A stretch of 64,000 nucleotides of DNA from Prevotella sp. (GTDB lineage: Bacteria > Bacteroidota > Bacteroidia > Bacteroidales > Bacteroidaceae). The notes under the pieces were generated by a model. That model saw only the letters and a list, made by a program, of their open reading frames with translations. It was not told the origin of the DNA and ran no database searches. A program made the position numbers and the translations under genes. Within the stretch, counting starts at the first letter, position 1. Every line of letters starts with the position of its first letter. Below, in pieces: positions 1 through 64,000 of the stretch. The stretch spans positions 1-64,000 of the forward strand of contig JAFZIY010000031.1 in assembly GCA_017554105.1 (NCBI GenBank). The letters are read 5' to 3'.

Positions 1-1518
1 CATACGTTGCCAGCGAGTACGCTTCGTTTTCGCAAGAAGGTGAACGAGTACAAGCGCGACGGGTATGGCTGCCTTATCAGCGGCAAGTTCGGCAACCAGT
101 GCGCAAGGAAGGTGGACCACAAGACTGAGCGTCTGATTCTCGGTCTGGCGGTACTGCCCAACAAGCCTTTCAACACGAACATTGCGGAAATGTACAATAT
201 GTTCGTTTGTGGGGAGTTGGACGTGTACGATCCGAAGACTGGTGAACTGATGAACCCCGACGAGTTTGTCGATAAAAAGACAGGGGAGCCGAAGGAACTG
301 AGCGAGAGCACTATCACGAACTATCTGAACAAGCCAGCCAACAAGACGCTCATCGAGCACTCATTGATGAGCTGGACGACGTTCATGCACGAGCAGATGC
401 CGCATGTCCACCGTCACGGCGGCGACTTCTCTCTGAGTCAGATTACGATGGACGACGTGGACTTGACGCGCAAGCTGAAGGACACGAAGCAGCGCGTCCA
501 CGCCTACTATGCTTACGATGTGGTGAGCCAGTGCGTTGTCGGAGCGTCATACGCCCGTAAGAAGGACGAGTGCTTGGTTGTGGATTGCTTCCGCGACATG
601 TTCAGGCTGATTGAGAAGAATGGCTGGGGAATGCCTGCCGGTATAGAGGTAGAAAACCACTTGATGACCCAGTACAAGGACGGTTTCCTGCAAGCCGGTG
701 TTGCATTCCCATTCGTCCACTTCTGCGCCCCTCAGAACTCACAGGAGAAATATGCCGAGCCTCTGAACGGTGCCAAGAAGCGCAGCGTGATCCATAAGAA
801 CCACGAGGGTATTGGCCGTTTCTACGGAAAGGGCAAGTGGCGCCAGGAGTACAAGAAGGTGAGTGACGAGACCAACGAACTCTACGAGGATATGGAATAC
901 TTCAGTTGGGACCAGCTGGTGGCAGAAGACCGGCGTGATAGCTATGAGTGGAACCACCAGTTGCACCCCAACCAGAAGAAGTTCCCAGGCATGACCAGGT
1001 GGGACGTCCTCTGTGAGCGTATCAACCCGACCCTGCAGCCGCTTGACAAGCTGACGTTGGCAAGGTATATCGGCGAGCGTGTCGAGACGAGCATCCGCAG
1101 GAACTCAACGGTGAAGGTGTGCTACGAAGACTGGTGGCTGAGTGACACAAGTGTATTGGAGCGTCTGAAGCCCAATGACTACAAGGTGACAGCGTACTAC
1201 ATGCCCGACGAGGACGGCAAACCGACGGAAGTGTTCATCTTCCAAGGTGACAAGTACATCGACACGGTGGAGAAGGTGCAGACCTACAACCGCGTGATGG
1301 CTGAACAGACCGAGGAGGATGTTGTGAAGTATATTGAGCAACAGAAGAAGATCTCGAAGTTCAGCAAGTATGTGAGAGACCACGCTATCGACGAGGTGGG
1401 CATATTGAGACCATCGGCAACGCCACTACAGACAGAAGCGGTGGCACTGGAACCCCAGGTTAAGGAGGAACAACCAGCAAGAAGCCCTTGGAAGCCCGAC
1501 CCGATAGCAGATATTTAA
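1..1518 (+). CDS. Mu-type DDE transposase (MuA-like), 5' end outside window
   Basis: The frame is open at base 1, so the start codon and probably N-terminal DNA-binding domains lie upstream. It should catalyse strand transfer during prophage integration and replicative transposition. The catalytic core reads (numbered from the TTG at base 7) QITMDDVDL near residue 150 for the first acidic residue, a VENHL segment near 214-216 where most DDE enzymes have DN(G), and NSQEKYAEPLN with the final Glu near 251. The rest is a basic C-terminal region and a proline-rich tail (about 475-503) that may contact the MuB-like partner encoded 23 bp downstream. Glu in place of the second Asp is notable but may be normal in this subfamily. 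Confidence 0.9.
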   Translation, partial: HTLPASTLRFRKKVNEYKRDGYGCLISGKFGNQCARKVDHKTERLILGLAVLPNKPFNTNIAEMYNMFVCGELDVYDPKTGELMNPDEFVDKKTGEPKELSESTITNYLNKPANKTLIEHSLMSWTTFMHEQMPHVHRHGGDFSLSQITMDDVDLTRKLKDTKQRVHAYYAYDVVSQCVVGASYARKKDECLVVDCFRDMFRLIEKNGWGMPAGIEVENHLMTQYKDGFLQAGVAFPFVHFCAPQNSQEKYAEPLNGAKKRSVIHKNHEGIGRFYGKGKWRQEYKKVSDETNELYEDMEYFSWDQLVAEDRRDSYEWNHQLHPNQKKFPGMTRWDVLCERINPTLQPLDKLTLARYIGERVETSIRRNSTVKVCYEDWWLSDTSVLERLKPNDYKVTAYYMPDEDGKPTEVFIFQGDKYIDTVEKVQTYNRVMAEQTEEDVVKYIEQQKKISKFSKYVRDHAIDEVGILRPSATPLQTEAVALEPQVKEEQPARSPWKPDPIADI

Positions 1519-1541
1519 CCCCATTAAAACGCCGTTAGAAT

Positions 1542-2483
1542 ATGATTACAACAGCGAACAAACAGCGGATTTTGGAGGCGATAGCCGCCAACCGCGCAAA
1601 CTACCCCAGCGACGCGAAACACGCTGCCGCGCTGGGCATTTCCGCAAGCGTGTACAACAGTCTGAAGAAAGGCCAGACGGATAAGGCTCTGAGTGATGCC
1701 AACTGGGTGAATATCGCCCGCCGCCTGGACGTGAACCTGCGCGACACCATTGAGTGGAAGGGCGCGAAGACTGCGACCTTTGATTATATCACCACCCAGC
1801 TGGAGGCTTGTCAGGAGCGAAGCCTGAGCGTGATATTGTGCGACCTGCCAAACATCGGGAAGACCTATACCGCCCGTTGGTATGTAAACGAGCACCGCAA
1901 CGCCGTGTATATCGACTGCAGCCAGGTAAAGACCAAACGCGCCCTTGTGAAGAAGATTGCCAACGAGTTCGGTGTGGGAGCCACGGGGAAGTATCAGGAC
2001 ACCTACGAGGATTTGGTTTACTACCTCCGCTCGATGGAGCGTCCTTTGGTAGTGCTTGATGAAGCCGGTGACCTTGCATACGAGGCCTTCCTGGAACTCA
2101 AAGCCCTATGGAACGCTACGGAAATGTGCTGTGGCTGGTACATGATGGGAGCCGACGGACTGGCCGCCAAGATCAACCGCAACGTGGAAGGCAAGAAGGT
2201 GGGCTACGCCGAGATCTTCTCACGCTACGGCGGCAAGTACAGCCGTGTTACTCCAGACCAGGAAGACGACCGCAAGGCGTTCCTGATGGAACAGGCGCGA
2301 GTTGTGGCAAGTGTGAACGCACCAGAGGGAACCGATATCGGTCAGATCGTGCGCAAGAGCGGTGGCGGTCTGAGGCGTGTATATACGGAGATCGAGAAAA
2401 TAAAAAAGGAAAGCCCCCTCCCGTCCTCCCCCCGTAGGGGAGGTGTTGCGGTGAATGGGAATTATGGGAAGAATGGGTATTGA
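1542..2483 (+). CDS. MuB-like AAA+ ATPase, transposition activator
   Basis: This 313-residue protein has a Cro/MuB-type helix-turn-helix at about 8-70 (AAALGISASVYNSLKKG) and an AAA ATPase core. The Walker A stretch is DLPNIGKT (101-108), where the first Gly of GxxxxGKT is Asp; Walker B is LVVLDEA (169-175). In Mu, MuB binds target DNA and stimulates the transposase, and the position directly after the transposase fits that role. The last 24 residues or so (PLPSSPRRGG and the Gly/Asn-rich end) are encoded by a GC-rich repeat followed by a GGGAATTATGGGAAGAATG repeat, so the native C-terminus was probably replaced or extended by repeat DNA. The next gene starts 8 bp later. Confidence 0.85.
   Translation: MITTANKQRILEAIAANRANYPSDAKHAAALGISASVYNSLKKGQTDKALSDANWVNIARRLDVNLRDTIEWKGAKTATFDYITTQLEACQERSLSVILCDLPNIGKTYTARWYVNEHRNAVYIDCSQVKTKRALVKKIANEFGVGATGKYQDTYEDLVYYLRSMERPLVVLDEAGDLAYEAFLELKALWNATEMCCGWYMMGADGLAAKINRNVEGKKVGYAEIFSRYGGKYSRVTPDQEDDRKAFLMEQARVVASVNAPEGTDIGQIVRKSGGGLRRVYTEIEKIKKESPLPSSPRRGGVAVNGNYGKNGY
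2408..2475. repeat. GC-rich palindrome plus GGGAATTATGGGAAGAATG repeat
   Basis: A CCCCTCCC...CCCCGTAGGGGAGG imperfect palindrome is followed by GGGAATTATGGGAAGAATG. The same pair, in the same order, recurs at 3,870-3,962. Both copies encode the C-terminal tail of a phage gene. Confidence 0.75.
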
Positions 2484-2491
2484 TGTGAGTT

Positions 2492-3112
2492 ATGAAGCGC
2501 GCTTATAGTCCGAAAGAAATAGCCAAGAAGACCTACAAGACGCTGCCGTGGGGTGGCCGGTGGGAGGAAGCCTTCGGTTTGCCGGAGGAAAACTCCACGT
2601 GGTTCATCAGCGGCGCGTCTGCCAGCGGCAAGAGTTCTTTCGTGATGCAACTGGCCTACGAGCTGACCCATTACGGGCAGGTGCTCTACCTAAGCTACGA
2701 GGAGGGATTAAACCAGAGTTTTCAGGAACGAATGCTGAGGTTTGACCTTGACACGAAGCAGGGCTGGTTCCGTGTCGTAACCAGTGACACGGTGGGGGAC
2801 TTGACTGAGCGCCTGAAGAAACGGCACAGTGCGAAGTTCATCATTGTGGACTCGTTCCAGGACGCAGGCTGGGAATGGCCCGAAACGAAAGCCCTGCTCG
2901 AGGCATTCCCGAAGAAATGTTTCATCTTCATCAGTCAGGAAGCCAAAGGTCAGCCATTAGGAAAACCAGCCGTCAGGCTCCGCTACCGTGCCGGTGTCAA
3001 GGTGCGAGTGGTAGGTTTCAGAGCCTACTGCCAAGGCCGTTTCAATCCCGATGCTGGCAACAGCTTCGTGGTGTGGGAAGAAGGCGTGCTGAGGACGACT
3101 AATAATGTTTAA
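2492..3112 (+). CDS. RecA-like P-loop ATPase of Mu-like phage
   Basis: This 206-residue protein carries Walker A GASASGKSS (41-49, Lys47) and Walker B KFIIVDSF with Asp120, the layout of a small RecA/AAA-type ATPase. Such ATPases often follow the MuB-like gene in Bacteroidota Mu-like phages, but no exact role is established from sequence. A part in transposition, replication or DNA repair is inference. It starts 8 bp after the MuB-like gene, so the two are probably translated from one early transcript. ATG is preceded by a repeat-derived GATGTGAGTT leader. No membrane segment or signal peptide is seen. Confidence 0.7.
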   Translation: MKRAYSPKEIAKKTYKTLPWGGRWEEAFGLPEENSTWFISGASASGKSSFVMQLAYELTHYGQVLYLSYEEGLNQSFQERMLRFDLDTKQGWFRVVTSDTVGDLTERLKKRHSAKFIIVDSFQDAGWEWPETKALLEAFPKKCFIFISQEAKGQPLGKPAVRLRYRAGVKVRVVGFRAYCQGRFNPDAGNSFVVWEEGVLRTTNNV

Positions 3113-3115
3113 CCG

Positions 3116-3134
3116 GTTGCGACAGCGTCGCAAC
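3116..3134. promoter_or_regulatory. Palindrome GTTGCGAC-AGC-GTCGCAAC
   Basis: This is a perfect 8-bp inverted repeat with a 3-bp centre, lying between two early genes. The same arms occur at 12,747-12,765 in the divergent head/late promoter region. Shared operator or hairpin roles are possible; the factor is unknown. Confidence 0.55.
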
Positions 3135-3151
3135 AAACGAGACAAGGAATA

Positions 3152-3487
3152 ATGGGAAAGAAGAAGATTTACATCAGCGGTGCGATATCGCACCATGACA
3201 TTGAGGAGCGCAAGACAGCGTTCCGCGCAGCAGCCGAGTTCTGTGAACTTTGCGGTTTTGAAGCTGTTAATCCTTTTGATAACGAATTGTACCGTCTGGG
3301 GTGTGGTGAACAAGCCAATTGGCGCGACCACATGCGTGCCGACCTTCAGATGCTGTTGGAGTGTGACGCCATCTGCATGATGGACGGCTGGGAGGAGTCG
3401 AAGGGTGCGAAGCTGGAGCACGACGTTGCGAGCACGTGCGGTCTGACCGTGTATTATGAGACATCAATCAGGACGATGCGGCTATGA
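3152..3487 (+). CDS. DUF4406 protein (2'-deoxyribosyltransferase-like fold)
   Basis: This 111-residue protein begins KIYISGAISH and contains WRDHMRADLQMLLECDAICMMDGWEESKGAKLEHDVAS. This is the usual DUF4406 layout: an N-terminal beta strand with SG, a central Asp/Cys segment and a C-terminal GxxxEH. The fold is related to nucleoside 2'-deoxyribosyltransferases and nucleotide N-glycosidases, so it may act on a phage or host nucleotide, but the substrate is unknown. It overlaps the next gene by ATGA (3,484-3,487), which suggests coupled translation. Length is normal for the family. Confidence 0.75.
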   Translation: MGKKKIYISGAISHHDIEERKTAFRAAAEFCELCGFEAVNPFDNELYRLGCGEQANWRDHMRADLQMLLECDAICMMDGWEESKGAKLEHDVASTCGLTVYYETSIRTMRL

Positions 3488-3981
3488 AAGAGATTGTGAA
3501 TTATCACCGTTTTTACGCATTGCTTGGCCGTCTGTACACGACAGACCGTGATGAGACGAAGGCAATGCTTGTGTCGAGTTTCACCGACGGGCGGACTACC
3601 CACTTGCACGAAATGACACGGAAGGAGTACGATGCCCTGTGCACCTCTTTGGAGGAGCGCACAGGTTGGAAGGAGCAGTTGAAGAAAAAACGTAGCCTGT
3701 GCCTGAAGCTGATGCAGAAGGCCGGTGTCGATACGAGCGACTGGGAGCGTGTGAACGATTTCTGCCGTAGTCCTCGGATTGCCGGTAAGGTGTTCGCCCA
3801 GCTGGGGTTGAAAGACCTCGATGCGCTGCAGGTGAAGTTGCGTGCCATAGAAAGGAAAGGCGGTTTGAAAAGCCCCTCCCCATCCCTCCCCCGTAGGGAG
3901 GGGGCCGAAGAACAGCAGTGTACGATAACACTCTATGGGCTTGATGGGAATTATGGGAAGAATGAGAACGATGTGAACTGA
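3484..3981 (+). CDS. GemA-like (Mu gp16-type) regulatory protein
   Basis: The protein has an N-terminal helical segment (YHRFYALLGRLYTTDRDETKAMLVSSF) and, near residues 85-120, WERVNDFCRSPRIAGKVFAQLGLKDLDALQVKLRAI. This resembles the Mu GemA/DUF1018 family, where a C-terminal motif of the type 'f..s.riagK.l..l...EL..L...L' is conserved. In Mu, GemA modulates host genes and DNA supercoiling; whether this holds here is unknown. The last 36 residues or so (SPSPSLPRREGA onward) are encoded by repeat DNA like that at the end of the MuB-like gene. Start ATG overlaps the previous stop. Confidence 0.6.
   Translation: MKEIVNYHRFYALLGRLYTTDRDETKAMLVSSFTDGRTTHLHEMTRKEYDALCTSLEERTGWKEQLKKKRSLCLKLMQKAGVDTSDWERVNDFCRSPRIAGKVFAQLGLKDLDALQVKLRAIERKGGLKSPSPSLPRREGAEEQQCTITLYGLDGNYGKNENDVN
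3870..3962. repeat. Second composite repeat (GC-rich palindrome + GGGAATTATGGGAAGAATG)
   Basis: CCCCTCCC...CCCCGTAGGGAGGGG at about 3,872-3,902 is followed, after 40-50 bp, by GATGGGAATTATGGGAAGAATG. It forms the 3' coding end of the GemA-like gene, as the copy at 2,408 does for the MuB-like gene. Confidence 0.7.
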
Positions 3982-4007
3982 TTATAAACCGATTAAAAAA
4001 AAGAATT

Positions 4008-4559
4008 ATGGGAAGACAAAAGAAAACCATTATCAGCGGTGTGACCCGAGAGGCCGCCGATGAAGCATTCGCAACCTATGCGAAGAATGACGCACAGATC
4101 CAGAAAATCAATGCAGAGATAGAGTTGCAGTGCGCCAAGATTAGAGAGAAGTACGCCGACAAGTTAGCCACTCTGGGTGACGACAGAGACAAGGCCTTCG
4201 ACGTGCTCCAGAGTTTCGCCACCGAGAACCAGGCGGAGTTGTTCACCAAGAAGAAGAGTCTGGACATGGCCCACGGTACCATCGGTTTCAGAACCGGCAC
4301 TCCTAAGTTGAAGACGCTGAAGGGCTTTACCTGGGCAAGTGCGTTGCAGTTGGTGAAGGAGTTCCTTCCCGGCTACGTGCGTACCAATGAAGAGATAGCC
4401 AAGGACAAGCTGCTCGCTGACCGCGACATTGAGTATGCAAGCGTGGGATTAGGTGAGGCAGTCGCAATCCCCATGTCTCAGCACATGGCGAAGTGTGGCA
4501 TCCAGGTTGTACAGGACGAGACGTTCTATGTGGAGCCCAAGAAAGAAGAAGTTGTTTGA
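4008..4559 (+). CDS. gam: Gam-like host-nuclease inhibitor
   Basis: This 183-residue protein matches the Mu Gam family in layout: a long N-terminal coiled coil (about 20-85: QIQKINAEIELQCAKIREKY and onward), then FRTGTPKLKTLKGFTWASAL and a C-terminal alpha/beta part ending in a Glu-rich tail. Mu Gam binds double-strand DNA ends and blocks exonucleases such as RecBCD; Bacteroidota would have AddAB or RecBCD-type targets. It lies in the early gene series after GemA-like, the order common in Mu-like phages. Start ATG is followed by a basic MGRQKK. No oddity. Confidence 0.88.
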   Translation: MGRQKKTIISGVTREAADEAFATYAKNDAQIQKINAEIELQCAKIREKYADKLATLGDDRDKAFDVLQSFATENQAELFTKKKSLDMAHGTIGFRTGTPKLKTLKGFTWASALQLVKEFLPGYVRTNEEIAKDKLLADRDIEYASVGLGEAVAIPMSQHMAKCGIQVVQDETFYVEPKKEEVV

Positions 4560-4581
4560 TAAAGGTTAAAGGTTATAGGTT

Positions 4582-4767
4582 ATGGAGAAGAAAGTGACTA
4601 AGCCTGAGAAAGTTGCCTTGTGCTTGGAATGTCACGGTACCGGCAGTGTTACCGTTGGTAAGTTCCTGAAGGAGCGTGTCAAGTGTCCCCACTGTGGTGG
4701 CAGCGGCCGTGTATATGTGAGTTGTGAGATGACTCTGCATATCCGTCCTTATAGTGATGGGTGTTAG
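4582..4767 (+). CDS. Small zinc-ribbon protein with two CxxCxGxG-like motifs
   Basis: This 61-residue protein contains CLECHGTGSV and CPHCGGSGRV, two DnaJ-type CxxC(H/G)GxG knuckles about 20 residues apart that would bind one zinc ion. The segment between them is short and basic. It may be an adaptor or regulator; no specific function can be named. It follows gam by 22 bp, and its start is preceded by the short repeat AGGTTAAAGGTTATAGGTT. Confidence 0.6.
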   Translation: MEKKVTKPEKVALCLECHGTGSVTVGKFLKERVKCPHCGGSGRVYVSCEMTLHIRPYSDGC

Positions 4768-4794
4768 GAGTTTAGGCGTTTAGGAGTTTAGATT
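4768..4794. repeat. GGAGTTTA-type short tandem repeat before a start codon
   Basis: Three near-copies of AGGAGTTTAG fill the gap between two genes and end at the ATG at 4,795. Similar arrays precede 5,133, 17,365 and 18,023. Confidence 0.65.
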
Positions 4795-5085
4795 ATGGGG
4801 AAGAAGAAGCGCAGGGGAAAGAGTTACGCGAAGCGTGTTGCCGACATCAACCAGATATACGACAGCTATGTGAAGACCGGTCTTAGCAACCGTGAGATAT
4901 GGCGTCGTTATATCTGGCCTCAGTACGGCATCAGTGAGCGCACTTTCTACAATCTGCTGAAGGCATCGGGCAATCCTTTGGTTGAGGACCGTTCGGTGCT
5001 TTCTGCAGAGGGCTTTTTATTCCCTGAGTTATTATTCCCTGAGGATGAAGTCAGAGACCCGAGTTATTTTAGAGTTAGGAGTTAG
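4795..5085 (+). CDS. Small basic helix-turn-helix-like phage protein
   Basis: This 96-residue protein is strongly basic at its N-terminus (GKKKRRGKSYAKR). Residues 20-60 (INQIYDSYVKTGLSNREIWRRYIWPQYGISERTFYNLLKASG) look like a resolvase/transposase-type helix-turn-helix, with GISERTFYNLLK as the recognition helix. It is probably a DNA-binding regulator of the early region; no family name can be given. The C-terminal third is acidic and rich in Leu, Phe and Pro. Confidence 0.55.
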   Translation: MGKKKRRGKSYAKRVADINQIYDSYVKTGLSNREIWRRYIWPQYGISERTFYNLLKASGNPLVEDRSVLSAEGFLFPELLFPEDEVRDPSYFRVRS

Positions 5086-5132
5086 GAGTTAGGAATTAGG
5101 AGTTAGGAGTTAGGAATTAGGAGTTGGGAGTT
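5080..5132. repeat. TTAGGAGT / TTAGGAAT tandem array
   Basis: About seven copies of an 8-bp unit (GTTAGGA[GA]TTAGG pattern) run into the ATG at 5,133. It holds no gene. Confidence 0.7.
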
Positions 5133-5585
5133 ATGAGAAAAGAAGTATATCAGATGCTCTGTGATCGGCTGAAGACAGTAGGCGGCGGAGCGATCAAGCA
5201 CATTGATTTGTGGAATCACAATGTGGAGTTTATCGAGCAGGAGGAGCAGTGGGAACGTCCTGCGGTGTTTGTGGAGTTCCATCCGATACATTGGCGTCAG
5301 GTGAAGACCGGTCATTCTGTGGACTACACCTCTCGCTGCCGCGTATCGCTTCACGTTGTCACAGACTGGCATGGCAGCAGCTCTTCGGAGAGTTCTTGCC
5401 GTGAAGAGAGTTTGTCTTATTTAGACCTTCTTGAAGATATTCACGCGTCGTTGCGTGGTCTTCACGGTGAGACGTTCGGTGGTTTTGACCTTGTGGAGTC
5501 GCAGACGAACCACAACCATGACGAGTTGTTAGAGAGCATTGAGATATTCGAGTGTGTCTTGAACAAGGAGTTTAGGAGTTCTTAG
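5133..5585 (+). CDS. Hypothetical phage protein, possibly tail-terminator-like
   Basis: This 150-residue acidic protein begins MRKEVYQMLCDRLKTV and has the pattern of small tail-terminator or Gp37-type proteins: an N-terminal helix, IEQEEQWERPAVFVEFHPIHW, then a strand-rich part with RCRVSLHVVTDW and a C-terminal helix. The family match is weak and rests on layout only. Its place at the end of the early series, before the HNH gene, is unusual for a tail gene. I chose ATG 5,133, since the tandem repeat ends exactly there; an upstream TTG in frame lies inside the repeat. Confidence 0.45.
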   Translation: MRKEVYQMLCDRLKTVGGGAIKHIDLWNHNVEFIEQEEQWERPAVFVEFHPIHWRQVKTGHSVDYTSRCRVSLHVVTDWHGSSSSESSCREESLSYLDLLEDIHASLRGLHGETFGGFDLVESQTNHNHDELLESIEIFECVLNKEFRSS

Positions 5586-5645
5586 CAAGGGACTACGAAT
5601 TTCACGAATTATACGAATTAAGAGCGAGGAATTAAGAATAAAGAT

Positions 5646-5960
5646 ATGGAAGTATTTAAGAGTTTTAAGGTGTTCGGTCTGTATTTCTATGTGTCGAGCA
5701 TCAGGATGAAGCGTAGGCGCAGTATTGATGAGAAGTTGCGTAATAGGAATAAGGTGCTGCGTAAATACAAGAGAGTTTTATACGGTGAGCAAGATGGCCG
5801 CTGTGGTGAGTGCGGTCGTTGGTTTCCTCCCGACGGTATGGAGATACATCATATCATCGGCGTGAGCGAGAATCCCGGTTTGATGCTGTCGAAGCGTAAC
5901 CTGGAATTGCTGTGTCCCGAGTGCCATAAGGCGTTGCATCGTAAGAAGGATGGGTGTTGA
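5646..5960 (+). CDS. HNH endonuclease
   Basis: The 104-residue protein has a basic N-terminus and a complete HNH motif at about 50-98: CGECGRW (first zinc pair), MEIHHIIG with the catalytic His pair, RNLELLCPECHKALH (Asn, second zinc pair and final His). Phage HNH enzymes of this size nick or cut DNA, often in packaging or replication. Here it is the last gene of the early plus-strand series and is followed by a strong two-way terminator. An internal ATG at 5,706 would give an 84-residue protein that keeps the whole domain. Confidence 0.8.
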   Translation: MEVFKSFKVFGLYFYVSSIRMKRRRSIDEKLRNRNKVLRKYKRVLYGEQDGRCGECGRWFPPDGMEIHHIIGVSENPGLMLSKRNLELLCPECHKALHRKKDGC

Positions 5961-6041
5961 GCGTTCTTTCTCCGCTTCGCTTTGAAAGCGCCCCTTCGGG
6001 TCGAGCGGAGTGTTGAGCGTTGAGTGTTGGTGATATTAGAA

Positions 6042-6076
6042 AAGAATCCGCTGACAGTTGAAGTTAGCGGATTCTT
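6042..6076. terminator. Bidirectional rho-independent terminator
   Basis: AAGAATCCGCT and AGCGGATTCTT form a perfect 11-bp stem with a 13-nt loop between two convergent genes. A and T runs flank it on both sides. Confidence 0.85.
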
Positions 6077-6639
6077 TATTTTCTGTTGATTTGGGAGTCG
6101 ATGGCTTGTTCGATGTAATCGGTGATATTTTCCTCGATGATGTCTCGGACAGCTTTTTCTACTTCTGGTGATGTACCGAGGAAACGTCGTCGTGGTATCT
6201 TGATTGTGGTACCGGCTTTTTTAAGTGCGAGGAACTTCCAGAACTGTGCCTCGTCGGAGAGTTGGATGGTACGCTTGTCGTTACGCCGGCTTCCGTCTTT
6301 CTTTCGTCCGAAGGAGCCAGTCGCCTCGTAGTATTTGTGCCAGAAGAATTTCTTCATCTTGGTTGTCACCACTATCTCCCCTCCGTCGTTGTGTATCTCG
6401 GCGTATGGGAGGTCGGTGTAGAAGATGATCGAGTTTTCCGTTGTGCGGCTTTTGATGCTTCGTCTGAGCTGTCCTGTATCGACGAGGATATGCCCTCCAG
6501 GACGTGTCGGTGACTTTCGCCGCTGCCATGCCTCGGAGAAGAAAGCCTGCCGCTCGAAGTTCTGGTCGAACTCGTCTTTCATCTCTACCTGAATGTCGCG
6601 TAGGATGTTTTTGATGATTTTCTGGATGTTTTCGTTCAT
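6076..6639 (-). CDS. Phage virion morphogenesis protein (Mu gpG-like)
   Basis: This 187-residue protein matches the 'virion morphogenesis' family (Mu gpG type): an N-terminal helix, FFSEAWQRRKSPTRPGGHILVDTGQLRRSIKSRTTENSIIFYTDLPYAEIHNDGG, and a C-terminal IPRRRFLGTSPEVEKAVRDII. The segments LxDTGxLRxSI, YAxIHNxGG and RxFLG are the family signature. In Mu, gpG helps head-tail joining. It is the last gene of the minus-strand head module, and its stop codon lies in the terminator. A plus-strand promoter overlaps its 5' side. Confidence 0.85.
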   Translation of the reverse strand: MNENIQKIIKNILRDIQVEMKDEFDQNFERQAFFSEAWQRRKSPTRPGGHILVDTGQLRRSIKSRTTENSIIFYTDLPYAEIHNDGGEIVVTTKMKKFFWHKYYEATGSFGRKKDGSRRNDKRTIQLSDEAQFWKFLALKKAGTTIKIPRRRFLGTSPEVEKAVRDIIEENITDYIEQAIDSQINRK

Positions 6640-6646
6640 TTTGTTG

Positions 6647-6654
6647 TATTTTTG
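6647..6654 (+). promoter_or_regulatory. Promoter -7 box for the gene at 6,671
   Basis: TATTTTTG fits TAnnTTTG, with the start codon 17 bp downstream of it. No clear TTTG at the -33 position. Confidence 0.5.
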
Positions 6655-6670
6655 CAGGCAAATTGCAAAT

Positions 6671-7009
6671 ATGAAAGAATTATATCAATACTATGCTTCA
6701 AGTGACCTATTGCTTAAGACATACGATGAATTGCCTGATGGCTTTGTAAGTCTTGAGCAATTAGCTGAGATCAGAAGGAACTGCCCGGTACCCGATGAGG
6801 AAGAAGTGTACTCCTTTCTTGTGGAAGAGGGCTTGTTTAAGGAGTTGGCAGATGGCTTTCAGATAACCCGCCGTGGTCGTATCTTCATACACGAAGGTGG
6901 TTTCAAGAAGAGGCTTCTCCGTGAGCGGCTCTCGCGTCTGCTTGTGTTGGTTGGTGCCGTCAGCGGTGTTGTTGCTGCTGTGGCCAGTCTTTTGTCTCTG
7001 CTGCTTTAG
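6671..7009 (+). CDS. Small C-terminally anchored membrane protein, unknown
   Basis: This 112-residue protein has a soluble part with a winged-helix look (SLEQLAEIRRNCPVPDEEEVYSFLVEEGLFKELADGFQITRRGRIFIHEGG), a basic stretch (KKRLLRERLSRL) and one C-terminal membrane span (LLVLVGAVSGVVAAVASLLSLLL). It lies on the plus strand between two minus-strand head genes, with its own promoter and terminator, the usual situation of a cargo ('moron') gene. A role in lysogeny, exclusion or signalling is possible but not shown. I chose ATG 6,671 rather than an earlier in-frame start, because the -7 box lies at 6,647. Confidence 0.6.
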   Translation: MKELYQYYASSDLLLKTYDELPDGFVSLEQLAEIRRNCPVPDEEEVYSFLVEEGLFKELADGFQITRRGRIFIHEGGFKKRLLRERLSRLLVLVGAVSGVVAAVASLLSLLL

Positions 7010-7025
7010 GAGTTCGTTGAAAGTG

Positions 7026-7062
7026 ATGGCAAATGTGTATAGTTGCCATTTTCTGATTTTTT
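7026..7062 (+). terminator. Terminator after the 6,671 gene
   Basis: ATGGCAA and TTGCCAT pair with a 10-nt loop, followed by a T-rich tract (TTTCTGATTTTTTT). Confidence 0.6.
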
Positions 7063-7086
7063 TCTGTTTATTTTTCTTCATTTTGT

Positions 7087-7117
7087 TTGGAGGTTGCGGA
7101 TTTTTTTGTACCTTTGC
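7087..7117 (+). promoter_or_regulatory. Perfect Bacteroidota consensus promoter
   Basis: TTTG at 7,087-7,090, exactly 19 bp, then TACCTTTG at 7,110-7,117. No gene lies downstream on this strand, which points to a short RNA. Confidence 0.75.
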
Positions 7118-7123
7118 AGATGT

Positions 7124-7206
7124 AAAAGCGTTTTTTCAAGTTACCCTTCGTCCATGCGTTGCATGAGACACACGGGGGAGGCGACGGAAAAAGCGTTTTT
7201 ATTTTT
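7124..7206 (+). ncRNA. Candidate small phage RNA (about 80 nt)
   Basis: The region starts about 7 bp after a perfect promoter and ends in a T-rich tract at the 3' end of the convergent gpF-like gene. It has the hairpin CATGC-GTT-GCATG (7,153-7,165), outer pairing GTC/GAC and CCC/GGG, and two copies of AAAAGCGTTTTT at the start and end. There is no ORF of note. Its 3' end would be antisense to the last codons of the gpF-like gene. Function is unknown; expression is inferred from the promoter alone. Confidence 0.5.
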
Positions 7207-8398
7207 TATATACCCTTAAGATGTGCAAGTAGTTACCATCTCTATTACATCTTACTTTCATTTCCACACGGTAGCAGTCATCAACATAATCATACACTCT
7301 GAAGATTTCTTTAGGATGATCGGTACTAGGTTCGTTTGGATTTGTGATTGTGGCTTTGGTGATTAACTCATGAGCCCTTTTGGCGTATTCCAGTTTCAGT
7401 GTATAAAGTATATCGTCCTGATGTTTGTTGATAGTTTCTTTGTAGAAATTTCTATTGACAATCACGTTAATCCCATCCGTTGTCTCGACTTTGAAACGTC
7501 TTGCTGGGAATTTCCCGTCCATATCTTCTGGAAGGTTCTGTTTGTACCAGTTTTCGAGTCCTTTTTGTGCTCTTTTGACTTGTGAACGTGAAGCAGGTAT
7601 GGGTTCTTTTTGTTTTTCCAATGAGTGCAACAATCTGCATGCAGCGCAGAGTTCGTTCTCGGGAATGAAAGCGAGGTTGAGTTTTCCTTTTGCCAAATCG
7701 CAGTCGCGACACCGTTTGATGGTGTAGGGGTTGTAGTCGGGGAAAGTCTTTTGCTGTATTCCAGGATTGAAATGGAAGATGCCCTTCGTGTCCTTTCCTG
7801 TGGCGAGTTCTCCGAGCTGCATTGCCTCGTCGTGGGGTGTCTCAGGGTACTTTGACTTGCGAACCTGCACGACGGTACAACGGCAGTTCCAGCCGTTGGG
7901 CGGGTAGTATTCTTCCCAGAAGGGGTCGGACATGGGGAGTGTGACGCGGTCGAGCGCTGCATGTTCCGGACGTACTCGGTCGTCGTTGGCTGTTCGGTAC
8001 TGCAGGTTGTATCTGTCACCGTCCTGCTGGAACTCCTCCCACTTTGCCGCCATTGTTGCCGATGCCTGTACGAAGTTGTACTCGGCTCGGAGGTAGTTGC
8101 GGTTGTAAGTCTGGTCGATTTTTTGAACGTCATTCAAGAACTGTTCGAATGGCTTTCTATTGCCGTTCTCGTCGATGAGGGACGGGAACGCCTCGTTGAG
8201 CTCGTGGAACGTCTTGATGCCCGAGAAGACGTAGTTGGAGCGTTGGAGCCGGGAACGCATGGCGTCGGACATGCTGACCTGTTGGAAGCCGGAATCGAGG
8301 ATATCGGCGTGTGCGTTGATGAAGTCCTGTGCCGGCTGTTCTGTGATGATGCCGATGCGCAGGTTAGCCCCTTTCTCCTGATAGAGTGCGCTCATCAT
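7199..8398 (-). CDS. Mu gpF-like minor head protein with C-terminal nuclease-like domain
   Basis: The central part (about 130-180) has NDDRVRPEHAALDRVTLPMSDPFW followed by PPNGWNCRCTV, the signature of phage Mu gpF/SPP1 gp7 minor head proteins. A Cys-rich segment near 235-265 (CRDCDLAKG, CAACRLLH) may bind zinc. The last 130 residues or so look like the phage Barnase-EndoU-colicin-RelE type domain often fused to gpF, which may be a toxin or RNase delivered with the DNA; this part is inferred. The ATG at 8,398 is the first in frame, but coding sequence clearly runs 48 codons further upstream without a start codon, into the end of the portal gene (see 8,399-8,548). Confidence 0.82.
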   Translation of the reverse strand: MMSALYQEKGANLRIGIITEQPAQDFINAHADILDSGFQQVSMSDAMRSRLQRSNYVFSGIKTFHELNEAFPSLIDENGNRKPFEQFLNDVQKIDQTYNRNYLRAEYNFVQASATMAAKWEEFQQDGDRYNLQYRTANDDRVRPEHAALDRVTLPMSDPFWEEYYPPNGWNCRCTVVQVRKSKYPETPHDEAMQLGELATGKDTKGIFHFNPGIQQKTFPDYNPYTIKRCRDCDLAKGKLNLAFIPENELCAACRLLHSLEKQKEPIPASRSQVKRAQKGLENWYKQNLPEDMDGKFPARRFKVETTDGINVIVNRNFYKETINKHQDDILYTLKLEYAKRAHELITKATITNPNEPSTDHPKEIFRVYDYVDDCYRVEMKVRCNRDGNYLHILRVYKK

Positions 8399-8548
8399 GC
8401 CGTTGAAGAGGCTGGTGAGTTTTTCCCGGATGGATTCTTCCTGGTCGTGGGAGAACTGGGAAGGATGGGAGATATGGGGGTTATGGGAGAGAATTTGGGC
8501 ATAACGCTGGTGCAGCCCCAGGTAGTCGCTGGGGCTTAGTCGAAAAAA
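8399..8548 (-). other. Portal/gpF junction: possible -1 frameshift or lost start
   Basis: The gpF frame stays open upstream of its first ATG: LSPSDYLGLHQRYAQILS and SIREKLTSLFNG read as real protein. No ATG, GTG or TTG occurs before it meets the portal frame. The portal gene ends CCT TTT TTC GAC TAA. A -1 slip on T TTT TTC would join portal and gpF into one chain. A GC-rich repeat (8,549-8,570) abuts this site and may have disturbed an original junction. Confidence 0.5.
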
Positions 8549-9828
8549 GGGAAAGTCCCCGCAGGGGAGGAGTTGTGCTGCTTTTTGTCGGAATTATCGG
8601 AATTGTCCGGTGTGGGCAGTACGGGCTGTGTCTGCCGGCGTTCTCCCACCGGCATGTTATATTTCTCCTGGAAGTATGATGGGTCGACCTCGTAGTTGTC
8701 GAGTACGAGTTGCTCGTATGCGTTTTGTTGCTCAGGCGTATAGTCCACGGAGTAGTCCCAGTCGAAGTGTATTCCCTTGAGCGGGAATCCGTGGTGTATC
8801 ATACGCGGTATGAGTTGGTTGTTGACCATGTCTCGGAGTGTATCGCAGTCAGCCTCTACGAGGTTCTGGAATACCTCGAGGTGTGTTTCAGACTGTGAGA
8901 GGCTGGAGCCGTCCTCGATGGTCATGGTCTGTCCGATGATGAGTTTAGATAGTTCGGAGTTTGCCCGGTCGATGCGCTTGTCATATACGTTGAAGGCATC
9001 GCCCTTTGAAGACTCGACGAACTCGAGTTCCGTACCCTGGTCGGCGAGCATATATCCTGCGAGTCCTGATTTCTCGAGCATCTCTTCGATTTTCTTTCTC
9101 TCCTTCTCGTCACGAGTCGTTGTTCGTGCGATGCGCATTGGCATTCCGAATATCTCTGCGAAGGTGTCCCAGAAGGCGAGTGCATTTTTCTTCGGTATGG
9201 TCTGTATTGCCGCTTTGAGGAACAGTCCGAGGCTGTCCGGCTGTCCGACCTCTATGAGCCAGTCGTTGAAGGGTGCTTCGTGGTAGTCTATTCCCGTGTG
9301 CCAATCCTGCCCCAGTTCTGTGATGACGCGGTGGTATTCCGGTATGACATGCTTACGCGGAATGAGACGCACTCCGTCGTAAGTGAGAGTCCCTGCAGGG
9401 GAGGGGATTAGGTTGCCGAGTTCTATGAGTGAGTGTCCCCAGTAGTTGGCATCGAGGGCATATTTCATGAGTTGCTTGAACCACGGTGTGTTGAAGTAGT
9501 TGAGTGCCTCGGTGTCCTCGTCGCCTTTCTGGTTAACGAGTTTGAAGGAGCGTGCGAGTACGAAGCCTTCGCGCTGCTGGATACATCCTGAGAGGTGTAG
9601 GTCCACCTCGACGTCACTATATATATCGTATAGTCTCTGCCTGTTTGGGTTGTCGATGTTTATTGCGAGTTGCCATGCGTTGCGCCAGTCACCGATGTCC
9701 TTGCGTGTGAGCGAGTCGGTTGTCCGCTGCAACTGCATCACTATTTTCTTGACGGTCTTGGCGTCTTTCCGTGCCAGTCGGAGTTCTCCGAAGGGTGTTT
9801 GTACGAGTTGTGTTTTATTTTTTTTCAT
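8536..9828 (-). CDS. Phage portal protein (Mu gp29-like, DUF935)
   Basis: This 430-residue protein fits the DUF935 portal family: LQRTTDSLTRKDIGDWRNAWQ near the N-terminus, YDIYSDVEVDLHLSGCIQQR, a wing/clip region, and ELSKLIIGQTMTIEDGSSLSQSETHLEVFQNLVEAD near 300. The portal forms the ring through which DNA enters the head. An in-frame GC-rich repeat encodes IPSPAGTL near residue 145, and a second encodes SSPAGTFPFFD at the C-terminus. Repeats of ATCTAGAAC lie directly before its start. It is followed by the gpF-like gene with no spacer and possibly a frameshift. Confidence 0.9.
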   Translation of the reverse strand: MKKNKTQLVQTPFGELRLARKDAKTVKKIVMQLQRTTDSLTRKDIGDWRNAWQLAINIDNPNRQRLYDIYSDVEVDLHLSGCIQQREGFVLARSFKLVNQKGDEDTEALNYFNTPWFKQLMKYALDANYWGHSLIELGNLIPSPAGTLTYDGVRLIPRKHVIPEYHRVITELGQDWHTGIDYHEAPFNDWLIEVGQPDSLGLFLKAAIQTIPKKNALAFWDTFAEIFGMPMRIARTTTRDEKERKKIEEMLEKSGLAGYMLADQGTELEFVESSKGDAFNVYDKRIDRANSELSKLIIGQTMTIEDGSSLSQSETHLEVFQNLVEADCDTLRDMVNNQLIPRMIHHGFPLKGIHFDWDYSVDYTPEQQNAYEQLVLDNYEVDPSYFQEKYNMPVGERRQTQPVLPTPDNSDNSDKKQHNSSPAGTFPFFD

Positions 9829-9839
9829 AGATGTTGAGT

Positions 9840-9890
9840 TTTGTTCTAGATGTTCTAGATGTTCTAGATTGTTCTAGATGTTCTAGATTG
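9840..9890. repeat. ATCTAGAAC tandem repeat before the portal gene
   Basis: Five or six copies of a 9-bp unit (GTTCTAGAT on the plus strand), some with a one-base spacer, fill the gap before the portal start. The same unit occurs at 12,190-12,253. Confidence 0.75.
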
Positions 9891-10304
9891 TTACCAGTTG
9901 TGTCTGAGAGGCTTCTGTGAGCCGTATGTGAATGGTATTCCCGACGGGTTCCCGTCGTCGTCTGTTGCGAGCGGCAGGTCAGGTATGATTTTTCCGGCTT
10001 GCACTCCCTCGAGCCATTTTACTGCACGCTCGTAGCGTTCCTTTCGTATTTCCATTCCCATTTTCTGCGGTGCGCTGGCCGCCATGTGGTATAGTGCGAT
10101 GTCGCATGCGTACATTACTATGAGGCTGTTTCTTTCCATCGCCGTGAATATGGCGTTGGTGTCGTATTTTGGCCGGAGGTATGAACTTATCTCCTCTATT
10201 GCCTCCTGTTCGGCATTTATTCTGTTATTCTCGCTTACTTGCGAAATAACCTTAAGTGCCTGTTCTCCTATGACTACCTTATAGTCCTGGTCTGTGATGA
10301 ACAT
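9891..10304 (-). CDS. Mu gp36-like protein (DUF1320)
   Basis: This 137-residue helical protein begins MFITDQDYKVVIGEQALKVI and has EEISSYLRPKYDTNAIF, MYACDIALYHMAASAPQKMGMEIRKERYERAVKWL, and a Pro/Gly-rich C-terminus ending GSQKPLRHNW. These segments fit the DUF1320 family (Mu gp36), which connects to the head-tail interface. It lies between a small unknown gene and the portal gene in the minus-strand head operon. Length is normal. Confidence 0.8.
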   Translation of the reverse strand: MFITDQDYKVVIGEQALKVISQVSENNRINAEQEAIEEISSYLRPKYDTNAIFTAMERNSLIVMYACDIALYHMAASAPQKMGMEIRKERYERAVKWLEGVQAGKIIPDLPLATDDDGNPSGIPFTYGSQKPLRHNW

Positions 10305-10316
10305 GTTGTTGTTGTA

Positions 10317-10553
10317 TTAAAGTGTTATGTATAGTGCTCTTTTCTCGATGTCAGAGACAGTCGTTCCCTTGCGGAAGATGCCGCCCCTCACGAACTCCTT
10401 AACCTCCTTCTTGGAGAGGACTTCGAGTTTCTTGTTAATGACGAGCACCATGTATTTGCGATGTGTGATATGGTGCAGGCTGTCAGCCTTTTTGACGGCC
10501 CGTTTGAATCGGAAGCCGAAGATGATGTTTTTTATGAGTTTGAACATTACCAT
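10317..10553 (-). CDS. Small basic hypothetical phage protein
   Basis: This 78-residue protein (FKLIKNIIFGFRFKRAVKKADSL, then KKEVKEFVRGGIFRKGTTVSDIEKRALYITL) is rich in Lys and Arg. It starts inside the end of the large terminase gene: ATG 10,553 overlaps the terminase stop, with a second ATG at 10,547. The N-terminal hydrophobic patch is too short and charged for a clear membrane span. Its place in the packaging operon suggests a head or packaging helper; no family is recognised. Confidence 0.6.
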   Translation of the reverse strand: MVMFKLIKNIIFGFRFKRAVKKADSLHHITHRKYMVLVINKKLEVLSKKEVKEFVRGGIFRKGTTVSDIEKRALYITL

Positions 10554-12178
10554 AGGTTTTTAGAGGTTGGTCGTTTGCCGAACCTTGGTGTATAGGTTTG
10601 TTGTCTTGTTGATTTCTGCAGGATGTAGATTGCTCCCTCGTCGGCATCGGGTGCGTCGTCGTTGCCGGACATTCCTTTCTCGAAGGCCAGCAGTTGTTCG
10701 AGTCCTGCCTGCATGTCGGGGTCTTCCTTCTGCGAGAGGTCGTAGAACACGAAGCCACGCTCCCAGAGCGGACTTATGGCCTCGATGCGCTGGAACTTGT
10801 CGGGCTTCTTCCGTGTGTCGCCCGTGATGGGCAGCTGGTAGCCCCGGATGTTGCCTTCTGTGGTGAACTCGTCGAGGATGATGTCCTGCATGAAGGAGGC
10901 CTCCATATAGAATTTTATCGGAAGCCCCTCCCCATCCCTCCCCCGTAGGGAGGGAGTTGGCGATATGTTGAGACAGTATTGTTCGTAGAGGTCGTAGCAC
11001 CAGCGGACGAGTTCTGCAAATGATGCCTTGCGTACGAAGGCGCGTAGGTGCCATAGGTTGGAGCCTTGCTTGGCCCAGAGTTTTGCCGCCTTGGTGTCGT
11101 TGGTTTTCTTGCTCTTCCACGACGGGTCGATGTAGAGTACGAGTTCTGAGAAGTCTTTCCATGCCGGCCGCTTTGCCCACCTGATCCACTCCTGGCGGAA
11201 GACTGTTCCCTCGACGATGGGGTTGTGCATCATCTCCTTGTTCCATGCGCGGTACCCGACAAACTCGGCATACTCCCGTGCTTCCTCCTTTGTCCATTTC
11301 TCCTTCCAGACAGGGTTGCCTTCGTTGTCAACTGCATATACCGTTGAGACGTGAACGCCTTTTGTGGCGCAGATGTTCGCCAGTACGGAGGTCTTGGAAA
11401 TGAGGTTACCAACCATCAGGAAACGACCGCGACCCACGTCGAGAGCTCCGAAGAGTGCTTCCTTCACCCAGTCGGTGAGTTCGCGGACCCGTCGCTCGTT
11501 GCGGCAGAGTTCGTCGTCGTCGAGGTCGTCGATAACGATATAGTCCGGTCGTGCCTCCCGCTTTCGGAGACCACGCGGTGACTGTCCGCGTCCACATGCC
11601 AGGAAATAGACAGCCCCCTCCCATCCTCCCCCCGCAGGGGAGGCGTTCCCTCGTGCGGTGAACTCCCCTTCTGTCCATGCCCCTGACTGCATCTGCTTAC
11701 CGAAGTCGGCAATGATGCGCTTGTTATATTGGAGTTCCGCCTGTATGTCTCCGATGAGACGCTTTGCGCTGTCCTCAGACTTACCGACAAGCACCATGAA
11801 ATTGATGAGCCTCTTCGGTTGGAACATGAGCCATAGCGGCATGAAGATGTCGAAGTGTGTTGACTTGGCATGGCCACGTGGCCACTTGAATACCGCCTTC
11901 AGGTTAGGTGAGTTTTTTACGAGTTTTGCAGCTGCGTTGTGGAACGGTGCATTGTGGATAATGCGTATAGGCTCCCCCGTCACTTTGTCGCGTAGTGTGA
12001 GGAAATGCGGGAAGTAATACTCACAGAACGCTGCATAGTCACGCTGGAGGCGTCGTATGCGCCGCTCCTTCTGGGTGGCGTTCTCACGGACGAGACTTTT
12101 TGTGTCGGTCAAGTTCTGTATCTGCCGGCAATGCTCTCGCCACTCCTCCTGCAGTTTCTTGAATTCTGAGGTATTCAT
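10547..12178 (-). CDS. Phage terminase large subunit (Mu gp28-like)
   Basis: This 543-residue packaging motor has an ATPase part with Walker A-like KWPRGHAKST (about 94-103) and Walker B YIVIDDLDDDE, then a nuclease part starting ELVLYIDPSWKSKKTND. It pumps DNA into the prohead through the portal and cuts host-flanked phage DNA. Two GC-rich repeats are inserted in frame: near 180 (NASPAGGGWEG, DNA 11,611-11,646) between the two ATPase motifs, and near 405 (ISPTPSLRGRDGEG, DNA 10,918-10,955) inside the nuclease part. The frame is kept in both, so the protein may still work with extra loops. Confidence 0.92.
   Translation of the reverse strand: MNTSEFKKLQEEWREHCRQIQNLTDTKSLVRENATQKERRIRRLQRDYAAFCEYYFPHFLTLRDKVTGEPIRIIHNAPFHNAAAKLVKNSPNLKAVFKWPRGHAKSTHFDIFMPLWLMFQPKRLINFMVLVGKSEDSAKRLIGDIQAELQYNKRIIADFGKQMQSGAWTEGEFTARGNASPAGGGWEGAVYFLACGRGQSPRGLRKREARPDYIVIDDLDDDELCRNERRVRELTDWVKEALFGALDVGRGRFLMVGNLISKTSVLANICATKGVHVSTVYAVDNEGNPVWKEKWTKEEAREYAEFVGYRAWNKEMMHNPIVEGTVFRQEWIRWAKRPAWKDFSELVLYIDPSWKSKKTNDTKAAKLWAKQGSNLWHLRAFVRKASFAELVRWCYDLYEQYCLNISPTPSLRGRDGEGLPIKFYMEASFMQDIILDEFTTEGNIRGYQLPITGDTRKKPDKFQRIEAISPLWERGFVFYDLSQKEDPDMQAGLEQLLAFEKGMSGNDDAPDADEGAIYILQKSTRQQTYTPRFGKRPTSKNLW
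10918..10955. repeat. GC-rich repeat inside terminase (nuclease part)
   Basis: AGCCCCTCCCCATCCC plus CCGTAGGGAGGGAG, almost identical to the copy at 3,870. It adds about 13 codons in frame. Confidence 0.75.
11611..11646. repeat. GC-rich repeat inside terminase (ATPase part)
   Basis: CCCCCTCCCATCC plus CCCCGCAGGGGAGGCG, in frame. Same family as 2,408 and 10,918. Confidence 0.75.
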
Positions 12179-12181
12179 TGT

Positions 12182-12253
12182 TTTTTAGATTTTTCCAGAT
12201 ATTCTAGATGTTCTAGATTTTTCTAGATATTCTAGATGTTCTGGATGTTCTGG
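12182..12253. repeat. TTCTAGATG tandem repeat between terminase genes
   Basis: About seven degenerate copies of TTCTAGAT(G/A) fill the gap before the large terminase start. Nothing else is seen here. Confidence 0.7.
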
Positions 12254-12254
12254 A

Positions 12255-12728
12255 TTACAGGGATGATGGTGTTGCCATTTTCTCCATTAGGAACTTGTTC
12301 TGGTATTTGTTGATGGCCTTGATGAGTTCGGGTGTAATCTCCGGATCATAGCATGCATGTTCCTGAATCCACTTGTTGAATGCCATGAATACCTCGATGG
12401 CGTCGATGACGTTTGCCTTCTTATCGAGTTTCTCGATGGTGGATGAGAGTTTCGACAGTTTGTCTGCGAGTGTTCCGATAGCCTCCGGTTCTCCTGATGC
12501 GTTTACCTGCTCGATGAGGTTGTCGATTGCGAGTAGGAGTTTGTTGACGAGTTCCGGGCGCGAGATGTTCTTAGCGGCTCGTGCCTCCTTCCATCCCTCA
12601 GCACTGCACCACTTGGATACGGATTGACGGGACACTCCCAACTGGTCAGCAATCTCTGTGAGTTCCATGCCGGAGAGGTACAGTGACCTTCCGAGCGTTT
12701 TTTTACTTTCAATGTCCTTTTTTTTCAT
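12255..12728 (-). CDS. Terminase small subunit-like DNA-binding protein
   Basis: This 157-residue protein has an N-terminal helix-turn-helix (LYLSGMELTEIADQLGVSRQSVSKWCSAEGW, about 17-47), a central coiled coil (LVNKLLLAIDNLIEQVNASG, then LADKLSKLSSTIEKLDKKANVIDAIEVFMAF) and a short C-terminal helical part. This fits small terminases of Mu-like phages (gp27/DUF1804 type), which recognise the packaging start. It opens the minus-strand head operon and faces the late promoter of the protease gene. A palindrome shared with 3,116 lies 19 bp before its start. Confidence 0.75.
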   Translation of the reverse strand: MKKKDIESKKTLGRSLYLSGMELTEIADQLGVSRQSVSKWCSAEGWKEARAAKNISRPELVNKLLLAIDNLIEQVNASGEPEAIGTLADKLSKLSSTIEKLDKKANVIDAIEVFMAFNKWIQEHACYDPEITPELIKAINKYQNKFLMEKMATPSSL

Positions 12729-12746
12729 GCTCTATTTCGATTTTCA

Positions 12747-12765
12747 GTTGCGACTATGTCGCAAC
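12747..12765. promoter_or_regulatory. Palindrome GTTGCGAC-TAT-GTCGCAAC
   Basis: The same 8-bp arms as at 3,116-3,134, with a different 3-bp centre. It lies between the small terminase start and its likely promoter (-7 box CATTTTTG at 12,787-12,794, minus strand), so a bound protein could block that transcript. Confidence 0.55.
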
Positions 12766-12823
12766 TATATATGTGACTTAACGGTGCAAAAATGGCCATT
12801 TTCCTTGATGTTTGAAAAAAAGC

Positions 12824-12855
12824 GTGCAATGGTTGCGTAGAAGTGTGCAATGGTT
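12824..12855 (+). promoter_or_regulatory. Two direct repeats GTGCAATGGTT, 21 bp apart
   Basis: GTGCAATGGTT at 12,824-12,834 and 12,845-12,855, two helical turns apart, end 10 bp before the -33 box of the late promoter. This is a typical activator position. Confidence 0.5.
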
Positions 12856-12865
12856 TCACACTTTT

Positions 12866-12896
12866 TTTGCCGTTTATGAGGAAAGCACCAAATTTG
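12866..12896 (+). promoter_or_regulatory. Late promoter of protease/capsid/tail operon
   Basis: TTTG at 12,866, exactly 19 bp, then CAAATTTG at 12,889-12,896 (one mismatch to TAnnTTTG). The predicted transcript starts near 12,903, so ATG 12,918 is the usable start. Confidence 0.65.
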
Positions 12897-12917
12897 CAGA
12901 TGATAATTGAAATTGAT

Positions 12918-13901
12918 ATGAGCAAGACAAAGAGAGTAAGAATCAGTAACGAGAGCGTCAACAGTTACGGCACGAGGGTGCTGACGAGCGGCATGAACGT
13001 TGAGCAGTACAGCAAGAACCCCGTGCTGCTATACATGCACGAGCGTGGGCAGGTAATAGGATATGTTAAGGACCTGCTGGTAGAGAACGGTGAAGTTACC
13101 GGTGAGCTAGTGTTTGACGAGGCGAGCGAGTTGAGTGTGCGCTGCAAGAAGCAGTGGGAGTTCGGCAGTCTGAAGATGGTCAGTGTAGGCATTGACATCC
13201 TGGAGACCAGCGAGGACGCTGAGTTCCTGGTGCAGGGCCAGACCGCCCCGACCATTACGAAGAGCAAGCTGTTCGAGGTGTCTGTTGTTGACATCGGCGC
13301 GAATGACGATGCCATCGTGCTTAGGAAGAGCCTCACCCCTGCCCCCTCTCCAGAGGGCGAGGGGAACTGGAGTGGAATGAAGTTTGAGAAGATAACGGCC
13401 ATGCCGTCACTGAAAACAATTATTAACCCCAAAAATCAAAAAACGAAGAAAATGGATCAAGAGAAGTTAGCCCTTGAACTGGGCTTGCCGAAGGATGCCG
13501 ACGAGGCGACGATCACCGCTGAGCTGGCAAGACTGAAGGCTGCGGGTGCGGAGTCGGAGACGCTGCGCCAGGAACGCGACACGTTGCGTGCCGCGCGTAT
13601 TGAGAGTATTGTGTCTGCCGCCATTGCGGAGAAGAAGATTGGCGAGGACAAGAAGCAGCAGTTCCTTGACCTTGGCAAGAAGATTGGTGCCGAGGAGTTA
13701 GAGAAGACCTTTGGTGCGATGTCTGCTCAGGTAAAGTTGAGCAATATCGTAGGCGGCGGTGGAGCGTCTGCCAGCGGCCCTGCCGAGTACAAGAAACTGA
13801 GCGATGTGCCGAGCGACGAGTTGGCGAAGTTGCGTGATGAGAACCCTGCCCTGTACAAGAAACTGTACAAGGCCGAGTATGGTATGGAGTGTATTCTTTA
13901 A
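12918..13901 (+). CDS. Prohead protease/scaffold protein (Mu gpI/Z-like)
   Basis: The N-terminal half is a phage serine protease: KNPVLLYMHERG gives the catalytic His (41) and GSLKMVSVGI the catalytic Ser (89). The C-terminal half is a charged coiled coil (KLALELGLPKDADEATITAELARLK, then QERDTLRAARIESIVSAAIAEKKIG), the scaffold. Protease and scaffold are often made from one gene in Mu-like phages. They are joined here by a linker that includes an in-frame GC-rich repeat (LTPAPSPEGEG, DNA 13,328-13,366). A second ATG at 13,452 (MDQEKLALEL) could start the scaffold alone, as gpZ does in Mu. I chose 12,918 from the promoter position. Confidence 0.87.
   Translation: MSKTKRVRISNESVNSYGTRVLTSGMNVEQYSKNPVLLYMHERGQVIGYVKDLLVENGEVTGELVFDEASELSVRCKKQWEFGSLKMVSVGIDILETSEDAEFLVQGQTAPTITKSKLFEVSVVDIGANDDAIVLRKSLTPAPSPEGEGNWSGMKFEKITAMPSLKTIINPKNQKTKKMDQEKLALELGLPKDADEATITAELARLKAAGAESETLRQERDTLRAARIESIVSAAIAEKKIGEDKKQQFLDLGKKIGAEELEKTFGAMSAQVKLSNIVGGGGASASGPAEYKKLSDVPSDELAKLRDENPALYKKLYKAEYGMECIL
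13328..13366. repeat. GC-rich repeat inside the protease/scaffold linker
   Basis: CACCCCTGCCCCCTCTCC then AGAGGGCGAGGGGAACTGG, in frame. Variant of the family at 2,408. Confidence 0.65.
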
Positions 13902-13902
13902 T

Positions 13903-13931
13903 TGATAATTGAAAATTGATAATTGATAATT
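13903..13931. repeat. TTGATAATTG tandem repeat before the capsid gene
   Basis: TTGATAATTGAAAATTGATA and a further copy end at the ATG at 13,932. A related array is inside susB (43,377-43,403). Confidence 0.65.
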
Positions 13932-15269
13932 ATGAAAAGATTTCTCGTAATGATGTGCGCGGTTCTTGTGAACTGCCTAATGGGTAGCACGATTGCTGCC
14001 ATGCTTGGCGTTGCCCCCGCTGTGGGTGCCGTCGGTCTGAATGTTGTTGCCGCGATTGCCGGTAACGTATTCCCCTCAGGTTCGTTGTGTTCTGGTGTAT
14101 ATACCGAGATCTGGACCGGTGAGTTGGTGAAGCACCTTCGCCGCGGTCTGGAAGCGACCTGGCTTGATGGTATTCCAGACAACTCAAGTATTGTGAACAA
14201 CGACGTGATTCATCTGGTGGAGGTAGGTGTTGACCCTGACGTACTAATCAACAACACCACCTATCCTATCCCGTTGCAGGCATTGGAAGACCAGGACATC
14301 GCCATCCAGTTGGACAAGTTCCAGACGAAGGTGACCCCTGTGACGGACGATGAACTGTATGCCATCTCTTACGACAAGATGCAGCGTGTGAAGGAAAGCC
14401 ACGGCAACGCCATCAACGACTCTAAGTTCCAGAAGGCAGCCCATGCCTTGTGTGCGCAGCAGAACAGCGCCACCACCCCGGTGCTTGTCACCACTGGTTC
14501 GCGTGACGCTGACACGGGCCGTATCAAGCTGTGCATGCAGGACATCATCAACCTGAAGCGTGCTATGGACAAGTTGGGTGTACCTGCCCAGGGTCGCCGT
14601 CTGGTATTGTGCAGCGACCATGTTAACGACCTTCTGGAGACCGACCAGCGTTTCAAGGAGCAGTACAACCTGGACCGTGGCAACGGCACAGTAGGCCGTC
14701 AGTACGGCTTTGACATCTACGAGTTCGCGAACAATCCGCTGTACACCACTGCCGGTGTGAAGAAGGCCGTCGGTGCGAGTGCCGACACCGGTGAGTTCCA
14801 GTGCTCGTTTGCCTTCTATGTACCTCGTGTGTTCAAGGCTACCGGAAGTACGAAGATGTACTTCAGCGAGGCTGCTACCGACCCCGAGTACCAGCGCAAC
14901 AAGATCAACTTCCGCCACATGTTCATCTGCATGCCCAAGAAGGCCGATGCAGGCGGTGTGATTATGAGCGGCTATGATGCGAGTGGTGCACCTACAATCG
15001 AGGGCGACGACACGCTGAGTGTAGCTGCAACCGCTGGCAGCAACGTGCGTACCTATGCCACCAGCAACGGTGCCGGTGTGACTGCAGAGAGCGATGCTGC
15101 ATGGCTGACTGTAGCTGTGAATGGCAACAAGGTGACCTTTACCCGTGAGGCTTACGCCTACGATGCAGAAGGCAGCGCAACCCGCAGTGCAACTGTAACC
15201 ATCGGTATTGTCAACACGGATGTCACCAAGACCGTGACCGTGACCCAGGCAATGGCCGAGAATGCGTAA
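13932..15269 (+). CDS. Major capsid protein with C-terminal BACON-like domain
   Basis: The 445-residue protein has a hydrophobic N-terminus (FLVMMCAVLVNCLMGSTIAA, about 3-23) and a capsid core with LVKHLRRGLEATWLDGI, DDELYAISYDKMQRVKESHGNAI and FYVPRVFKATG. Residues 355-440 or so (LSVAATAGSNVRTY, AAWLTVAVNGNKVTF, RSATVTIGI and KTVTVTQA) have the W, central strands and final vTQ of a BACON domain, the Ig-like module found in Bacteroidota surface glycan enzymes and in crAss-like phages. On the capsid surface it could bind mucin or other glycans; that is inference. Position after the protease/scaffold supports the capsid call. Confidence 0.85.
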   Translation: MKRFLVMMCAVLVNCLMGSTIAAMLGVAPAVGAVGLNVVAAIAGNVFPSGSLCSGVYTEIWTGELVKHLRRGLEATWLDGIPDNSSIVNNDVIHLVEVGVDPDVLINNTTYPIPLQALEDQDIAIQLDKFQTKVTPVTDDELYAISYDKMQRVKESHGNAINDSKFQKAAHALCAQQNSATTPVLVTTGSRDADTGRIKLCMQDIINLKRAMDKLGVPAQGRRLVLCSDHVNDLLETDQRFKEQYNLDRGNGTVGRQYGFDIYEFANNPLYTTAGVKKAVGASADTGEFQCSFAFYVPRVFKATGSTKMYFSEAATDPEYQRNKINFRHMFICMPKKADAGGVIMSGYDASGAPTIEGDDTLSVAATAGSNVRTYATSNGAGVTAESDAAWLTVAVNGNKVTFTREAYAYDAEGSATRSATVTIGIVNTDVTKTVTVTQAMAENA

Positions 15270-15280
15270 GGAGGTGAGGC

Positions 15281-15517
15281 ATGAGACTGATTGTGAAACA
15301 AACCTTCCGTGACAAGGTGGACCATGTGACTTTGTATAAGGATGGTACCATACTTGAAGTGAAAGACGAAGAGCGTGCCGCCGACCTCGTTGAGCGCGGT
15401 CTGTGCGCTGAGTATAAAGGCAGGAAGTCTGCCACCGTCACTCTTGGCGATGAAGCCCCTGCCAGTGAGACTCCCGAGACTCCAGTAGAAGGTGGAGATC
15501 CTAAAGACGAAAAGTAA
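15281..15517 (+). CDS. Small head-associated hypothetical protein
   Basis: This 78-residue protein has VKQTFRDKVDHVTLYKDGTILEVKDEERAADLVERGLCAEYKG, the look of the short FluMu/Mu gp35-type domain that follows the capsid gene in many Mu-like phages, then an acidic Pro/Glu-rich tail. The family link is tentative. It starts 11 bp after the capsid gene and its stop overlaps the start of the amidase gene (TAATG), which suggests coupled translation. Confidence 0.5.
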   Translation: MRLIVKQTFRDKVDHVTLYKDGTILEVKDEERAADLVERGLCAEYKGRKSATVTLGDEAPASETPETPVEGGDPKDEK

Positions 15518-15984
15518 TGAGCAAGCCCCTGCAATACCTTGTAATCCACTGCACAGCCACGAAGCCAGGCCGTGAAGTAAGCTCTGACGAGATACGCCAC
15601 TGGCACACAGACCCTGTGTCGAAGGGTGGTCGTGGCTGGAAGCAGGTGGGTTACACGGACATGATCCATCTGGACGGCCGTGTTGAGCGTCTTGTGAAGA
15701 ACAACGAGGACGCCCAGGTGGACCCATGGGAAATCACCAACGGTGCCAAGGGCTACAACGCCATCAGCCGCCATGTGGTATATGTGGGCGGTGTTGACGC
15801 CAACGACGTGAAGAAGGCGAAAGACACCCGTACTGCAGCGCAGAAGGAAGCCCTGAAGAAATATGTTCTGGACTTCCACAAGCGTTTCCCGAAGGTGAAG
15901 ATTATCGGCCACAATCAGGTTGCGGCGAAGGCATGTCCGAGTTTCGACGTGCCGAAGTGGCTTAAGGAGATAGGAGTTAGATGA
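15517..15984 (+). CDS. N-acetylmuramoyl-L-alanine amidase (endolysin)
   Basis: This 155-residue enzyme is of the T7 lysozyme/amidase-2 type. Zinc ligands are His11 (LVIHCTAT), the His in IIGHNQVAAK and the Cys in ACPSFDVPKW. The spacing His-6-Lys-2-Cys equals that of T7 lysozyme (H122, K128, C130). It would cut the bond between MurNAc and the stem peptide. It has no signal peptide, so it needs a holin for release. The next two genes (holin-like and spanin-like) complete a lysis cassette, placed here between capsid and tail genes. Confidence 0.92.
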   Translation: MSKPLQYLVIHCTATKPGREVSSDEIRHWHTDPVSKGGRGWKQVGYTDMIHLDGRVERLVKNNEDAQVDPWEITNGAKGYNAISRHVVYVGGVDANDVKKAKDTRTAAQKEALKKYVLDFHKRFPKVKIIGHNQVAAKACPSFDVPKWLKEIGVR

Positions 15985-15996
15985 TAACCAGGATTT

Positions 15997-16536
15997 ATGG
16001 AAATGGAGCTGAGTGAGATATTGAACGTGGTTCTCGGCGGCAGTCTTGTCGGCGCCGTTATCTCCATTGTGACCATCCGCAGTGCCTTGAAGAAGGCTCG
16101 TGCGGAGGCTGAGAAGGCTTTGGCCGAAAGTGACACGGTAAAGATAACGAACACTGAGCAAGCCACCCGTATTCTGGTTGACAACATTGTGAAACCCTTA
16201 ACAGAAGAACTTAATGAGACGAGAAAAGAGATTGGCTCTATCAAGCGTGAGGTTGCCCGTTTGCGCAAGGCCATTGACAGTGCCAACAGCTGTCGCTATA
16301 GTTCTGAGTGCCCTGTTCTTGAGCGGATGCGCAGCACGCCGTGTGACCGTGACGGCGGAAGAGTCGTCAGCGATGTCATCGCTGCGCACAGAGCACGCGC
16401 TTCACCTCTCACTGGACAGCGCAAGCGAGGTGGTGGAGATAAGGACGGAGCCGGTGACAGTGCCGAAGTCGGAGGTGAGTCTGACGATAGCGACGGACAG
16501 TCTCCGCCGTCTGCCGAGCGGTGCGAGCTACAGTGA
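15997..16536 (+). CDS. Lysis-cassette membrane protein (holin or inner spanin-like)
   Basis: Residues 7-28 (EILNVVLGGSLVGAVISIVTI) form one membrane span, followed by a long coiled coil (ALKKARAEAEKALAESDTVK, then LTEELNETRKEIGSIKREVARLRKAI) and a Cys pair in CRYSSECPVLERM. The layout suits a holin or the inner-membrane half of a spanin. The last 60 residues or so are low-complexity (Gly, Asp, Arg, Ser) because this stretch is also read in another frame by the next gene, which starts at 16,214. The overlap of 323 bases recalls nested Rz/Rz1 genes. Confidence 0.6.
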   Translation: MEMELSEILNVVLGGSLVGAVISIVTIRSALKKARAEAEKALAESDTVKITNTEQATRILVDNIVKPLTEELNETRKEIGSIKREVARLRKAIDSANSCRYSSECPVLERMRSTPCDRDGGRVVSDVIAAHRARASPLTGQRKRGGGDKDGAGDSAEVGGESDDSDGQSPPSAERCELQ

Positions 16537-16852
16537 GCGCAGCGGTCAGGCGAGCGTCAAGGTGACGCGCCTGCCCGCCACCTCCACTACACCTGAGCGC
16601 ATCTATGTATATGCCAGTTGTGACAGTCTGGCGCTTCAGTGCGAGCGCTATGAGCGCCAGATACGCAGCATGCGCAGCGAGTGGGCTGAGCGTCTTAACG
16701 AGATGCAAGACCTGGCCGCGACAGCGTCGCAGCACACAGAACAGGTGGAGAAGCCCTCCAACGTTGTTTTAACGGCATTTAAATGGTATTTTATCGGACT
16801 TGTGTCCGGTATCATAGCTACGATACTTTTTAGATTTTTTATAACGAACTGA
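16214..16852 (+). CDS. Lipoprotein with C-terminal membrane span: candidate u-spanin
   Basis: The protein begins in the frame overlapping the previous gene. It has a hydrophobic stretch VPTAVAIVLSALFLSGC with a lipobox (LSGC), a middle periplasmic part with strands and a coiled coil (SLALQCERYERQIRSMRSEWAERLNEMQDLA), and a C-terminal membrane span (WYFIGLVSGIIATILFRFFI). A protein anchored in the outer membrane by lipid and in the inner membrane by a C-terminal helix is the layout of unimolecular spanins such as phage T1 gp11, which fuse the two membranes at lysis. The ATG at 16,214 gives a long n-region; a GTG or TTG nearer the hydrophobic stretch may be the true start. Confidence 0.65.
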   Translation: MRREKRLALSSVRLPVCARPLTVPTAVAIVLSALFLSGCAARRVTVTAEESSAMSSLRTEHALHLSLDSASEVVEIRTEPVTVPKSEVSLTIATDSLRRLPSGASYSERSGQASVKVTRLPATSTTPERIYVYASCDSLALQCERYERQIRSMRSEWAERLNEMQDLAATASQHTEQVEKPSNVVLTAFKWYFIGLVSGIIATILFRFFITN

Positions 16853-16871
16853 AAAAAGAAAGGAAAAAGAA

Positions 16872-17330
16872 ATGGCATTACCAAACACAGGCTACGTTAA
16901 CGGTAGCGACATTCTATTGAGTATTGGCGGCAAGGCCGTAGGTCATTGCACGAGCCATACTACGACATTCAACAGCGAGACCAAGGACCGCAGTGTGAAG
17001 CCTGCCTCTTCCGCCCCCTATTCCTCTGGTTTATGGAAGGGCAAGGGTGTGACGTCTCTTAGCATCAGCATCAGTGCTGAGGGTCTTCGTTTCTACAACG
17101 AGTCAGAGAACGGTTTTGATGAGATTTCCGCTCTCTGGGGTGCCGGTCAGCATGTAGAGGTGAAGGCTTTTGAGCGTGAGGGAGACGCGTCTCCTTACCT
17201 TCAGGGCAATTTTGTGATTACCTCTATTGAGGAGAGCAGTCCTGCCCAGGATGATGCCACCTACAGCATCAACCTTGAGAACGACGGTGAGCCGTCGGTA
17301 TATCCTGGCAAGCCAGTTTCTGAAGGCTAA
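16872..17330 (+). CDS. Tail tube protein
   Basis: This 152-residue protein has MALPNTGYVNGSDILLSIGGKAVGHCTSHTTTFNSETKDRSVKP, VTSLSISISAEGLRFYNE and a C-terminal GNFVITSIEESSPAQDDATYSINLENDG. That is the beta-rich pattern of TP901-1-type major tail tube proteins of Bacteroidota siphophages. It is followed by tail-assembly chaperones and the tape measure gene, as expected. No sheath gene is seen, so the phage is likely a siphovirus, unlike contractile Mu. Confidence 0.8.
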   Translation: MALPNTGYVNGSDILLSIGGKAVGHCTSHTTTFNSETKDRSVKPASSAPYSSGLWKGKGVTSLSISISAEGLRFYNESENGFDEISALWGAGQHVEVKAFEREGDASPYLQGNFVITSIEESSPAQDDATYSINLENDGEPSVYPGKPVSEG

Positions 17331-17364
17331 CCTTGGAGTTTAGGAGTTTAGGAGTTTAGGAGTT
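17331..17364. repeat. GGAGTTTA tandem repeat before the chaperone gene
   Basis: Four copies of GGAGTTTA run into the ATG at 17,365. Same family as 4,768. Confidence 0.7.
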
Positions 17365-17697
17365 ATGAAAAAACACTCGAAAAAAATCTCTATTACCATC
17401 AACGGTGTGACATACCCCTGTAGGCAGACTATGGGGGCTATGCTCCGTTTCAAGCAAGAGACAGGCAAGGAGGTCACGGAGATGGACGGTAGTTTCAGTG
17501 ACCTTTGCGCTTATCTTTGGTGTTGTGTGAAGTCAGCGTGTGCAGCTGACGGCATAGACTTCAAGCTGACCTTGCTGGACTTTGCGGACCGCGTTACTCC
17601 TGACGACGCCTCAGACTGGGCTGATTCTGTCAAAGAAGATTCTGCCGATGCGGATTCCGAAGGTCGTGATACAGCCGAAAAAAAAAGCAAGGTATAA
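17365..17697 (+). CDS. Tail assembly chaperone (gpG-like)
   Basis: This 110-residue protein (ITINGVTYPCRQTMGAMLRFKQETGKEV, then FSDLCAYLWCCVKSACAADGIDF) has the layout of short tail-assembly chaperones that coat the tape measure protein. It ends in an acidic tail and GAA AAA AAA AGC AAG GTA TAA. The run of nine A allows a -1 slip into the next frame, which is open for another 110 codons or so. The Lambda G/GT and Mu gp41/gp42 pairs use the same device. Confidence 0.8.
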   Translation: MKKHSKKISITINGVTYPCRQTMGAMLRFKQETGKEVTEMDGSFSDLCAYLWCCVKSACAADGIDFKLTLLDFADRVTPDDASDWADSVKEDSADADSEGRDTAEKKSKV

Positions 17698-18017
17698 ATG
17701 ACTACCTGGGTTTTGCGTTGGGGTGTGTGGGTCTGTCGTATGCTGACTTCTGCCGTTGTACCCCTGAGGAATTTGAGTGCATCTGTCAGGCGTACCATGC
17801 CCAACGCGAAGCCGAATGGCGTGACGGCTGGGAGCGCACGCGTGCGTTAGTAGTGGCGACGCTTCGTCCTCATCTTAAAGGCAAGCCATCGGCCTTACAA
17901 GTCTATCCGTTGCCTTGGGACAAGGAAAAGACCTTACAGAAAAAGGAGAACAAGCCTGTATCAAAGAGTGAGGCCTTTGCAAGGTTCGAGGGGCTTATGA
18001 AGAGAGTTAGGAGTTAG
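17679..18017 (+). CDS. Tail assembly chaperone extension (GT-like), made by -1 frameshift
   Basis: In the -1 frame, coding sequence is continuous from the A9 run: KQGINDYLGFALGCVGLSYADFCRCTPEEFECICQAYHAQREAEWRDGWERTRALV. No ATG or GTG lies before this conserved-looking stretch; the TTG at 17,718 falls inside it. Translation by a -1 slip at A AAA AAA (17,678-17,686) would yield the G-GT fusion of about 217 residues. The Cys- and Glu-rich middle and the helical C-terminus fit a T-domain that binds the tape measure protein, encoded 600 bp downstream. Confidence 0.75.
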   Translation, partial: KKKQGINDYLGFALGCVGLSYADFCRCTPEEFECICQAYHAQREAEWRDGWERTRALVVATLRPHLKGKPSALQVYPLPWDKEKTLQKKENKPVSKSEAFARFEGLMKRVRS

Positions 18018-18022
18018 GAGTT

Positions 18023-18319
18023 GTGAGACAGGAGTTGTATATCAATGGTGAGGTTGTGAGCTACTCGTTGCAGACGAAGCACATAGAGAGTGTTCTTGGA
18101 AAGGCTTATATCTACAAGGCCCCTACGCCTGAGGATGTATTAAGAATAGTCTATCGTGGTCTGAGCCGTCCCTGCGGTTTGACTCTGGATGAATTTGTGA
18201 GCGGTTTCAACAGTGGCACGGTATGGATGAGCAAGAAGAAGGGTCAGTACACGTTGTGGATGATCTACGGTTTGTTGCAGGGTCGTATCAGGGAGATAAA
18301 CAGGAGCCTCAGGAGTTAG
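18023..18319 (+). CDS. Hypothetical tail-region protein
   Basis: This 98-residue protein starts with GTG, just after a GTTAGGA repeat. It reads LYINGEVVSYSLQTKHIESVLGKAYIYKAPTPEDVLRIVYRGLSRPCG, then FVSGFNSGTVWMSKKKGQYTLWMIYGLLQGRIREINRSL. It lies between the chaperones and the tape measure gene. No family is recognised; a tail-assembly role is inferred from position only. Confidence 0.55.
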   Translation: MRQELYINGEVVSYSLQTKHIESVLGKAYIYKAPTPEDVLRIVYRGLSRPCGLTLDEFVSGFNSGTVWMSKKKGQYTLWMIYGLLQGRIREINRSLRS

Positions 18320-18348
18320 GCGTCGCAAAGCGAGGTTAGAGGCCTTGA

Positions 18349-18555
18349 TTAAGAGAATGGTTTAGTCGGTTTTTTCCCAAAATCATCATCGGGAATGCAG
18401 AGGTGAACGAACAGGTAGGACGAAAGGGCAAACACCCATAAAGCAAAAAAGCCCACGACCGTGCGGTGGATAAAAAAGCCTGCAACCATTACGACAAATG
18501 AAATGGCGGCAACGGCAAGCGTGACGATTGACAGATATTTTTTTGATGCTTTCAC
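18349..18555 (-). CDS. Small two-span membrane protein on the opposite strand (cargo gene)
   Basis: The protein has two membrane spans (YLSIVTLAVAAISFVVMVAGFFI and VGFFALWVFALSSYLFVHL), a short HRT turn and a soluble C-terminus DDDFGKKPTKPF. It sits backwards between tail genes and has its own -7 box, TATATTTG (18,580-18,587, minus strand), which suggests expression from the prophage. Such genes often alter the host envelope or exclude other phages; this is inference. I chose GTG 18,555, because an in-frame TTG at 18,582 overlaps the promoter box. Confidence 0.55.
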   Translation of the reverse strand: MKASKKYLSIVTLAVAAISFVVMVAGFFIHRTVVGFFALWVFALSSYLFVHLCIPDDDFGKKPTKPFS

Positions 18556-18626
18556 GTCTCTAATGCTTTTTATCCGTTGCAAATATACAAAAAAAACGAT
18601 ATAAATGAGTAACTAAGTCGAAAAAA

Positions 18627-21518
18627 ATGGCTAAAGACGTAAAATTTAACATAAAAATATCCATTGACGGCAAAGAGCATATTGTTACGGCATCTACAAA
18701 TGTCAAACGGCTTGCCCAAGAAATGGAGATTGCCCAGACGGAAACAACCAAATTCCGTGATGCCCTGCTCAAAATAAACCAAGTTGGCCAGGCATTCCAA
18801 AACGCCTTTAGCGGTTTACAGCAGATTATCGGTGTTATGCGCACCTACACTGCCGCGAGTGCGGTGCAGGAGGAGGCCGAGGCTAAGTTGGCCAACAACA
18901 TGCGTAACACGATGGGTGCAAGGGAAGAGGATATCCAGAGTATCAAGGACCTTTGCGCTGCCCAGCAGCAGCTGGGTGTTATCGGTGACGAAGTTCAGTT
19001 GGCCGGTGCCCAGGAGTTGGCGACGTATCTTGAGAAGAAGTCGAGTCTGGAGATGCTCATCCCCGTGATGAACGACATGGTAGCGCAGCAGTACGGTCTG
19101 AACGCCACTCAGGAGAGCGCTGCGAATATTGCCACGATGCTTGGCAAGGTGATGGAAGGTCAGGTAGGTGCTTTGTCGCGTTACGGCTACAAGTTTGACG
19201 AAGCTCAGGAACAGATTTTGAAGTTCGGTACCGAGGAGCAGCGTGTCGCTGTTCTTTCGGAGGTTGTCGAGAGCGCTGTCGGGGGTATGAACGAGGCGTT
19301 GGCGCAGACCGACGCCGGCAAGGCCAAGCAGGCAGCCAACGACATAGGTGACCTGAAAGAGCAGGTGGGTGCTTTGATAGCCCCTTACGAAACGCTTATT
19401 GTTCAGATTGGCGAGATGGGTTTGGCATTGAATGCCATTATAATGACTGCCAACGGTATCTTGGGCGCTACACGTGCTTTGACACTTTGGACGAACACTG
19501 CAAGACTTGCGGGCATAAACACGAGGATAGCCGGCAATGTTGTCAGTTGGTTTACGACGGTAATGAACCTGTCGTCGGTGAGCATCAAGGGTGCGACGAT
19601 AGCGGTAAAGGGTTTAACGTGGGCGTTAAGGGCTTTAGAGGTAGCCACTGCTATAGGTGCTGTAATCGCCGCCATATCGTTTGCCGTAGAGTTATTTGGT
19701 GATTCCGCTTCGGATGCTTCCGACGAGTTAGGCAAGTTCGGAGATAAAGCCGATGTCGTGGCCGATTCGTATAAGCGTGTTCAGAATGTCTTTGAGAGCA
19801 CCAGTTCTCAGACTTATAGCACTCTGATGACGAGCTATAAGAAACTACAGGCCGGTTGGAAATCGTTAAGCGACGAACACCAGAAGATAGCTTGGATAAA
19901 GGACAACCAGCGAGAGTTTCAGTCGTTAGGCTTGAAGATTGACGGTGTTAGCGATGCCGAAAATGCTTTTGTGAAGAACACCGATGCCGTAGTACAGTCT
20001 TTTATTGCCCGTGCTAAAGCAGCTGCGAGACTAGCGCAACTGACAGAAGAATACAAGTTGCAGAACGAACTTATAGACAAGATAAACACATCTAATGACG
20101 CAGCCCAGGCCCGCCATCATGTAAACGCCGGTGACAAAGCCAACATAACGTCCTGGGACAGGAAGCGCGACGGCAAGTATATCGAGTTGGCAAGCGACGG
20201 CAGTTACCGTTATACCCAAGCAGGCGCGGACCGTGCGAACAGAGTGAAATGGATTGCGAACTCTGATGGCGACAAAGCCAACAGGGAGGCTTTGCGGCAG
20301 AGTCGCGCTCGCACAACACGACTTGAGGCAGGTATGGCAGACGATGTCAAGTCCACCTCCGCTTTGTCGATTATTCCGTCAGGAGGTGGAAGCTCAACTA
20401 CGAGAACTGCCCCGAGTACTACACCGAGAACTAGTGCAGTCACCCCCGAGCCTCCATCCGTTAAGGGGAGTATAAATTGGTATAGGGAGCGGTTAGAGGA
20501 GTTGCAGCGGGAGATTGAGTCTACCAGCGATGAGCAATTAGCAATGACGTTGCAAGCAGACTATAAAGCCATAGAAAAAGAATTGGGTGAATATAGGGTG
20601 CGTATCGGTATTGAAGAGCCTCGCAAAGAGGAAGTGCAGACCGTTGCCGAGAAGATGCAAAGCGAGTTGATTGCCGCTCAGCGTGACTTTGATAATGCCT
20701 TGACCGTAGAAGCCAAGGTGGCCGCTGCCGCTAAAGTCAGTGAGATACAAGCGCAGATAGACGAAGCCACGAGTGGCAAAGTGACTATCGGTGCAGATGT
20801 AGAGGCCTCATACATCGAGCAAGGCAGCGACGCGGACAAACGCCGGAGTTACGCCAATGCCCAGCAAAAGGCAAGCCGCATACAACAGGACTACGAAATA
20901 GGGCTTATCGGCAAGGATAAGGCATTGAGTGAAATCGCGGAACTAAACATCGCACTTGAAAAGTTGGGGTTGAAACCGATAGAAATAGAGGTGATGACCG
21001 ACGATATAAGCAAGGCCAAAGAGAAATACCAAGGTGCGACCGATGCTATTTCCTCAATGGGTCAATCCATATCTGGTTTAGGAAGTTGTTTGGAATTGCC
21101 AGAACTTAATATAGCAGGAACTTTAGCCCAGGCGATAGCGACGATGGCCCAAGGCTATGCCACGGCCACGGCTGAATCTGCCACTTTAGGTCCGTGGGCA
21201 TGGATTGCCTTTGCTGCTGCCGGACTGGCACAACTTACTGCTATGATTTCGAGTGTGAAACAGGTGACAGCCTTTGCTCAGGGCGGTGTTGTGAGCGGTC
21301 CGACTCTGGCCCTTGTGGGCGAGTATGCCGGTGCGAGCAGCAACCCTGAGGTTATTGCCCCTCTGGACAAGTTGCGCGGCATGCTTCAGCCTGCGGGCAT
21401 GGCAATCGGCAAGATGCGTTTTGAGTTGCACGGGAGGAAGCTTGTTGGTGTTCTATCCAACGAGACCAGGATCAGCAGTAAATCTGGCAGGCGTAGTAAC
21501 ATAGTAGTTAACGGTTAG
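18627..21518 (+). CDS. Tail tape measure protein
   Basis: This 963-residue protein has an N-terminal coiled coil, a Gln/Ala-rich helical part, three hydrophobic segments (about 265-300, 320-360 and 880-910: WAWIAFAAAGLAQLTAMISSV) and a C-terminal FAQGGVVSGPTLALVGEYAGASSNPEVIAPLDKL, the usual tape measure ending. It sets tail length and passes into the host membrane on infection. From its length the tail would be roughly 140 nm by the usual 1.5 Å per residue rule. A Ser/Thr/Pro-rich linker near 585-620 separates the halves. Confidence 0.92.
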   Translation: MAKDVKFNIKISIDGKEHIVTASTNVKRLAQEMEIAQTETTKFRDALLKINQVGQAFQNAFSGLQQIIGVMRTYTAASAVQEEAEAKLANNMRNTMGAREEDIQSIKDLCAAQQQLGVIGDEVQLAGAQELATYLEKKSSLEMLIPVMNDMVAQQYGLNATQESAANIATMLGKVMEGQVGALSRYGYKFDEAQEQILKFGTEEQRVAVLSEVVESAVGGMNEALAQTDAGKAKQAANDIGDLKEQVGALIAPYETLIVQIGEMGLALNAIIMTANGILGATRALTLWTNTARLAGINTRIAGNVVSWFTTVMNLSSVSIKGATIAVKGLTWALRALEVATAIGAVIAAISFAVELFGDSASDASDELGKFGDKADVVADSYKRVQNVFESTSSQTYSTLMTSYKKLQAGWKSLSDEHQKIAWIKDNQREFQSLGLKIDGVSDAENAFVKNTDAVVQSFIARAKAAARLAQLTEEYKLQNELIDKINTSNDAAQARHHVNAGDKANITSWDRKRDGKYIELASDGSYRYTQAGADRANRVKWIANSDGDKANREALRQSRARTTRLEAGMADDVKSTSALSIIPSGGGSSTTRTAPSTTPRTSAVTPEPPSVKGSINWYRERLEELQREIESTSDEQLAMTLQADYKAIEKELGEYRVRIGIEEPRKEEVQTVAEKMQSELIAAQRDFDNALTVEAKVAAAAKVSEIQAQIDEATSGKVTIGADVEASYIEQGSDADKRRSYANAQQKASRIQQDYEIGLIGKDKALSEIAELNIALEKLGLKPIEIEVMTDDISKAKEKYQGATDAISSMGQSISGLGSCLELPELNIAGTLAQAIATMAQGYATATAESATLGPWAWIAFAAAGLAQLTAMISSVKQVTAFAQGGVVSGPTLALVGEYAGASSNPEVIAPLDKLRGMLQPAGMAIGKMRFELHGRKLVGVLSNETRISSKSGRRSNIVVNG

Positions 21519-21564
21519 TGCCGCGACGATGTCTCGGCACAGGTGACAAAGATAGAGAGAAGAA

Positions 21565-24264
21565 ATGTATATACACGGCAGTTTTGCAGACGCTAACGGT
21601 GAGGTGGTGACGGTGCATATCGTCACCTCGTCCACGCGCACCCCGAGTCTGGAGATAGGCACGGATGTCTCCGGCATATACTTCAGCGACGACCCTGTAG
21701 ATATTACGAGTGAGGTTAACGACACGTTCGACGTGCTTCTGCGCCACAGTGCCTGCCTACGTCTGCAATGCCGTGACTACATGTCGGATTTCTTCTGCAC
21801 GTCATGCCGTGACGCGGTAGTGAACATCTACCGTGGGGGAGTGTGTCTTTTTGCCGGTTTTATAGAGCCTCAGACGTTGAGCCAGCCTTATAACGAGGTA
21901 TATGACGAAGTGGAACTGAACTGCATCGACGTTCTCTCGGCGTTGCAGTATTCGAGGTACAAGGACGTGGGCAGCGCCGGTGCCGCTTACGATATCGTGA
22001 AGGGTGCCGCATGCCAGCGCACGTTGCACTCCATCCTCACGGATATTCTTGACGGCATCACCTCGGGCATGGACATTGCCGGCGGCCACAGTGTGCGCTA
22101 TCTGTATGACGGCAGCAAAGCCGTTGACAGCGTATTGGCAAACCGTTATGCGATTCTGGAGCAGGTGTCGATATCGGAACTGCTGTTTCTGGGTTCTGAC
22201 GAGGATGAAGTGTGGCGCCAGGACGAAGTGCTGGAGGAGATTCTGCGCTACCTGAACCTGCATATAGTGCAGGACGGTCTTACCTTCTACATTTTCTCGT
22301 GGGAGACGTGCAAGTCGGGTGGCAGCATATCGTGGTGTGATATTGTCAGGGGTGGGTCAGAAACCATGTGGCCTGATACGGTGGCTATAGAGACCTCCAT
22401 TGCCGCCGATTGCGACACCGTTATAAGCCTGTGCGAGGTATTCAACCAGATACTGCTGACCTGCAGTGTTGAGAAAGCGGACAACGTGATAGAAAGTCCG
22501 CTTGACGGCGACCTGCTTACGTCGCCCTACACATGGTTCCAGAAATACTGCACCGAGTATTCGGCCGACGGTGAGGGCAACCACGCATACAATGCCTTCT
22601 TTGCCATGACTCACGAGCGCAAGACGGACTACGGTGCCGGTCGTATTGTGGACTGGTTCCTTCAGGTGATGTCGAACAGTCAGTGGATTTTCCCGAAGAA
22701 CGGTGACTTGAGCAGAGACCTGATATCGACCTACTGCAATGACAACGAGCACCAGGAGGCTTTGCCGAACTGGCTGGGCAGCCATCCCGGTGCCGCCATC
22801 ATCGCCCTTGGCAGCGTTGAGACGAACTGTGCGAATGATGACAACCGTCCGACGTCGAAGGTGAACATGACGAACTGTCTTGTGGTGAGCGTTAACGGCA
22901 ACGGCAAGGACGGCGAGAACGCTTATTACCCCGACGCCTCAGACATCAGGGCCAACATCCCCTACGCCGTATATAACGGCAACATCGCCGGTGGCACATT
23001 CTCTCCCGCTGATGACTCCACGACGAACTACATAGTGCTATCGGGCAAGGTAGTGCTGAATCCTCTTATGGAAATGACGGGCACGTACAAGGCCCTCCAC
23101 GACGCCCAGGAATGGTCGCGTTCCTCTTACTGGCACAAGACCGTTCCGAGCCGTGACAACCCTGACGGTCGATACTATACGCGTCAATACTGGAAGGCCG
23201 GAACCCCATCGGAAGATGCCGTGTGGGATACTCAGACCGACTTCGGTCTGGTGCCATTCACGGGCAAGGGTCCTGAGTGGTATGAATTCAAGTACAGTGC
23301 GGTAGGTGACAGCAGCGACACGATCTCGAAGATTGCCGTACTGGCCTGTATGCTGATTATCGGTGACAAATGCGTATGCGAGAAGACACCTTCCAATGAC
23401 TGGGGTACCGGTGTTCCCTATACCGGCCACGGTCTGCCCGATGATTTTGTCTGGAAGGAATACAAGCCACTGTCGGAATGCTCGAGTGAGGATGAGTACT
23501 ACCAACAGTCGTTTACGATAGGCTTTGACCCGAAGATAGGGGACAAGCTGATAGGCACGGAATATGACCTTCAGACGAACTTCAGCTACACTCTGGGCAT
23601 AGATGCCGAGGGAATAGCCATCCCCATAAGGAAATCCGACAGGGTGAGCGGTCAGGTGAGGTTTATGATATTGGGTCCTGTGAACACTGTGTGGGACGAA
23701 TACACGCGTCGCCATCCTACCTTTTTCCGCCACACGCGGTGGGGTCTGAACAGCGTTCCACTGTTGTCACATGTGAGCAACATCGTCGTGAAGCAGTTTG
23801 AGGTGAAGGTTTACAGTGACAACGGTCATCTGAACAACACCGAGGACAACGACATCGTCTATATGAGCGACACGCGTGAGGAGTTCAAGAACGAGAAGAG
23901 CGACCTGGAGTTCAGGATAAACTCGGCCTTGACTTCGGCGGAGTGCCAGTCGCTTGGTGTGACCAACAGCGTCAATCTCTCCACTCCCGTCAACGAGCTG
24001 ACGGGTGACGCACTACTGTCGATATACGACTACTGCAGAGGTCTCCAGGCCAAGCCGGAACAACTCTACGTGGACAGTTACTACAGTGAATACCATCTGC
24101 CCCGTGTACTCATGGAGCAGAAGCTGACAGACGCCAACGGTATTATCGGTCTTTTCAACCATTACACGCACCCTGCTCTGCAGAAGACGTTCTTCGTTCA
24201 GGGAATCAGCCGTAACCTGCTTGAGTGCCGTGCAGACTTAACTATTAAGGAGACAGGCTTATGA
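21565..24264 (+). CDS. Baseplate/tail hub protein
   Basis: This 899-residue protein starts MYIHGSFADANGEVVTVHIVTSSTRTPSLEIGTDVSGIYFSDDPVDITSEVNDTFDVLLRHSACLRLQCRDYMSDFF. This is a strand-rich N-terminus like distal tail proteins, followed by FAGFIEPQTLSQPYNEVYDEVELNCIDVLSALQYSRY, which resembles tail-hub proteins of Bacteroidota phages. The long middle contains insertions, and the C-terminus (TDANGIIGLFNHYTHPALQKTFFVQGISRNLLECRADLTIKETG) ends at the start of the fibre gene with a 4-base overlap. It probably joins tail tip and fibres. Confidence 0.65.
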   Translation: MYIHGSFADANGEVVTVHIVTSSTRTPSLEIGTDVSGIYFSDDPVDITSEVNDTFDVLLRHSACLRLQCRDYMSDFFCTSCRDAVVNIYRGGVCLFAGFIEPQTLSQPYNEVYDEVELNCIDVLSALQYSRYKDVGSAGAAYDIVKGAACQRTLHSILTDILDGITSGMDIAGGHSVRYLYDGSKAVDSVLANRYAILEQVSISELLFLGSDEDEVWRQDEVLEEILRYLNLHIVQDGLTFYIFSWETCKSGGSISWCDIVRGGSETMWPDTVAIETSIAADCDTVISLCEVFNQILLTCSVEKADNVIESPLDGDLLTSPYTWFQKYCTEYSADGEGNHAYNAFFAMTHERKTDYGAGRIVDWFLQVMSNSQWIFPKNGDLSRDLISTYCNDNEHQEALPNWLGSHPGAAIIALGSVETNCANDDNRPTSKVNMTNCLVVSVNGNGKDGENAYYPDASDIRANIPYAVYNGNIAGGTFSPADDSTTNYIVLSGKVVLNPLMEMTGTYKALHDAQEWSRSSYWHKTVPSRDNPDGRYYTRQYWKAGTPSEDAVWDTQTDFGLVPFTGKGPEWYEFKYSAVGDSSDTISKIAVLACMLIIGDKCVCEKTPSNDWGTGVPYTGHGLPDDFVWKEYKPLSECSSEDEYYQQSFTIGFDPKIGDKLIGTEYDLQTNFSYTLGIDAEGIAIPIRKSDRVSGQVRFMILGPVNTVWDEYTRRHPTFFRHTRWGLNSVPLLSHVSNIVVKQFEVKVYSDNGHLNNTEDNDIVYMSDTREEFKNEKSDLEFRINSALTSAECQSLGVTNSVNLSTPVNELTGDALLSIYDYCRGLQAKPEQLYVDSYYSEYHLPRVLMEQKLTDANGIIGLFNHYTHPALQKTFFVQGISRNLLECRADLTIKETGL

Positions 24265-27200
24265 TAGACGTAAAACTTATAAAGAAGCCCAAAGGCGGCA
24301 GCGCCGGTTCCGGCGGCACCCGCTATGTGCCGGGTACCGCTGACGAGTCGCGTCACGCCCTGAAAGCAGACGAGTCGTTGCGTTCGGGCCGTGCCGACTT
24401 TGCCGACCGTGCCGAATACTCCGACCGTTCGGGCCATGCCTCACGTTCCTCATACTCTGACGTTGCTGAAGACCTTGTTGAGGACAGTCCTGTATTTGGA
24501 AAATTCCTCAGTCGTCTTGTCAATGATGCGGCGCAGGGTGTGATAACCTTTGCGAAGGGCATATTGTTTGGGGACGGCAGTCATGGCATAACAGAGGACG
24601 GCGATGCCTCGCTCCGTGACATCAGGATGCAAAGCACTCAGTCGGAGGGCTATAGCGGCACGGACACCATCACGGACAAGGGTTTCAAGGTATGGGAGGA
24701 CTCTGAGGGTAAGAGTCATTTGATTACCGACTACTTCACGGCGAGAGTGAAGGCGTTCTTCGCCTCTCTGGAGATACGGAAGATAGAGCATTCGGCCGGC
24801 AACAGGATAGAGAGTCCTGCTGGCAATACGCTTGCCTTGGTCAAGAAGTTCAATGCCGACGATGAAGAGATAAAAGACAAGTGGCATGCGCGGCGTTACG
24901 GCTTCGGTTTGTCGTGGGGATATAAGCTTGTGCATGTTGCCGGTCAGTTCTTCGGTGTGTGGAAGGAGGACGAGACGGCAGAGGTGGCATATTACCGCTG
25001 CTATTGGACTGCTGATGACAAAGAGGCAAAGAAAGCCGTTGAGAACAACTGGAAGGTTGGCGATCAAGCGTATTGTCAGACCTTTAACCTACGTGTTCCG
25101 CAAGGCAGTGGCTTCGCATCTAATAAATATTATTGGCGACTTGTTGTAGGTACGGGTTATGAGACTATTGAGGGTGTTGAGTATGCGTACATCGACTTGT
25201 CAAACGAGGAAACATTATACTTGGAAGCAAGCAAGATAGATACTCCGATAGACGCACAAGTTGATAGCGGACTGATTGCCTGTTCAGGCTATGACTCAGG
25301 TTCCGATGCTCCCGAAGCTGGTGACGATGTGGCTTGTCTCGGTAATCAAGTGTCATGGAGTACACGAGGCGGTGCTAAACAGACCATTACTTATGACCCA
25401 CACCCTGATACAAGCGGAATCACCGTTCCTTGCGTGAAGATGTATGCTGGCATCAACTCTTTCAGCGCACTCGACAACTTTAGATTCAAAAAGGAGAGTC
25501 CGAGCGGTATCTATGTTCATTCTGACAAGTTCCAGATAGTCAGTGCTGCTGGAACAGGTGCTTCTTCTCCTATCTACTGTCAGCGTGGCACATATTCGGC
25601 AACCGAGACATACGGAAAGAATGACATCGTGCAATATCACGGAGCATCGTGGCTGTATATCAATGACACTCCTTCATCGGGTCATGCTCCTGCGGAGGGA
25701 GAATATTGGACGGCTTTTGCACAGCGTGGCATGGCAACTCCATATATACAACTTAATTGTTCTAATGTTATTGTCAGTGCCGATAGCGAGGGAAGAATAA
25801 GCAGTAATGCAGCCATTGTTGTAAAACCGACAAAGATAGAACTTTACGTTGACGGCAACAAGATACCTGTATCGGCATGGAACCTGCCAAGCAGTTATGT
25901 ATTCTATTATAATAGAACGCAATATTTCAACCAATCGGGATTGCAGTCAGGTATTAATATCGGTAGTTTTACCGCTTCGGCTGATTATGTCACGATAAAT
26001 TGGCAATATTATCCAATAGTCAGCGGACAGACAATTATCAATCCAGTTATTGATTCGACATCATTTGCATTTCATATTGTCTTCACTTATAATGGTGAGA
26101 CCTATGTTGCCGAGACAAGTATTCCCTTGACTGTCCAACGACCTGGTGCAAGTGGTGCTAATGGTGCTAACGGACTTAATTCTGCGACGGTATTTTTGTA
26201 TCAAAGGAGTTCTTCCGTTCCGAGCAAGCCTTCTTCAACCTTAACATACACTTTCTCGTCGGGTCTGATGAGTGGTACTTTGGGCAATTGGACACAGATT
26301 ATTCCAACATCAAATGGAAACCCATGCTATGTGATACAAGCGACTGCGGTGGCGACCACATCCACGGACACAATCGCAAGTTCCGAATGGTCTTCCCCAA
26401 CGGTGTTGGTCGAAGATGGAGAAGATGGGGCATCTGGTGCGGCAGGATATAATACTGCTACGGTATATTTATACCAAAGGGCATCCTCAACCCCACAAAC
26501 GCCAACAAGTACACTAACATATACATTCGCCACAAAGTCATTAAGTGGAACATTGGGGAATTGGTCGCAAACAATCCCTTCGGGAACAAATCCCCTCTAT
26601 GTGACCGCAGCAACGGCATATTCTAATACCGCAACCGACACCATTGCATCAAATGAATGGAGTGCGGCGGTTATTCTTGTACAAAACGGAACAAATGGGA
26701 ATAGTGTAATGGCAGAATATTCTGCCACTGGTGCTGCAAATTCTTGGCACTCAACATTCCAAAATGGAGATTTATATGTGCATTATAGTTACGATGGTGG
26801 TTCTACATGGACTACCGCCATACGATTTGTGGGCAAATCAATAGAGTTTGAAAAAGGAATACGTCACTTTGCATCTTACAACGATTTATGGAATTATCTT
26901 GTCGCAAAACAAGCGAGTTATACCGATAGCGATTTCGGCTACTACCTTACCGATACCGATGATGGTAGTACACCCGAAGCATGTCTATGGTATTTTTACA
27001 CACAATCTTCCGACCCAAGAGATTTACAGTATGTTTCTTTACCGCAAAGTGGGGAAGTGAATTATTTTACGAGTTATGATGGTCATTTGTGGAACGCAGA
27101 AGATGGCGATACCGCATGGCATGATTTGGGTGTTATTCAAGGTGCGGATGGTGCGGATGGAATAAGTATCATATTAGACCCTGCTACGGTCATATTTAAC

Positions 27201-28385
27201 CAAGCCGAAACATCTCCTTATGGAATAGATACGATCGGTTTCTCGGCAACAGTAAGGGTTTGGCAAGGTGCGACACCATTATCGGGCAATTTTATACCGC
27301 AAAATGGTGTAAGCGGAACAAACTGTCAAGCAAGTTTTAGCGGAAACACGGTTTATATCAATAGCATAAACTACACAACGGATGCAAACAATCAAAAGCA
27401 TTACTATTCCTCTGGAAAGGTAGATGTCACGGTTGTGGTAAATAATCAAGCCGTTGTGCTTACATTGAATTGGGCGGCAAACCTATTGGGAGAATGGAAA
27501 CTAAACGTTGTGAACGACACGATGTCGGCGGTTTCATCAATGCCCGTCACATATTATGATGCGGATGGGGATCTACAAATCGCCGCATTTTCCACCGCAA
27601 TACAACAAAGTAGTCAAGGTGTAAGTCTTTGTGCGAAGAAAAACGATGTTGAAGCCGCAGGAATACATCTTAATGGACAAAATTCGACTATCAATCTTGT
27701 GGCTGGCAAGGTTAATTTTATTGACCCAAATGGCGGCGTTGACACAAAGATATGGATAGACCCAGCAACAGGAACGCTACACGCAGCGGATGGCGATTTT
27801 CAAGGCACATTGAATGCGAAAAGTTACCTCACTCGCTATGCGGATTTGACAAGATACTGCTATAATAGCCCGGGCGCAAGTTATAGTGATAGATTTTTCA
27901 TACCAGGCTTCCATACAACGATGTATGATGCGAATGACAACGCGCTGAATATTGCAGGTTTCTGGTGTTTTCGTGTCGGAGAGGTAGGTATGGAGATTTT
28001 CTTGCCGACAAAATTCTCTGAGGTTGACCCCAACAATCCTACCCATATATTCGACGGCATAGACTTGACGGGACAGCGAATAGTTCTTTATAATCCGTAT
28101 ATTGCATATCGTAGTGCATCGCATGCTACCATTATCCATGCGGGAGAGGTTTACAGTGACGGTACGGTCTATAATTTACAAACAGACGTAATAAGGGGCG
28201 TTGGGCTACCCGTCCACTCATCAGACCCCGTTCTTATGGACCAGTACGACCCTGTATATGGAATATCGTTTGTTGACGGTCTCGTTGAACTACAATGCTT
28301 GCCAAGCGACGGGATATACACGCAATATGAATGGTGCGTGGTTAACTTGGGAACTAATGTCTATAAACTATATGGAAGAAATTAA
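24261..28385 (+). CDS. Large tail fibre / receptor-binding protein
   Basis: This 1,374-residue protein has an N-terminal part of short heptad-like repeats (ADESLRSGRADFADRAEYSDRSGHASRSSYSD), a GDGSHGITEDGDASLRDI trimer-like region, a CBM5/12-like segment near 455-500 (TYSATETYGKNDIVQYHGASWLY), Gly-Ala-Asn/Asp collagen-like runs, and two tandem repeats of about 90 residues at about 635-810 (each begins N[ST]ATV[FY]LYQR). The base composition falls from GC-rich to AT-rich near 25,000, so the distal half looks acquired. It would bind host surface glycans. The 3' end lies 18 bp before a tiny acidic gene. Confidence 0.8.
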   Translation: MIDVKLIKKPKGGSAGSGGTRYVPGTADESRHALKADESLRSGRADFADRAEYSDRSGHASRSSYSDVAEDLVEDSPVFGKFLSRLVNDAAQGVITFAKGILFGDGSHGITEDGDASLRDIRMQSTQSEGYSGTDTITDKGFKVWEDSEGKSHLITDYFTARVKAFFASLEIRKIEHSAGNRIESPAGNTLALVKKFNADDEEIKDKWHARRYGFGLSWGYKLVHVAGQFFGVWKEDETAEVAYYRCYWTADDKEAKKAVENNWKVGDQAYCQTFNLRVPQGSGFASNKYYWRLVVGTGYETIEGVEYAYIDLSNEETLYLEASKIDTPIDAQVDSGLIACSGYDSGSDAPEAGDDVACLGNQVSWSTRGGAKQTITYDPHPDTSGITVPCVKMYAGINSFSALDNFRFKKESPSGIYVHSDKFQIVSAAGTGASSPIYCQRGTYSATETYGKNDIVQYHGASWLYINDTPSSGHAPAEGEYWTAFAQRGMATPYIQLNCSNVIVSADSEGRISSNAAIVVKPTKIELYVDGNKIPVSAWNLPSSYVFYYNRTQYFNQSGLQSGINIGSFTASADYVTINWQYYPIVSGQTIINPVIDSTSFAFHIVFTYNGETYVAETSIPLTVQRPGASGANGANGLNSATVFLYQRSSSVPSKPSSTLTYTFSSGLMSGTLGNWTQIIPTSNGNPCYVIQATAVATTSTDTIASSEWSSPTVLVEDGEDGASGAAGYNTATVYLYQRASSTPQTPTSTLTYTFATKSLSGTLGNWSQTIPSGTNPLYVTAATAYSNTATDTIASNEWSAAVILVQNGTNGNSVMAEYSATGAANSWHSTFQNGDLYVHYSYDGGSTWTTAIRFVGKSIEFEKGIRHFASYNDLWNYLVAKQASYTDSDFGYYLTDTDDGSTPEACLWYFYTQSSDPRDLQYVSLPQSGEVNYFTSYDGHLWNAEDGDTAWHDLGVIQGADGADGISIILDPATVIFNQAETSPYGIDTIGFSATVRVWQGATPLSGNFIPQNGVSGTNCQASFSGNTVYINSINYTTDANNQKHYYSSGKVDVTVVVNNQAVVLTLNWAANLLGEWKLNVVNDTMSAVSSMPVTYYDADGDLQIAAFSTAIQQSSQGVSLCAKKNDVEAAGIHLNGQNSTINLVAGKVNFIDPNGGVDTKIWIDPATGTLHAADGDFQGTLNAKSYLTRYADLTRYCYNSPGASYSDRFFIPGFHTTMYDANDNALNIAGFWCFRVGEVGMEIFLPTKFSEVDPNNPTHIFDGIDLTGQRIVLYNPYIAYRSASHATIIHAGEVYSDGTVYNLQTDVIRGVGLPVHSSDPVLMDQYDPVYGISFVDGLVELQCLPSDGIYTQYEWCVVNLGTNVYKLYGRN
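26150..26700. repeat. Two tandem repeats of about 265 bp in the fibre gene
   Basis: Each unit encodes a domain that starts with ATV(F/Y)LYQR and ends IAS(S/N)EWS. The units differ at DNA level, so the duplication is old. Confidence 0.6.
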
Positions 28386-28403
28386 ACGTAAAACTCGATA
28401 GAT

Positions 28404-28577
28404 ATGGCAGACGTAAACATTCAAGAAATAGTTGACGAGGTGCTGGCGACGATAGCGCAGGGAAGCATAGATTCGACACTCGGATTCTCGATAGATTCCG
28501 ACGGGTATTTGTGTGTGGATACCACTGTGGATACTTCACAAGAGGAGGAAGAAGAGGAAGAACAACCTAATTCGTAA
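28404..28577 (+). CDS. Small acidic protein after the fibre gene (57 residues)
   Basis: ATG 28,404 to TAA 28,577 encodes MADVNIQEIVDEVLATIAQG, then a segment with SLGF/SIDSDGYL-like strands and a tail of seven Glu within eight positions. The central 'fsIDsDGYLcvd' phrase recurs in the next gene as 'FSVDDDGYLIFEN', so both probably share a short fibre-associated motif. It may cap or help assemble the fibre. Spacing to its neighbours is 18 and 4 bp, which supports translation. Confidence 0.6.
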   Translation: MADVNIQEIVDEVLATIAQGSIDSTLGFSIDSDGYLCVDTTVDTSQEEEEEEEQPNS

Positions 28578-28581
28578 AGAT

Positions 28582-29097
28582 ATGGAGTATAGCGAAGCAA
28601 AAATGAAACTGGTGTATGGCAACACGCGGAACGCTGCCATCATACTAAAGGAACTCGTCGATATAGAGACAGGCGAGACCGCTCCCTTTGATGTTCAAGA
28701 AGGCGACGAGGTGACAGTTAATATCAAGGAAGGGCACAATTCAAACTGGTACACCCCCAAGATAGAAGGCAACGTGCTGTCGTTTAGGATTGGCACAGAA
28801 CTTACCGTTGGCGACTATGAGGTAGAGGTCGGTGTTGTGCGTGGCGAGGACACTTATGTTTCTCGCAAGCGGTGGCAACTATCGGTTGTACGTTACGATG
28901 ACGAGGCTGGCATACCTGCTGATGCGGAGTTCTCGTCGGAGGACCTGGAAATGATAGCCAATATGTATATCAAGGGTGACCCCATGACTTACGACGACAT
29001 GACGGAAGGCCAGAAGGCTGACCTCGCAAGCCACCTTGCGGGGAACTTTTCCGTTGACGATGACGGCTACCTAATATTTGAAAATAACGAACCTTAA
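28582..29097 (+). CDS. Fibre-associated protein with Ig-like strands
   Basis: This 171-residue protein reads MKLVYGNTRNAAIILKELVDIETGETAPFDVQEGDEVTVNIKEGHNSNWYTPKIEGNVLSFRIGTELTVGDYEVEVGV. That is a beta-sandwich pattern common at Bacteroidota phage baseplates or fibres, followed by a C-terminal acidic helix and FSVDDDGYLIFEN. No family is named with confidence. I chose ATG 28,582, 4 bp after the previous stop; an earlier in-frame ATG lies inside the previous gene. Confidence 0.55.
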   Translation: MEYSEAKMKLVYGNTRNAAIILKELVDIETGETAPFDVQEGDEVTVNIKEGHNSNWYTPKIEGNVLSFRIGTELTVGDYEVEVGVVRGEDTYVSRKRWQLSVVRYDDEAGIPADAEFSSEDLEMIANMYIKGDPMTYDDMTEGQKADLASHLAGNFSVDDDGYLIFENNEP

Positions 29098-29108
29098 AAT
29101 ATTTAGAT

Positions 29109-29636
29109 ATGAGTAAAACAACTTTCAGAATCGGCAAAGTAAGAATCACGATAGATGGAGTCTATAGCGAAAGCACTAAATACTCCATTCTTGCTACGGT
29201 GACTAATGAGAAAAGAACCAAAGTGTATGTGTCGAAGGTGGACAACAACGAAGGCAATCTGCTCACAGACACTACGAAGTGGGAATGCATCATGGACTGT
29301 GAGACTGCGGTTGACGAGGCCACGAAAAAGATTATTGAGGAAATGGAGTCAACGGACACGTCGGTTACTCTGTCCCCCAATAAGATGTATGAATTTCCTG
29401 AGATGGCGAGTCTTGACTTTGCGTTTTCGGGGTTTGTTGATGACGTTCTCAATGAATGGCAGTTCAGTTTTGACAGTGGAAGCACGGCTACGACATTCTC
29501 CTATCCGAGCAGTGTCATATGGACATCAACCCCTACTATAGAGGCAAATAAGCACTATGAGGTTAGTATTGTGTGGAATCAGACAGACCAGACCTATTAT
29601 GGTATCATAGTTGGTTGGGATTTGCCTACAACATAG
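29109..29636 (+). CDS. Hypothetical fibre-region protein
   Basis: This 175-residue protein has two parts: KVRITIDGVYSESTKYSILATVTNEKRTKVYVSKVDNNEGNLLTDTTKWECI, which looks like the small carbohydrate-binding or 'CBM5/12-like' fold (W near its end), and FAFSGFVDDVLNEWQFSFDSGSTATTFSYPSSVIWTSTPTIEANKHYEVSIVWNQ, a strand-rich part often found in Bacteroidota phage fibres. A role in glycan binding or fibre assembly is inferred from position and composition. Confidence 0.55.
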   Translation: MSKTTFRIGKVRITIDGVYSESTKYSILATVTNEKRTKVYVSKVDNNEGNLLTDTTKWECIMDCETAVDEATKKIIEEMESTDTSVTLSPNKMYEFPEMASLDFAFSGFVDDVLNEWQFSFDSGSTATTFSYPSSVIWTSTPTIEANKHYEVSIVWNQTDQTYYGIIVGWDLPTT

Positions 29637-29642
29637 TATGAT

Positions 29643-30281
29643 ATGGGAGCTAAGAGTTATACGAGAAGGGAGTTGATGGGCGGATTAATTCAAGAACTGG
29701 AATATCTTGAAATACCAAACGGAAGTGTCTGCTTCGCTTCTGATTACATTCCTAATGGACAGGATAATGTAATACAGTGCAAATTCAAGTTCGATGGATA
29801 CATAAATGAATCGGGTTCAATATATCATTCTTGGTATTGGGCAAGACCGTCAGGAGGTGATGGTTATCCAAACTATAGAATCATGTCCGCTGGGGCTGTT
29901 GGTTATATTACTGTTCAAAATGGACGAAGAGGAAATTATGTATCACAGAACCGAGTCCCTGTGACAAAAGGTTCTATATATGAGTTCTATATATATAAAA
30001 ATCAATATTTTACTATAAATGGGACTCGATATACCTACACAAATTCTAATCCCACAGGAACAAATGATTGTGCTTTATATATAATTGATACAAATAGGAG
30101 ATTTAAGGGTCGTTTTTACTATCTTAAATGGTGGAAAGGCGACACCTTGGTTTTAGACTGGGTTCCTGCAATTGTAAATGGCGAAATATGTATTTATGAT
30201 AGGCTTAATAAGAAAAAATTAACCCGTTCAGGAGCAGGACGTGTCATGCCAGGTCCCGTAAAACGAACTTTTATTATATAA
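29643..30281 (+). CDS. Lectin-like fibre tip protein, first of three YTRR paralogues
   Basis: This 212-residue protein starts MGAKSYTRRELMGGLIQEL. The YTRR(E/N)LM tag recurs at the N-termini of the two genes that follow (30,387 and 31,161), so all three probably attach to the same fibre socket. The rest is strand-rich with many Tyr, Trp and Gly, the pattern of a concanavalin-like (LamG) lectin (FKFDGYINESGSIYHSWYWARPSGGDGYPNYRIM). It is AT-rich compared with the tail genes upstream. Unlike its two paralogues, it has no G-run leader. Confidence 0.6.
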   Translation: MGAKSYTRRELMGGLIQELEYLEIPNGSVCFASDYIPNGQDNVIQCKFKFDGYINESGSIYHSWYWARPSGGDGYPNYRIMSAGAVGYITVQNGRRGNYVSQNRVPVTKGSIYEFYIYKNQYFTINGTRYTYTNSNPTGTNDCALYIIDTNRRFKGRFYYLKWWKGDTLVLDWVPAIVNGEICIYDRLNKKKLTRSGAGRVMPGPVKRTFII

Positions 30282-30285
30282 CAAT

Positions 30286-30390
30286 ATGAGAACAATGTAC
30301 AACAGTATCATACCCATTTTAATGGGGGGGGGTAAAAACCTAATTATCAACGACTTATGCCGAAACCTCGGAGAAAGGAGGGCGGCATGA
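30286..30390 (+). CDS. 34-residue leader peptide with a G9 tract, frame open to the fibre gene
   Basis: ATG 30,286 (MRTMYNSIIPIL...) reads through nine G (30,324-30,332) and on to a TGA at 30,388-30,390 that overlaps the ATG of the next gene (ATGA). The peptide is nearly identical to that of the leader at 31,059: most base changes between the two copies are silent (ATC/ATT, ATT/ATC, TTA/TTG, AAC/AAT), which argues that it is translated. With G9 here the frame reaches the next start, so coupling would be on. Change of the G run by one base would end it early or elsewhere. Confidence 0.6.
   Translation: MRTMYNSIIPILMGGGKNLIINDLCRNLGERRAA
30324..30332. repeat. Homopolymeric G9 tract, leader 1
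   Basis: Nine G directly inside the short leader frame. Runs of this length mutate often in bacteria by slippage. Confidence 0.8.
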
Positions 30391-31040
30391 GATACTACAC
30401 AAGAAGAAACCTGATGATGGAAGACTCTAAAGTGAAGCCATACATCCAAGATGGACTTGTGTTTCATCTTGATGGAGCAGACTCTGACGGAAAGACGTGG
30501 GTGGACAGGGTAGCTGGTATCATCTACACTCGAAGCGAAGGAACTGCAGACGGCAAAGGTGTAACATTCAATATGGGGGCTGGAGCATATATGGTAGGTA
30601 ACAAAAGTATCGCTACCATTTCCCCTAATGCTGGGACGATAGAAGTGTGTGCTTACAGACGTGGTACCACCAACTCAGTTACCGATGAAGTTCTCTATGC
30701 TACATCAGGAATGCCAGCAATTCATTATGACGTTGACAAGTCAGGTACCTTTGTCACCATCTCAAACAGAAATTCAGGTCCGGCACCCAGAGCACCCATC
30801 AGTGGAAAAGGTGTTGGTAAGTTCACACATAGTTGCTGCGCTGCAAGAACTTGTTACAACGGAACAATGGCAGCAGTTGGGTCCCAAACCTACAAAACCC
30901 AACAAGCAAATAGAGTCGGAATCTCTTTTAAAGGAGATATATATCAAATCCGCATTTACAACCGCCAACTAACGGAGGCAGAAATGAGGTGGAATCAAAT
31001 CCAGGATGCTAAGAGATACGGAATAGCCCTAGAATTATAA
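30387..31040 (+). CDS. LamG/concanavalin-like fibre lectin, second YTRR paralogue
   Basis: This 217-residue protein starts MRYYTRRNLMM after a strong ribosome site (AAAGGAGG, 6 bp before ATG), unusual in Bacteroidota. The body (YIQDGLVFHLDGADSDGKTWVDRVAG, then GISFKGDIYQIRIYNRQLTEAEMRWNQIQDAKRYGI) matches LamG/concanavalin A-like domains, whose last strand is followed by 'R(I/L)YNRxLTxxEi..N...d..ryg'. It probably binds host surface polysaccharide. Translation may be coupled to the G-run leader that ends at its start. An in-frame ATG at 30,357 would add ten residues encoded inside the leader and is less likely. Confidence 0.72.
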   Translation: MRYYTRRNLMMEDSKVKPYIQDGLVFHLDGADSDGKTWVDRVAGIIYTRSEGTADGKGVTFNMGAGAYMVGNKSIATISPNAGTIEVCAYRRGTTNSVTDEVLYATSGMPAIHYDVDKSGTFVTISNRNSGPAPRAPISGKGVGKFTHSCCAARTCYNGTMAAVGSQTYKTQQANRVGISFKGDIYQIRIYNRQLTEAEMRWNQIQDAKRYGIALEL

Positions 31041-31058
31041 CTTCAAAAACATAACATT

Positions 31059-31109
31059 ATGAGAACAATGCACAACAGTATTATACCCATCTTGATAGGG
31101 GGGGGGTAA
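31059..31109 (+). CDS. Leader peptide copy 2 with G9 tract, frame closed (16 residues)
   Basis: MRTMHNSIIPIL... is the second copy of the leader. Here the codon before the G run is ATA rather than ATG, so nine G (31,098-31,106) place a TAA immediately after them. With eight G the frame would run on through the same KNLIINDLC and LGERRAA as in copy 1 and stop at the ATGA of the gene at 31,161. The copy therefore looks switched off by one base. Confidence 0.55.
   Translation: MRTMHNSIIPILIGGG
31098..31106. repeat. Homopolymeric G9 tract, leader 2
   Basis: Nine G; one base too many for the leader frame to reach the next gene. Confidence 0.8.
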
Positions 31110-31160
31110 AAACCTAATTATCAATGACTTATGCCAGATTCTCGGAGAAAGGAGGGCGGC

Positions 31161-31616
31161 ATGAGTGCAAGATACTATACTCGAAGGGAACTAATGAATA
31201 TGGCTGTGGAAGAAGTGTATAATCCAATGGCGAAATGGAAGTATGATGAGGTCATCACTATAAGCAGCGTTAGAAGATACACGGAACGTGGCTGGGGAGA
31301 TGTCTCAGGGAACAGATTGGCTTGGTATGCCACCAATTATACCGGCTATCATAAGACGCTCGACGTAATGGAAGGCCAGCGATACAAAGTGAAGGCGAAC
31401 AGTTCTGCTGCTACCACCATAATATTCTGCAACGACCATGTATGGGCGTCGAGAAAGGCAACAACACCCGCGGCATTGATATCAATACCCGCAGGAAAAG
31501 AGAGAGTGGTGACAGTACCGAGCGGATATTCCTACATGATGTTCCGATACGGAAACACCTCAATGGCAACAGTCTTCCTGCCCGAACGAATAGCACGACT
31601 CGTAGCATATGGATGA
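31161..31616 (+). CDS. Fibre tip protein, third YTRR paralogue
   Basis: This 151-residue protein starts MSARYYTRRELMNMAVEEVYNP and shares the YTRR tag with its two neighbours but has a different body: KWKYDEVITISSVRRYTERGWGDVSGNRLAWYATNYTGYHKTLDVMEGQRYKVKANSSAATTIIFC, a small beta-rich domain. The AAAGGAGG site and ATGA overlap copy those of 30,387. It could be an alternative receptor-binding tip expressed when the second leader is in frame. Confidence 0.6.
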   Translation: MSARYYTRRELMNMAVEEVYNPMAKWKYDEVITISSVRRYTERGWGDVSGNRLAWYATNYTGYHKTLDVMEGQRYKVKANSSAATTIIFCNDHVWASRKATTPAALISIPAGKERVVTVPSGYSYMMFRYGNTSMATVFLPERIARLVAYG

Positions 31617-31634
31617 TTTAAAAAAAAATATAAT

Positions 31635-31946
31635 ATGAAGCAATACAAAAAGACCGTGAACGGCGTCACGGAGTATTATCGCGAGCCGTTAATCGTTGGA
31701 AATAAGCATGTGCTTAATCCAACGGAAGAGATGATTTTGGCTGCTGGGTGGGAAGAGTATATCCCCGAAGAAGAGCCGAGTGAAGAATATCAGCCTACCT
31801 ACGAGGAAAGGGTGGTTGAATTGATTCGTCAGCGATATTCCATTGACGATGAGATAGCCATTCTACGGCAGAAAGAAACAAAGGCTGATGAATATGCCGC
31901 ATGGTACGCTTATTGTGAGCAGTGCAAGGCGGAAGCGAAAACATAA
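31635..31946 (+). CDS. Fibre assembly or chaperone-like protein
   Basis: This 103-residue protein reads KKTVNGVTEYYREPLIVGNKHVLNPTEEMILAAGWEEYIP, then an acidic stretch and a C-terminal helix (VVELIRQRYSIDDEIAILRQKETKADEYAAWYAYCEQCKAEAKT). The pattern 'npteem.laaGweeY.P...ryS.ddE.ailrq' is common to small proteins at the end of Bacteroidota phage tail operons, perhaps with a fibre chaperone role. It ends the late operon; a dense hairpin region with T runs follows. Confidence 0.6.
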   Translation: MKQYKKTVNGVTEYYREPLIVGNKHVLNPTEEMILAAGWEEYIPEEEPSEEYQPTYEERVVELIRQRYSIDDEIAILRQKETKADEYAAWYAYCEQCKAEAKT

Positions 31947-31953
31947 ATATGAT

Positions 31954-32080
31954 GCCCTCGGGGGCGGGCATAAAAAAGCCCCCAGCCTGTTAATATAGAC
32001 GCCAATCATTTATTAACAACGACACCGCAATAGTGCACAACTGGGGGTTAAATCCTTCGTCGCACTATTGCGTTTTTTTG
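31954..32080 (+). terminator. Late-operon terminator region (nested hairpins)
   Basis: CGCAATAGTGC (32,026-32,036) pairs with GCACTATTGCG (32,062-32,072), followed by TTTTTTT: a strong rho-independent terminator on the plus strand. GGGGGC/GCCCCC (31,960-31,983) forms a second hairpin just before it. Confidence 0.7.
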
Positions 32081-32099
32081 GTCTAATAAATGATTGGCG
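31970..32099 (-). ncRNA. Candidate structured phage RNA (minus strand)
   Basis: On the minus strand a -7 box TACCTTTG (32,103-32,110) lies just before a 16-bp stem (32,084-32,099 with 32,000-32,015). That stem encloses the 11-bp stem CGCAATAGTGC/GCACTATTGCG. The apical loop holds CCCCCAG, which can pair with CTGGGGG at 31,979-31,985 just before TTTTTT. This could give a pseudoknot or a competing terminator. Length would be about 125 nt. There is no clear -33 box and no known family; the same DNA also holds the plus-strand terminator. Confidence 0.4.
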
Positions 32100-32126
32100 G
32101 TACAAAGGTACTATTTTAAATTGAAA

Positions 32127-32369
32127 ATGACACTATTTGAGATATTAAATTTTAACAAAGAATTAATTGACAGGCTGATTTCGGTGGGGGTAAAGCTCGA
32201 CGATTGCCGTTATGTGACACTTTACGCAGACTATATGAAGATGCGCAGACGTGGTGAGAAGGTAACGTATATCGTGACCGTTCTCTCTGACAGATACAAG
32301 GTGAGTGAGCGCAAAGTGTATAACATCATCAAAAAGTTTGAGACTAACTGCACGGCTGGTGCAGTGTGA
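32127..32369 (+). CDS. Mor/C-like helix-turn-helix protein (putative)
   Basis: This 80-residue protein reads MTLFEILNFNKELIDRLISVGVKLDDCRYVTLYADYMKMRRRGEKVTYIVTVLSDRYKVSERKVYNIIKKFE. The end is a helix-turn-helix (VLSDRYKVSERKVYNIIKKF). The layout (helical first half, C-terminal helix-turn-helix) recalls the Mor/C activators of Mu, which turn on middle and late genes; the family match is weak. I chose ATG 32,127; an in-frame TTG at 32,094 lies in the hairpin region. Confidence 0.55.
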   Translation: MTLFEILNFNKELIDRLISVGVKLDDCRYVTLYADYMKMRRRGEKVTYIVTVLSDRYKVSERKVYNIIKKFETNCTAGAV

Positions 32370-32436
32370 TTTGCTGCAAACTTTCTTTTGTCTCGCTGAA
32401 AGTGGCAACCTTTGCAAAAACAAAACCAGCGAGAAA

Positions 32437-33267
32437 ATGAGAAAACAATACTTATCGGCACCACTTCCCTTCCAGGGACAGAAGCGGATGTTTGCCAAGG
32501 AGTACATCAAGGTGCTCCAGCAGTTCCCTGACGGCACGACCTTCGTGGACCTATTCGGCGGCTCTGGTTTATTATCACACATAGCCAAGTGCCAGAAGCC
32601 GCATTCCACTGTAGTGTATAATGACTTTGACGGTTACCGCCAGCGCTTGGAAGCCCTGCCCGTCACCAACGCGCTGCTGGCAGAACTGAGGGAGATAGTT
32701 GACGTGCCACGCCACAAGCCCATATTGGGAGAGGTCAAAGAGCGTGTGCTTTCATGCGTCCGCAAGTATGAGCACGACTACGGTTACATTGACTATATCA
32801 CGCTGTCTTCGTCGGTTATGTTTTCCATGAAATATGCCAATGAGTTCGCGGATCTGGAAAAGGAGACATTATATAATAATATAAGGACAACAGACTATGA
32901 GCCATGCCTGGACTACCTCGACGGTCTGACTATTACCTCCTGCGACTACAGGGAGGTATTCAATCAATACAAGGATGTGCCAGGCGTGGTGTTCCTGGTT
33001 GACCCTCCTTATCTGAGCACAGATTCCAAGACCTACAAGATGTACTGGAAACTATCTGACTACCTCGATGTGCTGACGGTGCTTGCTGGTCACAGGTTTA
33101 TCTATTTCACCTCGAACAAATCTTCTATCATTGAACTGTGCGATTGGATGGGAAGGCATCCGGAACTTGGAAATCCATTTGAGAACTGCCAGCGTCGCGA
33201 GTTCAACGCCCACATGAATTACAGCGCGTCCTACACGGACATTATGCTATATACGAAAGCCGCTTGA
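32437..33267 (+). CDS. Dam-like adenine-N6 DNA methyltransferase (D12 class)
   Basis: This 276-residue protein begins YLSAPLPFQGQKRMFAKEY and has motif I FVDLFGGSGLL, an ndfDGY segment, and motif IV DPPYLST (about 195), all in the order of D12-class (Dam) enzymes. It methylates adenine in a short site and may protect phage DNA from host restriction or control phage genes. A likely promoter (AACCTTTG at 32,407-32,414) lies 23 bp before ATG 32,437. It is followed 26 bp later by the ThyA-fold gene; the two may form a DNA-modification pair. Confidence 0.87.
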   Translation: MRKQYLSAPLPFQGQKRMFAKEYIKVLQQFPDGTTFVDLFGGSGLLSHIAKCQKPHSTVVYNDFDGYRQRLEALPVTNALLAELREIVDVPRHKPILGEVKERVLSCVRKYEHDYGYIDYITLSSSVMFSMKYANEFADLEKETLYNNIRTTDYEPCLDYLDGLTITSCDYREVFNQYKDVPGVVFLVDPPYLSTDSKTYKMYWKLSDYLDVLTVLAGHRFIYFTSNKSSIIELCDWMGRHPELGNPFENCQRREFNAHMNYSASYTDIMLYTKAA

Positions 33268-33292
33268 ACAACATTCTAATGCCATTAAAACG

Positions 33293-33931
33293 ATGAACAA
33301 ATACTATCAGATACTGGGCAAGGTTCTCGAACATGGGAAGACCCAGACCAACAAAAAAGGAAACATCCGCTACCTGCTGAATGAGCAGCTGTCATTGACT
33401 CCGGCTGACTTGCTCGACATCTTCGAGAGTCACGGCATTGCGAGAAAGAAACTGAAGAATGAGCTGCAACTATTCATGCAGGGTGAGCGGAACGTAGAAC
33501 GGTACCGCGACGTGGGCATCAACTGGTGGGACTACTGCGGGAGCGTGTTGGTGAACAGCTATCCGACCTACTTTGAGAAGCTGCCGCCACTCATTGCGAA
33601 GATAAACCGTGAAAAGCGCAACAGCAAAAACTATGTGCTGTTTCTGGGCGAGACGGGGGCGGAGAGTAATCAGGCGCCTTGTCTCAGTCTGGTGCAGTTC
33701 CAGATAGACGACGGGGAATTGGTGCTATCCGCATACCAGAGGAGCAGCGATGCCAACCTTGGCTTGCCGGCTGACATATACCACCTGTACTTGATGGCGC
33801 GACATATAGACCTGCCTTTGAAGTCAATCACGCTGAACCTCGGCAACGTACACATATACGAGAACAATATAGAGCGCACGCGCCAGTTGCTCGATGGCGA
33901 CGAGAATGTGCGGTTTGAGTTGAATACCTAA
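33293..33931 (+). CDS. ThyA-fold pyrimidine (hydroxy)methylase, dCMP-type active site
   Basis: Residues 76-100 (INWWDYCGSVLVNSYPTYFEKLPPL) and 129-190 align with thymidylate synthase. The catalytic Cys is in APCLSLVQF (Cys130 = E. coli 146), the phosphate-binding Arg in YQRSSD (Arg150 = 166; Asp153 = 169), then LGLPADI (Asp161 = Asn177) and NVHIY (His187, Tyr189 = 207, 209). Spacing from Cys to residue 161 equals that of E. coli ThyA exactly. Asp where ThyA has Asn is the change that gives dCMP preference in T4 dCMP hydroxymethylase. The usual His after Cys is Leu. At 212 residues it is shorter than ThyA (264). Product (5-hydroxymethyl- or 5-methyl-dCMP) cannot be told from sequence. Confidence 0.78.
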   Translation: MNKYYQILGKVLEHGKTQTNKKGNIRYLLNEQLSLTPADLLDIFESHGIARKKLKNELQLFMQGERNVERYRDVGINWWDYCGSVLVNSYPTYFEKLPPLIAKINREKRNSKNYVLFLGETGAESNQAPCLSLVQFQIDDGELVLSAYQRSSDANLGLPADIYHLYLMARHIDLPLKSITLNLGNVHIYENNIERTRQLLDGDENVRFELNT

Positions 33932-33952
33932 TAATGTAGTGAGTGAAAACAG

Positions 33953-33984
33953 AAACGCCTCAGATTTCTCTGGGGCGTTTTTTG
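33953..33984 (+). terminator. Terminator after the ThyA-fold gene
   Basis: AAACGCCTCAG and CTGGGGCGTTT form an 11-bp stem (one wobble pair) with a 6-nt loop and TTTTTT. Confidence 0.88.
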
Positions 33985-34012
33985 TGTGGGGAGGGAACCC
34001 TGAAAAAGAACT

Positions 34013-34104
34013 TTTCGTTTTGCGAAACGGAACGCTTCGTTTAATTTTTCAGGAACATTTCGTTTTGCGGATTATAATATTTCTTCGTTTGTAGTTTCAT
34101 TACA
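34013..34104. other. Prophage right end with four transposase-site-like repeats
   Basis: TTTCGTTTTGCG (34,013), GCTTCGTTTAAT (34,034), TTTCGTTTTGCG (34,058) and TTCTTCGTTTGT (34,081) share CGTTT at 34,016, 34,038, 34,061 and 34,086, that is 22, 23 and 25 bp apart. MuA binds about 22-bp sites arranged this way at Mu ends. The end itself is probably the CA of TTTCA (34,099) or TTACA (34,104). Confidence 0.65.
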
Positions 34105-34191
34105 AAGAAGTACCTGGGCAATACTTTTCTTCTTTGACCCATCATCAAGATGCCCGTTGATATCAGAAATTACTTTTTCGTATATTGTCAC
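34072..34191 (-). pseudogene. Host gene cut by the prophage (5' fragment)
   Basis: GTG 34,191 opens MTIYEKVISDINGHLDDGSKKKSIAQVLLC, a helical N-terminus that runs into the prophage end and stops after ten phage-derived codons. It lies just downstream of the restriction-modification gene on the same strand, so it was probably part of that defence operon. The rest should lie beyond the left end of the prophage. The start resembles abortive-infection type proteins (helix, then a 'kSIaqvLl' helix), but it is too short to name. Confidence 0.45.
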
Positions 34192-34293
34192 TTCTTATAC
34201 TTTTATCATTGTTTATTCTCTCATTTCAAGTTACCCACTAAGTGGTTTGGAGTTAACCTGTAACTAGAAAAGATATCGTGCCTGTACTTATAA

Positions 34294-36822
34294 TTATAAA
34301 ATGGATAGCGAGTCTTCTAATTTCTCTTCTGCTTTAGTGTAGAATAGTTGCGCATCCTTTTCTGCCTTTCGTAATTTATGAGACAAGTCTTTTTGCTTTT
34401 TAACAGAATCATCCAGAGTGTCAACTACAACGGAATTCAGCTGATCTGGCGTTAATTCTATAAGTCCTGTAGCTCCTGTATATGCCCTGTTTATTTGAAT
34501 CGCGCCAGCACCTTTTCGGATAAAATCTGCCAAATAATATGGATCTATTTTCTTACGGTTAACTCTTATTATTGTGACATGACCATCTACAATGGCAGGT
34601 ACATCCATATCAAAAACTGCAGATTTTCCTAAAGTACCATCTCCTGTTGATGCTACTAAAACATCATATTTTTCTGCTATAATATTAAAATGGTTGTTGG
34701 ATGTCTCATACTCTTCATAAACAGATTTCTCAATCCAATCATTGTTTTCACTTATAATGGTTCCGTATTTGGATATGTTTCCTGCTTTAATTACAATTGC
34801 AAAACCATCTTTTTCGTCAACATATTGTTCCAAATCAGGGCTTTTTCCACGTCCAGTTGATATCGTATTCAAATCTCTAATTGTGGTTTTGTTCTTTTCA
34901 TAAAGAGAATTAATAAGTTTCTTCGTCTTAGGATTCAAATATTTATAGTCAAATCGATGACACTCCTCAGAAAGAATATCTGATATTTTGATATAATAAA
35001 ACTCCCAATTGTTATCTGCATCTTGGTAAAAAGCAGACTTGTTGATAAATAAGTTTTTCGTAATGTCGTCTATTAACTGTTGGAAATTGAAGCCCCTAAT
35101 ATCATTTCCTGATGGATCATATCCCAAAGTGTTGAGTTTAACAAGATAAAAACTATAATCTTCATCGTTTTTGATTTCTTCATCTGTCTTTTTCTGCAAA
35201 TAAAGCAAACTTGATTTTACGTTTATCTTATTTGGTTTAAATGTTTCTATTGGTAATTCAACAATAGCCTTTATCTTACAAAAGTGTAATATCAGATTTC
35301 TAATAGGAATATTAGAATCTGTATTCAATATTCCTTGATCAATAACAGTGAAAATCTCTCCATTAGGTTTTGTAGATTTTATCATCTTCTCGATAAAAAG
35401 AACTTGCCCTTTGAAAGAATTCATATCATATTTCGCCTTATCTTCTTCTTTTAAACTACCATTTTCAGAAGTGCCAAATGGTGGATTAGTCATAATTACA
35501 TCCACATCAGGCATATCCATATTCCAGTTTTCTGCATCAGATGCCAAACTATTTTCATTTCTTATATTTGTTTGGCCGTCACCCGCAATTATCATATTCA
35601 TTTTAGCAGATGCTGCTACTGCTGGATTTGCGTCAGAACCAAAGAATGTGTTTTCTTTTATCCTTTTTCTTATGTTTTTGTATCTTTCAGCTGTCAGTTT
35701 GTTGTCTTCATATTCTTTGTCAAGTCTTTTAAGGTTCTTTTGCAACATATAGACTAAGAACCCTGCAGTACCACAAGCTGGATCTAATATCTTGAATTTT
35801 TTATTGCCGTCTAGGTTTTTAATTGTGTCATATATTTTATCCTCACCTAATATGGCATACATCAAATGAACCAGATTTCGAGGTGTAAAATACTGACCCA
35901 ATTTTTTCCCCTTAAGGGTTGCTCTTACATAATATTCAAATGCAGCTCCTTTAACATCAGTTGAACAATCAATAAATGAAATTGTATCCAATATTTTAAC
36001 AATCTCATAATATGTGTTAGCATTCTTAAGACCAACACCTTTACCTAAAACTTCCGAATACTTTGTCTCTTCTTTTATTTTACAGATCATCCTTTCTATT
36101 GATGCCTGAACTTGATCTGCCTCAGTTTTTTGCCTTTTTACTAATTCATAGAATCTGTACAAATATGGTAACTTAAATGCATTAGGCTTACCTAATTCAT
36201 CTTCAGCTTTCTCCTCTAGAAGTTTTAAAAACAATAGTTTAGAGAAATCCTCAAAAGCATCTTGTTCGTTATGTTCTATCTTTCTTATAATATTGTGACA
36301 TTTCTCAAATACAACATTCAACTGTCTTAAAGACAATCCCTGTCTATAAGGTAACGACAATTTATTTGACAGTGCTATATCATTACATTTTTTGTTAGCC
36401 TTAAAGAGTTTTAAAACCTGTGGTAATTCATTTCGTGTTGGTAGCTTGTCAACATAATCACCATCAAAAGCTATTCGTTCTTTAGTGATTGTATTAAAGC
36501 AGAAGATATTAACGCCATTTGTTAATACTGCAAACGGAACACCTTCTGCTTTTGCATATTTCAAGGCTTGTTTTTTATCTTTGGTATCTAATTTCTTTGA
36601 GATTTTCTTCGCTTCAATAATAAAGCACTTTTTGTTACCTATAGATACGAGAATATCAATATAACCTTTATTAATACCATCATTAGCCGTTACGCTTTCA
36701 AATGTCATATCGGTCTCAATGTCATAACCTCTTCTTTCTAAATACGGAAGGATTTTTTTTTGACAGTTTCTGTTTCTGATATATGCATATTGCTCATATT
36801 TATTAAACAATTTGTTCTCCAA
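34294..36822 (-). CDS. Single-chain restriction-modification enzyme (type IIG-like)
   Basis: This 842-residue protein joins three parts. Residues 30-130 are a type I HsdR-N-like nuclease: GYIDILVSIGNKKCFIIEAKK gives Asp56, Glu70 and Lys72 of a PD-(D/E)xK site. Residues 165-560 are an HsdM-like N6-adenine methylase with GQYFTPRNLV, motif I DPACGTAGFL (347-356) and motif IV NPPF (446-449). Residues 610-842 look like an HsdS-type target-recognition region ending in a coiled coil. Such fusions cut and methylate with one protein. The start codon is TTG. The DNA is much more AT-rich than the flanks, a sign of transfer. No separate S or R gene is seen. Confidence 0.8.
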   Translation of the reverse strand: MENKLFNKYEQYAYIRNRNCQKKILPYLERRGYDIETDMTFESVTANDGINKGYIDILVSIGNKKCFIIEAKKISKKLDTKDKKQALKYAKAEGVPFAVLTNGVNIFCFNTITKERIAFDGDYVDKLPTRNELPQVLKLFKANKKCNDIALSNKLSLPYRQGLSLRQLNVVFEKCHNIIRKIEHNEQDAFEDFSKLLFLKLLEEKAEDELGKPNAFKLPYLYRFYELVKRQKTEADQVQASIERMICKIKEETKYSEVLGKGVGLKNANTYYEIVKILDTISFIDCSTDVKGAAFEYYVRATLKGKKLGQYFTPRNLVHLMYAILGEDKIYDTIKNLDGNKKFKILDPACGTAGFLVYMLQKNLKRLDKEYEDNKLTAERYKNIRKRIKENTFFGSDANPAVAASAKMNMIIAGDGQTNIRNENSLASDAENWNMDMPDVDVIMTNPPFGTSENGSLKEEDKAKYDMNSFKGQVLFIEKMIKSTKPNGEIFTVIDQGILNTDSNIPIRNLILHFCKIKAIVELPIETFKPNKINVKSSLLYLQKKTDEEIKNDEDYSFYLVKLNTLGYDPSGNDIRGFNFQQLIDDITKNLFINKSAFYQDADNNWEFYYIKISDILSEECHRFDYKYLNPKTKKLINSLYEKNKTTIRDLNTISTGRGKSPDLEQYVDEKDGFAIVIKAGNISKYGTIISENNDWIEKSVYEEYETSNNHFNIIAEKYDVLVASTGDGTLGKSAVFDMDVPAIVDGHVTIIRVNRKKIDPYYLADFIRKGAGAIQINRAYTGATGLIELTPDQLNSVVVDTLDDSVKKQKDLSHKLRKAEKDAQLFYTKAEEKLEDSLSIL

Positions 36823-36823
36823 T

Positions 36824-36916
36824 TTACAAACTCACAGGCACAAGCCCTAATTTGTTAATACTCTCATTAGCCTTTTGCAAAGCCTCGTGGACTTCATTTA
36901 TTATATTTCCTCTTGT
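36824..36916 (-). other. Short open frame before the restriction gene
   Basis: A frame without ATG reads EVHEALQKANESINKLGLVPVSL and stops one base before the TTG start of the restriction gene. It looks like protein but is only about 30 codons. It may be a leader, a remnant or part of a longer N-terminus lost by a frameshift. Confidence 0.3.
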
Positions 36917-36929
36917 TTATTCTTCTGGT

Positions 36930-36937
36930 ACAAAGAT
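36930..36937 (-). promoter_or_regulatory. Promoter -7 box of the restriction-modification gene
   Basis: TATCTTTG on the minus strand, about 108 bp before the start codon; no exact TTTG at 19-bp spacing. Confidence 0.5.
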
Positions 36938-37501
36938 ATAACTTTCTTTTTTAAATCAGTGCAAATCTGGCATAAATATAGATAGGACTGATAAAAAAAA
37001 TTGATATTCGGTTTTTCAAATATAACAAACCGTTTAGTGCTAACTCAGTTTGGTGAATTATCAGTGTTCTAAATGGAACGTAAATAGACGATAAAAAAAT
37101 GAGATTTTACCGTTAAAAACAGTGGTAAAAAAGGCTGGTTTTTACCCCACCCCTGCCCACTCCCCTTAAAGGGGCGGGGAGACAATAGGGATGGCGCATA
37201 TAATATACGTTGAATTGCATAATGAGTGACACCATTATGCATTGCAATTTCGGCGATTTTACTCTGCAATTTCGGCGATTTTACTCTGCAATTCTGGCAG
37301 GTTTGCAAAGCAATCCTGGCAGGATTGCTCACCAAACCTGCCAGGATTGCTTTCACATACCTACATAACACTTATCAACTCTAGGGCAAAATAACGTGTA
37401 TTTACGTATAATTTTCGGTCATTTACGTTGAACGTTCTCCGCGAATTGCCGTAAATGGAACGTAAATAGACGATAAAAAGAGACCACTTTTGAACTTCGT
37501 A
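36938..37501. repeat. Non-coding repeat-rich spacer
   Basis: No gene is seen. It has a 28-bp direct repeat, TAAATGGAACGTAAATAGAC plus GATAAAAA, at 37,070-37,097 and 37,452-37,479. Between the copies lie a GGTAAAAA/TTTTTACC hairpin (37,124-37,146), a GC-rich palindrome (37,142-37,183), two head-to-tail copies of TGCAATTTCGGCGATTTTAC plus TC (37,243-37,286), and CCTGGCAGG palindromes (37,295-37,350). Confidence 0.65.
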
Positions 37502-39715
37502 CTAGTACTCGAGGATAAGAGTTTCACGAGGTCCTAAGGTCATCACACCGCCGAACTTCACTTCCTTGCCAGTGATTACGTTCTTAGTAACGAGGAGTTG
37601 AGGATGATAAACACTCCTTATATAGTCTATCTCTTCACCATCTTTACTTATATCATGCATTTCCATTTCGTAGTTGATGGCTGCATCCCGGAGTTTCTCG
37701 TGAAGCAGTATCTCGCTATCCGACTTCTTGCCTTCGCGCTTATAGAGTTCGCTGTAACGCAAGGTGTTGATGGTTTGGCTCTTTGTCGTACCGTTGAGGA
37801 GGACTATCACCCCGTGACCGTCGAGTTGGCGTGCTATGACATATACGCCATCGTATGGGATGAACTGCTTCATCGTTCCACGTGTGATGATATCATTGCC
37901 TTTACGCCAATGCAGGAGTCGCGAGAGCCAGTTGAACATAGCGTTCTCCGCCGCTGTGCGTCCTTCTGCAGTGAAGGCATTGTGTGTGTCGCCGGGGAAG
38001 CCGCCTGGGAAATCCTTGCGCACGTTGCCGTCGGTCACTTCCTTTGTTCCATTCATGAGTATCTCGGTACCATAGTAGAGTTGAGGTGTGCGACGCACCG
38101 TGAGTAGCAATGCAAGCGCCTGCTTCAGCATCAGGGTGTCACAGCCGTTGCCGAGGAATCGGTCGGTGTCATGATTATCGATGAATGCCATCACGTTATC
38201 AGGATTCTCATAAAGATAATCATAAACGAAAGAGTTATAAATGCGGTTCAGACCGTTCCACCACGGGTCGGTCTCCTCGTTCTTTGCCTGTGACATCTTC
38301 TCGAAGAAAGAGAAGTCCATGACGGTGGGCAGGTAAGAGTTTTGAGTTGTGAGTTTAGAGTCTTTTTGCCACGATGCGGTGTAGGCAGGTTCGGTCACCC
38401 ATGTCTCACCCACTACATTGAAGTTAGGATATTCCGTATTTATGGTCTTCATCCACTGTGCCATGGCATCACCGAAGGCGTATGGATAGGTGTCCATGCG
38501 TATTCCGTCGATTCCCACTGTCTCTATCCACCAGATGCTGTTCTGGATAAGATACTTCATCACATGCGGGTTATGATGGTTAAGGTCCGGCATAGTCGAA
38601 ACGAACCATCCTTCCACTGTCTCACGCTTGTCAACCTCAGAAGCGTATGGGTCGCGTACGGGCGTCAGTTTGTAACTTGTCTGCAGGAAGGTCTTTGCCC
38701 TGCCAACATAATCATCGTTGAACGTTCCCTGTCCCATGCGACTCTTCTCTATCTTACCTGTCTGCTTTGAATGGTCGATGCGGTCGGCATAGTCTGCCTC
38801 CTCGATACAGTCCTGACTGTTGAACCAGTCGCTTGAAGGTATATCCTGTACCCATGGGTGATTGAAACCACAGTGGTTGAAAATCATATCCATCACCACT
38901 TTCAGTCCTTTCTGATGCGCCTCATCGGTGAGTTTTCTATATTCTTCATTGGTACCGAAGCGTGGGTCAACGCTATAATAATCGGTAGTGGCATATCCAT
39001 GATATGTGCTGTAGCCTGCCGCATTGTCAGGGGCGTTGTTCTCAAGCACAGGTGTGAACCACAGCGCGGTCACTCCCAGTTCATTGAAATAGTCGAGATG
39101 CTGGCGTATGCCTTCCAGGTCGCCACCATGACGCAGGGAGGGCTGGGTGCGATCGACGATGTAGGGATTAAGAGCCCCCCTCTTATCCCCCCCGTAGGGG
39201 GAAGACTTCTTAGAGTTGAGAGTATTTTTTCCGCTGCTGGCGAAGCGGTCGGGCATGAGCATATAGAGGACATCGGCATTGGAGAAGCCGATTCTCTTGT
39301 CGCCGCTCATCTCGCGCTCCTTCAAGACATACGATACTGTCTGCGACCCCTTGACTTTTTCACTCGCACTATGTTCGAAATAGTTGGATGACTTTACATT
39401 CTTGGGTAATACATTCTGTTCCTTACGTGCAGTGAACTTGAGTTTCATTGTACCTGGCCTTGCTCCTTCAAGGTTCAGGTAAACGAGCAAGTAATTAGGA
39501 CTGCCGAGACGGGCGACACTGTCGATACGCACGCCGGGGTAGTCAGTTGTGACGTCGGTCTCACGGATATTCTCACCATATACCATCAGTTGGAGCGTCG
39601 GGTCTTTCATTCCGACATACCAGTTAGTGGGTTCTATTCTACTGACCTTCACTGGAGAGGCCTTCACTGAAACCATGACAGCCAGAAACAATATGGATAA
39701 CAATATACGTTTCAT
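37502..39715 (-). CDS. susA: SusA-like periplasmic amylase/neopullulanase (GH13)
   Basis: It has a signal peptide (RILLSILFLAVMVSVKA), an N-terminal beta-sandwich of the cyclomaltodextrinase type (about 25-130) and a GH13 barrel. Catalytic residues are Asp408 (GIRMDTYPY), Glu437 (NVVGETWV) and Asp516 (FIDNHDTDR). It cuts maltodextrins in the periplasm after SusC/D import. At 737 residues it is longer than B. thetaiotaomicron SusA (about 617): in-frame GC-rich repeat DNA (39,170-39,212) adds SSPYGGDKRGALNPYI near 171-186, a short repeat adds SKLTTQNSYLPT near 453-464, and a loop of 50-60 residues lies near 655-710. It ends the operon. Confidence 0.85.
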   Translation of the reverse strand: MKRILLSILFLAVMVSVKASPVKVSRIEPTNWYVGMKDPTLQLMVYGENIRETDVTTDYPGVRIDSVARLGSPNYLLVYLNLEGARPGTMKLKFTARKEQNVLPKNVKSSNYFEHSASEKVKGSQTVSYVLKEREMSGDKRIGFSNADVLYMLMPDRFASSGKNTLNSKKSSPYGGDKRGALNPYIVDRTQPSLRHGGDLEGIRQHLDYFNELGVTALWFTPVLENNAPDNAAGYSTYHGYATTDYYSVDPRFGTNEEYRKLTDEAHQKGLKVVMDMIFNHCGFNHPWVQDIPSSDWFNSQDCIEEADYADRIDHSKQTGKIEKSRMGQGTFNDDYVGRAKTFLQTSYKLTPVRDPYASEVDKRETVEGWFVSTMPDLNHHNPHVMKYLIQNSIWWIETVGIDGIRMDTYPYAFGDAMAQWMKTINTEYPNFNVVGETWVTEPAYTASWQKDSKLTTQNSYLPTVMDFSFFEKMSQAKNEETDPWWNGLNRIYNSFVYDYLYENPDNVMAFIDNHDTDRFLGNGCDTLMLKQALALLLTVRRTPQLYYGTEILMNGTKEVTDGNVRKDFPGGFPGDTHNAFTAEGRTAAENAMFNWLSRLLHWRKGNDIITRGTMKQFIPYDGVYVIARQLDGHGVIVLLNGTTKSQTINTLRYSELYKREGKKSDSEILLHEKLRDAAINYEMEMHDISKDGEEIDYIRSVYHPQLLVTKNVITGKEVKFGGVMTLGPRETLILEY
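39170..39212. repeat. GC-rich repeat inside the susA-like gene
   Basis: GAGCCCCCCTCTTATCCC then CCCGTAGGGGGAAGACTT, in frame. Same family as in the prophage. Confidence 0.65.
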
Positions 39716-39750
39716 TTTTTTAGGAGTTTAGGAGTTTGGAAGGTAAGAGT

Positions 39751-41670
39751 TTAGTTATGGAAAATCAATGCAGAGCGAGGTGCCACGGTGACCAAGCCAC
39801 CTTGCATGGTGCCAAGTCCATCCTCGTTAATCACACCATCGCAACACACAACAGTATATGTGCCTTCGGGCACCTCTATCTCACGTGGTTCTGTGTTACC
39901 ATTGAGCACTACATAGATATCATTCCATGCATCACCGCCCGCATTTCCTTTGAGACAGTAAGCCACCACGCACGGCTGCGATGGCAGGAACTGCAAGTGT
40001 CGGCGCACGAGGTCAGCCTTTCCAAGACGGAACGCAGGATGGTTCTTGCGCATCTGTATCAGATTCTTGTAATAGGTAAACACCTGAGGATAGCGCTGGA
40101 GGTTGCTCCAGTCGAGGTGGTTCACGGAGTCAGGCGACTCGAACGAGTTGTGAACACCCTTCTTGTCGCGCAGTAACTCCTCGCCACTGAGCATGAAGGG
40201 AACACCCTGGGAGGTGAAGACCGCCGTCTGGGCAAGCAGGTCGAGACGGGTGAGTTCGTCCATCGAGATGCCAGGCAGTTCTGTCTTCAGACGGTCAACA
40301 AGACACATGTCGTCGTGACAACTGACGTATGAAATCATCTGTGTAGGCTCATTCGCCCATGGCTCTTTGGAGTAATTCACCTTCGTCATGTCCACCTGCG
40401 GATGACTGATGGCACCGACGATGCCGAACTTCAGGCTTTCCTCCTCACCGGCGATGCCTGCAAGGAAGGCTCCCTTTGTGTCGTCGCTGAACGGTCCGCG
40501 CAGGGCATCACGAATATCATCGGAGAAAGCGGCGATGCCTTTAAGTTGTCTTGTGTTTGCCTTTGTTGCCAACTTCTCTGCAGGATAGGCGCATTCGCCT
40601 GCACTCCACCCCTCACCATATATGAATATGGTAGGGTCAATCTTGTTCACCTCGTCACGGATGATGTTCATCGTCTCGATGTCGTGACAACCCATGAGGT
40701 CGAAGCGGAAGCCGTCGATATGGTATTCGTTAATCCAATGCTTCACACTCTCAATCATGAAACGACGCATCATGGGCTGCTCTGAAGCCGTCTCGTTGCC
40801 GCAGCCTGAGCCGTTGCTGTACTTGCCGTCGGAAGTCTTGCGGTAATAGTAGTCGGGATATGTCTTCTGGAAGTTCGAGTTCTCAATGTCGTAAGTGTGG
40901 TTGTAAACGACATCAAGGATGACACGGATGCCCGCCTTGTGCAGTGCTTGCACCATCTGCTTGAACTCGCGTATGCGGCAAACAGCATTATAGGGATCTG
41001 TGGAGTAGGAGCCGTCGGGAACGTTATAATTCACCGGGTCATAACCCCAGTTGTATTTGTTGATGTCAAGGCGCGTCTCATCGATAGAGCCGAAGTCGTA
41101 TGAAGGCAGGATATGTATGGCATTAACGCCTAAAGACTTCAGGTGGCTGATGGCTCGCGGCTCTGTCAGCGCCAGGAACTTGCCTTTATGCTCAAGTCCC
41201 GATGAAGCGTCGATGGAGAAGTCGCGGTGGTGCATCTCATAGATGACAAGGTCGGCAGGCGACGTCACTACAGGCCGACGGTCGTTCTCCCATCCTGGGG
41301 GATTCGTTTCCGACAAGTCGAGCACTAAGGCAAGCGAGCCGTTTGCACCGACTGCCTTAGCGAAGACACCTACGGTATACTGGCCATCAACGCAAAAGCG
41401 GTATTCGTGATGATTGAGATCGCGCTTCACAACAGCACGCCAAATGCCGTCCTTGCCGCACTTCATCTTCACGACCTTTTGCTTTCCTAGGGTGGCGGCG
41501 GTGTCGGGATTGGCGTCGTACTCCACATTCACACTCTTGGCATCACGGGGAGCAAAGAGTTTGAAGACAGTCTTCTGTGGTGTGTATGTCACCTCATCGA
41601 AGTGGAAGTCCTGTGCCTGAATATGGGATGTTACTAAAGCCAATAGTAATAAGATTAGATATTTCTTCAT
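39751..41670 (-). CDS. pulA: Type I pullulanase (GH13, CBM48)
   Basis: The 639-residue protein has a signal peptide (YLILLLLALVTSHIQA), a CBM48-like N-terminal part (about 25-135) and a GH13_14 barrel. The type I pullulanase signature YNWGYDP is at 206-212; catalytic Asp324 (GFRFDLMG), Glu353 (YGEGW) and an Asp in SCHDDM follow. It removes alpha-1,6 branches so that SusA and SusB can finish the chains, most likely in the periplasm. B. thetaiotaomicron Sus lacks this gene within the locus. The next gene downstream starts 35 bp later after a GGAGTTTA repeat. Confidence 0.9.
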   Translation of the reverse strand: MKKYLILLLLALVTSHIQAQDFHFDEVTYTPQKTVFKLFAPRDAKSVNVEYDANPDTAATLGKQKVVKMKCGKDGIWRAVVKRDLNHHEYRFCVDGQYTVGVFAKAVGANGSLALVLDLSETNPPGWENDRRPVVTSPADLVIYEMHHRDFSIDASSGLEHKGKFLALTEPRAISHLKSLGVNAIHILPSYDFGSIDETRLDINKYNWGYDPVNYNVPDGSYSTDPYNAVCRIREFKQMVQALHKAGIRVILDVVYNHTYDIENSNFQKTYPDYYYRKTSDGKYSNGSGCGNETASEQPMMRRFMIESVKHWINEYHIDGFRFDLMGCHDIETMNIIRDEVNKIDPTIFIYGEGWSAGECAYPAEKLATKANTRQLKGIAAFSDDIRDALRGPFSDDTKGAFLAGIAGEEESLKFGIVGAISHPQVDMTKVNYSKEPWANEPTQMISYVSCHDDMCLVDRLKTELPGISMDELTRLDLLAQTAVFTSQGVPFMLSGEELLRDKKGVHNSFESPDSVNHLDWSNLQRYPQVFTYYKNLIQMRKNHPAFRLGKADLVRRHLQFLPSQPCVVAYCLKGNAGGDAWNDIYVVLNGNTEPREIEVPEGTYTVVCCDGVINEDGLGTMQGGLVTVAPRSALIFHN

Positions 41671-41701
41671 AATTGTTGATGACAGTGTAAGTTAATACCT
41701 G

Positions 41702-42259
41702 TTATTTATCGCGTGTGAGCATGTTACGATACTCCACCGGTGTCATACCGATGGCATCCTGCACACGACGCTGCAAAGTACGCACGTTACTGAACCCCGC
41801 CTCTTCCGCAACTACGGCGATGTTATACTGCGGTTTTTCCCTTAGCAGTTGCAATGCGGCTAACACACGGAGATTGTCGATGTATGCATCAGGCGTGCGG
41901 TGTATTGTCTGATGCCTGAAAAGCCGAATCAGTCTTTCCTGACTGACATCAAGCATCTCGGCTAAGTCAGCTGTGCAGAAGTCGGGCTTTAGGTGGGGAC
42001 GCTCGCTCTCCACCTTCAAATCTATAAGAGCCATCAACTGGGCATCGTCCTTCAAGTCGGCATTGTGTTGTCGCTGGATATTACCATCCAACAGTTCACG
42101 TGCCACCTCGGTACGTCGGCGCAGTTCTATGTCACACTCAAGCCTCTCTGAAAGGTCGAGGTTACGACTCACAAGTCGAATGAGTTCATCCTTGAGACGA
42201 TCCAATTCTTTTCTCAGTTGCTCATTCTCCGCCTGTAGTTTTTTTATTTCATCAGACAT
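41702..42259 (-). CDS. AraC-type regulator with N-terminal coiled coil
   Basis: This 185-residue protein has a leucine-zipper-like coiled coil (4-50: IKKLQAENEQLRKELDRLKDELIRLVSRNLDLSERL) and a C-terminal AraC DNA-binding domain with two helix-turn-helices (FCTADLAEMLDVSQERLIRLFR; IAVVAEEAGFSNVRTLQRRVQDAIGMTPVEYR). There is no sugar-binding or membrane-sensor domain, so it may answer to its own level or to a partner. It sits inside the glucan operon between susB and the pullulanase gene, which suggests feedback or fine control of starch genes. Confidence 0.78.
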   Translation of the reverse strand: MSDEIKKLQAENEQLRKELDRLKDELIRLVSRNLDLSERLECDIELRRRTEVARELLDGNIQRQHNADLKDDAQLMALIDLKVESERPHLKPDFCTADLAEMLDVSQERLIRLFRHQTIHRTPDAYIDNLRVLAALQLLREKPQYNIAVVAEEAGFSNVRTLQRRVQDAIGMTPVEYRNMLTRDK

Positions 42260-42274
42260 ATCGTTTTATGTTTA

Positions 42275-44605
<2,331 letters not shown>

Positions 44606-44614
44606 TCAAAAAGA

Positions 44615-45433
44615 TTATTTTAAAACAGTACCCATGCGGACGTTAGTGAACAGATAACGATGGTCCTCCCATCCTTCACCACCCATTCCGATACTTCCAG
44701 GAGCCTTGATATCAGGCAAGCTCACGATACGGGTTCCGTTGATGTATATCTTCAGAGTGCCCTTGTCGAACGACATAGCGAAGTGGTTCCAACTGTTCTT
44801 CTTCTCTACTTCACCCATCTGGGAGTAGCTACCACTAACATTCTCATCGTTTTTCTTGAGAAGGTTCCAATCCACATTATCCTCAGTTGCCACCCTTACT
44901 TCACTCATTTCATTGCCATCGCCATCATAGAAAAACAGGTGGTAGCAGGCATTGAAATCCTCTTCACCATTGCAATAGTATTCAAACTCCATGGTAAACA
45001 CCTCGGGCAGGTAGTTCTTGCTCTCGCCAACCACCTTAGGCAAGAGGCGAGCGTCGTTGTTGGCAAGTTTGATTACGTTACGATCGCCAAACTTGGCTAC
45101 CTCAGCACTACCATTTGTCAAGCTCCATTTCGATGGGAACTCACCTACCTTCTCTCCTGCGAGATTGTCCTTGAAGAACGCTGCAGGACATGGTTTGAAG
45201 TCACCTTTGGCATAAATACCTTTCATATTCTCAGGGATTACAGAGTCAACCGTCAAAGTCAGTTCAGCCTTTTCTCCGTTGACTTCCTGTCCTTCACCTT
45301 CATTTTCAGTATTCTCGGTCGATTCCACATTACTCTCTTGTCCAGCATCTTCCTTGTCTGTTTTCTTACCAGTGCATGCCACTATCATGGCAAGGACTGC
45401 AAGGCACAACAGTGCCATCATTGTTTTCTTCAT
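44615..45433 (-). CDS. Surface or periplasmic lipoprotein, LamG-like
   Basis: The 272-residue protein has a lipoprotein signal (MALLCLAVLAMIVACTG, lipobox IVAC), a Glu/Asn-rich linker (25-55) and a beta-rich domain with EFPSKWSLTNGSAEVAKFGDRNVIKLAN and WNHFAMSFDKGTLKIYINGTRIVSLPDI. This is the fold of LamG/concanavalin-like lectins or DUF1080-type proteins. It may bind maltodextrin or hold enzymes at the membrane; no catalytic residues can be assigned. It lies between malQ and susB in the operon. Confidence 0.7.
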   Translation of the reverse strand: MKKTMMALLCLAVLAMIVACTGKKTDKEDAGQESNVESTENTENEGEGQEVNGEKAELTLTVDSVIPENMKGIYAKGDFKPCPAAFFKDNLAGEKVGEFPSKWSLTNGSAEVAKFGDRNVIKLANNDARLLPKVVGESKNYLPEVFTMEFEYYCNGEEDFNACYHLFFYDGDGNEMSEVRVATEDNVDWNLLKKNDENVSGSYSQMGEVEKKNSWNHFAMSFDKGTLKIYINGTRIVSLPDIKAPGSIGMGGEGWEDHRYLFTNVRMGTVLK

Positions 45434-45484
45434 AATTCTTTTGCGATTAAAGGGTGTAACATATTATATAAAATTCAAAAAACA

Positions 45485-48199
45485 TTATTTACGACCTGCT
45501 TGTCCCACAAGTTCGATGACATTCTCATTGAAGACCTTGTTTCCAATCAGGTCCTCGATATTGAGGTGCATGCGGTAGCGCCAATAGTGCTTTGGATTGG
45601 CTGGAATATTGATACGCTCTGCATTGGCATCGGCAAGACGCAGTTTCTCATCGATGGCGAGCCAGTCCTGAATGGAAAGGATGCAAAGCATCGAAGGTGA
45701 CGTGAGATGACGTGAGATGATGTCACTTGCAAGCCATCCCGGCAGTGGGTGCGGCGCATAACTCTCACGATGGAGCATCGTACTGTAGTATTCCTGCGTA
45801 CGTGACTCGTCCTCGTCCCACCACTGACGGAGTGTAGGCATGTCGTGACTTGATATCGTGCATACCGAGCGATAGGGGTTCTGTGACAGATGTCCGAAAC
45901 GAACGGTCGGGTCTTTCGGCATCGACTGCAGTTCGAGCGACAGTATGCGCAACTCATTCATCACCCAAGGCACGCAATCGGGCACCATGCCCAGGTCCTC
46001 AGCACACACCAACATGCGCGTTGCCTGTACCAATAGCGGCAGTTTCTTCATCGCCTCACGATACCAGAACTGGTTGTTACGACGGTAATAGTAGTCGTTA
46101 TACAGTTTATTGAACAGGAACTTGTCGCTGTCGAAAAGTGACTCGTAGATGAAGTCGAACTGTACTGAGATGCGAGGATGGAAGCGATTCTCATCCTTAT
46201 GGTCGCGCACGAAGAGCACATCGCTGATGAGGGCATACAGGCCATCACGGATAGATTCCAATGGCATGGAGTAATATTGGGTGGCTTCGGCTGCCTTTGT
46301 TTCCTCATACCATTTCTCTATCTTGCGCTGTGTGTCATACTGCGGCTTCATGCGATAGCGGTTGTCACCGATAGGCTCCACGAACTCATTGCGTATGCGG
46401 TCGGCATCTTCATGGAAAACACGGTCGAGCACCCAGTCGGTGATGAACGGATTGATGAACAGGTCCTCCTGCCAGTGGAGACCGTAAGCCTCTATCTCCT
46501 CGCGCGTCATGCCGAGCGAAGGAGAGAAATGACCGAGCAGTCCATGCACCGACTCAACGGGAATCTCCCAGATACGGAAGAAGCCAAGCACATGGTCTAT
46601 GCGATAGGCGTCGAAGTATTTCGCCATGTTCTGGAAACGACGTACCCACCACTGGCATCCGTCTGCGAGCATTTCATCCCAGTTGTATGTTGGGAATCCC
46701 CAGTTCTGACCATTCACAGAGAAATCATCTGGCGGTGCTCCTGCCTGTCCGTTGAGGTTGAAGTAGCGTGGCTCCTGCCATACGTCACATCCCGTGCGGT
46801 TCACTCCGATAGGTATGTCGCCCTTCAGCACCACACCCTTCGAGCGGGCATACTCGTGTGCACCGCTCATCTGTTGGTTCAGAATGAACTGAATGAAATA
46901 GAAATATGCAACATCCTTGAATGCCTTATTACGTGGATTGGCAAGTGCCTTGCGGTCTTCCTCGTTCCACGTAGTATGGTCTTTCCATGTAGAGAAGTCG
47001 GCAGTGCCGTTCTTGTCGCGCAACATACTATATTGTGCATAGGGCACGAGCCACTGCTCTTCTTCCTTGAAGAATGCCTTAAACTCTGCCGACGACAGCA
47101 TTGCCTTACCTTCCTGCTCGAACAAGAGATGCAGATACTCCTGCTTGGCGGTATTCACGCGCTCATAGTCTATCTGCGGAAGAGCATTCAACTCCTTCCT
47201 TAGTGCCTCGAAACGCTTGCGCTCTTTCTCGTCGTTCAACTTAGGAAGTTGCCTGAAATCAGTATATTGCGGGTGTAAGGCGAATATGCTGATGCATGAA
47301 TAAGGATAAGAGTCGGTCCATGTCTTTGTGGTTGTGGTGTCATTGATGGGCAGCACCTGCAGCACACGCTGGTTAGTCTTTGATACCCAGTCAATCATCT
47401 TGCGAAGGTCGCCAAAGTCACCAACACCGAAACTGTCCTTGGAACGGAGCGAGAAAATAGGCACCAGAGTACCGGCACATTTCACGTTATAAATGGGGAA
47501 GAACGCCTGATCAAGTTCATATACGACAACGTCTCCCGCACCCATCGGCGGCAGGGTTACGACACGGTTGCCCTGAGTCTCCCACAACGGCATGATGTCG
47601 TGGTTCTCGTCAAGAGCCACAAACTTGAACTCAATGGTGACACCTGACATGTTCATTGCCTCGATGTCGATAATCCACTCGTTGAACTGGTGTTCCACCA
47701 TCGGCTTTGCCTCGTGTAACTGCCATGCGCCCAGCACGTCCTGAGCACCGACAACAGCAAGGCGGTGGTTGCTGCGCAACTGCGGAGCACGCACCTTCAG
47801 GCGCACTGTTACGTTATACTTGTTCTGAACGACATCGCGGCGGCGACGACGTGCAACACACTCGGTGAATGCAGAACTATAGAGATAGCTGTCCTCTGGA
47901 ATCTGAATCCAGTGGTCGTAGGTGATATAGCGCTCACCCTTCAGACTGGAAATCTCCAGTTTGTGCGGCTCTACGAGCCACTCGTGCTGGGTCTCCGAAC
48001 CATTGCGCTCCACGCTATAGTAATAGCAGAGTGCAGCACCAACTTTCTCCTCCCGACGCAATTCGCATGTCCAACGCACGCCGTCGAGAGTGTTCATTCT
48101 ATACTTTGTAATTCCGTCTTTGGCATTTTTGTCAATGAGGTTGAGTATAAGGTCTTCACCGAAACTCGTCTGATAATTGATATTAAATTGTAAGTTCAT
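45485..48199 (-). CDS. malQ: 4-alpha-glucanotransferase with two CBM20-like domains (DPE2-like, GH77)
   Basis: This 904-residue protein has no signal peptide. Two starch-binding CBM20-like domains (about 1-130 and 130-240: VRLKVRAPQLRSNHRLAVVGAQDVLGAW) precede a GH77 barrel. The nucleophile region is YRIDHVLGFFRIWEIP, the acid/base CAEDLGMVPDCVP and the third acid SSHDMPTLRQWW. The layout equals plant cytosolic DPE2, which transfers glucose units from maltose to glycans. It should handle imported maltose or maltodextrin. The promoter with a LacI-family operator lies upstream; the gene opens the six-gene operon. Confidence 0.92.
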   Translation of the reverse strand: MNLQFNINYQTSFGEDLILNLIDKNAKDGITKYRMNTLDGVRWTCELRREEKVGAALCYYYSVERNGSETQHEWLVEPHKLEISSLKGERYITYDHWIQIPEDSYLYSSAFTECVARRRRRDVVQNKYNVTVRLKVRAPQLRSNHRLAVVGAQDVLGAWQLHEAKPMVEHQFNEWIIDIEAMNMSGVTIEFKFVALDENHDIMPLWETQGNRVVTLPPMGAGDVVVYELDQAFFPIYNVKCAGTLVPIFSLRSKDSFGVGDFGDLRKMIDWVSKTNQRVLQVLPINDTTTTKTWTDSYPYSCISIFALHPQYTDFRQLPKLNDEKERKRFEALRKELNALPQIDYERVNTAKQEYLHLLFEQEGKAMLSSAEFKAFFKEEEQWLVPYAQYSMLRDKNGTADFSTWKDHTTWNEEDRKALANPRNKAFKDVAYFYFIQFILNQQMSGAHEYARSKGVVLKGDIPIGVNRTGCDVWQEPRYFNLNGQAGAPPDDFSVNGQNWGFPTYNWDEMLADGCQWWVRRFQNMAKYFDAYRIDHVLGFFRIWEIPVESVHGLLGHFSPSLGMTREEIEAYGLHWQEDLFINPFITDWVLDRVFHEDADRIRNEFVEPIGDNRYRMKPQYDTQRKIEKWYEETKAAEATQYYSMPLESIRDGLYALISDVLFVRDHKDENRFHPRISVQFDFIYESLFDSDKFLFNKLYNDYYYRRNNQFWYREAMKKLPLLVQATRMLVCAEDLGMVPDCVPWVMNELRILSLELQSMPKDPTVRFGHLSQNPYRSVCTISSHDMPTLRQWWDEDESRTQEYYSTMLHRESYAPHPLPGWLASDIISRHLTSPSMLCILSIQDWLAIDEKLRLADANAERINIPANPKHYWRYRMHLNIEDLIGNKVFNENVIELVGQAGRK

Positions 48200-48224
48200 A
48201 ATTGCACTGGTTAGTATTTTGGTG

Positions 48225-48232
48225 TAAAGTTA
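48225..48232 (-). promoter_or_regulatory. malQ operon promoter, -7 box
   Basis: TAACTTTA (one mismatch to TAnnTTTG), 26 bp before the ATG. No TTTG at the -33 position. Confidence 0.55.
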
Positions 48233-48286
48233 CTAAAAATCAGCGTATTCTGTCCTAAAAACAGCATATTAGGCACAAATAAGTTG

Positions 48287-48300
48287 TGCAAACGTTTGCA
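48287..48300. promoter_or_regulatory. LacI-family operator TGCAAACGTTTGCA (malQ)
   Basis: A perfect 14-bp palindrome with the CG centre typical of LacI-family sites. Its centre lies 61.5 bp from the near edge of the -7 box. Confidence 0.8.
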
Positions 48301-48340
48301 TACAAGATGATAAGATGATAGGAAATAATAACATAGGAAT

Positions 48341-48378
48341 AAAAAAGGAACGCCCGTGACTCACGTCAAAGGCGTCCC
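48341..48378 (-). terminator. Terminator after the secreted amylase gene
   Basis: On the minus strand GGGACGCC and GGCGTTCC pair (one wobble), followed by TTTTTT. Confidence 0.8.
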
Positions 48379-48466
48379 AACAACAATCTTACTTAACTTA
48401 ATGTTTTATTCAAGCATGAATTTATTTATGTTTTTTGCAATAAGGTTTTAATTGTTTTATATGAGT

Positions 48467-50542
48467 TTATTTCACGACCTTCTTTCCATTTACGATGTAT
48501 ATTCCTCGTGGGAGACTGTTGATAGCATCGTTTACAGATGCTCCGGCTGGTACACTGCGCAACAGACGACCGTCAATAGTATATATCTTGAGGGTTGAGG
48601 ATTGAGGATTGAGGGTTGAGCGAAGGTAGTCGATTGATGTGGTTGCTGTCACATCGTCAACATAATAGTGTCCTGCGCCGTCCTTCTGGTTACGGATTAC
48701 AAAGTACTTGGTATCTTGTACGTTGTTAACATCCACCGACTGCGGTGAGCCTGAGCCGTTGCTGAACACGAAGTTCACGTAGTCTTCCTCGCTGGTCAGG
48801 GTATATTCCTTGTAATACCATGTGTATCCGTCAACTGTCTTCGTTGCAGTGATGCGGTCACCAGGCCAACTGGTGTTAGCAGGTGCATGACCGAAGTCAC
48901 TCCAAGTCCAGTAGTTCATTGTGGTCCATCCTGTCACACCCTCGCCCACACGGCAATAAACGGTGATGGTCTTCGGGTCGAAGGTATTCTCTTCAATGGT
49001 GTAGTTGCGCTCGATGATGCCTTTCACTACCCCACCAACGAGGATTCCGACCTTCAGTGTGCAACTCTCGGTAATGTTTATCTCTGTGCCACTATTAACC
49101 TTCTGGCTGCTTACTGTCGGTGTGGTGCCGTTGGTAGTGTATACAAGCTGTGCGCCACTGGTTGCACTCACTGCTGTGAGTTTAACCTTGAAAGCCCCAT
49201 CATAAACACCTGAAGCCTTGTCTGCCCACGCCGTCTCAAGCGCGTTTGCAAGATAATAGCGATAATGATAACCAGAGAGGATAAGGGTATATGTGGAACT
49301 TGATGGTATAAAACCGTCAGGATTGCTTCCCACCACAACCATTAATCTGTTGGCACCGCCAACCTTAATGGAATTAGCATAGTAAGTAGCCGTGCTGCGC
49401 ATTGTGGAATAGGTGCTCTGGTTGGTGATACCAGCCAGTTTGCGGGCAGCCACCATTGCCTTTATCTCATCTTTATAATCGAGCCAATGCTTATAGAACA
49501 CACATGGTGTGCCTGGCATGGCAAGCAGATATGCATTTGCAGCCAGCGTGTCCTTCTTTATCGGGTCCTGCTCGGCATTTGCGCGTTTTTCCGTGTCATG
49601 ATTCTCCACGAACGTAACAGCATACTGACGGTAATTGCCGCTGTTATAATCGTTGCTAATCAAAGGCCAGCTGCCATCGTTCTTTTCTCCCAATTTGCTC
49701 CAGTCAGCACTGTTGATGGCATTGCGCACGGTGTAGCGGAACTGGAAATCGAAGGCGGCACTGGTTTTTCCTGTGGCTTCTATCCAGTTCTTGATGGTAT
49801 TTGTACCGTCCCAACACTCTCCGACTGAGAACTGCGGCTTTGCATAGTTGTTATAGGCTCCAACATAGGAACCACTGAAGCCCTTCACCATATCATAGCG
49901 GAAACCTGTATAGCCGAGGTCATCGATAAGCATCTTGGTATAGGCCTTACATATATTCTGAACGTTTGTGCTGAGATGGTCAAGGTCGCGCATGCCATCC
50001 CAACCTTCGCCAGAGTCATTGTTAGGACTGAGCGAGTAACCGTTGCTGTTAGCCCATGACAGCGTAGCACCGCCGTCATCGTCTTTGCAAATATCGGTGG
50101 ACGTCATCTGGTAGGTAACACCCTGATAAGTCTCGGTAGGGAAGTCAACCCAGTTGCTAACATTCTTGCGATGGTTAACAACCACATCGGCAATAGTACC
50201 AATACCCTTGCTCTTGAATGTTGAAATCATGTTCCGCAGTTCCTGCTCAGTGCCAAAAGAACTGGTATAATGGTTGCCTCCTGGGAACCAATACAAATCA
50301 TCATAACCCATGGAAGTTCCTCCGCAGTTACCACTTTGTGGCACCCAGATGAGATCGAACGTAGAGGCAAAATCCTCTGCCTGACTCTCCAACTTTGTCC
50401 ATTTTGACTGTGCAAAAGAGTCCCAATAGAATCCTTGCAGCATAACGCCACCATAATTCTCTGGCCATCCCTGAGCACTCACATTCTGTGAGCAGGTTAT
50501 CATCAAAGCCGTTGCGATAATAGTTTTCAGAAGAGATTTCAT
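48467..50542 (-). CDS. Secreted alpha-amylase (GH13) with CBM26-like domain and T9SS tail
   Basis: The 691-residue protein has a signal peptide (TIIATALMITCSQNVSAQ) and a GH13 barrel with GFRYDMVKG (nucleophile), VGECWDG (acid) and FVENHDTE. An FN3-like/chitobiase C-type domain (VKLTAVSATSGAQLVYTTNGTTPT) follows, then a starch-binding CBM26-like part (ITVYCRVGEGVTGWTTMNYWTW to VNFVFSNGSGSPQSVDV). The end (LKIYTIDGRLLRSVPAGASVNDAINSLPRGIYIVNGKKVVK) is a type 9 secretion sorting domain. A tandem repeat (48,587-48,621) adds LRSTLNPQSST before the tail. It starts starch breakdown outside the cell. It has its own promoter, operator and terminator. Confidence 0.92.
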   Translation of the reverse strand: MKSLLKTIIATALMITCSQNVSAQGWPENYGGVMLQGFYWDSFAQSKWTKLESQAEDFASTFDLIWVPQSGNCGGTSMGYDDLYWFPGGNHYTSSFGTEQELRNMISTFKSKGIGTIADVVVNHRKNVSNWVDFPTETYQGVTYQMTSTDICKDDDGGATLSWANSNGYSLSPNNDSGEGWDGMRDLDHLSTNVQNICKAYTKMLIDDLGYTGFRYDMVKGFSGSYVGAYNNYAKPQFSVGECWDGTNTIKNWIEATGKTSAAFDFQFRYTVRNAINSADWSKLGEKNDGSWPLISNDYNSGNYRQYAVTFVENHDTEKRANAEQDPIKKDTLAANAYLLAMPGTPCVFYKHWLDYKDEIKAMVAARKLAGITNQSTYSTMRSTATYYANSIKVGGANRLMVVVGSNPDGFIPSSSTYTLILSGYHYRYYLANALETAWADKASGVYDGAFKVKLTAVSATSGAQLVYTTNGTTPTVSSQKVNSGTEINITESCTLKVGILVGGVVKGIIERNYTIEENTFDPKTITVYCRVGEGVTGWTTMNYWTWSDFGHAPANTSWPGDRITATKTVDGYTWYYKEYTLTSEEDYVNFVFSNGSGSPQSVDVNNVQDTKYFVIRNQKDGAGHYYVDDVTATTSIDYLRSTLNPQSSTLKIYTIDGRLLRSVPAGASVNDAINSLPRGIYIVNGKKVVK
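48587..48621. repeat. GGATTGAGGGTTGA tandem repeat inside the amylase gene
   Basis: About five 7-bp units (TTGAGGG / TTGAGGA) in frame between the CBM and the sorting tail. Confidence 0.65.
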
Positions 50543-50575
50543 AATGGTGTAGTTTTATTATTACGTTTCCAAGTG

Positions 50576-50583
50576 CAAAGATA
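50576..50583 (-). promoter_or_regulatory. Amylase promoter, -7 box
   Basis: TATCTTTG, an exact TAnnTTTG match; no TTTG at -33. Confidence 0.6.
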
Positions 50584-50638
50584 ATAGAAAAATCGTTTCG
50601 TTGTTCTCTAACCTACTGATTTTTCACCACTTGGTATG

Positions 50639-50652
50639 TGCAAACGATTGCA
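50639..50652. promoter_or_regulatory. LacI-family operator TGCAAACGATTGCA (amylase)
   Basis: One mismatch to the 14-bp palindrome. Its centre is 62.5 bp from the -7 box. Confidence 0.75.
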
Positions 50653-50662
50653 CCTACCTTAT

Positions 50663-50698
50663 AAAAAAACAGGTGGGTATTCCGAAGAAACCCACCTG
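50663..50698 (-). terminator. Terminator of the susCDEF operon
   Basis: CAGGTGGGT and ACCCACCTG, a perfect 9-bp stem with an 11-nt loop, then TTTTTTT on the minus strand. Confidence 0.88.
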
Positions 50699-50722
50699 AA
50701 TTATTTGAAAGTTCTAGAACTG

Positions 50723-52138
50723 TTATTCTACCGTGCAATAAATCTTGTCAGATGTCTTACGGGTAGGATAAAGCTTAATGGTAGTTCCGACGACTCCGAG
50801 GTTCTTTCCGTTTCCAACGAGGTCATTAATAACCATCGATGGTTCAACGGTGTCATTACCACCGAGGTTGATACCCCAGTCATTGTTGGCAGTGAACTTC
50901 CAACCGTTGGCAGTAACTCCAGCAGCTCTGATTACGTAGCAGTAGTTTGCTGCGTCCCAAGTCATTTGCTGGGCATCGTCACCAGGATTCCAACCGTTAA
51001 AGTCTCCCACGAGGTTCATGTTTGTGATGTAAGTACCGGTCAGTGTTAGTGCTGCAAGGTCAGCAACAACGTAATATACACCTTCGCCTGCATTAGCCTT
51101 GAAGTTAGTGCCACCACCTTGAGTAAAGTCACCGCTGACTCCACCCGAGAAGGTACTGTAGTTAATCTCGTTATCCCATGAACCAGCAACACGCTGGAAC
51201 TTAAACTCATTGCCCCATCCGTTAGGATCAGCGCAATAGATGTAACCAGTGTAGGTACCATTATCGTTAGTAAGCGCAAGTTTCTGCTCAGCATTTGCCC
51301 AACCATCGGTAGCTCCGATGAAATAGATAAACGGTTCAAATGATATGTACTCGTAAGTCCATGTCTGGTCGAGCATGTTGAACGTCAGACGCACATACTT
51401 GGCAGTGCGTGGAGGAGCAGGAACCAAGAAGTTTCCACCAACATTGTTATAGTTGAACTTGCCTGCCTCGTCTGCAGAGCAGAGGCACTTGCTCCAGTCG
51501 CCACCGAGGCCAGACTCTGGTGTGAGTTTGAACTGGATTTCTCCATTGATGTTTTCAACAGGTATCGTAACCTTGAACACAGGATCCTCATACGGATCAC
51601 CACCGCCATTGACAACAGGATAGGTCTTATCAGAGTTGTTCCATCCGTTAACAGTACCTGTGATATAATATGTATTCTCTAACTCTGGTGCCTGCGGTAT
51701 AGCCTTCACCGTAATGACTCCGGCATTGATGTTTGTTGCTACACCATTTACTATGGCATTGAGAATAACCTCTGCCCTTGCCTCACGCTCCACAGGGCGC
51801 ACGCCATAGAGTGAAGAGAAAAAGTCTTGAAGAGCCTGGCTCGACACCATTCCATCAGGATCAGCGCTAAGCTCAGCATTATCAAATATCATCTTGGCAA
51901 CCGTAAGCGTGAATCCATCTGGCAGAGTACCAGAGAGTGTGAATGCCCTCACATCTTTTTCGTTTGAAAGACTAATGTTGTTAAGGTTGATAACATCAAC
52001 AGCAGATGCACTGAAACCAGGAACTACAATGCTTTCCTCGGCCTCGTTACTCTGAGGTGACGCCCAATCTTCATATTCATTGCCAGCACACCCTACGAGA
52101 AGCAGGGCTGCACTAAGCATCATCATTAATTTTTTCAT
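50723..52138 (-). CDS. susF: SusF-like starch-binding outer-membrane lipoprotein
   Basis: The 471-residue protein has a lipoprotein signal (MMMLSAALLLVGCAG), an N-terminal SusE/SusF Ig-like domain (about 35-150) and three strand-rich starch-binding domains (CBM58-like): TYYITGTVNGWNNSDKTYP, IYFIGATDGWANAEQKLAL and MNLVGDFNGWNPGDDAQQM. Each has the W that stacks on glucose rings. It holds starch on the cell surface for SusC/D. It is the last gene of the operon, and a strong terminator follows 25 bp after its stop. A hairpin separates it from susE. Confidence 0.88.
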   Translation of the reverse strand: MKKLMMMLSAALLLVGCAGNEYEDWASPQSNEAEESIVVPGFSASAVDVINLNNISLSNEKDVRAFTLSGTLPDGFTLTVAKMIFDNAELSADPDGMVSSQALQDFFSSLYGVRPVEREARAEVILNAIVNGVATNINAGVITVKAIPQAPELENTYYITGTVNGWNNSDKTYPVVNGGGDPYEDPVFKVTIPVENINGEIQFKLTPESGLGGDWSKCLCSADEAGKFNYNNVGGNFLVPAPPRTAKYVRLTFNMLDQTWTYEYISFEPFIYFIGATDGWANAEQKLALTNDNGTYTGYIYCADPNGWGNEFKFQRVAGSWDNEINYSTFSGGVSGDFTQGGGTNFKANAGEGVYYVVADLAALTLTGTYITNMNLVGDFNGWNPGDDAQQMTWDAANYCYVIRAAGVTANGWKFTANNDWGINLGGNDTVEPSMVINDLVGNGKNLGVVGTTIKLYPTRKTSDKIYCTVE

Positions 52139-52163
52139 ATTCAGATATTGTGTTTAGGATGCC

Positions 52164-52189
52164 TCACCGTCCGCGTTAACAGACGGTGA
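52164..52189 (-). promoter_or_regulatory. Hairpin between susE and susF
   Basis: TCACCGTC and GACGGTGA form an 8-bp stem with a 10-nt loop. No T run follows directly on the minus strand, so it probably tunes RNA stability rather than ends transcription. Confidence 0.55.
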
Positions 52190-52203
52190 AGCTATCTGTT
52201 TTT

Positions 52204-53403
52204 TTATTTACTGATAAACATATACTGACCTGTGAGGTCGTTCAAGAATACGGTGTACTCACCTTCTGTTACAGGAATGTTGCTTCCGTTCTGTACTCCG
52301 ACGCCGTATGGGAAGCCTGAACCACCCCAGTTAACGTCCCAGTTGCCGTTAGCAGCAAACTTAAGCTCGCAAGCGCTGAGACTGAAGTCGCCCTTCCAGA
52401 TGTGGCTTATACCACCGTCCTTTACAGCACAGAGTGAAAGTGCATCGGCAGCAGCATCCCATCCGTTGTGTGAACCAGGCATTGCAACAGAGTTGTAAAC
52501 AGTACCCGCAATATCCGTAGCAGGCTCAATAGTTACCTCATCAGTAGCGGTGTTGAAGGTTGCAACATAGTAACCAGCCTTGCCTTCCTTGAGGCAGAGG
52601 TTTCCATCGCCATTGCTCTCGAAGTACTCGTTTTCGCCATCGCCGAAGAACGACTCGTAGTTCTTCTGGATATCCCAGTTACCTGGAATCTGAACGAACT
52701 TGAACTGTCCACCTTCAGGAACATAGAATGTAAGGTCGATGATACCAGTACCTGTCTTCTTATCGAACTCAGCGTCCTTTGCTGGGAACATAGGCATCAG
52801 GCCATTACCAATCTGGTCGGTGCCGTTGCCCCATCCACCTCCGATGAAGTTACCTACAGCATACCACAACAGAGGAGCGGCATCCTTGAGTTCTACATAA
52901 TAAGGAACAGTGTTTATCTCAACAATATTTGAGTAGATAGTGTTGCCCGCAAGAGTAGAAAGTGCACGAACATAGAGTTTCTGGCTTGAAGGAACCTGGT
53001 CCTCAGGCCATTGTTCCATCTTCTGAATTGCCTTTGCCATTTCAGCAGCATCGATTGCTGTCGAACAAACACCCGTAGGAGTACCTACAGTAACGTAAGT
53101 CGGTATCGTGTTGCCACTCTCATCAGCATTTGCCTGCTCGTCAGAAATGGTCCAGTCGTTCTTAGTTGAAACCTGAAGTTCGTACTGGGCAGCAGCAGGG
53201 AATCCATAATCAGGCTGCGACCACGTGAAAGGAAGAGAGGTCGAAGTTGACAAATCAGTTGCCATTTCAGCATAGCCAGGGGTGTTCAGCGTGAATGACG
53301 TTGGCGACTGCAGCACAGGGTTGTGGTCGAGGTCGTCCTCACAAGCAGTGAACAAGCATACACTGCAAAGCAGCAGCAATGTTGACTTGATTATATTTTT
53401 CAT
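52204..53403 (-). CDS. susE: SusE-like starch-binding outer-membrane lipoprotein
   Basis: This 399-residue protein has a lipoprotein signal (LLLLCSVCLFTACED), an N-terminal SusE Ig-like domain (FTLNTPGYAEMATDLSTSTSLPFTWSQPDYGFPAAAQYELQVS) and two starch-binding domains (LLWYAVGNFIGGGWGNG and VAMPGSHNGWDAAADALSLC). SusE and SusF share the N-terminal fold and differ in the number of binding domains, as here (two and three). It follows susD by 28 bp. Confidence 0.9.
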   Translation of the reverse strand: MKNIIKSTLLLLCSVCLFTACEDDLDHNPVLQSPTSFTLNTPGYAEMATDLSTSTSLPFTWSQPDYGFPAAAQYELQVSTKNDWTISDEQANADESGNTIPTYVTVGTPTGVCSTAIDAAEMAKAIQKMEQWPEDQVPSSQKLYVRALSTLAGNTIYSNIVEINTVPYYVELKDAAPLLWYAVGNFIGGGWGNGTDQIGNGLMPMFPAKDAEFDKKTGTGIIDLTFYVPEGGQFKFVQIPGNWDIQKNYESFFGDGENEYFESNGDGNLCLKEGKAGYYVATFNTATDEVTIEPATDIAGTVYNSVAMPGSHNGWDAAADALSLCAVKDGGISHIWKGDFSLSACELKFAANGNWDVNWGGSGFPYGVGVQNGSNIPVTEGEYTVFLNDLTGQYMFISK

Positions 53404-53431
53404 AATGAATATTTCTTTATATGTTTATTGA

Positions 53432-55066
53432 TTAATATCCAGGGTTCTGCACGAGATTGCTGTTAGCAATGAGGTCGGTCTCTGGTAACGGGAATATAGC
53501 AAGGTGAGAGTCGATGTTGCGACCTGTCTTCACTCCGCCTTTCCAAGCCCAGTTGTAGTTCACATTGCCTGCATAGCGACCGAAACGAATAAGAGTAGGA
53601 CGGCGTACTGCCTCGTAGTATAACTCACGGCTCCACTCGTCGCAGATCTCGCCCAGAGTGAAGTTAGCCTTTGTCTCTGCATGTGCACGGCTGCGCAGGT
53701 CGTTGATGGCCTTCAGACCTTCAGAGGTAACGGTACCGCCATTCTGGCGTGCGGTAGCCTCTGCATAAGAAAGGTAAGCCTCAGCAACACGGAAGAGGAA
53801 TACATCAGCATCAGAATACTTGGTACCATGGCCAGAAGTGCCTGCAGTGTTGAAGTTGTTGAACTTACAAACTGCAAAACCGCGAACGAAGTGTCCGTCA
53901 GAGTTGATGTCGGTGAGAGTCTCTGCACCGTCAACCTCACGTCCCTGACCATCGAACATTGCACGGTCGTCACCAGCTGCCTCAGGCATAGCATATGCAC
54001 CGATGTTAGGAGCATCGTTGTTGGGGAAGAACTTTGCAACCAAGTCAGCACGCATACGGTTACCGCCCCAAGCCTCTGAAGCATTGCCTCCAGGAACACT
54101 TGAACTGAAGATGTGTACGTTAGCATCTATGCTTCCTGCCATAAGGAATGTAGAAGTACCGTACGACTGAGTTGTCAGACCATCCTGAAGGATTGGGAAG
54201 ATAGCCTCAACAGAAGCACCGTTCTCGCCATTGTCACCCATGAAGAGCTGTGCATATGCACTGTAACCATTCTTCTCTGCGGTGTAAAGCTTGTAGCTGG
54301 AGTTCATTATCTTCTGAGCATATTCAGCAGCCTTTGACCACTGAGCAGAGCCAGTGTAAACCTCTGCGTTAAGATAGAGACGCATGAGGAGGAACCATGC
54401 TGCAGCCTTATCTACACGACCATAATCAGAGTCGCTTGATGTCTTAGGTCTTGCATCGCTCAGACTTGGCTCAATATCAAGAAGCTCCTGCTCGATCCAA
54501 TTGAAAAGGTCGGCACGCTGTATCTGCTCTGGCTTAGCAGTAGACACTGCAAGTGTGAAAGGCACGTTTGCATAACCGTCCATGAGATAGAAGTAGTCAA
54601 GAGCGCGGAGGAAACGAACCTCTGCAGTCTTCGTTGCATCATAATCTGAGAAATCCTCAAGATACTGGTTGCAGAATGCAATGGCAACATAGAGTCTGTA
54701 ATAGAAACCACGGAGCATCGGGTGACTCTTGTCTATAGCATTGATGCAGAAAGGATAGATACCGTCGTCACCCCAACCGCAAATAGCCTCGTCGGTGGTG
54801 AGTTCGTTAGAGTTCCACAACTGGCGGTAGTAACCTGAAGTACCTCCGTCGATGCCGTCAACGTCGCTGTCACCGTCCGGACCTGTCTGTCCAGCAAGTG
54901 CAATAACGCCATAACATTTGTTCAGCAGCGCGTCAGGACTGATCTTATCTCCAGTCTGAAGGTTCGGGTTGATTGGAGTCACGTCCAGGTCTCCTGTACA
55001 CGACGTAGTACCCAAAGCAAGTGCCAATGCTGCTGCCGAGAAGATATATTTTATATACTTTTTCAT
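53432..55066 (-). CDS. susD: SusD/RagB-like starch-binding lipoprotein
   Basis: The 544-residue protein has a lipoprotein signal (AALALALGTTSCTG), four TPR-like helical pairs including AEVRFLRALDYFYLMDGYANVPF and a C-terminal LRSRAHAETKANFTLGEICDEWSRELYYEAVRRPTLIRFGRYAGN, the SusD family hallmark. It caps the SusC channel and delivers maltodextrin to it. It starts 24 bp after susC. Length is normal. Confidence 0.96.
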   Translation of the reverse strand: MKKYIKYIFSAAALALALGTTSCTGDLDVTPINPNLQTGDKISPDALLNKCYGVIALAGQTGPDGDSDVDGIDGGTSGYYRQLWNSNELTTDEAICGWGDDGIYPFCINAIDKSHPMLRGFYYRLYVAIAFCNQYLEDFSDYDATKTAEVRFLRALDYFYLMDGYANVPFTLAVSTAKPEQIQRADLFNWIEQELLDIEPSLSDARPKTSSDSDYGRVDKAAAWFLLMRLYLNAEVYTGSAQWSKAAEYAQKIMNSSYKLYTAEKNGYSAYAQLFMGDNGENGASVEAIFPILQDGLTTQSYGTSTFLMAGSIDANVHIFSSSVPGGNASEAWGGNRMRADLVAKFFPNNDAPNIGAYAMPEAAGDDRAMFDGQGREVDGAETLTDINSDGHFVRGFAVCKFNNFNTAGTSGHGTKYSDADVFLFRVAEAYLSYAEATARQNGGTVTSEGLKAINDLRSRAHAETKANFTLGEICDEWSRELYYEAVRRPTLIRFGRYAGNVNYNWAWKGGVKTGRNIDSHLAIFPLPETDLIANSNLVQNPGY

Positions 55067-55090
55067 AATTGTTTCCTATTTATAATTTCT

Positions 55091-58000
55091 TTAGAAGTTC
55101 AAGTTAAGACCAAGAATGAAAGAGATAGGACGTGGATAGATGTTGTTGTCAATACCACCGAACACCTCTGGATCAATACCATCATACTTCGTGATGCAGA
55201 ATACATTGGAAGCAGTTGCATAAACACGGCCATTGATTCCGTGCCAGCTGCCAGAGCGGAAGAGGTCAGCAAAGCTGTAACCCAGCGTGATATTGTCACA
55301 CTTCAGGAAAGAAGCGTTCTGTACCCAACGGTCTGAAAGCATTGCATGCTGGTTGTAGGTTGACCATCCATCCTCGATAGCAGCCACCGGACGGTTTGTC
55401 AGATATATGCTGTTTCCGTAGATTTCACCTGAACCGACGTTAGAGGTTCCTGCTGCAAGGTCATTGAACAAGTAGTTGCCTATGCTTGCACGGAGAGAGA
55501 AACCGAAGTCGATGTTTCTCCACTCAAGACGTGATGAAAGTCCCATTGTAACAGGAGCCATCGGGCTCTTGTAGAAATAGAGGTCGTCTGGAGTGATGTT
55601 ACCATCAGCATTGCGGTCAACAACAACGCCCTCGATAGGCTTGCCAGCCTCATCGTAAGCCTGCTGGTAAACATAGAATGAGTTTGCGGGATGTCCAACG
55701 GCATGAGCCTGACATGTGTTACCCGTACCAGCCGAAACGCCACCAGTTGGAACGTAGTAGTTCTCGTCGTCGCCACCAGTCAGCTTGGTAATCTTGTTAG
55801 CATTATATGTGAAGTTATAAGAAATGAGCCAGTGCCAGTCCTTGGTGTCAAGGGCACGCCAGTTAAGTGTAACCTCAGTACCAACGTTCTGCAGAGAACC
55901 GATGTTAGAAATCACCTGGTTGCGGAAGTTTGTACCTGCAGGAACAGTCACCTTATTAATAAGGTCGGTGGTCTTGCGGAAGTACCAGTCAACGCTACCG
56001 GTAAGTCTGTGGTTTATGATACCGAAGTCAAGACCGATGTTGTATGTCGTTGTCTTCTCCCACTTGAGGTCTGGGTTGTACTCGTTTGGACGAACCATCA
56101 CAACGCCAGGAATCAGAGGATAAAGGCTACCCTGTCCAGAGTTTGCCTGATAGATAGCAAAGTAAGGATAGTCACCCTGCTGGATATCCTGCTGACCTGT
56201 GATACCCCAACCAAGACGAAGCTTGAGATCAGAGAGCCATTCAATCTCGCGGAACTTGTTCTCGTCCTTAATCTTCCATGCGAAAGCAAATGATGGGAAT
56301 GTATCCCAGTGCTTCTTGAAACGTGAAGAACCGTCACGACGAACAGTACCTGTCAACATGTAACGACCGTCCATCAGACTCCAGTTAGCACGACCGAAGA
56401 AAGATACGAGGAAACTCTCTGTCTTGAAGCGATAATCCTCAAGCACACCGTCACCGTCGTAGTCAACACCTGAGTCGGTATAGATTTGACCAGCCCTAGG
56501 ATTTGTTGAAGGATAGTAAGAGAAATAGCGGTTGCACTGTGAACGCCAGAAGTGCTGCCACTCATAACCTACCATGATATCGAAGTGATTCTTTGCGGCA
56601 TCATTGAAGTCGTGGTAATACTGTGCATAAGTACTGAACTGCAAATTGCGCTTAGTAACTCTGTCAGTACCATTAGAACCGTAGTAAATAGCAAGTGGGT
56701 TCGATGGCAGGACGTTGGTAACCTGACGACCACTTGAGATATCGGCACCAGCCGTCATGTGCAAGCGGAGGTCTTCGAAACCATGAATCTGATAGTCAAC
56801 GTCAGCACTTCCGATGAAGTCACGGCTGATAGCTGTGTCATCCTTCAACTCGAGCACTGCCAAAGGATTCTTTGTTGCCAAAGAATAATAGGTATTTGGC
56901 CATGTCGGGTCGTTAAGAGCTGTTCCGTCAGTCTTCCACTCGAAGAAGTTGCCGAAGTTGGCAGCATCTACCGAGGTGTTGTCGTAAGGACTCTGAGTCG
57001 GGTCAAACCAGAGAGCAGAACCGATAGCAGCACCGTCAGCATAACGTGACTTTGCCCACATTCCCTTACCGTTCAGGTTGATTTTCAGATGATCCTCGAG
57101 GAGAGTTGGACTAAGGTTCACCGATGCGGTGTAACGGTCAAACTTACTGGTCTTTAGAATACCCTGCTGTCCTGTATAGCCTAAGCTTACACGATAAGGA
57201 AGCACTGTAGAAAGAGTTCCAGACAAAGAAACGTTGTGGTCGTGGCTGATAGCGGTACGATAAATCTCGTCCTGCCAGTTGGTGTTTGCTGTGCCCATAG
57301 CATTATAGGCTGCACTGCCCTCACCAAAACGCTCTGTGATAAAGTCACGATACTGGTTACCGTCCATCACTTTGACAGTCTTCTTCTTCATACTCATGGT
57401 AACACTACCATTGTATGCAACCTCCAGACCGCGACGTCCCTTCTTTGTTGTAATAATGATAACACCATTTGAACCACGGCTACCGTAAATAGCAGTGGCA
57501 GAAGCATCTTTCAGTACGTTGAACGATTCGATGTCCTGAGGGTTAACCATTGACAAGGGGTTAGCAAGACCTTTCACACCATCGTTATCCATTGCGATAC
57601 CATCGATAACGATAAGAGGCTTGTTGCTTGCCGAAAGTGAAGAACCACCACGAATACGGATTTCAGCACCACCACCAGGAGTACCACCACCGTCAGTGAC
57701 ATTCACACCTGCGATTTTTCCTTGCATGAGATCCTGTGGATTAACTACAAGACCTTTGTTCTTTGAATCTGGTTTCAATGCTGTAACGCTTCCCGTGAGG
57801 TCGCTCTTCTTTACAGCACCATAACCGATAACGACTACTTCATTAAGGCTCTGGGCTGCGTCTTCCTCCAGCGTCACAACCATGTGTGGCGATGCGGTAA
57901 CCTTTGCATCCTGATAGCCGATATACGAAATCGTCAGAGTCGCTCCTGCTGGAGCTTCAATCGTGAAGTTACCATCGAAGTCGGTGATGGCACCGCCATT

Positions 58001-58165
58001 CTGCCCATCAATGCGGACAGTAGCACCAATCACTGGTTCGCCGGTAGCATCCTTGACTTGACCTGTCACAGTATTCGACTGCGCGAAGGTCCCGACAGAT
58101 AGGAATAACCCAAACAAGAGGGTAAGAACCCGCATAGGGATTCTAATTTTTACCTGCTTCATCAT
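55091..58165 (-). CDS. susC: SusC-type TonB-dependent transporter
   Basis: This 1,024-residue protein has a signal peptide, a carboxypeptidase-D-like N-terminal domain (VTGQVKDATGEPVIGATVRI), a plug (GYGAVKKSDLTGSV, then GGSSLSASNKPLIVIDG), and a 22-strand barrel ending in a C-terminal Phe (FILGLNLNF). It imports maltodextrins across the outer membrane with energy from TonB. It opens the susCDEF operon; the transcript has a leader of about 130 nt. Its promoter shares one LacI-family operator with the divergent lacI-family gene. Confidence 0.97.
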   Translation of the reverse strand: MMKQVKIRIPMRVLTLLFGLFLSVGTFAQSNTVTGQVKDATGEPVIGATVRIDGQNGGAITDFDGNFTIEAPAGATLTISYIGYQDAKVTASPHMVVTLEEDAAQSLNEVVVIGYGAVKKSDLTGSVTALKPDSKNKGLVVNPQDLMQGKIAGVNVTDGGGTPGGGAEIRIRGGSSLSASNKPLIVIDGIAMDNDGVKGLANPLSMVNPQDIESFNVLKDASATAIYGSRGSNGVIIITTKKGRRGLEVAYNGSVTMSMKKKTVKVMDGNQYRDFITERFGEGSAAYNAMGTANTNWQDEIYRTAISHDHNVSLSGTLSTVLPYRVSLGYTGQQGILKTSKFDRYTASVNLSPTLLEDHLKINLNGKGMWAKSRYADGAAIGSALWFDPTQSPYDNTSVDAANFGNFFEWKTDGTALNDPTWPNTYYSLATKNPLAVLELKDDTAISRDFIGSADVDYQIHGFEDLRLHMTAGADISSGRQVTNVLPSNPLAIYYGSNGTDRVTKRNLQFSTYAQYYHDFNDAAKNHFDIMVGYEWQHFWRSQCNRYFSYYPSTNPRAGQIYTDSGVDYDGDGVLEDYRFKTESFLVSFFGRANWSLMDGRYMLTGTVRRDGSSRFKKHWDTFPSFAFAWKIKDENKFREIEWLSDLKLRLGWGITGQQDIQQGDYPYFAIYQANSGQGSLYPLIPGVVMVRPNEYNPDLKWEKTTTYNIGLDFGIINHRLTGSVDWYFRKTTDLINKVTVPAGTNFRNQVISNIGSLQNVGTEVTLNWRALDTKDWHWLISYNFTYNANKITKLTGGDDENYYVPTGGVSAGTGNTCQAHAVGHPANSFYVYQQAYDEAGKPIEGVVVDRNADGNITPDDLYFYKSPMAPVTMGLSSRLEWRNIDFGFSLRASIGNYLFNDLAAGTSNVGSGEIYGNSIYLTNRPVAAIEDGWSTYNQHAMLSDRWVQNASFLKCDNITLGYSFADLFRSGSWHGINGRVYATASNVFCITKYDGIDPEVFGGIDNNIYPRPISFILGLNLNF

Positions 58166-58300
58166 TCTACATTGTTTTTTAAGTTAGTGAAATATTTATT
58201 AGTTATTATATTTAAACTGTCTCAGGTTATTCAAGGTCAATAGACTACATCCTTAGTAGTATCATTTCCGTCCAAAGCCTATTATGGCTGTTTCACTTTG

Positions 58301-58308
58301 CAAATTTA
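58301..58308 (-). promoter_or_regulatory. susC promoter, -7 box
   Basis: TAAATTTG on the minus strand, an exact match to TAnnTTTG. Confidence 0.65.
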
Positions 58309-58364
58309 ACTTTAAATGTGTTACATTGTACTTGTTTTGCCAAATATTTTTATTATTTTTGCGC

Positions 58365-58376
58365 GCAAACGTTTGC
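58365..58376. promoter_or_regulatory. LacI-family operator GCAAACGTTTGC (susC/lacI)
   Basis: A 12-bp perfect palindrome with the same core as at 48,287 and 50,639, midway between two divergent promoters. Confidence 0.8.
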
Positions 58377-58432
58377 ACAACGTTATCTAATTAAAATTAT
58401 ATAATGTACGCGCGTGATTAGAAACTTTTAAA

Positions 58433-58440
58433 TAACTTTG
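58433..58440 (+). promoter_or_regulatory. lacI-family gene promoter, -7 box
   Basis: TAACTTTG, an exact match to TAnnTTTG, 57 bp before the ATG. Confidence 0.65.
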
Positions 58441-58497
58441 CAGCCAAGAAGAAAAACTGTGCAACAGTTACGCAAAAAATTATAAGGAAAAACGACA

Positions 58498-59529
58498 ATG
58501 GCTATTAATGGAAATGCTTCATTCACGATGAAAGACATCGCCCGGGAACTGGGCGTGTCGGTGGCTACTGTGTCGCGAGCACTGAAAGACAGTCCGCGCA
58601 TAAGCACCGAACAGAAGGAGCGCATCAAGAAATTTGCACGGGAGCATAACTTCTACCCCAACCTCACTGCTGAGCAACTGCGCCATAATCGCGTGAAACC
58701 TTCCAACATCATTGGAGTTATTATACCACAGATAGCGCATTATTATTTCTCCACGATACTGTCCGGTATAGAGGAACAGGCAAGGATTCGCGGATACAGC
58801 ATTATGGTGGCACAGAGTGAAGAGAGGTATGATCTGGAGAAGCGTATATGCGAACACTTCATGGAAAACCGTGTTTGCGGAGTCATTGTGTCACAAGCAA
58901 AGGACACCGTGGAGTACGACCACTTCAAGAAACTGGCCGACATGGGAGTTCCCTTGGTGTTCTGCGACCGCATTTGTACCGGAATCAATGCCAGCCGTGT
59001 TGTCGTCGACGACTACATGGGGGCATTCACTGCCGTGACACACCTCATTGAGACGGGCTGCAGACGCATCGCCTTCTACGGCGCACCGATGAAACTCGAG
59101 ATATCAAAGAACCGCTATAACGGTTATCGTGATTCCATTCTGCGCCACGGGTTAGAACTTGACGAGTCGCTGGTGTTCATATGCGACAACCGCGCCGATG
59201 CCGAAGAACTCACTCCGAAGGTGCTTAGCAGGGAAGACAGGCCCGACGCTTTCTTCGCCATCAACGACGATACAGCCATCGGAATCTTGTATACTGCCAA
59301 GCGAATGGGATTCAAGGTGCCCGACGATGTAAGCATCTGCGGATTCACCAATGGTGAACGCGCCGTGGCATGCGACCCTATGCTCACCACCGTTGAGCAG
59401 CGCGGGCACATGGTAGGCGAAGAGGCTGTCGATGTGCTTGTGGCTCATGTCGAAAGACTTATTGCCCCTGGCAAGATTGAAAAGAAAGTAGTTAGGACAC
59501 GACTTGTGGTAAGAGGAACAACGAGGTGA
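58498..59529 (+). CDS. LacI-family transcription factor of the starch regulon
   Basis: The 343-residue protein has an N-terminal LacI helix-turn-helix (FTMKDIARELGVSVATVSRALKDSPRIS, about 9-36), a hinge helix (YPNLTAEQLRHNRV) and a periplasmic-binding-protein-like sugar domain (NIIGVIIPQIAHYYFSTILSGIEEQA to DDVSICGFTNGERA). It would bind TGCAAACGTTTGCA, found at four promoters including its own. The site lies about 70 bp upstream of each start, so activation, not classical repression, is inferred. B. thetaiotaomicron instead uses the unrelated SusR. Confidence 0.92.
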   Translation: MAINGNASFTMKDIARELGVSVATVSRALKDSPRISTEQKERIKKFAREHNFYPNLTAEQLRHNRVKPSNIIGVIIPQIAHYYFSTILSGIEEQARIRGYSIMVAQSEERYDLEKRICEHFMENRVCGVIVSQAKDTVEYDHFKKLADMGVPLVFCDRICTGINASRVVVDDYMGAFTAVTHLIETGCRRIAFYGAPMKLEISKNRYNGYRDSILRHGLELDESLVFICDNRADAEELTPKVLSREDRPDAFFAINDDTAIGILYTAKRMGFKVPDDVSICGFTNGERAVACDPMLTTVEQRGHMVGEEAVDVLVAHVERLIAPGKIEKKVVRTRLVVRGTTR

Positions 59530-59608
59530 CAACCCACGTTAAGTCGCTCCTCAAGGAAAGTATCTCAATCGCCAACCTTTTGAATTTAAACTTTAAACAT
59601 ATACAAAC

Positions 59609-60919
59609 ATGGAAAAACCTGATTTAAGATTCTGGCAACTATGGAATCTAAGCTTCGGATTCTTCGGAGTACAAATTGCCTATGCACTACAAAGCGCTAA
59701 CATCTCACGTATTTTCCGCACACTTGGTGCCGATCCACACGACCTCTCATACTTCTGGATACTGCCACCACTGATGGGAATACTCGTGCAACCGATTATC
59801 GGAACACTGAGCGACAAGACTTGGACACGCTTCGGTCGCCGTATCCCGTATCTTTTCGTAGGAGCGGCAATGGCAGTTGCCGTGATGTGCCTGCTACCCA
59901 ATGCCGGTGTGCTGGGTCTTGCCACTGTAGGAGCAGTGCTTGTTGTGGGTACCATCCTGCTCATGTTGCTCGACACGTCCATCAACATGGCAATGCAGCC
60001 ATTCAAGATGCTGGTTGGCGACATGGTAAACGAGAAGCAGAAGGCAAAGGCATACAGCATCCAGTCGTTCCTGTGCAATGCCGGTAGTGTGGTAGGTTTT
60101 GTCTTCCCATACATCTTTGCTGCCATTGGAATGAGTCAGGAGGCACCTGAGGGAGTCGTTCCACAGCCTGTTGTATGGTCGTTCTACGTCGGAGCAGCCA
60201 TCCTCATCCTGTGTGTTCTGTACACCACGATAAAGGTTAAGGAGTGGAATCCTGAGGAGTACGCCAAGTACAACAATCTGAGCGAGAAGAAAGACGAGGG
60301 AAGCAGCAACTGGTTTACACTGCTTAAGAATGCTCCTTCCACATTCTGGAAGGTGGGACTGGTGCAGTTCTTCTGCTGGGCAGCATTCCTCTATATGTGG
60401 ACTTACGTCGTTGACGCCGTGTCACTCACCGTTTGGAAAACCGACGACCCCACAAGTCTCGACTATCAGAATGCGGGCAACTGGACAGGAATTCTTTATG
60501 CAATACAGGCTATGGGCTCAGTGGGTTGGGCTATGGTACTGCCTCGTTTCAAGAACACCAAGGTGGCCTACTCGGTTAGTTTGTTGCTTGGAGGACTGGG
60601 CTTTGCCCTCATCCCGTTCTGTCCTGGTCAGTATCTGCAAATCATTCCATTCCTTCTCATTGGCTGTGCATGGGCTGCCATGCTCGCCATGCCGTTCACC
60701 TTCGTTACCAATGCCCTGCAAGGCTATGGTCACATGGGAGCCTATCTCGGACTCTTCAACGGTACCATCTGCATTCCTCAGATAGTTGCTGCTCTCTGTG
60801 GCGGAATGATTATGCGTGCCATTGGCGGCACCCAGAGCACCATGATGATTGTTGCAGGTATCTTCCTTGTCATCGGTGCACTTTGCGTAGGTGTTATCAA
60901 GGACAACCAGCATAAGTAA
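59609..60919 (+). CDS. MFS maltose/maltodextrin transporter (SLC45/GPH-like)
   Basis: This 436-residue protein has 12 membrane spans. Near 60-80 it has QPIIGTLSDKTWTRFGRRIPY, the loop 2-3 motif of the sugar:cation symporters (SLC45/GPH group), which includes bacterial maltose transporters. It probably carries maltose or short maltodextrins across the inner membrane to cytosolic MalQ. It lies 79 bp after the LacI-family gene on the same strand and ends one base into the PAP2 gene, so the three are likely one transcript. Confidence 0.85.
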   Translation: MEKPDLRFWQLWNLSFGFFGVQIAYALQSANISRIFRTLGADPHDLSYFWILPPLMGILVQPIIGTLSDKTWTRFGRRIPYLFVGAAMAVAVMCLLPNAGVLGLATVGAVLVVGTILLMLLDTSINMAMQPFKMLVGDMVNEKQKAKAYSIQSFLCNAGSVVGFVFPYIFAAIGMSQEAPEGVVPQPVVWSFYVGAAILILCVLYTTIKVKEWNPEEYAKYNNLSEKKDEGSSNWFTLLKNAPSTFWKVGLVQFFCWAAFLYMWTYVVDAVSLTVWKTDDPTSLDYQNAGNWTGILYAIQAMGSVGWAMVLPRFKNTKVAYSVSLLLGGLGFALIPFCPGQYLQIIPFLLIGCAWAAMLAMPFTFVTNALQGYGHMGAYLGLFNGTICIPQIVAALCGGMIMRAIGGTQSTMMIVAGIFLVIGALCVGVIKDNQHK

Positions 60920-61527
60920 TGCGGAAACTGTTCCTATCATTACTGCTCACGGCAGTTGCCTTCTCATGCATGGCGCAGGAGACAGGCGCTGCCGACATCG
61001 GCACCTCCACCGTGAATACTGGTAAGAGTATTCATAGTGACGGTGTCGATGACGTGTTGCAGTACACCCCGCTTGCCGCCACCATAGCACTGAAGTTGTT
61101 CGGCTTAGAGAGCAAAAGCGAGTGGGGAAACCTTCTCATCAACACCACAACGACATACGCAAACACCGCCATCATCAGTTATATGCTGAAACATTCGGTC
61201 AACTCCACGCGTCCCGATGGCACCGACAACCACTCGTTCCCGTCGGCACATACCGCCATTGCCTTTGCCGGAGCAACGATATTGGCCAAGGAATACGGAC
61301 ACATATCACCGTGGATTACCGTGGGAGGTTACACCATTGCCGCCGTGACTGCCGCCGACCGCGTGCGCCGCAACCGCCATCGGTGGATTGACGTAGCGAC
61401 GGGTGCCGCAATAGGCATTGCCACCACCGAGTTAGGATACTACATCGGGGGACTCGTTCTGCCCGACAACAAACAGTATTCCCTGTCCGTCTCACCGACA
61501 TGTCTTAACCTTGTGGTGAAACTTTAG
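60919..61527 (+). CDS. PAP2-family phosphatase, periplasmic
   Basis: This 202-residue protein has a signal peptide (LFLSLLLTAVAFSCMAQ) and the three PAP2 motifs: KHSVNSTRPDG, PSAHT and RVRRNRHRWIDVATGAAIG. Two hydrophobic segments lie between them. Such enzymes remove phosphate from lipid carriers or other phosphate esters in the periplasm. The start overlaps the stop of the transporter gene (TAATG). Whether it has a role in starch use is not clear. Confidence 0.85.
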   Translation: MRKLFLSLLLTAVAFSCMAQETGAADIGTSTVNTGKSIHSDGVDDVLQYTPLAATIALKLFGLESKSEWGNLLINTTTTYANTAIISYMLKHSVNSTRPDGTDNHSFPSAHTAIAFAGATILAKEYGHISPWITVGGYTIAAVTAADRVRRNRHRWIDVATGAAIGIATTELGYYIGGLVLPDNKQYSLSVSPTCLNLVVKL

Positions 61528-61569
61528 AAGTGCCGGTATCTACAAAGAGCGTTTCCGAGGTTGTGATTG

Positions 61570-61676
61570 TTGCCCAACGACAATGCGATTGATGGCTAAT
61601 GGCAGTGTCATTGATGCCTAATTGGAGTGCGATTGATGGTCAATGGGAATGCAAATGATAATGAATGGGAGTTTTA
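61570..61676. repeat. Four degenerate repeats of about 24 bp
   Basis: Units such as AATGCGATTGATGGCTAATGG, GTGTCATTGATGCCTAATTGG and GTGCGATTGATGGTCAATGGG are in tandem in the gap before the acyltransferase gene. No gene is seen. Confidence 0.6.
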
Positions 61677-61680
61677 GTCG

Positions 61681-62682
61681 ATGTCAAGTATTAAGTTCTC
61701 TTCGCTCAGCGAGCACCGCACCGCACTGATGGGGGCGGCGATGCTCTTTGTCATGCTCTTCCATGTGGGCATGGACCGCCACAGCACTTTCTATGCCTTG
61801 CACCGCGTCGGCAACGTGGGCGTCGACATCTTCCTGTTCCTCAGCGGCATCGGACTATGGTTCGCATGGCTGAAGAGACCTTCGCTGAAACGGTTCTACT
61901 GGCGCCGTTTCGTGCGTCTTTATCCCGCATGGCTCATCATGGCGATGCTTTTCTACATCCCCAATTACATCAACACTCCCGGCGGAGGCTACAGTCCCGA
62001 CATCCCGAACCTCGTGCTGAACATTCTCTTCGGATGGAGTTTCTGGCGCATTGACGACCTCACGTTCTGGTTCATACCCGCCATCATGGCGCTCTATCTC
62101 ATCGTTCCGTTCTACATCCGCCTCATCCTCCGCCACCCTACGTGGCGGTGGCTGCCCGTGGTGGCAATGGTTTGGGCTGTGATGGTGCAGTATTATCCTC
62201 CCGTCCACTCGCTTGTGGGACATGTGGAGATATTCTGGAGCCGTATTCCCATTTTCCTTTTGGGCATCAACTGCGGACTTCTGGTTGCCGAGAAACGCTC
62301 TATGGAGGGTTCCGCCCTGTGGCTCCTGCTACTCACGCTGGTGCTCAGCCTCGTGATGTGTCTTGAGTTCGAGGAGTCGTGGCGCGGACGTTTCCCACTC
62401 TTCCTCGAGCGCATGGTGTACATTCCTCTTGCCATTTCGATCTCTCTTCTACTATCCCACTGGCTCGAGAAGGCGCCCCACTGGTTGCTGCGCGGCATGG
62501 CTTTCGTGGGCATGCTGTCGCTTGAGGCATACCTGATACATCTGCATTTCATCCTTGTAAACGTACAGAAATACCACCTCGGTTATGTCCTCACGGCGCT
62601 CATCACCATCGTTGTCTCGCTCGTCCTTGCCTACTTACTGCATCATTTAGTGGCTTTCATCACCCGTTTTTTACCGAGATGA
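61681..62682 (+). CDS. Acyltransferase 3 family membrane protein
   Basis: This 333-residue protein has about ten membrane spans and starts SSLSEHRTALMGAAMLFVMLFHVGMDRHS, with the H in FHVG and the R segment of the acyltransferase-3 (OafA/NodX) family, then FYWRRFVRLYPAWLIM. Such enzymes add acetyl or other acyl groups to surface glycans. Its substrate cannot be told. It follows a repeat-filled gap and is not clearly part of the starch system. Confidence 0.85.
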   Translation: MSSIKFSSLSEHRTALMGAAMLFVMLFHVGMDRHSTFYALHRVGNVGVDIFLFLSGIGLWFAWLKRPSLKRFYWRRFVRLYPAWLIMAMLFYIPNYINTPGGGYSPDIPNLVLNILFGWSFWRIDDLTFWFIPAIMALYLIVPFYIRLILRHPTWRWLPVVAMVWAVMVQYYPPVHSLVGHVEIFWSRIPIFLLGINCGLLVAEKRSMEGSALWLLLLTLVLSLVMCLEFEESWRGRFPLFLERMVYIPLAISISLLLSHWLEKAPHWLLRGMAFVGMLSLEAYLIHLHFILVNVQKYHLGYVLTALITIVVSLVLAYLLHHLVAFITRFLPR

Positions 62683-62725
62683 CAACTTTTTAACCACTAC
62701 GATGATATTATTTCATAAAAAAATG

Positions 62726-62733
62726 TAACTTTG
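62726..62733 (+). promoter_or_regulatory. Promoter -7 box before the UbiA-type gene
   Basis: TAACTTTG, 13 bp before the ATG at 62,747. Confidence 0.55.
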
Positions 62734-62746
62734 CACGCGTGGAGAT

Positions 62747-63631
62747 ATGAAAATGAAGGAAATATTCCGACTGATACGACCTAAGCAATGGCTGAAGAAC
62801 TTGTTTGTTTTCCTGCCTATGTTCTTCGGCGGTGCTCTCACCGACAGCAAGGCCTTGCTGCCGACGATAGCCACGTTCTTCGCCTATTGCTTTGTTGCCT
62901 CCTCGGTATATTGCTTCAACGACATCGTTGATGTTGAGGCCGACCGCCGCCATTCGGTGAAACGCAATCGTCCGATAGCCTCGGGTGCCATCTCCATTCA
63001 GCAGGGCTACGGTCTCATGGTGCTGATGTTCATGCTGGGAATAGTGCCGTTGCTGTTTATCGGAGCGGCATGGTATAAGGTGGCGCTGGTGCTTTTGGGC
63101 TATTACATCCTTAACATCTGCTATTGCGCCCGTCTGAAGCAGTATGCCATTGTCGATGTTTGCGTGGTGGCTTTCGGCTTTGTTCTCAGGCTTCTCGCAG
63201 GCGGCTTCGCAGCGGGTGTGCCACTTAGCAAGTGGATTGTTATGGTGACTTTCCTCCTCACCCTGTTCCTCTCGTTCGCCAAGCGGCGCGACGACGTGGT
63301 GCGTATGGAGGCTACCGGCATCGCACCGCGCAAGAACACCATACGCTACAACCTCACCTTTATAAATCAGGCCATCACCATCACGGCAGCCGTAACGCTG
63401 GTGTGCTACATCATGTACACCGTATCGCCGGAGGTGGAGGCACGTACTGGCAGCCAATACATCTACCTCACGTCGCTGTTTGTGCTGATAGGACTGCTCC
63501 GATACATACAAATCACGGTGGTCGACAAGAAGAGCGGCGACCCCACGAAGATAATGCTGACCGACAGATTCATGCAACTCGTGGTGCTCGCATGGGGCAT
63601 CATGTTCCTCATTGCTATATACTTGATGTGA
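62747..63631 (+). CDS. UbiA-family prenyltransferase (DPPR synthase-like)
   Basis: The 294-residue protein has eight or nine membrane spans and the first Asp motif NDIVDVEADRRHSVKRNRPIASG (near 60-82), which matches decaprenyl-phosphate phosphoribosyltransferase-like UbiA proteins. The start RPKQWLKNLFVFLPMFFGG and the segment LRLLAGGFAAGVPLSKWIV are typical of this subgroup. It would attach a prenyl-phosphate chain to a ribose-phosphate donor or similar. The HAD phosphatase gene that starts 71 bp downstream is its usual partner. Confidence 0.87.
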   Translation: MKMKEIFRLIRPKQWLKNLFVFLPMFFGGALTDSKALLPTIATFFAYCFVASSVYCFNDIVDVEADRRHSVKRNRPIASGAISIQQGYGLMVLMFMLGIVPLLFIGAAWYKVALVLLGYYILNICYCARLKQYAIVDVCVVAFGFVLRLLAGGFAAGVPLSKWIVMVTFLLTLFLSFAKRRDDVVRMEATGIAPRKNTIRYNLTFINQAITITAAVTLVCYIMYTVSPEVEARTGSQYIYLTSLFVLIGLLRYIQITVVDKKSGDPTKIMLTDRFMQLVVLAWGIMFLIAIYLM

Positions 63632-63637
63632 TAAGCC

Positions 63638-63674
63638 TACCCCCATCCCCTCCCAAAGGGAAGGGAGGTCGGAT
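63638..63674. repeat. GC-rich repeat between UbiA and HAD genes
   Basis: CTACCCCCATCCCCTCCC then AAAGGGAAGGGAGGTCGG, the same family as in the prophage and in the susA-like gene. Confidence 0.65.
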
Positions 63675-63702
63675 GTATTGTGATAAAAGTATAATTTGAA
63701 TA

Positions 63703-64000
63703 ATGGAGATTCATGCCTTCGACTTTGACGGAACGCTGACACGGAGCGACTCGCTGCTCGGCATAATACGCCATCAGCGCGGCACATCCGGACTGATGCG
63801 CGTGCTCATTATGCATGCACCGAAACTGCTGATGATGAAGGCTGGACAGTATCCCAACTGGAAAGTGAAGCAGAAGGTGTTCCGTATGTGCTTCGGAGGA
63901 ATGACGCTGGACGACTTCAATGCTCTCTGCGAGGACTATGCACGGAAGCAAAAGGGCATACTGAGGACCGACGGCATGCAGCGTGTCGACGAGGCATTGC
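63703..64000 (+). CDS. HAD-superfamily phosphatase, 3' end outside window
   Basis: ATG 63,703 opens MEIHAFDFDGTLTRSDSLL with the HAD motif I DFDGTLT (Asp7, Asp9). The frame is open to the last base and includes YPNWKVKQKVFRMCFGGMTLDDFNALCEDYARKQK. The pattern fits HAD subfamily IB hydrolases, which often follow UbiA-type genes and remove the phosphate from the prenyltransferase product. About 100 residues are visible; the full protein is usually about 200. Confidence 0.8.
   Translation, partial: MEIHAFDFDGTLTRSDSLLGIIRHQRGTSGLMRVLIMHAPKLLMMKAGQYPNWKVKQKVFRMCFGGMTLDDFNALCEDYARKQKGILRTDGMQRVDEAL

What the first reader, a model, noticed from the sequence alone, without database searches (positions are those of the whole stretch)
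30286..31161. Two G9-tract leader genes that may switch fibre genes on and off
Two nearly identical leaders (30,286 and 31,059) contain nine G. In copy 1 the frame passes the run and ends in an ATGA overlap with a lectin-like fibre gene. In copy 2 an ATG-to-ATA change makes nine G one too many, so the leader stops at once; eight G would restore the same ATGA coupling. Most differences between copies are silent, so the peptide is under selection. Slippage would change which fibre tip is made: a phase-variable host-range switch by translational coupling. I know of no such description.
Basis: partly seen in the sequence, partly recalled or inferred. Interest (0 to 1): 0.76.

Follow-up and report, generated by a model that had tools for sequence, protein, structure and literature searches.

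The report
Poly-G switch gates phage fibre genes
In a Mu-like virus of a Prevotella gut bacterium, short slippery runs of G appear to decide by chance whether the ribosome carries on into the next tail-fibre gene, and the same layout turns up in other gut phages and in bacterial sugar-coat genes.

Summary
The two G9 leaders are real, the only G runs of 7 or more in the window. Copy 1 reads through to an ATGA overlap with a fibre gene; copy 2 stops at TAA right after its run. The layout recurs (G run, TAA, AAAGGAGG, start codon overlapped by the leader stop): 20 of 21 viral pattern matches and 32 of 34 Bacteroidota genome matches, against 12 of 50 elsewhere. Of 63 deduplicated elements, 40 precede phage genes (15 in frame, 25 out) and 23 polysaccharide genes. 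Tract length varies between near-identical records: one pair differs at 3 positions in 7,994 bp, two of them single G at two tracts; another only by one G in 1,598 bp. A hairpin often covers ribosome site and start. Best reading: a slipped-strand phase switch acting by hairpin-gated translational coupling. Poly-G switching of receptor-binding proteins is already published for Campylobacter phages, where the tracts I could inspect lie in ORFs. No expression or host-range data exist; the window's own tracts have no recorded length variant; the fibre fold stayed unresolved.

The parts
30286..30390 (+). Leader 1 (34 codons), reads through its G run and ends in ATGA with the next gene (in frame)
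30324..30332 (+). G9 tract 1
30354..30391 (+). Predicted hairpin covering SD and AUG of the next fibre gene (-20.2 kcal/mol, z -3.8 against shuffled arm)
30374..30381 (+). AAAGGAGG Shine-Dalgarno-like site, 5 nt before ATG 30387
30387..31040 (+). Fibre-like gene gated by leader 1; weak Laminin_G_3 (ConA-like lectin) match, E 0.0093, below the curated cut-off; 40% identical to the protein of L032:4607-5254; predicted structure too poor to use (mean pLDDT 38)
31059..31164 (+). Leader 2; at the assembled length it stops at TAA 31107-31109 (out of frame); post-run frame still open to the ATGA
31098..31106 (+). G9 tract 2
31127..31166 (+). Predicted hairpin covering SD and AUG of the second gated gene (-17.9 kcal/mol, z -2.7)
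31148..31155 (+). AAAGGAGG Shine-Dalgarno-like site, 5 nt before ATG 31161
31161..31616 (+). Fibre-like gene gated by leader 2; 51% identical to the protein of L032:4018-4479, which lies behind a G10 tract
29643..30281 (+). Preceding fibre-like gene with the same N-terminal motif (YTRRELM), no G tract
24261..28385 (+). Large tail protein upstream of the fibre cassette (tail-fibre PHROG match E 4e-4)
31635..31946 (+). Small gene closing the cassette; a similar ORF follows the cassette in L032 (5268-5588)

Best explanation
A phase-variable switch that works by hairpin-gated translational coupling. Shown from sequence: a G tract of 7-12 sits in a short leader or at the 3' end of the preceding ORF, about 55 nt before the next gene. 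In one frame the ribosome would pass the tract, read some 15-24 more codons and stop on a codon overlapping the next start (mostly ATGA) next to AAAGGAGG. In the window both other frames stop before the hairpin. Shown: tract lengths differ between near-identical public records. Inferred: DNA polymerase slippage changes the tract. In the open frame the ribosome unwinds the hairpin and re-initiates on the fibre gene; in the other frames it leaves early, the hairpin hides the ribosome site and AUG, and the fibre gene is silent. In the assembled window gene 30387 is gated ON and 31161 OFF, while 29643 has no gate. The likely benefit is a mixed population of phage particles carrying different receptor-binding tips.
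For: Recurring geometry: 20 of 21 viral pattern matches; 32 of 34 Bacteroidota genome matches against 12 of 50 others, Fisher p 5.5e-11. The viral pattern with C8 in place of G8 gave 2 stretches against 17. Length polymorphism: L043/L071 differ at 3 positions in 7,994 aligned bp, two of them +1 G at two tracts; L050/L052 differ only by one G in 1,598 bp. Scans that left the run length open within a gap gave 12, 10 and 8 G in 3 of 3 records of one locus and 9, 9, 10, 9 in 4 of 4 of another. Phage elements are 15 of 40 in frame, compatible with 1/3 (p 0.62). Hairpin over SD and AUG: arm-shuffle z below -2 in 20 of 40 phage and 17 of 23 polysaccharide elements, against 6 of 41 controls; both window copies have it. 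Of 23 polysaccharide-side genes 18 were scanned and all 18 hit Pfam families, nearly all of sugar or surface-polysaccharide synthesis. The SD falls in different reading frames in different leaders (ERRAA or KKGGRR/KGGGYE endings), so nucleotides rather than a peptide seem to be kept.
Against: No expression, read-level or host-range data. The window's own tracts have no length variant on record and no relative with the same leader was found (0; none; own plus three of 200 genomes, those three with hits of only 22-28 bp). With strict patterns the device is rare in the genus (2 of 299 genomes). The TAA and AAAGGAGG of most elements were imposed by the search patterns. In the L043/L071 stretch the two G8 runs are the longest homopolymers (next: A6, twice), so sequencing error cannot be ruled out from that pair alone. 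The hairpin is not universal: several Porphyromonadaceae-type phage elements lack it. Swapping arms between elements lowers stability (p 1.8e-4), but the share with SD and AUG both paired drops only from 27 of 48 to 44% (p 0.06). Polysaccharide elements are in frame more often than 1/3 (14 of 23, p 0.007). In 18 of 63 elements only one off frame stops more than 10 nt before the start. Published work holds that Bacteroidetes do not use SD sites, even for re-initiation (PMC6728339 passages).
Confidence: 0.8

Rival explanations
1. Programmed recoding: RNA polymerase or ribosome slippage on the G run yields a fixed mix of frames from one DNA sequence, so the fibre gene is always partly expressed and there is no heritable switch.
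For: Homopolymer runs cause transcriptional slippage and recoding in other systems (PMC3711429 passages). Post-run frames stay open even where the run is out of frame.
Against: Length differs between near-identical records, and phage elements are in frame about as often as chance predicts (15 of 40); a programmed site should keep one length and frame.
Confidence: 0.1
2. Length-tuned RNA element: the G run works as an RNA structure or small-RNA target whose length tunes expression gradually, as reported for RepG in Helicobacter; the frame does not matter.
For: A variable G repeat in an mRNA leader is a small-RNA target in Helicobacter pylori (PMC8295292, search listing only).
Against: It does not explain the open leader frame, the stop that begins at the second base of the next start in 51 of 63 (ATGA or GTGA), or tracts at the 3' end of ORFs of 30 codons or more (45 of 63).
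Confidence: 0.05
3. Assembly or sequencing error: the different run lengths are homopolymer mistakes and the real lengths are fixed.
For: Homopolymers are error-prone, no raw reads could be examined, and the G tracts are the longest homopolymers in the L043/L071 stretch.
Against: One locus shows 12, 10 and 8 in three records, a wide range for mistakes; related leaders L032 (G7) and L048 (G8) differ as well; the recurring coupling geometry does not depend on exact lengths.
Confidence: 0.07
4. Decaying leaders: copy 2 is a broken duplicate of copy 1 with no function.
For: Copy 2 is out of frame and 4 of its 8 differing codons change the residue.
Against: Beyond its run copy 2 keeps an open frame, SD, ATGA and hairpin, and its fibre gene is open throughout with a relative behind a G10 tract in L032.
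Confidence: 0.06

Closest known systems
Poly-G phase variation of receptor-binding proteins in Campylobacter Fletchervirus (Sorensen et al. 2021, Cell Rep 35:109214; paper not held here, known only from citing reviews)
   Same: Hypermutable poly-G tracts diversifying phage receptor-binding proteins, while the host uses poly-G tracts on surface genes (PMC11959909 passage).
   Different: In phage NCTC12673 the only two G runs of 7 or more (11 and 9) lie in ORFs annotated hypothetical (not confirmed here as receptor-binding proteins), with frames of 267 and 206 codons open beyond them and no AGGAG within 75 nt. Here the tract is in a leader or at the 3' end of the preceding ORF and gates the next gene by coupling.
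Translational coupling by termination-reinitiation (ATGA overlaps; PMC6728339)
   Same: Stop and start overlap; the downstream start is thought to be read by the terminating ribosome.
   Different: Here coupling would be conditional on a hypermutable tract, and it carries a strong SD in a phylum said not to use SD for re-initiation (passages).
Poly-G/poly-C contingency loci of Campylobacter, Helicobacter and Neisseria
   Same: Homopolymer of about 7-12, frame-dependent ON/OFF, surface structures as targets (7-11 G in Campylobacter: PMC9311878 passage; the rest recalled).
   Different: The classic tract switches the gene it lies in; here the next gene is switched.
Tail-fibre diversification in other phages: Mu Gin inversion (recalled), hankyphage DGR (PMC6199706 search listing; PMC12135933 passages)
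   Same: Same biological task; the window phage is Mu-like, and the tail relatives L029/L030 have a different fibre region, L030 with a reverse transcriptase.
   Different: No reverse transcriptase or invertase among the nine scanned genes between 28385 and 34294; slippage tracts instead.

Membership tests
Homopolymer (slipped-strand) phase-variable locus | Homopolymer tract of about 7 or more in a position that decides the reading frame | tested here: met
   Two G9 tracts, the only G runs of 7 or more in the window; frames
Homopolymer (slipped-strand) phase-variable locus | Tract length varies between close relatives | tested here: met
   Met for related elements (L043/L071, L050/L052, L039/L041/L054); no variant found for the window's own tracts
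Homopolymer (slipped-strand) phase-variable locus | Expression switches reversibly with tract length | not testable with these tools
   No expression data
Translational coupling by termination-reinitiation | Upstream stop overlaps or abuts downstream start | tested here: met
   ATGA at 30387-30390 and 31161-31164; stop at the second base of the start in 51 of 63 elements
Translational coupling by termination-reinitiation | Downstream initiation blocked without upstream translation | tested here: inconclusive
   Predicted hairpin over SD and AUG in both window copies; no experiment; not universal
Fletchervirus-type poly-G receptor-binding protein switch | Poly-G inside the switched ORF itself (taken from reviews and, not from the original paper) | tested here: not met
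   Tracts lie in leaders before the fibre ORFs; comparison with NCTC12673
Diversity-generating retroelement | Reverse transcriptase beside the tail-fibre gene | tested here: not met
   Nine genes from 28579 to 33928 scanned with Pfam and/or PHROGs, none an RT; RT present in relative L030
Gin/Cin-type invertible fibre segment | Site-specific invertase by the fibre genes | tested here: not met
   No recombinase among the same nine genes; inverted repeats were not searched

The most novel reading that the evidence does not exclude
Gut Bacteroidota and their phages share one mobile regulatory module: a hypermutable G tract, a stop, and a hairpin with a Shine-Dalgarno site hidden in it, placed between consecutive genes. 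It turns an operon into a chain of chance gates. In the host it gates alternative sugar-coat enzymes, often next to a paralogue; in phages it gates alternative fibres, sometimes in series. It is also a natural exception to the rule that Bacteroidota ignore Shine-Dalgarno sites.
Probability: 0.55. Interest if true: 0.87.

Novelty: new variant of a known kind. Interest (0 to 1): 0.78.

Why it matters
If true, phages of common gut bacteria generate mixed receptor-binding states by slippage at the gap between genes rather than inside genes, a layout that searches for phase-variable genes and gene callers could easily miss, because an out-of-frame leader looks like nothing. It gives a third solution, besides DNA inversion and retroelements, to fibre variation in Mu-like phages, and suggests that host coat genes and phage fibres use the same switch. 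It also makes a standing puzzle testable: whether Bacteroidota ribosomes use Shine-Dalgarno sites when re-initiating.

Tried and rejected
Exact leader-tail pattern in viral contigs: no match. Distant blastn of the locus in phages and plasmids: no match. The 3-mismatch search of G8TAAAAACCTAATTAT in 398 genomes gave four non-own hits against three reversed-control hits, so shared post-run letters alone are no evidence; two of those hits (G004, G006) nevertheless look, by eye and unscanned, like poly-G tracts in sugar-coat genes. Tail-protein scans found two viral relatives and no genome contig; the lectin-like protein had no match in 298 other genomes of the genus. The near matches of L033 and L037 to the coupling motif look like chance. 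A lectin fold could not be confirmed: the model has mean pLDDT 38, so no fold search was made, and the Pfam match is below its cut-off. Peptide selection was rejected as unsupported. Strong SD plus ATGA is not unique to the switch in this genome: 10 places against 2 of the reversed control, only the two window ones with a G run.

Rows dropped before the count of 63: L079 (3,447 bp identical to L062); L082, L084, L086 (identical to L051, L036, L046); L049 (no coupling frame); L059 and L119 (no overlapping stop); of the 12 non-Bacteroidota positives, L063, L074, L088, L106 and L117 were left out and L058, L127 (two), L091, L095, L096, L122 kept. Extra G runs in the same loci that the patterns did not select are listed and not counted; nor is the G11 tract of L146. 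Four second elements in fetched loci (L057, L099, L120, L121), found by the looser script pattern, are counted.

Full report
What is there. The window is a piece of a Mu-like prophage: MuA-type transposase, MuB-type protein, portal, terminase, major head protein, amidase (PHROGs). Its genus is very probably Prevotella: a genome of the same genus (G196) carries 1,614 bp (L036) identical to L084, titled uncultured Prevotella sp. RUG212. Behind the tail gene 24261-28385 (PHROG tail-fibre match E 4e-4) come three fibre-like genes with a shared N-terminal motif (YTRRELM or YTRRNLM): 29643, 30387 and 31161. Before the second and third sits a short leader with nine G. These are the only G runs of seven or more in 64 kb; the 3.1 Mb genome has 9-G runs at five places.

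Frames. Leader 1 passes its run and ends at TGA 30388-30390, inside ATGA with the gene at 30387. Leader 2 meets TAA right after its run, yet its post-run frame is still open to the ATGA at 31161. The claim of peptide selection does not: 4 of 8 changed codons are silent.

Relatives. The closest cassette, IMG/VR contig 3300014043_000498 (L032), has the same two gated gene types in the other order. A 197-codon fibre-like ORF runs into a G10 tract at its 3' end and on to ATGA with a relative (51%) of gene 31161. A different leader with G7 leads in frame to a relative (40%) of gene 30387. So the leader can be a free-standing mini-gene or the tail of the preceding gene.

How widespread. The pattern G8-TAA-N25-55-AAAGGAGG gave 17 stretches with 21 matches in viral contigs; in 20 of 21 the post-run frame runs to a stop overlapping the next start. 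The same pattern with C8 gave 2 stretches, not examined further. The pattern G7-TAA-N25-50-AAAGGAGG-N4-9-ATG gave 81 stretches in genome contigs. By record title, 32 of 34 Bacteroidota matches have the overlapping stop against 12 of 50 others (Fisher p 5.5e-11). TAA and AAAGGAGG are imposed by these patterns; the open frame and the overlap are not. A search of 299 genomes of the genus without the TAA found only two genomes, own and G196; all four elements there have TAA after the run, and the reversed control was empty. After removal of duplicates and chance rows (listed under Tried and rejected) 63 elements remain: 40 before phage genes, 23 before polysaccharide genes; 18 upstream ORFs are under 30 codons (two of them, L073 and L126, lie close to the end of the stretch held) and 45 longer. 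Of the 23 polysaccharide-side genes 18 were scanned and all 18 have Pfam hits, nearly all to sugar or surface-polysaccharide families: epimerases, cytidylyltransferases, glycosyltransferases, acyltransferases, FdtA, Alg14, DUF4422, one PylC-like N-terminal domain. Phage-side genes were sorted by similarity and context; of ten scanned with PHROGs seven had no match and three matched families of unknown function. Several gates sit between relatives, such as three cytidylyltransferase-like genes in a row in L121, and L060 has gates in series. Phage csAssE-Sib (crAss-like by name) has G11 directly before a fibre-like gene (not counted).

Phase and polymorphism. Among phage elements 15 of 40 are in frame, compatible with one third (p 0.62); among polysaccharide elements 14 of 23, more than one third (p 0.007). 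Run lengths are 7 (7), 8 (20), 9 (24), 10 (7), 11 (3), 12 (2). L043 and L071, separate public records, differ at 3 positions in 7,994 aligned bp: one G at each of two tracts and one substitution. L050 and L052 differ only by one G in 1,598 bp. The G tracts are also the longest homopolymers in the L043/L071 stretch, so this pair alone does not exclude sequencing error. Scans that left the run length open within a gap returned 3 records with 12, 10 and 8 G at one locus, 4 records with 9, 9, 10, 9 at its neighbour, and the 9/8 pair (lengths). This is good evidence that such tracts change length in nature; it does not concern the window's own tracts.

Hairpin. The stretch between run and start folds so that AAAGGAGG and AUG are in a stem: window copy 1 -20.2 kcal/mol (z -3.8), copy 2 -17.9 (z -2.7). 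With the 5' arm shuffled as control, z is below -2 in 20 of 40 phage and 17 of 23 polysaccharide elements, against 6 of 41 controls that have the same SD and ATG behind a G run but were not taken as elements (three of these controls, L063, L088 and L117, do have an overlapping stop). In 48 sequence clusters own arms fold better than arms swapped from other elements (Wilcoxon p 1.8e-4; against 38 controls p 0.002). SD and AUG are both paired in 27 of 48, against 6 of 38 controls (p 1.4e-4), but against 44% with swapped arms (p 0.06), so much of the arm is generic complement. Some phage elements have no hairpin. In the window both out-of-frame readings stop 3 and 11 nt behind the run, before the arm at about +22 to +24; over all elements both off frames stop more than 10 nt before the start in 45 of 63.

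Mechanism. Slippage sets the frame. In frame, the ribosome melts the hairpin, stops in ATGA and re-initiates on the exposed site. Out of frame, it leaves before the hairpin, and the fibre gene stays closed. Sequence, recurrence and length differences are shown; slippage as the cause, hairpin blocking, re-initiation and a change of receptor binding are inferred. That the SD lies in different frames in different leaders (endings ERRAA, KKGGRR, KGGGYE) says that nucleotides are kept. This is notable because Bacteroidetes are reported not to use SD sites for initiation or re-initiation (PMC6728339, passages) and Prevotella bryantii showed no functional SD interaction (PMC3155529, abstract). In this genome AAAGGAGG plus ATGA occurs at 10 places (reversed control 2); in three without a G run an ORF of 98 or more codons overlaps another.

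Known or new. Poly-G switching of receptor-binding proteins is published for Campylobacter Fletchervirus (Sorensen et al. 2021; paper not seen; known from passages and part of the reference list of PMC11868660, and passages of PMC11959909 and PMC9311878). In Fletchervirus NCTC12673 the two G runs of 7 or more lie in ORFs annotated hypothetical, with frames of 267 and 206 codons open behind them; I did not confirm that these are the receptor-binding proteins. No title, abstract start or opened passage from searches describes the coupled layout; the zeta crAss-like and hankyphage papers treat retroelements, and term searches in them for homopolymer and poly-G or polyG found none. The library lacks most subscription papers. 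I therefore call it a new variant of a known kind.

Limits. No reads, no expression, no infection data. Fibre identity rests on position, the shared N-terminus and a weak lectin match; the predicted structure is too poor to use (mean pLDDT 38). Run lengths in single assemblies may be wrong by one.

Noticed in passing
L030:18909-21579 and L029: Phages with a related tail protein (74% identical) have another fibre region; L030 carries a gene with a sub-threshold Lcl_C match and a reverse transcriptase (RVT_1, E 1.7e-16): a probable diversity-generating retroelement instead of G tracts.
   Followed up: partly
L005 / L026 (G004:C4:165438): A G9 tract splits what looks, by eye, like an acyltransferase gene into two frames in another genome of the genus, a classic intragenic poly-G switch of a surface sugar gene.
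   Followed up: partly
L146:3921 (OR575929.1): Phage csAssE-Sib has G11 starting in an ATG just before a fibre-like gene annotated only as hypothetical protein.
   Followed up: partly
L121, L065, L113, L091, L095/L122, L099: Polysaccharide-side switches often sit between genes that look like tandem paralogues, as if choosing or adding an alternative enzyme.
   Followed up: partly
L004/L035 (G002:C265:3226): The same GGAGAAAGGAGGGCGGCATGA coupling motif with a nine-residue mini-ORF and no G tract, before another fibre-like gene near a gene that looks by eye like an endolysin.
   Followed up: partly
window:34294-36822: Minus-strand gene combining an HsdR-like N terminus with an N6 DNA methylase domain, near a D12-class adenine methylase (32440-33267) and a thymidylate-synthase-like gene (33293-33931).
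   Followed up: partly
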